Positions 1 through 21,327 of a stretch of DNA of 21,327 nt are shown here, in pieces. The notes beneath the pieces are model-generated. The model ran no database searches. It was not told the origin of the DNA and saw nothing but the letters and a program-made list of their open reading frames with translations. Position numbers and translations under genes: made by a program. Source of the DNA: a virus; IMG/VR virus record IMGVR_UViG_3300032249_000299, positions 1 through 21,327 of that record; one strand, given 5' to 3'. Positions within the stretch are counted from its first letter, which is position 1, and every line of letters begins with the position of its first letter.

Positions 1-146
1 AGTGTTTCGGACCTCGAAATTTTCCTAGCGGGACTATTGAGAAACGCTTAAATCCAAACCCCAGGCTCTGACTACAAAAACCCCTACCCCAGCACAGCAT
101 TTAAGCAGTCCGTACGCTGAATTTAACCGTTTAAGAGTTTGTTTAA
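1..146. other. Non-coding leader upstream of the small terminase gene
   Basis: No convincing coding region, tRNA or strong sigma-70 promoter is visible here. The stretch is richer in A and T than the genes that follow and contains a C-rich run near 81-90, a CGTACG palindrome at 111-116 and several TTTAAG words (one inverted at 47-52). In lambda-type phages the cohesive-end site lies just upstream of the small terminase gene, so this is the most likely place for a cos site or part of one. I cannot identify a nick site by eye. The window edge may cut the region short. Confidence 0.4.
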
Positions 147-147
147 G
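100..147 (+). promoter_or_regulatory. Cluster of TTTAAG words, possible terminase or regulator binding site
   Basis: TTTAAG occurs at 100-105, 130-135 and 142-147, with the near-match TTTAAC at 122-127 and an inverted copy (CTTAAA) at 47-52. The last two form GTTTAAG-AGTTT-GTTTAAG, a direct repeat with a 12-base period that runs into the GTG start of the small terminase gene. Small terminases of the Nu1 type bind repeated sites (R sites in lambda cosB) beside their own gene, so these words could be such sites, or an autoregulatory operator. This is inference from position and repetition; chance in an AT-rich leader is a real alternative. Confidence 0.25.
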
Positions 148-737
148 TGCTGATCGGCTTCAGCGATTTCGCCAGGCTAAAAGAGGTTTCAGCTGCAGCG
201 GTAACGACTGCGTGCAAATCGCGAATTAAGGAAGCGATCGTGGAGCGCAACGGTAAGCGGATGCTTGACCGTGACAAAGCGCTGGAGCTGTGGGATCGAA
301 ACACAAGGCGCAACGGATCAGAGCGGGTATCTGATGAGGCCAGGCAACGCGATCAGCGAGCATTGACCAACGAGCCTGGTGAGGCACCGGCGATCACGCC
401 TGCTGAGGTTTCGGGGGTGACGCCCGAGGCGTTGAAGACGCTGATCATGGGGCTGCCAGAGGATCAGATTCCAGGGATAGACATAAGCCGCGAGCGAAAG
501 GCGCACTATGACGCCGAGGTGGCGCGACTCGAAGCGCTCAAAGAGCGGGGCGAGTTGGTGCCCAACTACGAGGTGGTCAGAGAAGCCTCTCGTCTTGCTC
601 GCCAGGTGCGAGATCTGCTGATGCCCATTGCCAGTCGAAACGCAGCAGCGCTGGCCACGATGCAGGACACCGACGCGATCCGGGCATTACTGGAGGGCGA
701 GATCTACTCCGCACTCCGAGGGCTAGCCAATGCCTGA
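147..737 (+). CDS. terS: Terminase small subunit (Nu1-like)
   Basis: This 196-residue protein probably recognises the packaging site on phage DNA and recruits the large terminase. The first 50 residues look like a small helix-turn-helix or winged-helix domain (FSDFARLKEVSAAAVTTACK, then a basic segment ending in RMLDRDKALELWD), as in Nu1-type subunits. The middle (about 65-105) is rich in Pro, Glu and Ala and is probably a linker. Residues 110-196 are helical and charged (SRERKAHYDAEVARLEALKE), typical of the oligomerising and large-subunit-binding part. The start is GTG at 147: an in-frame TAA at 144-146 rules out anything earlier. There is no strong ribosome-binding site. The gene overlaps the large terminase start by 8 bases. 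Length and position fit the family; individual residues are too divergent to name the DNA contacts. Confidence 0.85.
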   Translation: MLIGFSDFARLKEVSAAAVTTACKSRIKEAIVERNGKRMLDRDKALELWDRNTRRNGSERVSDEARQRDQRALTNEPGEAPAITPAEVSGVTPEALKTLIMGLPEDQIPGIDISRERKAHYDAEVARLEALKERGELVPNYEVVREASRLARQVRDLLMPIASRNAAALATMQDTDAIRALLEGEIYSALRGLANA

Positions 738-2586
738 CGGCGCGGTGCTTTACCGCGATGCATTCATTGCAGCGCTGCAACCGCCGATGGATCTAACCGT
801 CAGCGAGTGGGCCGACGCCGAGCGCCAGCTGACTCGACGCAGCACCTCGGAGCCGGGCCTGTGGCGCACCGACCGGGTGCCTTATTTGCGGGAACCGATG
901 GACCTGCTGAGCCCACGAGAGAAGCAAGTCAAGCGGGTGGTGCTGATCTTCGGCAGCCAGACAGGAAAAACGGAGGTCGGCCTCAATTGGTTGGGCCGAA
1001 CGATCGCGCTAGACCCGGCGCCATTCCTGACGATGTTCCCCACCGAGAGTTTTGCGAAGCGCCAGATCAGGCAGCGGCTCGCTCCACTGTTCACCGATAC
1101 GCCGGCCGTGGCGGCGAAGTCCCTGAGCAGCAAAAGCAGAGACGCGGCCAACTCCATGTTCCTTAAAGAGTTTGAGGGCGACATGCTGCTATCGATCATC
1201 GGCGGCAACAGCGGCAGCGCAGCGCAGGGGATGCCGGCGCAATACGTGTGGGCTGACGAGGTGTCGTCCATGCCGTTGGAGATGGATGACAAGGGCGATC
1301 CATTGGAGAATGCGGAAGCACGGCAGACCAACTTCCCAGACCGCAAGGGACTGATTACCAGCACCCCCGGCACGCGCGGCGCCTGCCGGATTACCTGGGA
1401 GTTTGAAGAGCGCAGTGACCGGCGGCTACGTCATGTGTTGATGCCGTGCTGTGGCGCGCTCGAGGTGCTGCGATGGCGTGAGCACATGGTCTGGGATAAG
1501 CCAGACGGTGAGGTTTGGTGTCAGTGCCCAGTGTGCGGCGAGCGTGTAGCTCAGCACCACAAGACCAGCATGTTGGCCGGTGGAGTGTGGCGAGCTACGG
1601 CCAAGGGTGATGGCGAGACCGCAGGATTCCACCTGCCGGGATGGTATGCGCCCTATGGCTGGCTGAGCTGGGAGAAGATCCGTGATGAGTTCCTAAGGGC
1701 CAAGGGCGATCCGCTGCTGCTGAAGGGCTGGGTCAACAAGCGCGCGGCCGAGCCATGGGAAGACGAGAGCCTGGCCAAGGTCAGCGCTGATGGCCTGATG
1801 GCACGGGTGGGCGGCTATGACCACGGCACCTGCCCAGCCGGTACGCTGGCGCTGCTGATGGCGGTGGATACACAGGACACCTGGCTAGAGGTTTCGGTCT
1901 GGGGTTATGGCCGCGGTGATGAAGCGTGGCGGATCTGGCACCAGAAGATCGAGGGCGACCCTGGGCAGGATCACGTCTGGGCACAGGTCACAACGATCCG
2001 TGAGATTGCATGGCCGCGCGAGGGTGGCGGCACGATGAAGGTGCTGCACTGCGCAGTTGATACCGGCGGGCACTACACCAATGAGGGCTATGAGTATTGC
2101 CGGCAGCACGCGCGGGACGGCGTTGTAGCGATCAAGGGCAGCAGCCAGCGAAACGCACCGGTGCTGGGTAAGGGCACGAAACAGGACGTGAACTTCAGGG
2201 GTCGGGTAGTGAAAAACGGCGTGACGCTGTACATGGTGGGAACTCACGCTTTGAAGCGGACGATCTACAGCCGTTTGAAGGTTGAGGAACCAGGGCCTGG
2301 GTATATCCACTTTGACGATGCAACCAGCGATGACTACCTGCAGGGCCTGACGTGCGAGCGTTTGCAGCCGCGCTACGTGAAAGGGTTTCAGGTGCTTGAG
2401 TGGGTGAAGCCCAGCGGCGCCCGGAATGAACCGCTCGACCTGAAAGTTTACTGCCTGGCGATGCTGGAGCTTCTCAAACGCCGCTACAACCGCGCCACGA
2501 TGTGGGACCAACTGGAAGCGCAGCTAACCGGCGTCCCAACCGTTGCGACTATTGAGCGCAAGAAAGGAAGTTGGTTAGGCCGGTGA
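730..2586 (+). CDS. terL: Terminase large subunit, GpA family (ATPase and nuclease)
   Basis: This is the motor that cuts concatemeric DNA and pumps it into the prohead. The 618-residue length fits lambda gpA-type terminases (about 640). The ATPase domain has a Walker A motif GSQTGKT at residues 75-81, a Walker B-like YVWADEV at 172-178 with Asp176-Glu177, and a coupling-motif-like ITSTPG at 209-214. A cysteine cluster (Cys240, Cys241, Cys264, Cys266, Cys269) resembles the zinc-binding insert of GpA proteins. The nuclease domain starts near residue 372 with LALLMAVDTQD, where Asp380 is a likely metal ligand; a later VDTGG near 443-447 is a second candidate. The ATG at 730 lies inside the end of the small terminase gene, so translation is probably coupled. 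GpA-type terminases usually make cohesive ends, so cos packaging is inferred. Confidence 0.96.
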   Translation: MPDGAVLYRDAFIAALQPPMDLTVSEWADAERQLTRRSTSEPGLWRTDRVPYLREPMDLLSPREKQVKRVVLIFGSQTGKTEVGLNWLGRTIALDPAPFLTMFPTESFAKRQIRQRLAPLFTDTPAVAAKSLSSKSRDAANSMFLKEFEGDMLLSIIGGNSGSAAQGMPAQYVWADEVSSMPLEMDDKGDPLENAEARQTNFPDRKGLITSTPGTRGACRITWEFEERSDRRLRHVLMPCCGALEVLRWREHMVWDKPDGEVWCQCPVCGERVAQHHKTSMLAGGVWRATAKGDGETAGFHLPGWYAPYGWLSWEKIRDEFLRAKGDPLLLKGWVNKRAAEPWEDESLAKVSADGLMARVGGYDHGTCPAGTLALLMAVDTQDTWLEVSVWGYGRGDEAWRIWHQKIEGDPGQDHVWAQVTTIREIAWPREGGGTMKVLHCAVDTGGHYTNEGYEYCRQHARDGVVAIKGSSQRNAPVLGKGTKQDVNFRGRVVKNGVTLYMVGTHALKRTIYSRLKVEEPGPGYIHFDDATSDDYLQGLTCERLQPRYVKGFQVLEWVKPSGARNEPLDLKVYCLAMLELLKRRYNRATMWDQLEAQLTGVPTVATIERKKGSWLGR

Positions 2587-2614
2587 TCCATAGCCTGAGG
2601 CAGGAGGTGTCCCC

Positions 2615-2812
2615 ATGGCGTTTACGCAGCAGCAGTACGAAGATCTGGTGGCTGCAATTGCCGAGGGTGTCACCACGGTGGCAAGCAACGGCCGGCAGGT
2701 TCAATACCGGAGCCTGTCGGAAATGATGAAGCTCAAGGCTGTGATGGAGGAGGAGCTAGGCGTAAGCGGCGCAGGTCGCCGCCGGCACTACGCCAGTTTC
2801 AGGAGAGATTGA
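2615..2812 (+). CDS. W: Head-tail joining protein, gpW-like
   Basis: A 65-residue protein placed between the large terminase and the portal, exactly as in lambda. In lambda, gpW enters the filled head at the portal and is needed before the connector and tail can attach. The sequence has the family pattern: a helical start (FTQQQYEDLVAAIAEG), a hairpin ending in the motif VQYRSLSEM, then a helix leading to EELG. The C-terminal tail is very basic (GRRRHYASFRRD), as in gpW, where the tail is needed for activity. The ATG at 2615 is preceded by a good ribosome-binding site, AGGAGG at about 2602-2607. Its TGA overlaps the first base of the portal ATG. Confidence 0.88.
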   Translation: MAFTQQQYEDLVAAIAEGVTTVASNGRQVQYRSLSEMMKLKAVMEEELGVSGAGRRRHYASFRRD

Positions 2813-4236
2813 TGGCCAGCAAGAAACCCACGCGCGATCAGCTGGAGCTGGCGTTGAAGTCTGCGCAGAAAGAGCTAGCGGTTACGCATCTTCGAGCGTT
2901 TGAGTCAGCAAAGGAATCAAGGCGTACTGAGAACTGGTACACGCGCAATGGCGGACCGAATGCTGATATTCGCACCGCCTGGCGACTGCTGACGCAACGC
3001 CATCAGGATCTGGTGGACTCCAACCCCTGGGCCAGTCGTGCGGTGCGGGTCATTACCAACAATTGGGTGGGCGATGGGATCATCGGCTCACCGGTTGGCG
3101 CCAGCAAGCGCTACGACCAGGCATGGAATGATTGGGCCGATACGGTCGATTGCGACCATGCGGGGCTGCTGAATTGGTACGGCCTGCAGGCGCTGATCGC
3201 TCGCACCACGGCGGTGCGGGGCAGCTGCCTGATCCGCCGGCATATTGATGAGCGGATGATTGACCAAGGCCTAGTGCCGCTGAGGCTGCAGGTGCTGGAG
3301 CCTGACATGCTGGACTTCAGCCGGGACGATGGCAGCCGGATCAAGTTTGGCAAGCAGTACGACCGCGAAGGCCGGCTTGAGGGTTACTGGATCAGGCAGA
3401 CGCACCCTGGCGAGACGGAATGGAACGGCGTAAAGATCCAGAGCGACTTTGTGGAGGCCAGTGAAATCCTGCACACCTACGAGGTGAACCGCCCCGGCCA
3501 AGCGATCGGCGTGCCATTTGGCTCGGCGGTGCTGCTGCACCTACGGGACATTGATGACATTGCCTCGGCGATGCTGCTGAAAGCCAAGATTGCGGCATGT
3601 TTCACGGCGTTTGTGTATTCCAATGAGCCAGGCGAATCAGCAGCGATACCAGCGCTAACCGAAACGCTGGAGCCTGGCGCAATTGAGGTGTTGCCAGACG
3701 GCAAGCAGATCACCTTCGCCAATCCGCCAGTGGCGCCGGATTACGTCGAGCATGAAAAATATCACCTCCATGCTGTCGCCGCTGGGTATGGGATCACTTT
3801 TGAAGCGCTGACGGGGATTCTGTCGGATGTGAATTTCAGCTCTGGCCGCATGGGCTGGATTGAGTCTCACCGTCAGATTGCAGCCTGGCGATGGAACCTG
3901 ACAATCCCGCAGGTGATGGACCCGGTGCATCGTTGGTTCAACGATGCGGCAAGGCTGGCCCAGGTTCGCGGACCACGGCGAATGATCTGGACTCCACCAA
4001 GGCGCGAGCTGATTGATCCAGCCAAGGAGATCGCCTCGTTGATTGAGGGTGTGAAGGCTGGCTTTATGAGCCTCAGCGAAGTGCAGCGCTCGCTTGGATT
4101 TATTCCTGCGGAAGTGATGGCAGAGCTTGAGCAGGACATAGCAGATGCTCGCGCCAAGGGCCTGGCGCTGAGCGTCGATGGCGCCAGCAGTCAGCCGGAT
4201 GCATCCGTTGAGGATGCAGATGTGGAAACTCCATAG
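2812..4236 (+). CDS. B: Portal protein, lambda gpB family
   Basis: This protein should form the dodecameric ring through which DNA enters and leaves the head. Its 474 residues fit the Phage_portal_2 family. Recognisable stretches are the N-terminal NWYTRNGGPNADIRTAWRLL, the following LTQRHQDLVDSNPWASRAVR and NNWVGDGI (an Arg-rich, Asn-rich opening typical of gpB), and the later YGITFEALTGILSDVNFSSG in the crown or wing region. The preferred start is ATG at 2812, because AGGAGAG at 2801-2807 is well spaced for it; a TTG three bases upstream is less likely. The C-terminal 40 residues are acidic and low in complexity. In some lambda-like phages an internal product of the next gene joins the portal; nothing here suggests fusion of the portal itself. 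Confidence 0.93.
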   Translation: MASKKPTRDQLELALKSAQKELAVTHLRAFESAKESRRTENWYTRNGGPNADIRTAWRLLTQRHQDLVDSNPWASRAVRVITNNWVGDGIIGSPVGASKRYDQAWNDWADTVDCDHAGLLNWYGLQALIARTTAVRGSCLIRRHIDERMIDQGLVPLRLQVLEPDMLDFSRDDGSRIKFGKQYDREGRLEGYWIRQTHPGETEWNGVKIQSDFVEASEILHTYEVNRPGQAIGVPFGSAVLLHLRDIDDIASAMLLKAKIAACFTAFVYSNEPGESAAIPALTETLEPGAIEVLPDGKQITFANPPVAPDYVEHEKYHLHAVAAGYGITFEALTGILSDVNFSSGRMGWIESHRQIAAWRWNLTIPQVMDPVHRWFNDAARLAQVRGPRRMIWTPPRRELIDPAKEIASLIEGVKAGFMSLSEVQRSLGFIPAEVMAELEQDIADARAKGLALSVDGASSQPDASVEDADVETP

Positions 4237-4245
4237 ATTAATTGC

Positions 4246-6207
4246 ATGGAGCATCAACACCCCCAGCCCGGTGACATGCGGCGTGCGGCTTTTCAGCCGG
4301 CGACGCTTAACCCCGACGCTCGAACCATCGAGCTGACCTGGACGACTGGCGCCAGGGGGCGGCGTGCATCCTGGTTCGATGGCGACTGGTACGAGGAGCT
4401 CGATATGAGCTCTGGCGCCGTCCGCCTGGACCGGCTGAACAATGGCGCATCGCTGTTGAACAGCCATCAATCCGCCGACCTATCCAACATCCTCGGGGTG
4501 GTGGAAAAGGCATGGATTGAAAACGGAGAAGGCCGAGCTCGCGTGCGCTTTTCGGAGCGTGCAGATGTAGAGCCGATCTTCCGTGATGTGGCCAGCGGCA
4601 TTATCCGCAACGTCTCGGTTGGCTATCAGGTCCATAGGTGGTCTGATCCGATCCGTGGCGCGGACAAAGAACCGCCGACCTACCGCGCACTGGACTGGGA
4701 GCCAATGGAGCTCAGCCTGGTGGGTGTGCCATTTGACGCGAAAGCGCAAACCCGTAATCAACCAATTAACCCGGACGCTTCCATGCCCGACAACCTGAAT
4801 CAACAGGCCGGAGGTGATCCGGCAATTATCGAGACCACCCGTGCTCTCGACCCCACCACACCCCCCGAACCTGTGCCCGCTGTGGATACTGAACTGCAGC
4901 GCACAAACGCTGATCTACGCCGCGAGCGTGACCTGCTACGCCTCGGCCAGGATGCTGGCCTGAGCACTGATCAAACTGATGAGCTGATCCGCTCTGGCAA
5001 GACCGTCATGGAGTGCAGCCGCGAGGCCGTGCGCCTGATGCGTTTGCGCTTGGAAAAAGGCGACGTTCGCGCCGAGGATGGCCCTGCCGCCCTTGGCCAT
5101 CCTGCCCGCGTCGAAGTCACCCGCGACTCTGGCGACACCCTGCTACGCGGAATCTCCGCCGGCCTAGAAGCCCGCATCCGCCCCGGCGCACTGAAAGGCG
5201 AAGCCGCCGAGCTTGGCCGCGAGTATCGCAGCTACACCCTGCTGGAGCTGGCCCGTCAGTATCTGGAGAGCCGGGGCGTCAACACCCGCGGCATGAGCAA
5301 GACCGAGCTGGTCACCCGTGGTTTCCACAGCACCAGCGACTTCCCGCTGCTGTTCTCCAACCTGGCCGGCAAGACCTTGGATGCCGCCTATGAGGAAGAG
5401 CCCCACACCTGGCGCCCGCTTGCCCGTCAGCGCAACCTGCCTGATTTCAAGCAGGCCGCCGATTTGATTGTGGCTGGTGCGCTCACCCCCGAGCTACTGC
5501 TTGAAGGTGGTGAATATAAAGCCGGCACCCTGACCGAAGGCCAACACACCTGGCGCCTTGCTACTTATGCCCGCAAGGTCACTGTTACCCGCCAGGCCAT
5601 CATTAACGACGATCTCTCCGCACTGGAGCGCGTTCCCGAAATGCTGGGCCGCGGCTTCCGCCGCCTTGAGAGCAACATTGTCTGGGCGTTGATCACAGGT
5701 AACGCCACTACCTCGGTTGACAGCCTGTCACTGTTCAACACCGCGCACAACAACAGCTCGGCGCAGACGATCAACACCGCCGGCCTGAACGCTGCCAAAA
5801 AGGCAATGCGTAAGCAGACCGATCTAGCTGGGAACACAATTAACCTGACCCCCAGCTACATGATGGTGCCAACAGATCTGGAGGCTACGGCGCTTCAGTT
5901 CCTGTTCCCGAATGGCTTCATGGCAAACACCAGGACCGGTGAAAACGGCCCTGTGACGGTTCAGAGCGCTGGCATCGAGCTAATCGTTGAGCCTCGCCTC
6001 GACGGTTCTGCTACTACCTGGTACTTGGCCGCATCACCTGGCTCTGTCGAGGGCATTGTCTACGGCTACCTAGCCGGCGAAGAAGGCCCCACGGTAACCA
6101 CCAACGAGAAGCGCGATCCTGACGGCGTTGAGCTGCTGGCCCGCTTTGATTTTGGCGCAGCCGTTAAGGACTACCGCGGCTTCTTCCGCGCTGCTGCGGC
6201 TTCCTGA
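4246..6207 (+). CDS. Prohead protease / scaffold / major capsid protein fusion
   Basis: One continuous frame of 653 residues covers three head functions. Residues about 10-170 match the HK97-type prohead protease fold: LLNSHQ (His74), IIRNVSVGYQV (Ser124) and EPMELSLVGVPFD at 152-164 are the usual signature segments. Residues about 212-275 are charged and probably helical (ELQRTNADLRRERDLLRLGQ), fitting a scaffold or delta-domain. Residues about 325-653 resemble the Mu gpT-like major capsid family, with FSNLAGKTLDAAYEEEP, ARKVTVTRQAIINDDLSALE and a C-terminal ARFDFGAAVKDYRGF. After self-cleavage the capsid part would form the shell. Fusions of this kind are known in phages and are annotated as protease/major capsid fusions. 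The ATG at 4246 lacks a clear ribosome-binding site. An internal ATG at 4783 (Met180) falls exactly at the protease-scaffold junction and might give a shorter product. Confidence 0.92.
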   Translation: MEHQHPQPGDMRRAAFQPATLNPDARTIELTWTTGARGRRASWFDGDWYEELDMSSGAVRLDRLNNGASLLNSHQSADLSNILGVVEKAWIENGEGRARVRFSERADVEPIFRDVASGIIRNVSVGYQVHRWSDPIRGADKEPPTYRALDWEPMELSLVGVPFDAKAQTRNQPINPDASMPDNLNQQAGGDPAIIETTRALDPTTPPEPVPAVDTELQRTNADLRRERDLLRLGQDAGLSTDQTDELIRSGKTVMECSREAVRLMRLRLEKGDVRAEDGPAALGHPARVEVTRDSGDTLLRGISAGLEARIRPGALKGEAAELGREYRSYTLLELARQYLESRGVNTRGMSKTELVTRGFHSTSDFPLLFSNLAGKTLDAAYEEEPHTWRPLARQRNLPDFKQAADLIVAGALTPELLLEGGEYKAGTLTEGQHTWRLATYARKVTVTRQAIINDDLSALERVPEMLGRGFRRLESNIVWALITGNATTSVDSLSLFNTAHNNSSAQTINTAGLNAAKKAMRKQTDLAGNTINLTPSYMMVPTDLEATALQFLFPNGFMANTRTGENGPVTVQSAGIELIVEPRLDGSATTWYLAASPGSVEGIVYGYLAGEEGPTVTTNEKRDPDGVELLARFDFGAAVKDYRGFFRAAAAS

Positions 6208-6234
6208 TCATCCTGATTCCTTCGCATTGATCCA

Positions 6235-6606
6235 ATGAAGAACTACATCCAAGACGGTAGAATCCTCGCCGTTACTGCCCCCGCCGCTGTTGCCTCTGGC
6301 GACTTCGTGCAGGTAGGCCGCATCCGTGGCGTTGCGGTTACATCCGCCGCCAGCGGCGCCCAGGTTGAACTGGCAACCGAGGGCGTGTTCGAGATCCCTA
6401 AGACCGGCTCTGAAGAGTTTGCAACACTGGGACTGCCCGTTTATTGCGTGCTCTCCGGCAACGGTGTGAAGACGGTTACGACCGCCTCTACCACTGCCAA
6501 CGTTCTAGTGGGAGTCAACGTCGCCACTTCTGGCGCCGTGACTGGCAGCCTGCGGGTGAAGCTGCACCCAACGGCATCTAACCAGACCGCCACCGCTGTG
6601 ACCTGA
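6235..6606 (+). CDS. Capsid decoration (cement) protein, DUF2190-like
   Basis: A 123-residue protein directly after the capsid gene. It is rich in Ala, Val, Thr and Gly and appears all-beta. The opening YIQDGRILAVTAPAAVASGD followed by VQVGRIRGVA and the ending TGSLRVKLHP are typical of the DUF2190 family, whose members include head decoration proteins that stabilise the expanded shell. It occupies the position of lambda gpD, although in lambda D precedes the capsid gene E. The ATG at 6235 has no obvious Shine-Dalgarno sequence. A strong hairpin follows 17 bases after the stop codon, which would allow this gene and the capsid gene to be transcribed more than those downstream. The family call is from sequence pattern only. 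Confidence 0.85.
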   Translation: MKNYIQDGRILAVTAPAAVASGDFVQVGRIRGVAVTSAASGAQVELATEGVFEIPKTGSEEFATLGLPVYCVLSGNGVKTVTTASTTANVLVGVNVATSGAVTGSLRVKLHPTASNQTATAVT

Positions 6607-6623
6607 TCGGGTTAATCCCCCCT

Positions 6624-6650
6624 GGCCCTGGGCAACCGGGGCCTAGTTCT
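6624..6650 (+). terminator. Hairpin with terminator-like features after the decoration gene
   Basis: GGCCCTGG (6624-6631) pairs with CCGGGGCC (6636-6643), giving an 8-base-pair stem with one G-U pair and a GCAA tetraloop of the stable GNRA class. The sequence TAGTTCTTTCT follows, which is T-rich but interrupted. It could end part of the transcription after the abundant head proteins or protect the 3' end of their message. Phage late operons often read through such sites. No experimental support is available from sequence alone. Confidence 0.55.
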
Positions 6651-6660
6651 TTCTGAGGCC

Positions 6661-6966
6661 ATGGCAAACCCCTGGGACAGATTGCATCTGCGAATGTGGG
6701 ATGCCACATCACGAAGACTCGGCCGCGTTGCGGTGCAGTTTGGCCAGCTCAGCACGTTCGGAATGTTCGACCACAAGTCGGAAATTGTGCTGGACAAGCA
6801 GGTATTAAGCCTTGAAAATGCGCTGACGGTAAAGACCAGCGAGCTGGGCAATCTGACCTACGGCGACCAGCTAACCGTTAACGGCGCAGCGTACAAGGTG
6901 CGCCATGAGCCGATGCGTATGGCTGACGGGCTGTTTTCAATTGTGCTGCTTGAAGCAATACCCTAA
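6661..6966 (+). CDS. Head-tail connector, gpFII-like
   Basis: A 101-residue protein at the end of the head block. The second half, ELGNLTYGDQLTVNGAAYKV followed by a strand-rich ending GLFSIVLLEAI, matches the pattern of lambda gpFII (from memory, a segment with GDTLTI then a strand-turn-strand). gpFII-type proteins cap the portal complex and provide the surface to which the finished tail binds. The N-terminal half (NPWDRLHLRMWDATSRRLGR) is probably a helix that inserts into the connector, and a middle strand FGMFDHKSEIVL fits the family too. The ATG at 6661 is preceded by a weak TGAGG. This is a small divergent family, so a different connector subtype is possible. Confidence 0.65.
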   Translation: MANPWDRLHLRMWDATSRRLGRVAVQFGQLSTFGMFDHKSEIVLDKQVLSLENALTVKTSELGNLTYGDQLTVNGAAYKVRHEPMRMADGLFSIVLLEAIP

Positions 6967-6996
6967 CCGATACCAACGCCTCCCTAATCTGTAGCC

Positions 6997-9900
6997 ATGG
7001 CTCAAACAACGATCACGGGACTACCGAACGCTTCGATACCGCTGAGCGGTACGGAGCGTGTGCCGATGGATCAGGGCGGCGTAACGGTTGATGTAAGCGC
7101 GTTAGATATTGCGAATCTGTCAGGCCCTGCAATTGCCGCTGCTGTAGCTGGTAAAGAGAACGCCGGCACGGCTGCTGCTGCGGTTGCTGCGCTGATCACA
7201 AAGCTGCGCAGGGCACGAAAGGTTTATGTGTCGCTGGAAGGCAACGACTTAAATAATGGCACCAGCGAAGCTGAGCCACTGCGAACGCTGCGTGCTGCTG
7301 CGCTTGCTGCAGAGCCTGGCGATGTGGTGTTTGTTGATCCTGGCACTTATGTCGAGTCGATTCTCCCAATTCGTTGGAAATATGATGTAACTATTTTTGG
7401 CTCAGGGTTGCGTAGCACAACTGTGCAGCCTGCAGCCGGTCAAGAGTTTAATGATATTTTCAAAGTTGATTCCGGTTTTTGGTGCTGGGGGATTTCGTTT
7501 GCTAGCCACCAAGCTGACAGTGTTTTTCAGTCTTGGGCAATTGATTTTGACGAGCTAGCTGATAATACTGCACGTGGCGCAGTAGGACTTGGCGCGTTTA
7601 TTCTGAAGTCGCCGTATATCCAGAACTGCACCAGTATCACCGCCGAGGATGATGCGGGCACGGCTGGTTCTGCCTCCACGGGGAACACAGGCGGCGGCAT
7701 TCGTGTTGATGGCAGCAAGTGCGCTTTGAATAGCCCCATCCGGTCGATGGTGGTTGATAGCTATACCCAGGTAAACCTAGGCGGCCCCGGCTGCCTGGTG
7801 CTGAACGATGGCTATGCGCAGCTCGTCAGTTTCTTCGGAACGTTCTGCACGTACCACGTCAGGACGGAGAGTGGTGGCCAGGTCAACCTGAGCGGTGGCG
7901 GCACTACGGACTTTGGCACTTATGGCCTGATGGCTGATGGCTATTCGCCCAAGCCGCTCTACACCGGCTCAGCTCGCATTGCAAATTACGGCGCAGCAAG
8001 GCTAGAGAAAACCGTCACGATCGACACCGCCACCGATCTGTTCGGCTGCGTCGCGCACGGGCTATTGACTGGCGATCAGGTGACGCTTAAGGCCAGCCAA
8101 GGGGCGCTGCCTACGGGACTAGCAGCAAACACCACTTATTTCGTGATCGCCAGCGGATTGACTGTTGATGCGTTCAAGGTGAGTGCCACTGCCGGCGGCA
8201 CGGCGCTCGACATGAGCGGGAGCGCAACAGGCACTTATCAATTCATCCGCCAGGGCGTCACCGAGCTGGACGTGATCAGCTTCTCCGCCAACCGCCTAGG
8301 ACGGCAGATCAAGTATCCAAGCGCCGGCAGCCTGGGCAGCCCTGGTAACTCGGTGCAGATCACGGCGCGAGGCGGCAGCACTGCTGGCTCAACGTTCACG
8401 GTGACGCTGGCTACAAGCACGATCGGCCATGAGTACGTAGGCGGCGGCGCGGTAACGGTGGGCGGTGTTTCGTATCCGGTCACCAGCGCCAGCTACAACA
8501 AGACCACAGGCGTAACGGTGCTGACGGCGACGGGATATGCGCCAACGATCGGCGCGAGCGTCACGCTGACGGGGCTTTCGTTTATCTGCGATTCAGCATC
8601 ACGCCCAAATGCAGGGCAGCTGATGTTCCCGCAGCTGGTGTTCCCACGTAACGCCAGCACTGGCGCCGCCGAGGCCAAGACGTTTGCCTATACCAGGACT
8701 GGAGACTTTACGCTTACCTATACCGAGGCTGCATCAGCTTCTGGGCCTGAGCATGAGTATGTAAGCGGCGGTACGGCAACAATTGGCGGCACGGATTACG
8801 GCGTTGCCAATGCGGTCTACAACAAGGCTACGGGCGTAGTAACGCTCACTACCAGGGTGCAACTGCCTGCGGGCAATGGAAACATCACCGTTAATGGGCT
8901 GGCGTTCATCTGCCCGACGAGCGCTTATATCGTCACCAGCAGCATCCCGATCAATGCCAGCGGTTCTCCGGTGGCCAATACCGATCCAACCAGGGCTGGT
9001 TATCGGGTGGTTTTCTACTCGGGTGTGAATGGTGGCATGAAAGATGCGGTAGCGGCAGGCCAGAAAATGGACTTCCGCAACCGTTCGCAGATTTCAGCGC
9101 CAAGCCACACGTTTGAGTACGTGGGTAGTGGTTTGAACTATGACGCCCTGCCCTGGAACGGCGGCGTCGGCATTGAAGAAAATGCGATTGTTGAAACCAA
9201 TAATGGCCGAGTTTATTCGTCAAACACAAATGAAAAAGGTGATTTTAAGGTTGGCACTCAATTCAGTGTTGATGGAACGACTGGCAGTGTCACGATCAAC
9301 ACCGATGAGTTTAACCTGTCAGGACTAAACTTTATTGGCCCATTCAGCCGCAACGGTGGCATCAGCTCCGTTGGTGTGCAGCTACGGGAGATCAGCAATA
9401 ACGCCGCGCTGATTGCTTCAACCGGCGGACCTGATGGCAACACCGTCCCGACGCAGTTTGCAGTTAAGAGCTACGCGGAAGACAAGTTCCTGCAGAACGT
9501 GACGGTGACAGCGGGCCTACCGTTGACGATCACGGATACCAGCAGTCAAGACGGGCAGGGGTACTGGACGCGCACCAGGCGGCTAGAGCTGGCGGTGAAT
9601 ACTGCCAACGGTCTAGCGCGGCTGGACGGTAGCGGACTGGTGCCGTCGTCGCTGCTACCGAGCTACGTCGATGACGTTCTGGAGTACGCCAATCTGGCGG
9701 GCTTCCCGGCAACTGGCGAGAGCGGCAAAATCTATGTTGCACTGGACACCAACAAAACCTACCGCTGGAGCGGCTCGACTTACGTCGAGATCAGCCCCAG
9801 CCCTGGCAGTACCGACTCGGTGAGCGAGGGTAGCGTCAATCTGTACTACACCAACGCCAGGGCGCGTAATGCGATCTCGGTGAGTGGATCGCTGAGCTAC

Positions 9901-10362
9901 GACGCTGCGACTGGGGTAATTTCCTATACAGCGTCTGGCAGCGGCAGCAGCTCTCAACTCGCCGCCCTTGGCTTAAACGTCGCCCCTGCATCTGGCTTTG
10001 AGCTGACCCTGGGCGGCAGCACCATTCAGTTGGTGACAACGGTAACTGCTGCCAGTGGTGTTTATACGTTGGACGTAACAGCGGCTAATGAGTTCGTCAC
10101 TGCTGCTGCAATAGCTGGGGCAACGACAATTAACCTGTCAAATCTGACAAGTTTGCCTGCTGGGTATCGGTGGCGGGGGGTGCTGAGTTTTGCTTATACA
10201 AGCGGAGTGGTGTCGTTCTTTACGGGGAACACGGGCTACACGGTGAAATGGGATGGCGGCACGGCACCGACTCTGACAGCCAGCGATCTGGAAACCCTGG
10301 TGATAACGGTCACAGGTGGCGTGAGCGTGATTGAAGTCATGGCACAACAGGGGAGGGCATAG
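6997..10362 (+). CDS. Large beta-rich fibre or spike-like virion protein
   Basis: A 1121-residue protein, likely a virion surface protein that binds or degrades host surface polymers. Residues 1-40 (ITGLPNASIPLSGTERVPMD) look like an N-terminal module often seen in phage fibre proteins. Residues about 76-330 start with VYVSLEGNDLNNGTSEAEPL and GDVVFVDPGTYVESI, the usual opening of a right-handed parallel beta-helix (pectin-lyase-like). Around 354 is HGLLTGDQVTL, a small module common in cyanophage virion proteins. Two diverged repeats begin with HEYVGGG near 478 and HEYVSGG near 586, each ending with LSFIC or LAFIC. Near 705-770 comes HTFEYVGSGLNYDALPWNGG, and near 943-961 SEGSVNLYYTNARARNAIS, both reminiscent from memory of cyanophage structural proteins. 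The C-terminal 150 residues are beta-rich. No catalytic residues can be named. Gene position, between connector and tail terminator, is unusual. Confidence 0.75.
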   Translation: MAQTTITGLPNASIPLSGTERVPMDQGGVTVDVSALDIANLSGPAIAAAVAGKENAGTAAAAVAALITKLRRARKVYVSLEGNDLNNGTSEAEPLRTLRAAALAAEPGDVVFVDPGTYVESILPIRWKYDVTIFGSGLRSTTVQPAAGQEFNDIFKVDSGFWCWGISFASHQADSVFQSWAIDFDELADNTARGAVGLGAFILKSPYIQNCTSITAEDDAGTAGSASTGNTGGGIRVDGSKCALNSPIRSMVVDSYTQVNLGGPGCLVLNDGYAQLVSFFGTFCTYHVRTESGGQVNLSGGGTTDFGTYGLMADGYSPKPLYTGSARIANYGAARLEKTVTIDTATDLFGCVAHGLLTGDQVTLKASQGALPTGLAANTTYFVIASGLTVDAFKVSATAGGTALDMSGSATGTYQFIRQGVTELDVISFSANRLGRQIKYPSAGSLGSPGNSVQITARGGSTAGSTFTVTLATSTIGHEYVGGGAVTVGGVSYPVTSASYNKTTGVTVLTATGYAPTIGASVTLTGLSFICDSASRPNAGQLMFPQLVFPRNASTGAAEAKTFAYTRTGDFTLTYTEAASASGPEHEYVSGGTATIGGTDYGVANAVYNKATGVVTLTTRVQLPAGNGNITVNGLAFICPTSAYIVTSSIPINASGSPVANTDPTRAGYRVVFYSGVNGGMKDAVAAGQKMDFRNRSQISAPSHTFEYVGSGLNYDALPWNGGVGIEENAIVETNNGRVYSSNTNEKGDFKVGTQFSVDGTTGSVTINTDEFNLSGLNFIGPFSRNGGISSVGVQLREISNNAALIASTGGPDGNTVPTQFAVKSYAEDKFLQNVTVTAGLPLTITDTSSQDGQGYWTRTRRLELAVNTANGLARLDGSGLVPSSLLPSYVDDVLEYANLAGFPATGESGKIYVALDTNKTYRWSGSTYVEISPSPGSTDSVSEGSVNLYYTNARARNAISVSGSLSYDAATGVISYTASGSGSSSQLAALGLNVAPASGFELTLGGSTIQLVTTVTAASGVYTLDVTAANEFVTAAAIAGATTINLSNLTSLPAGYRWRGVLSFAYTSGVVSFFTGNTGYTVKWDGGTAPTLTASDLETLVITVTGGVSVIEVMAQQGRA

Positions 10363-10364
10363 AG

Positions 10365-11744
10365 ATGATTGGCGGACGTAGTGCGTTGTTGACGGCGAGT
10401 GGTGGTGTAAGCCCATACGGGAACTGGACGGGAAATTATTCGGATGTTTCGTTGTTGTTGAGGGGAGGCGTTGGACCTGGCCCGCTGGGAATTGGAGACG
10501 AAAGCCCAACGCCAAAAACATTGACCAATTTTGGAGGCGTTTCAATAAATACAACAACTTTTAAGTATGGAGCCAACGCATTAACTTTTTCATATGGCGT
10601 CAACTATTTAACGGCATCAAGTAGTGATTTTGCTTTTGGTACAGGCGATTACACAATTGAAGCATGGGTGAGACCTGAGTCTACTGCCGCTTATCAAAAT
10701 ATATTCTCAAGCAGACAAAGCGCAACAAACGACGCAAACGCAATATCTCTTGTACTTGTCGGCGGAACTACTCTATGGGTGTATTCAAATGGAATATTAG
10801 CGCAAGGCGGGTTGTTGGCTATTAATGGCTCTTTTTATCATGTTGCCGTAGCAAGGCAAGGATCTTCATTGCGGTTATTTGTTGATGGTCAGCAGGTTGG
10901 CACAACTGAGACCAATACTCAAAATATTACGCAGCAAAATGTAGGAATCGGCGCAAATTTCAACGGGAGCGAAAATCTTGGCGCCACCATAGACGATCTG
11001 CGAGTAACAAAAGGGATTGCTAGATATACTTCTAACTATACTCCGTCTACAGCTCAGCTGCCTGCCAACATCACTGACGACCCTAACTACGGCAGCGTCT
11101 CACTGTTGCTGAGGGGAGGGGCGGCAACTCTAGTGCCTGCTGACGAAAGTTCAGCACCAAAGGTAATTACAGTTTCTGGTAATGCAGGAATAAGCACAAC
11201 AACGTTTAAATATGGCGGAAGTGCGTTAGTAGCCGGAACTTCACCAAATTTTACATGGGGGTCTAATAGAATCCAGATGCCGGCAAGCTCTGCGTTTGCT
11301 TACGGCACAGCTGATTTTACAGTTGAAGCATGGATTTATCCAACTGTTCTTGGTGACGGAATTTTTTGGAACCAGGCCGCTTCTGGTGTTAATTACTTTG
11401 TATGCCTAACGGGAGCAGACGGAAGGCCCGCGTTTATATTTGCAACGTCTGGTGGAGGCACGTCAGTTTATGGCCCTGCTATTACATTAAACCAATGGAG
11501 CCACGTTGCAATTGTTAGGTCTTCTGGGCGAGCAACAGTGTATTCCAATGGAGTGGGGGGAATCGCTGTTACCTGCACTCAGGATTTCTCGGATACAACT
11601 TACATACCCACTATAGGCAGTTACACTCATAGTGCGGGCTCGTTGCCGTTTTCAGGGTTGATTGATGATTTAAGAGTAACAAATGGAATCGCCCGCTACA
11701 AAAAAGACTTCCTACCACCCCCAGCCCAACTACCCGCGATTTAA
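10365..11744 (+). CDS. Tandem LamG-like (concanavalin-type) domain protein
   Basis: A 459-residue protein made of two similar halves, each a LamG/concanavalin A-like jelly roll. Half one (about 25-236) begins DVSLLLRGGV and half two (about 240-458) begins SVSLLLRGGA. Both then have TTFKYG, a F-FGTGDYTIEAWVRP or FAYGTADFTVEAWIYP segment, and end IDDLRVTKGIARYTSNYTP or IDDLRVTNGIARYKKDFLP. LamG-like domains bind sugars or proteins, so a receptor-binding or capsid/tail decoration role is likely. The start ATG follows the upstream stop by two bases and has a GGGGAGG ribosome-binding site. DNA here is much poorer in G and C than neighbouring genes: 70 of 180 bases (39%) at 10501-10680, against 38 of 60 at 1441-1500. 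That suggests a separate origin. The exact virion location is unknown. Confidence 0.8.
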   Translation: MIGGRSALLTASGGVSPYGNWTGNYSDVSLLLRGGVGPGPLGIGDESPTPKTLTNFGGVSINTTTFKYGANALTFSYGVNYLTASSSDFAFGTGDYTIEAWVRPESTAAYQNIFSSRQSATNDANAISLVLVGGTTLWVYSNGILAQGGLLAINGSFYHVAVARQGSSLRLFVDGQQVGTTETNTQNITQQNVGIGANFNGSENLGATIDDLRVTKGIARYTSNYTPSTAQLPANITDDPNYGSVSLLLRGGAATLVPADESSAPKVITVSGNAGISTTTFKYGGSALVAGTSPNFTWGSNRIQMPASSAFAYGTADFTVEAWIYPTVLGDGIFWNQAASGVNYFVCLTGADGRPAFIFATSGGGTSVYGPAITLNQWSHVAIVRSSGRATVYSNGVGGIAVTCTQDFSDTTYIPTIGSYTHSAGSLPFSGLIDDLRVTNGIARYKKDFLPPPAQLPAI

Positions 11745-11747
11745 CCC

Positions 11748-12380
11748 ATGACCATCCTAATCCACGCCATTGGCCCCGAAATCATCGCCTACCCAGCGAC
11801 ACTCGATGCACTGCGCCAGGAGTTCCCTAATTCTTTATTTCCCCTAGAGCCCACCGCCGAAGACCTGGCCCCGTTCAACCGTTTTCACGTCACCCCATCA
11901 CCCTGTCCAGCTGATACCCGCACCGAGCGCCCCGTCAACGGTGCCACGCTGACTGATGACGGCTGGCAGCAAACCTGGACCATGCGCCCAGCCACCCCAG
12001 AAGAAAAGGCCGCCTGGGATGCCGCCAACGTTCCGCAACCCGACTGGATGGGATTCGGCATCGACCTGGCGATGCATCCAGGTATTACTGCTCTGTGGGA
12101 AGCCCTCCCCGGCCCTGTGTCTGGCGCCTTGCCCACGGCCCTGAACGAAGCCGGTAAGGGCGACCCGAGGCTATTTACCGGGCTATGGCAGCGAATCATG
12201 TCAACCGGCGCCATCTCACCGGAGCTACTCGGCGGCATTGCGACGATGGCCGCTGAGCACCATCTACCAGCGACCTTTATCGCCGAGCTGGTCCCTGAGC
12301 GCGAGCGGGCGCGTGATGCTGACGGCCAATTTATTGCCGATGACCCTGCAACGCCTGACGTTGATGAGGCGTGGGCATGA
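11748..12380 (+). CDS. Hypothetical protein, possible fibre assembly helper
   Basis: I do not recognise this 210-residue protein with confidence. The segment DGWQQTWTMRPATPEEKAAW (residues about 70-89) resembles the motif of phage tail fibre assembly chaperones and of small proteins found after fibre genes (a G-W-Q-W run followed by a T-P-E-E sequence). The central part has PDWMGFGIDLAMHP and a helical stretch, and the C-terminus, ARDADGQFIADDPATPDVDE, is acidic and probably flexible. Its place, three bases after the LamG gene, supports a role in folding or attaching that protein or the large fibre. The ATG at 11748 has no clear ribosome-binding site. It overlaps the tail terminator start by four bases (ATGA). 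Confidence 0.5.
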   Translation: MTILIHAIGPEIIAYPATLDALRQEFPNSLFPLEPTAEDLAPFNRFHVTPSPCPADTRTERPVNGATLTDDGWQQTWTMRPATPEEKAAWDAANVPQPDWMGFGIDLAMHPGITALWEALPGPVSGALPTALNEAGKGDPRLFTGLWQRIMSTGAISPELLGGIATMAAEHHLPATFIAELVPERERARDADGQFIADDPATPDVDEAWA

Positions 12381-12805
12381 GCACCAAACGCGAGCAAATC
12401 CTGGCCGCTGTCAACACCCTGCTAGCCGCCACTGCTGGCGCTACGGGCCGCGTGTATCGCAGCAGGCAGGAAGCATTCAGCAGGGCCGAATCCCCCTCGG
12501 TGGTGATTGAGCCAGGGCCTAGCACCAGCTCTCCAGAGCCCGTTTCAACGTGCAAGATCGACCATCTTTTTACGTTGGTGATTGCCGTTATCGCTCGCGG
12601 CACCGTCCCCGATCAGGTCGCTGATCCGGTTGCGAAATCAATTCACAGCCTGTTGATGGCTGATCGCAGCTTAGGCGGCCTGGTGATGGATATTTGGCCA
12701 ATGAGCCGCACGCCTGAATTTGACCGAGCTGAGTCTGCAGCAGTGGTGGAGGTGCTGACCTATCGCGTGCAATACCGCACCAGCATCACTGACCTAGGCG
12801 CTTAG
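12377..12805 (+). CDS. U: Tail terminator, minor tail protein U-like
   Basis: A 142-residue protein likely to form the hexameric ring that stops tail-tube growth and gives the surface for joining the head. The pattern fits the lambda gpU family: an N-terminal helix (TKREQILAAVNTLLAA), a strand with VYRSRQEAFSR, then SPSVVIEPG, a hydrophobic helix-strand core (DHLFTLVIAVIARG) and a C-terminal YRVQYRTSITDL. The start chosen is ATG at 12377, which forms an ATGA overlap with the preceding gene; a GTG two codons upstream is possible. It lies directly before the tail-tube block, as in lambda. A separate gpZ-like protein, normally found just upstream of U, is not seen. Confidence 0.75.
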   Translation: MSTKREQILAAVNTLLAATAGATGRVYRSRQEAFSRAESPSVVIEPGPSTSSPEPVSTCKIDHLFTLVIAVIARGTVPDQVADPVAKSIHSLLMADRSLGGLVMDIWPMSRTPEFDRAESAAVVEVLTYRVQYRTSITDLGA

Positions 12806-12841
12806 CGGCCCTCCATAGGCTAATGCAAACGATCCAGCGCT

Positions 12842-12982
12842 ATGGCTCGGACCCAAGCAGAACACGAACCAACACCCGAGCCCGTGGCGCATCCTGTGCC
12901 TGATCCCTATGCGGGCGTGGGCGGTGAGTACGTGCTTGATATGAGCACCGGCGAACGTACACCCAAAACGGAGAAAATCTAA
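12842..12982 (+). CDS. Small 46-residue protein before the tail tube
   Basis: A short open frame encodes 46 residues: a Pro- and Glu-rich start (EHEPTPEPVAHPVPDPYAG) followed by GGEYVLDMSTGERTPKTEKI. The ending, with a YVLD-x-x-TGERT pattern, resembles small proteins I recall near tail genes in other phages. Its stop codon overlaps the tail-tube ATG by one base (TAATG), strong evidence of real, coupled translation. There is no clear ribosome-binding site before its own ATG. A GGAG at 12970-12973 within it is well placed for the tube gene. The function is unknown; a small virion or assembly factor is possible. Confidence 0.6.
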   Translation: MARTQAEHEPTPEPVAHPVPDPYAGVGGEYVLDMSTGERTPKTEKI

Positions 12983-14145
12983 TGAGCCTTCAAACCAATA
13001 AGCGCTGGATTGTTGTTGAGAGCGAGGCCACTTACGGCGTCGATGCTGTACCTGATGGCGCGGATGCAATCCTGCTGCAAAGCCTTAGCCCAACGCCGAT
13101 GCAAGGCGACACGGTTAACCGTGAGGTTGTGCGGGGCTATCTCGGCGCTGGCGAGCAGTTCATGGCGAACGTTCGCAGCGGCTCTGAGTTCGGTGTGGAG
13201 ATCGCCGGCTCTGGTGTTGTTGGCGCTGCTCCTAGGCCTGGCCGTTTGATCACTTCATGCGGTTTCGCAGCCACCACAACCGCATCAGTCGTAACCGGAA
13301 CTGCCACGGCGGGCGCTGCAAATAGCATCACCCTTGCTGGCTCTGCTAGCGCTGTGAACGGGTTTTATACCGGCATGATCATCAGGATCACCGGCGGCAC
13401 TGGTGCCGGCACGGTGGCGTTGATCACGGGTTATGTGGGTTCTACCAAGGTCGCCACCCTGCTGCCCCTGGCTGGCACTGTGACGCCCTCAGCCACAAGC
13501 GTCTATTCCATTGACGTGCAGACCGCCTACACCCCTGTCTCGGCGGCGTATGGCAGCTCAACGATCTACACCTACATCGACTCGGTAGTCCACCGCTCGC
13601 CTGGCAACCGCGGCACGTTCTCGCTTAATGCTGAGGTTGGCGGCCTGCCGCTGCTGAACTTCACGATGACAGGCCTTTATTCAGCGCCGGCTGATGTGAC
13701 GCCACCGGTAGCCACCTACGGCAACCAGGCCACGCCAAACATCTTCAGGCAGGGCAACTCAGGCGGCTTCCGGTTGGGTGGTTACTCAGGCTGCCTTCAG
13801 AGCGTATCGCTGGACATCGGCAACACGATTGATTACAGCGAGCGCATCGGCTGCGGCAAGGAGGTATCGATTGTTGACCGCGCCATCACCGGCAACGTGC
13901 TGATCGAGGCGCCAACAATGGCTCAAAAGGACTACTTCACCGACGCGCTCAATGACAGTCTGCTAGGCGAGCTGTCATTCATTCACGGCACGGTCGCCAA
14001 CAACATCGCGGCGATTTACTCCAACCGGGTGAAGATCGGCGCCCCTGCATACGAAGACCTGAACGGTACCCAGATGCTGCGACTGCCTGTCACGCTCATC
14101 CCATCGGACGCCGGTAACGATGAGCTGCGCATCGTCTACGCCTAA
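12982..14145 (+). CDS. Major tail tube protein with an inserted beta domain
   Basis: A 387-residue protein that should polymerise into the tail tube. The N-terminus (TNKRWIVVESEATYGVDAVP) and the segment GRLITSCGFAATT at 88-100 are typical of the Phage_tube_2 type of tail tube protein, as is the later TYIDSVVHRSPGNRGTFSLN around 197-216. Between them, residues 101-179 form a Gly-, Thr- and Ala-rich block (GTATAGAANSITLAGSASA, GFYTGMIIRITGGTGAGTV) that looks like an inserted beta domain, likely projecting from the tube surface. Such blocks occur in other phage virion proteins. The gene starts one base inside the previous stop codon and is followed by a terminator-like hairpin, consistent with a need for many copies. 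Without the insertion the length would be near that of ordinary tube proteins of this type. Confidence 0.85.
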   Translation: MSLQTNKRWIVVESEATYGVDAVPDGADAILLQSLSPTPMQGDTVNREVVRGYLGAGEQFMANVRSGSEFGVEIAGSGVVGAAPRPGRLITSCGFAATTTASVVTGTATAGAANSITLAGSASAVNGFYTGMIIRITGGTGAGTVALITGYVGSTKVATLLPLAGTVTPSATSVYSIDVQTAYTPVSAAYGSSTIYTYIDSVVHRSPGNRGTFSLNAEVGGLPLLNFTMTGLYSAPADVTPPVATYGNQATPNIFRQGNSGGFRLGGYSGCLQSVSLDIGNTIDYSERIGCGKEVSIVDRAITGNVLIEAPTMAQKDYFTDALNDSLLGELSFIHGTVANNIAAIYSNRVKIGAPAYEDLNGTQMLRLPVTLIPSDAGNDELRIVYA

Positions 14146-14177
14146 GCCTTAGCCTGAAGTGCCTGGGGAGGCATTAC

Positions 14178-14213
14178 GAGCGTCTGCGGCACTGCTGCAG
14201 GCGCTCTTTACTT
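14178..14213 (+). terminator. Terminator-like hairpin after the tail tube gene
   Basis: GAGCGTCTGC (14178-14187) pairs with GCAGGCGCTC (14197-14206): ten pairs, one of them G-U, with a nine-base loop, followed by TTTACTTTG. This is a good rho-independent terminator candidate. It sits after the gene needed in the most copies in the tail and before the low-copy chaperone and tape measure genes. Around it, GAAGTGC (14156-14162) can pair with GCACTTC (14221-14227), while CTGGGGA (14163-14169) can pair instead with TCCCCAG (14226-14232). These two outer pairings exclude each other, so a switch-like fold is possible but speculative. Confidence 0.6.
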
Positions 14214-14240
14214 TGTGAATGCACTTCCCCAGTGAGAGCT

Positions 14241-14600
14241 ATGGCATTTGTTCTTAAGCAGTCTGACAGCTTTACGTGGCCCGTTGCTTTTGACGTGCCC
14301 ACTGATGGCGGGCGACATGAGCGGCAGACCTTTGATGGTGAATTCAAGCGGCTGCCACAAAGCAAGATCGGGCCGATGGTTGCAGAGCTGCAAAAGGTAG
14401 AAGACCTGAGCGAGCTGGAGCGCATCACCGAGATCGCTAAGGAGCTGCTGGTTGGATGGTCAGGCGTCAATGATGACAGCGGCAAAGATGTGCCATTCAG
14501 TCAGAACGCACTAGATCAGTTGCTAGAGGTGCCGTTCCTTGCTGTCGCTGTCGTGAAGGCATACATGGACAGCATCAAGGGAGCCAAAAGAAAAAACTGA
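14241..14600 (+). CDS. G: Tail assembly chaperone G-like
   Basis: A 119-residue protein encoded before the tape measure gene in the position of lambda gpG. It reads as a compact alpha/beta domain: QSDSFTWPVAFDVPTDGG, then a strand-helix region containing FDGEFKRLPQSKIG, and an acidic helical C-terminus (VEDLSELERITEIAKELL). Such chaperones coat the tape measure and recruit tube subunits; they are not part of the finished virion in lambda. The chosen start is ATG at 14241 with GAGAG just upstream; a GTG at 14232 is less likely. The last codons are AAA-AGA-AAA-AAC-TGA, which form a -1 slippery site, so a fraction of ribosomes should produce a longer GT protein. Confidence 0.85.
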   Translation: MAFVLKQSDSFTWPVAFDVPTDGGRHERQTFDGEFKRLPQSKIGPMVAELQKVEDLSELERITEIAKELLVGWSGVNDDSGKDVPFSQNALDQLLEVPFLAVAVVKAYMDSIKGAKRKN

Positions 14601-14929
14601 TAGGTGCCGCTGAGCACTGGGCCGGCGGCACTGTGGTTGATGAGTCTGCAGCTGATGCAGCGGCGCTTGGCATTCAAATTGAGCCAACGCCGCCTAAGGC
14701 TGAGCACTTTGAGGTGTGGGAAGAAAACTGGTTGGCAGTGGAGATGTTTCTTCGGGTTCAGACCCAGTGGCGCTCTGCAATGGGCGGCCTACTGGGCCTG
14801 GACTATGGAGCGGTGGAATGGCTCTTTAACCTGTATGCAGTGGCAGCGGAGGACCAGCGCTCCATGCTCGAAGATCTCCAGATTATGGAAGCCACGGTTA
14901 TTGCAACTGTGAACAATCGGGACGATTGA
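14241..14929 (+). CDS. GT: Tail assembly chaperone GT fusion made by -1 frameshift
   Basis: The frame reads normally from 14241 through AAC at 14595-14597, slips back one base and continues from 14597 with CTG ATA GGT to TGA at 14927-14929. The predicted product has about 229 residues. The joined segment reads LIGAAEHWAGGTVVDESAAD, which continues sensibly without any start codon of its own. The T part contains FEVWEENWLAVEMFLRVQTQ, WRSAMGG and LGLDYGAVEW, the pattern of the DUF1799 family (W-x-x-N-W, TQWR, GG-x-x-GLDY). In lambda the T domain binds tail-tube subunits while G binds the tape measure, so the ratio set by frameshifting matters. The T stop lies one base before the tape measure ATG. 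Confidence 0.88.
14591..14631 (+). promoter_or_regulatory. -1 ribosomal frameshift signal: slippery heptamer and stem-loop
   Basis: The heptamer A AAA AAC occupies 14591-14597 in the correct phase (X XXY YYZ) of the G frame. It is followed directly by the G stop codon TGA at 14598-14600. Six bases after the heptamer, GTGCCGC (14604-14610) pairs perfectly with GCGGCAC (14625-14631); the stem can grow inward by a U-G and a G-C pair. Spacing and stem strength match known stimulators of -1 frameshifting. Lambda itself uses a G GGA AAG type site, so this heptamer is different and closer to the highly efficient A AAA AAC/AAG class. Confidence 0.9.
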
Positions 14930-14930
14930 C

Positions 14931-17165
14931 ATGGCAATGAATAGCGACACCGTTCTGCGCATTAAGGCAGAGGTTCAGGGTGAAAACAATATTCGCAGAT
15001 TGGGCGGCTCCCTGAAGGGATTGCAAGGCCAGGCAAAGAGCGCGGCAATGAGCTTCACCGCGCTAAAAGGTGCGGTGGCTGGATTCGGCGCGGCAATCGC
15101 TGGCAGCGCCATTGTGGGCGGACTGGGGGCAATCGTAAAGAAATCTATTGATGCAGGGGATGAGCTGTTCAACCTGCAGGCAAAGACCGGCATTGCAGCC
15201 AGTGCGCTGATTGGCCTAGGCAATGCAGCCAAGCTGGCGGACGTTGATCAAGCCACGCTAAGCAAATTCCTGACAAGGCTAAGCGTCAATCTCGTCAAGG
15301 CAGCAGAGGGCAACGACGAACTAGCTCGGAAGTTCAAGGCGCTTGGTGTTGGGGTCAAGGATGCCAACGACCAGGTGGTGCCAGCGGATAGAGCCCTTAA
15401 GCAGATCGCTGATCGCTTTGCCGACATGCCAGACGGCGCGCAAAAGGCGGCCGCAGCCGTGGCATTGTTTGGCAAGTCCGGCGCGGATCTTATCCCGCTG
15501 CTGAATGAAGGCGCGGCGAGCATGGATAAGTTCACCTACAAGGTGGGCGAGGACTTTGCGGCGCGTTCTGATCTGTTCAATGACACAATCACCGAGCTGG
15601 GCATCAAGACCCAAGGATTCGGGCTGGAGCTGACCGATGCGTTGCTGCCGGCGCTGCAGACGATCCTTGAGGTGTTTGGCGATCTGTTTGACACTGATCA
15701 GGATTGGACGGCGCTGTTTAAGGTGATTGAGGGCGTGATTCGCGGCATTGCGGTTGCGATCTACACCGTGGTTAAAGCGGTTGACATCCTGATCAAAAAC
15801 ATCGTTGCAGCAGCGCAGGCGGCAGGCCAAGCATTTGCGGGCGATTTTGGCGGTGCATTCAACACCATCACCAACCGTGTAAGCAGTGGCTTTGCAGAAG
15901 CGCAGCAAGCTATCAAAGACCTGAACAAGCTTGCCTTTGGGTCTGCGGCATCACCCGGCACCGGTCGGCGCACAGGTGGGCGTGGGATGGAGGTGGACAC
16001 CAGCGCAGCTGATGGCGATGCTGCGGCTGCAGCACGGCGCGCTGCAGCCGATGCCAAGCGAACAGCAGCAGATGCCAAGAGTGCTGCAGATGAACAGCAG
16101 CGGCTGCTAGAAAAGCGCGCCAGTCTCACCCAGCAGGCAATCAGCTTGCAGAAGGATCTGCGCAACAGCGTGGCGGATGTGACGGCCGCCTATAAGGGCC
16201 TGGGCGCCACGCGGACGGAGCAGCTGTTCCTGGATCGCAATAAAGCCATCACCGAGAACGACCGGCAGATCAAGCAGCTCACGCTCGACGTGGGGACGCT
16301 GGAGCAAGAAGTTAACGCGGCTAACGGCTCGCTTAACATCAAGCCGTTTGAGGAACTGATTAACCAGCTGTCGCGGCTCAACGTGGACGTGGCCGACAAG
16401 ACCTATCAAAGCGGCCTTAAGGAGCTGACCCAGCAGCAAGCCGACGCAATGACCGAGCTGCGCCGCGAGTCGGGCCTGCTCACCCAGGATCAGGAACGCC
16501 AGCTCGACATCAACGAAAAGCTGGCGCAGATCCAGCGCGAGATGCCCGAGTTTTACGCCGCGCAGAAGGAGGAAATCACTGCGCTTGTCACAGCATCCGC
16601 CGGCCTGACTGAAGCGCAGGAGCGCAACAAGCAGCTTGTCATGGGCATTGCCGATACGATCGGCGGCGGCCTCACTTCAGCGTTTGATCTGCTGCTTGAG
16701 GGCACCGATAACTGGGGCAACAGCCTGCGCGAGATTGCCGCCGGCGTGCTGAAGGACATTGCCCGGCAGCTGCTGCAGATCATGGTAATTGCGCCAATCG
16801 TTAAGGGCATCACCAAGGCCTTTGGGTTTGCAGATGGCGGGATTATGTCGCCCTCAGGCCCGATGCCGCTGAAGACCTACGCGCGCGGCGGCATCGCCAA
16901 TAGCCCCCAGCTGGCCCTGTATGGGGAGGGCTCAATGAATGAGGCGTATGTCCCGCTACCTGATGGCCGGCGTATCCCAGTGGCGATGCAGGGCGGCAGG
17001 GGCACCACCGCCAGCACCACCAGCGTGGTAGTAAACGTGGACGCCTCGGGCAACAGCAAAGTATCAGGTGACGGCGGCCAGGCTGAGCAGTTGGGCCGGG
17101 TGGTGAGTCAAGTGGTGCAGGCTGAACTGATCCGCCAGAAACGCCCTGGAGGCCTGCTGGCATGA
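14931..17165 (+). CDS. H: Tape measure protein
   Basis: A 744-residue protein that sets tail length and is ejected with the DNA. At roughly 0.15 nm per residue, a common rule for helical tape measures, the tail would be at most about 110 nm; this is an estimate. The N-terminal 70 residues include an Ala/Gly-rich hydrophobic stretch (SFTALKGAVAGFGAAIAGSA). Residues about 70-220 form a soluble helical region (LADVDQATLSKFLTRLSVNL). A second hydrophobic zone lies near 263-300 (VIRGIAVAIYTVVKAVDILI). Residues about 361-400 are an Ala-rich coiled coil (AAAARRAAADAKRTAADAKS). The end has LKDIARQLLQIMVIAPIVKG and FADGGIMSPSGPMPLKTYAR, the usual lambda-type C-terminal motif. The ATG at 14931 follows the GT stop by one base, and the gene overlaps the M-type gene by four bases. 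Confidence 0.93.
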   Translation: MAMNSDTVLRIKAEVQGENNIRRLGGSLKGLQGQAKSAAMSFTALKGAVAGFGAAIAGSAIVGGLGAIVKKSIDAGDELFNLQAKTGIAASALIGLGNAAKLADVDQATLSKFLTRLSVNLVKAAEGNDELARKFKALGVGVKDANDQVVPADRALKQIADRFADMPDGAQKAAAAVALFGKSGADLIPLLNEGAASMDKFTYKVGEDFAARSDLFNDTITELGIKTQGFGLELTDALLPALQTILEVFGDLFDTDQDWTALFKVIEGVIRGIAVAIYTVVKAVDILIKNIVAAAQAAGQAFAGDFGGAFNTITNRVSSGFAEAQQAIKDLNKLAFGSAASPGTGRRTGGRGMEVDTSAADGDAAAAARRAAADAKRTAADAKSAADEQQRLLEKRASLTQQAISLQKDLRNSVADVTAAYKGLGATRTEQLFLDRNKAITENDRQIKQLTLDVGTLEQEVNAANGSLNIKPFEELINQLSRLNVDVADKTYQSGLKELTQQQADAMTELRRESGLLTQDQERQLDINEKLAQIQREMPEFYAAQKEEITALVTASAGLTEAQERNKQLVMGIADTIGGGLTSAFDLLLEGTDNWGNSLREIAAGVLKDIARQLLQIMVIAPIVKGITKAFGFADGGIMSPSGPMPLKTYARGGIANSPQLALYGEGSMNEAYVPLPDGRRIPVAMQGGRGTTASTTSVVVNVDASGNSKVSGDGGQAEQLGRVVSQVVQAELIRQKRPGGLLA

Positions 17166-17860
17166 CCTTCACCTTCACCCCTGACTTCCCCTGCACTGAG
17201 AGCAGCAAACCACGGGTCAACCGGATGGCGGTGCCGAGCTATGAGCAGCGGGCAACGTTCGGCATCAACCCGCAGGAAGACAAGTGGGATCTCACGTTCT
17301 CAGCGCTGACCGCTACCACCAGGAACGGGATCTTCGCGTACCTAGAGGCGCGTCGCGGCGCTGTGCCGTTCACCTGGGTCACGCCCCTTGGTGAGACTGC
17401 ATCGTGGGTGTGCGGCGACTGGAGCCCGGTCCTAGAGACCTGCAACTACAACTCAATCCGCGCATCATTTGAGCTGCAGTACGTGGCGGGCGGACCGAAC
17501 CTGGCGACCCCGGCAACGCCAACGGCATCGTTTGCCTATGTGCCTGATTTTACCGCTGAGATGAGCTACGAAGGCCAGGCGAAGGTGATCACGTACGGCG
17601 AGGGCTACGCCCAGCGCTTCACCATGGGGCTACAGGCCCAGGCGGAATCCTGGCGGCTGCAGTTTCGCAACCGCAGCAATGCCGAGCGCGCATTGATCCG
17701 CAACTACCTACGCGGCGCTCGCGGTGTGGCGTCATTCCAATGGACCGACCCGCGCAGTGGCGTAGCAGGCCGGTATGTATGCGCGGAATGGTCGATAGAG
17801 TATCGGAGGTTCAACAACAACAACATCGACGCAACGTTCCGGCGTGTGTTTGAGCCCTGA
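17162..17860 (+). CDS. M: Minor tail protein M-like, internally duplicated
   Basis: Two copies of a gpM-like domain lie in one 232-residue protein. Copy one, about 3-107, has FTPDFP, YEQRATFGINPQEDKWDLTF, YLEARRG, FTWVTP and WVCGDWS. Copy two, about 123-230, has YVPDFT, EGYAQRFTMGLQAQAESWRL, YLRGARG, FQWTDP and YVCAEWS. A short linker (GPNLATPATPT) joins them. In lambda, gpM is a single-domain protein of about 109 residues at the tip, between the tape measure and gpL. A duplicated form could replace a ring of single-domain subunits with half as many double ones. The ATG at 17162 forms an ATGA overlap with the tape measure stop, and the gene overlaps the next by one base. Duplicated members of this family may exist elsewhere; I cannot check. 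Confidence 0.83.
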   Translation: MTFTFTPDFPCTESSKPRVNRMAVPSYEQRATFGINPQEDKWDLTFSALTATTRNGIFAYLEARRGAVPFTWVTPLGETASWVCGDWSPVLETCNYNSIRASFELQYVAGGPNLATPATPTASFAYVPDFTAEMSYEGQAKVITYGEGYAQRFTMGLQAQAESWRLQFRNRSNAERALIRNYLRGARGVASFQWTDPRSGVAGRYVCAEWSIEYRRFNNNNIDATFRRVFEP

Positions 17861-19413
17861 TGGCCGTTCCAGTTTCTGAGCTTCAATCAGTAGCACCCAG
17901 CGCGATTATCGAGCTGTTTCAGCTTGAGCTGAATACAGCGCAGCATGGAATAAATGAGACATATTATTTTCATGCTGGCCCTAGCTTAAACGCCAACGGA
18001 GAGATTATCTGGGCTGGCCAGTCCTACATGAGATGGCCAATCGAGGCTACGGGTTTTGAATACAGCGGCGGCCAGCTGCCACGACCAACGCTGCGGGTGG
18101 CCAATGTGATGGCCACGATCACGGCAATCATGCTAACCCTACCTAACGGACTGGAGGGGGCGAAGGTAACACGTATCCGCACACTGGCGAGGTATTTAGA
18201 CGGTGCCAATTTTCCTGACAATGAAGAAACTACATACCTAACAACGCTAAACGGACTTCAACTAATAACACTTGACAATAGTGAGCTTACCGCAATCTCG
18301 GGCGGTGGCAGTACATACCTAACAACGCTAAGCGGACTGGAATTATTAACGCTTGACGGCAGGAGGATTAGTTCATTCTTAATCGACACAAACCCATCAG
18401 GCACGGCAGACCCTACCGCAGAGTTTCCGCGTGAGATATTTTATATTGACCGCAAAGCAGCAGAGAACATAGAGGCCGTAGAGTTTGAATTGTGCGCGAT
18501 ATTCGATCTTGCTGGTGTACGCGCGCCAAAGCGTCAGTGCATCGGCAACATCTGCCAATGGGCGTATCGAGGCGCCGAATGCACATACGCCGGCAATGCT
18601 TACTTTGACATCAACGATAACCCTGTGGCTACACTGGCGCAGGATGTATGCGGTAAGCGGCTGAGCAGCTGCGAGATCAGGTTTCAGCAGCAACGGCGAA
18701 CAGGCAGCGTCACCGCCGGCAGCAACATCATCACGCTGGATCAGGCGGGATCATTCAGCACCGGCGACCCGGTGACAGGGTTTGGCCTACCAGCTGGCAC
18801 CACGGTGTCAAGCGTTGCCGGCAACCTAGTAACCGTCAGTCAGAACGCAACGGCTACCACGTCTATATCAAGAGCTGGCGCGCTCCAGAGGGATTACCAG
18901 ACAATCACAATGGCCAGCACAGCAGGCATCGTTCCAGGAATGTCTGCAGCAGGCGCCTATCTGCCAGCCAATGCGCAGGTAATCAGCGTAGCCGGCAACA
19001 CAGTGACCCTAGGCTCACCAGCCGATCCAGCTCAATTCTTTACGGCAATCGCCGCAGCTGCTGGGAATTTATCGGGTAACCGGTTGTCGGTGGAGTTCTC
19101 TGCCTCATTAAGCGGCCTTTTCACCGTTGGCAGTTTAATTGCAAGCGATGTATTGCCAGTTACTGCAAGGGCGCAAATCCTAGGCTTTAGGGATATGAGG
19201 CTTGCGTTTGGCAAAAATGTCTTTAGATACAGGGTGGCAGACATAAACATTGCCGCTTCTAATACTGGCTCGTACCTTTGGACTGTTTACAATGAAACGG
19301 CGCCAGTAGCAGCAACGTATACATTTAACGCGACCAGTCGTAACTACACTTTCAAGGCTGATGCTGTCATTCCTTATGGCAGCTTCCCAGGTATCGGGAC
19401 ATTCTTCACATGA
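17860..19413 (+). CDS. L: Minor tail protein L-like, iron-sulphur tip protein with insertions
   Basis: A 517-residue protein, about twice the length of lambda gpL (232). The N-terminal domain runs from [20 protein letters not shown] to about residue 120. The cysteine motif follows: [19 protein letters not shown] and later [14 protein letters not shown]. Cys232, Cys241, Cys264 and Cys271 are spaced 9, 23 and 7 apart, which from memory equals the [4Fe-4S] ligand spacing of lambda gpL; Cys227 and Cys212 are extra. Two insertions explain the size. The first, about 122-175, contains the repeat [28 protein letters not shown]. The second, about 275-500, is beta-rich and separates the cysteine motif from the terminal [10 protein letters not shown], which normally follows closely (PFGGFP type). 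The product belongs in the tail tip beneath the tape measure. Confidence 0.85.
18231..18275 (+). repeat. Direct repeat copy 1 inside the L-type gene
   Basis: The stretch encodes [14 protein letters not shown]. Its first 27 bases (18231-18257) match copy two at 18312-18338 with two differences, and the rest is recognisably similar. The period is 81 bases, or 27 codons, so the reading frame is kept. The region is AT-rich compared with the rest of the gene (25 of 60 G or C at 18241-18300). Confidence 0.8.
18312..18356 (+). repeat. Direct repeat copy 2 inside the L-type gene
   Basis: This copy encodes [14 protein letters not shown], with the shared core TACATACCTAACAACGCTAA identical to copy one. 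It lies at the end of the first insertion of the L-type protein, separated from copy one by a Ser/Gly-rich linker (AISGGGS). Such in-frame repeats can expand or shrink by slippage or recombination. Confidence 0.8.
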
Positions 19414-20117
19414 CTTGGCAAGCAGCAGCACTAGCCCACGCCAAAGCCGAGGCACCGCGTGAGGCGTGCGGGCTGGTGGTGGTGGTCAAAGGCCGCGAGC
19501 GTTACTGGCCATGCCGGAACCTAGCAACAGAGCCTGAGCAGTTCTTCCGGCTCTCTGATGCTGACTGGGAGGCGGCCGAAGACACCGGCGAAGTGCTGGC
19601 GATATTTCACAGCCACCCAACCACCAACGCCGAGCCATCACCAGCTGACCTGACCGCTTGTGAAAGCTCAGGGATGCCCTGGCATATCGTCAACCCTGCA
19701 ACGGAGCAATGGGCCAGCTGTGAGCCCAGCGGCTACCAGGCGCCGCTGCTAGGCCGTCGATGGGTCTGGGCGGTGCATGATTGCTGGACACTGGCGCGTG
19801 ATTGGTACGCCGAGCGGGGAATCATGCTGCGCGACTGGGAGCGGTGCCCATCGCCAGAGGAGTTCCAAGCGGCGCCATATTTCGATCGCTGCTGGCGCGA
19901 GACGGGGTTCCGCGAGCTGAGCGAAGATCAAGGCCTGGAGCCCGGTGATCTGCTGTTGATGGCGATCAGCAGCCCCGGCCTGAATCACTGCGCCGTGTAT
20001 CTGGGCGAGCAAATGGTGATGCATCATCTGCAGGGGCGGTTGTCTAGCCGGGATATGTATAGCGGCTGGCTCATAGGCTGTACGGGAAGGAGGCTGCGCC
20101 ATGCTGCGGAAGATTAA
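19410..20117 (+). CDS. K: Tail tip protein K-like: JAMM (Mov34) plus NlpC/P60 peptidase
   Basis: A 235-residue protein with two enzyme-like domains, as in lambda gpK. Residues 1-100 form a JAB/MPN domain: Glu18, then [14 protein letters not shown] at 67-80 gives His67, His69, Ser77 and Asp80, the complete zinc-binding JAMM set. Residues about 115-225 form an NlpC/P60 domain: Cys125 in [13 protein letters not shown], His193 in [10 protein letters not shown] and His205/206 in MVMHHLQGR are candidate catalytic residues. The NlpC/P60 part could cut peptidoglycan peptides during DNA entry; the JAMM part may process a tail protein. All key residues appear present, so both domains could be active. 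The ATG at 19410 overlaps the L-type stop by four bases, and the end overlaps the I-type gene by 17 bases. Confidence 0.93.
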
Positions 20118-20649
20118 GCTCTACGGCAGGCTGGCAAAATTCATTGGCAAGCGTGTTTTACGCGCTGATGTTGCCACCACTGCTGAGGCGGTGCGGTTCC
20201 TGCTGGCGAACTGGCCGCAGCTGGAGGGGCACATGAGCGATCAGCATTATCGGGTGAGCGTGGGTGGTTGGGAGCTCTGCGAAGACGAGCTAGGCCATCC
20301 GATCGGGCAGCAGGAAATAAAATTCGTGCCGGTGGTATCAGGTGCCGGCGCTACCGGGCGGATCATTGCGGGGATTGCGCTGGTCGCCGTTGGCCTGGCC
20401 CTGGGCGTGCAGCTGCTGGTTGGCGTCGGCGCGTCCCTGGTCCTCGGCGGCGTCGCTGAGCTGCTCACCCCCACGCCAAAAATTCCCCAGGGTCCAGACT
20501 CGCAGGACGATCCGCGCAAGTCCTATTCATTCAGCTCGATTCAGAACACCAGCCGCGCTGGAACACCGGTGCCGATCGTTTACGGCCGCTGCATTGTCGG
20601 CAGCGTGGTGGTTAGCGGCGGCGTTGACACCGTGCAGGTGGTCGGATGA
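20101..20649 (+). CDS. I: Tail assembly protein I-like
   Basis: A 182-residue protein in the gpI position, between K and J. Residues 1-80 resemble a ubiquitin-like fold ([20 protein letters not shown], then [17 protein letters not shown] and EIKFVPVV). A hydrophobic Gly/Ala-rich segment follows at about 83-120 ([20 protein letters not shown]), then a Pro-rich linker ([20 protein letters not shown]) and a C-terminal [20 protein letters not shown], characteristic of this family. In lambda, gpI is needed for tip assembly with J and K but is not found in the mature virion. The start lies inside the K-type gene; the stop overlaps the J-type start by four bases (ATGA). Confidence 0.93.
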
Positions 20650-21327
20650 TCAGCGGCGCAGGCGGATCGGGCGGCAAAGGCGGCGGCAGTAGCGCCCGCA
20701 CGCCAACGACAGCACGCGACAGCCTCGATTCAACGCAGTATGCCCAGCTAATTGACCTGATCTCAGAGGGCGAGATTGACGGGCTGGTTAATGGCCTGCA
20801 ATCAATCTATCTTGATGATACACCGATTCAGAATTTAGACGGGTCGTTTAATTTTCAGAACGTCGAAGTATATCTGCGCAACGGTACGCAGAATCAAGAA
20901 GTAATACCATTTGCCGGCGCAATTGAAGATGAGCGCTTTGTAGGCGTCACGGTACGCAATGACGGCCCGGTGACGCGCAGGGTCACAGACGCGCAAACCG
21001 AAGCGGCAAGAATCACAATCACGGTGCCAAGGCTGGAACGCATCACCAATGAAGGTGACACTGTAGGCGAAAACGTTAGGCTGCAAATCAGCGTTCAATA
21101 CAACGGCGGCGGCTTCAACGTCGTTATTGATGACACGATTTCAGGCCGTACTGGTGACGCCTATCAGCGTGATTATCTGGTGAGCCTGACGGGCGCCTTC
21201 CCGGTTGATATTCGCCTAACCAGGATCACGCCTGACAGCACAGACCTACGGCTAGCTAATGAGTTCTCTTGGTCAAGTTATACAGAAATCATTTACGCCA
21301 AGATGAACTATGCCAACTCAGCATTGG
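20646..21327 (+). CDS. J: Tail tip attachment protein J-like, N-terminal part
   Basis: The open frame begins at ATG 20646 and runs off the window after about 227 codons without a stop. The first 20 residues are Gly/Ser-rich (GAGGSGGKGGGSSARTPTTA). Residues about 35-61 read LIDLISEGEIDGLVNG and IYLDDTPIQ, the hallmark opening of lambda gpJ-like central tail fibre proteins. Further family features are VEVYLRNGTQNQEVIPF, an ARITITVPRLERI strand, and SGRTGDAYQRDYLVSL. Full-length members usually exceed 1000 residues, so most of the gene lies outside. In lambda-type phages the C-terminus decides host receptor binding, which cannot be judged here. The ATGA overlap with the I-type gene argues for this start. 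Confidence 0.93.
   Translation, partial: MISGAGGSGGKGGGSSARTPTTARDSLDSTQYAQLIDLISEGEIDGLVNGLQSIYLDDTPIQNLDGSFNFQNVEVYLRNGTQNQEVIPFAGAIEDERFVGVTVRNDGPVTRRVTDAQTEAARITITVPRLERITNEGDTVGENVRLQISVQYNGGGFNVVIDDTISGRTGDAYQRDYLVSLTGAFPVDIRLTRITPDSTDLRLANEFSWSSYTEIIYAKMNYANSAL

Follow-up and report, generated by a model that had tools for sequence, protein, structure and literature searches.

Why should a tail-tip protein be twice the length of its relatives, and what would the extra half do? The question is raised by one gene in a 21,327-nucleotide stretch of viral DNA (IMG/VR record IMGVR_UViG_3300032249_000299, positions 1 to 21,327; hereafter the window). The product of this gene is a hub protein of the lambda gpL family (PF05100/TIGR01600). 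It scores 174.2 bits against PF05100 (cut-off 25; E 2.8e-51) and 203.5 bits against the equivalog model TIGR01600 (cut-off 70.75), and Foldseek matches it to lambda gpL (8iyk_L) with an E-value of 1.9e-11. Pfam, NCBIfam, PHROGs and fold all agree on this assignment for the 517-residue product. The gene order of the window, tape measure-M-L-K-I-J, is also that expected for the lambda gpL family (Table 1).

An earlier interpretation of the letters alone (the sequence-only reading) described, for an open reading frame whose coordinates and length proved exact, an L-type protein doubled in size by two insertions. Indeed, the protein has 517 residues against 240 in its sister L006. An artefact or frameshift as the origin of the enlarged protein is ruled out by the single open frame, by purifying selection and by the many independent contigs. 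We call the two sites concerned A (between the domains) and C (between the fourth ligand cysteine, Cys4, and the C-terminus); a third, B, is the loop between Cys2 and Cys3. Lambda gpL has the same HDI-like N-terminal domain, cysteine spacing and M-L-K-I-J gene order as the window protein, but it has only 232 residues and no insert at site B or C.

Table 1. Features of the L gene and its neighbours (positions in the window)
Feature	Position	Strand	Details
gpM-like distal tail gene	17162..17860	+	two tandem PF05939 domains, 32% identical (tandem duplication)
L-type tail-tip hub gene	17860..19413	+	517 aa; PF05100 E 2.8e-51, TIGR01600, Foldseek to lambda gpL
N-terminal attachment (HDI-like) domain	17860..18213	+	residues 1-118; alignment; phmmer to lambda gpL and F2-pyocin hub
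Insertion A	18220..18393	+	~55 extra aa, duplicated YLTTLxGLxLxTLD unit; absent from L002-L006
Fe-S domain core	18394..18675	+	residues 179-272; Cys codons and conservation in alignment
Fe-S ligand Cys codons	18553-18555, 18580-18582, 18649-18651, 18670-18672	+	Cys232/241/264/271
Block C	18685..19368	+	residues ~276-503; three beta repeats and C-terminal strands
Repeat R1	18706..18870	+	residues 283-337; hhalign R1-R2 probability 97.7
Repeat R2	18871..19023	+	residues 338-388; hhalign R2-R3 probability 94.7
Repeat R3, hypervariable	19024..19263	+	residues 389-468; 35% identity to L002
Hypervariable DNA valley inside block C	18751..19350	+	identity to L002 0.71/0.61/0.39/0.63 per 150 bp; immediate flanks 0.88-0.95
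Terminal motif closing canonical L proteins	19372..19410	+	13 residues, includes PYGSFPGIG; alignment
gpK-like JAB + NlpC/P60 protein	19410..20117	+	PF14464, PF00877; phrog_30
gpI-like tail assembly/plug protein	20101..20649	+	phrog_32 E 2.2e-47
gpJ-like central fibre protein, N-terminal part	20646..21327	+	lambda gpJ 3-217 E 5e-39; cut by contig end

Ligands and modules of the iron-sulphur end

The protein contains cysteines at positions 212, 227, 232, 241, 264 and 271. The last four keep the 9/23/7 spacing of lambda, where Cys173, Cys182, Cys205 and Cys212 surround the cluster density in the structure (PMC10721106). This pattern is not chance, because 188 of 241 distinct homologues keep a Cys2-Cys3 distance of 23; 19 have an insert there. 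Judged by its ligands, the enlarged protein would be expected to hold an iron-sulphur cluster. A short-loop variant with 9/9/7 spacing, in which Cys2 and Cys3 are 9 apart, occurs in 20 of the 241 (including L039, L041, L043, L044, L047, L052 and L059). In two relatives (L026:3983-4972 and L112:3980-4558) the alignment lacks the entire iron-sulphur segment (canonical residues 177-230), and these are possible candidates for cluster-free hubs, as in phage Jersey. L026 keeps an FPSIG-like end and has an insert of about 138 residues at site A; we dropped cupredoxin as the identity of this insert, which has no Pfam match and resembles only phage fibre and baseplate families.

Insertion A of the window protein, near residues 121-178, adds 55 residues relative to L006. 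It is a tandem duplication at the DNA level, with two 46-nt copies (18231-18276 and 18312-18357) that are 87% identical and 81 nt apart. It is modelled with very low confidence (pLDDT < 50). A different short repeat, of LLxED type, occupies site A in about 20 relatives.

Site B takes modules of several kinds. A beta repeat, HGLxxGDxVYLxF, is present there once in L082, twice in L081 and three times in L024 and L075, and coiled-coil-like stalks surround a beta stretch in L056, L259, L262, L271 and S-CBS4. Two relatives (L241:2578-4224 and L204:2578-4191) have a B_lectin domain in the Cys2-Cys3 loop that scores slightly below the Pfam curated cut-off; the L241 insert matches pyocin L1, a mannose-type lectin, with an E-value of 1.3e-15, and both inserts have QxDxNxVxY motifs, which are lectin motifs (PMC6240691). 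A third group of L relatives has in common N-terminal modules of about 64 residues. The cultured Synechococcus cyanosiphovirus S-CBS4 also has an L protein doubled by an insert (gp36, 465 residues; P0002; L197:2965-4362). Its insert lies in the Cys2-Cys3 loop, combines a coiled-coil-like stalk with a beta head and is unrelated to block C. The protein is annotated merely as a phage tail protein.

Block C: fold, distribution and variation

A beta-rich block of about 225 residues had been placed between Cys4 and the terminal PYGSFPGIG, and its position, its size (measured against L006) and its beta content all proved right. Folded alone in silico, block C reaches a pLDDT of 91.3 and a pTM of 0.76. 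The model has three five-strand units of about 60 residues each, followed by three more strands, and by this model block C is one autonomous repeated beta domain. The suggestion that the tip may carry an extra exposed domain stands as far as the domain goes; the domain is probably exposed, but the whole-chain model (pTM 0.49) leaves the orientation of the block free.

The block as a whole has no counterpart among solved structures; the lone convincing match is that of a single repeat unit to 8eci, a protein of Arthrobacter phage Bridgette that decorates the head and is no tail hub. One unit superposes on 8eci_1 at 2.3-2.4 Å over 62-63 columns with 35% identity. With E-values of 0.66 in Foldseek and 0.11 in phmmer, the relationship is no more than suggestive. 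A sequence profile of block C returned nothing from the PDB at E 5, and the block has no Pfam family and no recognised sugar-binding motif; the PF01453 B_lectin domain and QxDxNxVxY motifs of L204 and L241 are missing from it. In BFVD, the model of the whole L protein weakly matches several structural and fibre proteins of cyanophages, matches for which the L core may account in part. A profile search of the window's own open reading frames was empty, ruling out a copy from another protein of the same phage.

How widespread is the block? Among at least 150 confirmed relatives from the block scan we fetched 80 loci, and in all 80 the block lies within the L reading frame after Cys4. To avoid bias, a second scan used as its query only the stretch that runs from site A to site B. 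The nearest complete distinct L reading frames (n=65) comprise 28 with block C alone, 13 with a site-B insert alone, 1 with both and 20 with neither; the script left three unparsed, which by eye are one with both, one with B and one with neither. Block C is therefore present in 29 of the 65 (about 45%), always in the same exact place and with a segment length of 215-245 residues. By contrast, a second clade around L108 has no insert at site B (0/60) or at site C (0/59 parsed there). The idea that family members generally carry the block thus fails for the wider family (0/60 in the L108-like clade; 206 residues in the Pfam model; 232 in lambda); of the 65 nearest relatives, 29 do carry it. On these counts block C is a subfamily trait and not a peculiarity of the window phage. 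Searches by tblastn with three different blocks found it in none of 50,697 cultured-phage records, and it was not found in the bacterial genomes scanned. On a tree of core sequences the block C label needs about 10 changes, of which well-supported branches force at least 4, and the B label needs about 14-15. These counts are rough, since the tree was built quickly and contains several long branches, and in them gain, loss and transfer look alike.

The three repeats do not vary equally. Relative to L002, DNA identity is about 0.8-0.99 across M, the L core, K, I and J (the site A insertion apart). Across R2 and R3 it falls to 0.71, 0.61, 0.39 and 0.63 in consecutive 150-bp windows, and it recovers beyond them. 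In close pairs, repeat R1 and the core are conserved to about the same degree, but R3 is only 35% identical to its counterpart in L002, against 89-93% in the core. Synonymous distance follows the same course, from a dS of 0.38-0.66 in the core to 2.0 in R2 and saturation in R3; where a dS estimate is possible, omega never reaches 0.4. Because the synonymous distance jumps too, the divergence of R3 reflects replacement of a segment and not point selection, and at the level of sequence comparison it is no sign of positive selection for binding. The trio L072, L073 and L074 has the same dip in identity over R3, and the pairs L002/L003, L003/L004 and L077/L078 have no such dip. A second sharp drop (0.51-0.65) occurs in L072, L073, L074, L077 and L078 about 2400 nt past the start of L, apparently in gene I, so R3 is not the sole variable spot.

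A proposed role for block C at the tail tip

What role would suit the family, architecture, distribution and variability that we have shown for L proteins with block C? The closest precedents are the hubs of the gene transfer agent RcGTA (gp13) and of roseophage R4C. Both are iron-sulphur hubs with an extra beta domain in the iron-sulphur domain, an oligosaccharide-binding domain (PMC7296036, PMC10276861), and both match the core of the window protein in Foldseek. The window protein works like a hub of this type but is not one of them. In RcGTA and R4C the added domain splits the ion-binding segments, a position comparable to site B, whereas block C follows Cys4 and leaves an ordinary Cys2-Cys3 distance of 23. 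Moreover, block C has no similarity in sequence or fold to the oligosaccharide-binding domain of the GTA. A study of the LSH1 and Jersey hubs has called the gpL C-terminus hypervariable (PMC13243795); it describes a truncated C-terminus in Jersey and another fold in LSH1, but neither block C nor a lectin insert nor repeat modules. An extra domain in an iron-sulphur hub and a hypervariable gpL C-terminus are thus already known. None of the papers we searched describes the block family, its position behind Cys4, the insertion of a lectin or the multi-port pattern.

We lean towards the view that block C is an accessory domain, probably one that binds the cell surface, displayed in three copies per tip on a modular platform. 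The L core would keep its normal place under the ring of the distal tail protein gpM, with its four ligands retained and, by analogy, three subunits per tip. An autonomous beta domain would have entered the chain behind the fourth ligand and ahead of the C-terminal motif. Block C would then project from the tip, because the iron-sulphur domain of lambda sits on the tip's outer surface; by this analogy it is probably exposed. R1 and R2 would form a relatively constant part, and R3 would vary through exchange by recombination. The likeliest task of the projecting block would be to touch the host surface, probably its glycans, as an accessory contact before gpJ triggers ejection. We single out this role because of the RcGTA and R4C precedent, the relatives that carry a lectin and the hypervariability of the distal repeat. 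That the iron-sulphur end serves as a display platform is suggested by L proteins of the clade that load the Cys2-Cys3 loop and the N-terminus with other modules, one of them a lectin.

The 8eci match suggests decoration as much as adhesion, and the alternative that survives best, although we think it fairly unlikely, is that block C has no ligand of its own and stabilises the tip or lengthens its cone, in the manner of a capsid decoration protein or of the FNIII domains in gpJ. A long-lived block of nearly constant length, with R1 conserved about as well as the core, would suit such a part. Against this, R3 is hypervariable where the core, K, I and J are about 90% identical, and lectins sit at the sister site B. 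Nor does block C substitute for FNIII-A, since the gpJ of the window aligns across that region and retains it.

Variable R3 repeats would also be expected if block C were a docking platform for side fibres or a further accessory protein that itself varies, with R3 changing to fit its partner. Related phages have their fibres attached at the tip, and the window encodes large fibre/LamG-like proteins (6997-11744). However, we identified no partner, most loci are too short to follow co-variation between R3 and fibre genes, and one relative has a complete lectin in the same L protein; we consider docking improbable. It is very hard to believe that block C is tolerated cargo of little function, moved by recombination between permissive loops: the label changes on the core tree would fit, but purifying selection, constant length and the persistence of one homologous family across deep splits do not.

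Accessory adhesion by block C could be part of a larger pattern, which we put forward tentatively. In this large clade of uncultured aquatic siphophages, L may serve host recognition alongside the fibres and gpJ, as a modular platform with four fixed ports (the N-terminus, the inter-domain site A, the Cys2-Cys3 loop and the stretch from Cys4 to the C-terminus) at which adhesins are swapped by recombination, block C being the commonest and helping to set host range. The function of the gpL iron-sulphur domain has been described as unresolved (PMC10721106). A base for swappable exposed modules would give it one concrete role, that of a rigid surface anchor, and, in uncultured siphophages that probably infect cyanobacteria, would add a previously unlisted place where host range may be determined. 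A natural series of sequences, with and without the block and with different R3 alleles, is at hand for testing the platform role.

Neighbouring genes and host

The doubled M gene of the window recurs in L002, L003, L045, L050, L056, L065, L078 and L098, independently of inserts in L, and M carries a large insert in L090 and probably in L079. A tie between block C and the duplicated M is ruled out in both directions: ten relatives with the block lack a doubled M (L005, L060, L072, L073, L076, L077, L085, L088, L095 and L107), and in L050 and L065 M is doubled but L has no inserts.

The host of the window phage, an uncultured aquatic phage, is likely to be a picocyanobacterium, to judge from the phage's gene sequences. 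TerL is 67% identical to that of Synechococcus phage S-CBS3 and 65% to that of S-CBS1, and the tape measure protein matches cyanosiphoviruses in parts. Just 5' of the tape measure gene lie two consecutive small reading frames (14232-14600 and 14633-14929), arranged as a lambda G/GT-type frameshift pair would be. Further upstream, the prohead protease and the major capsid protein are apparently fused in one reading frame for 653 residues (4246-6207), which matches annotated fusion proteins in tblastn.
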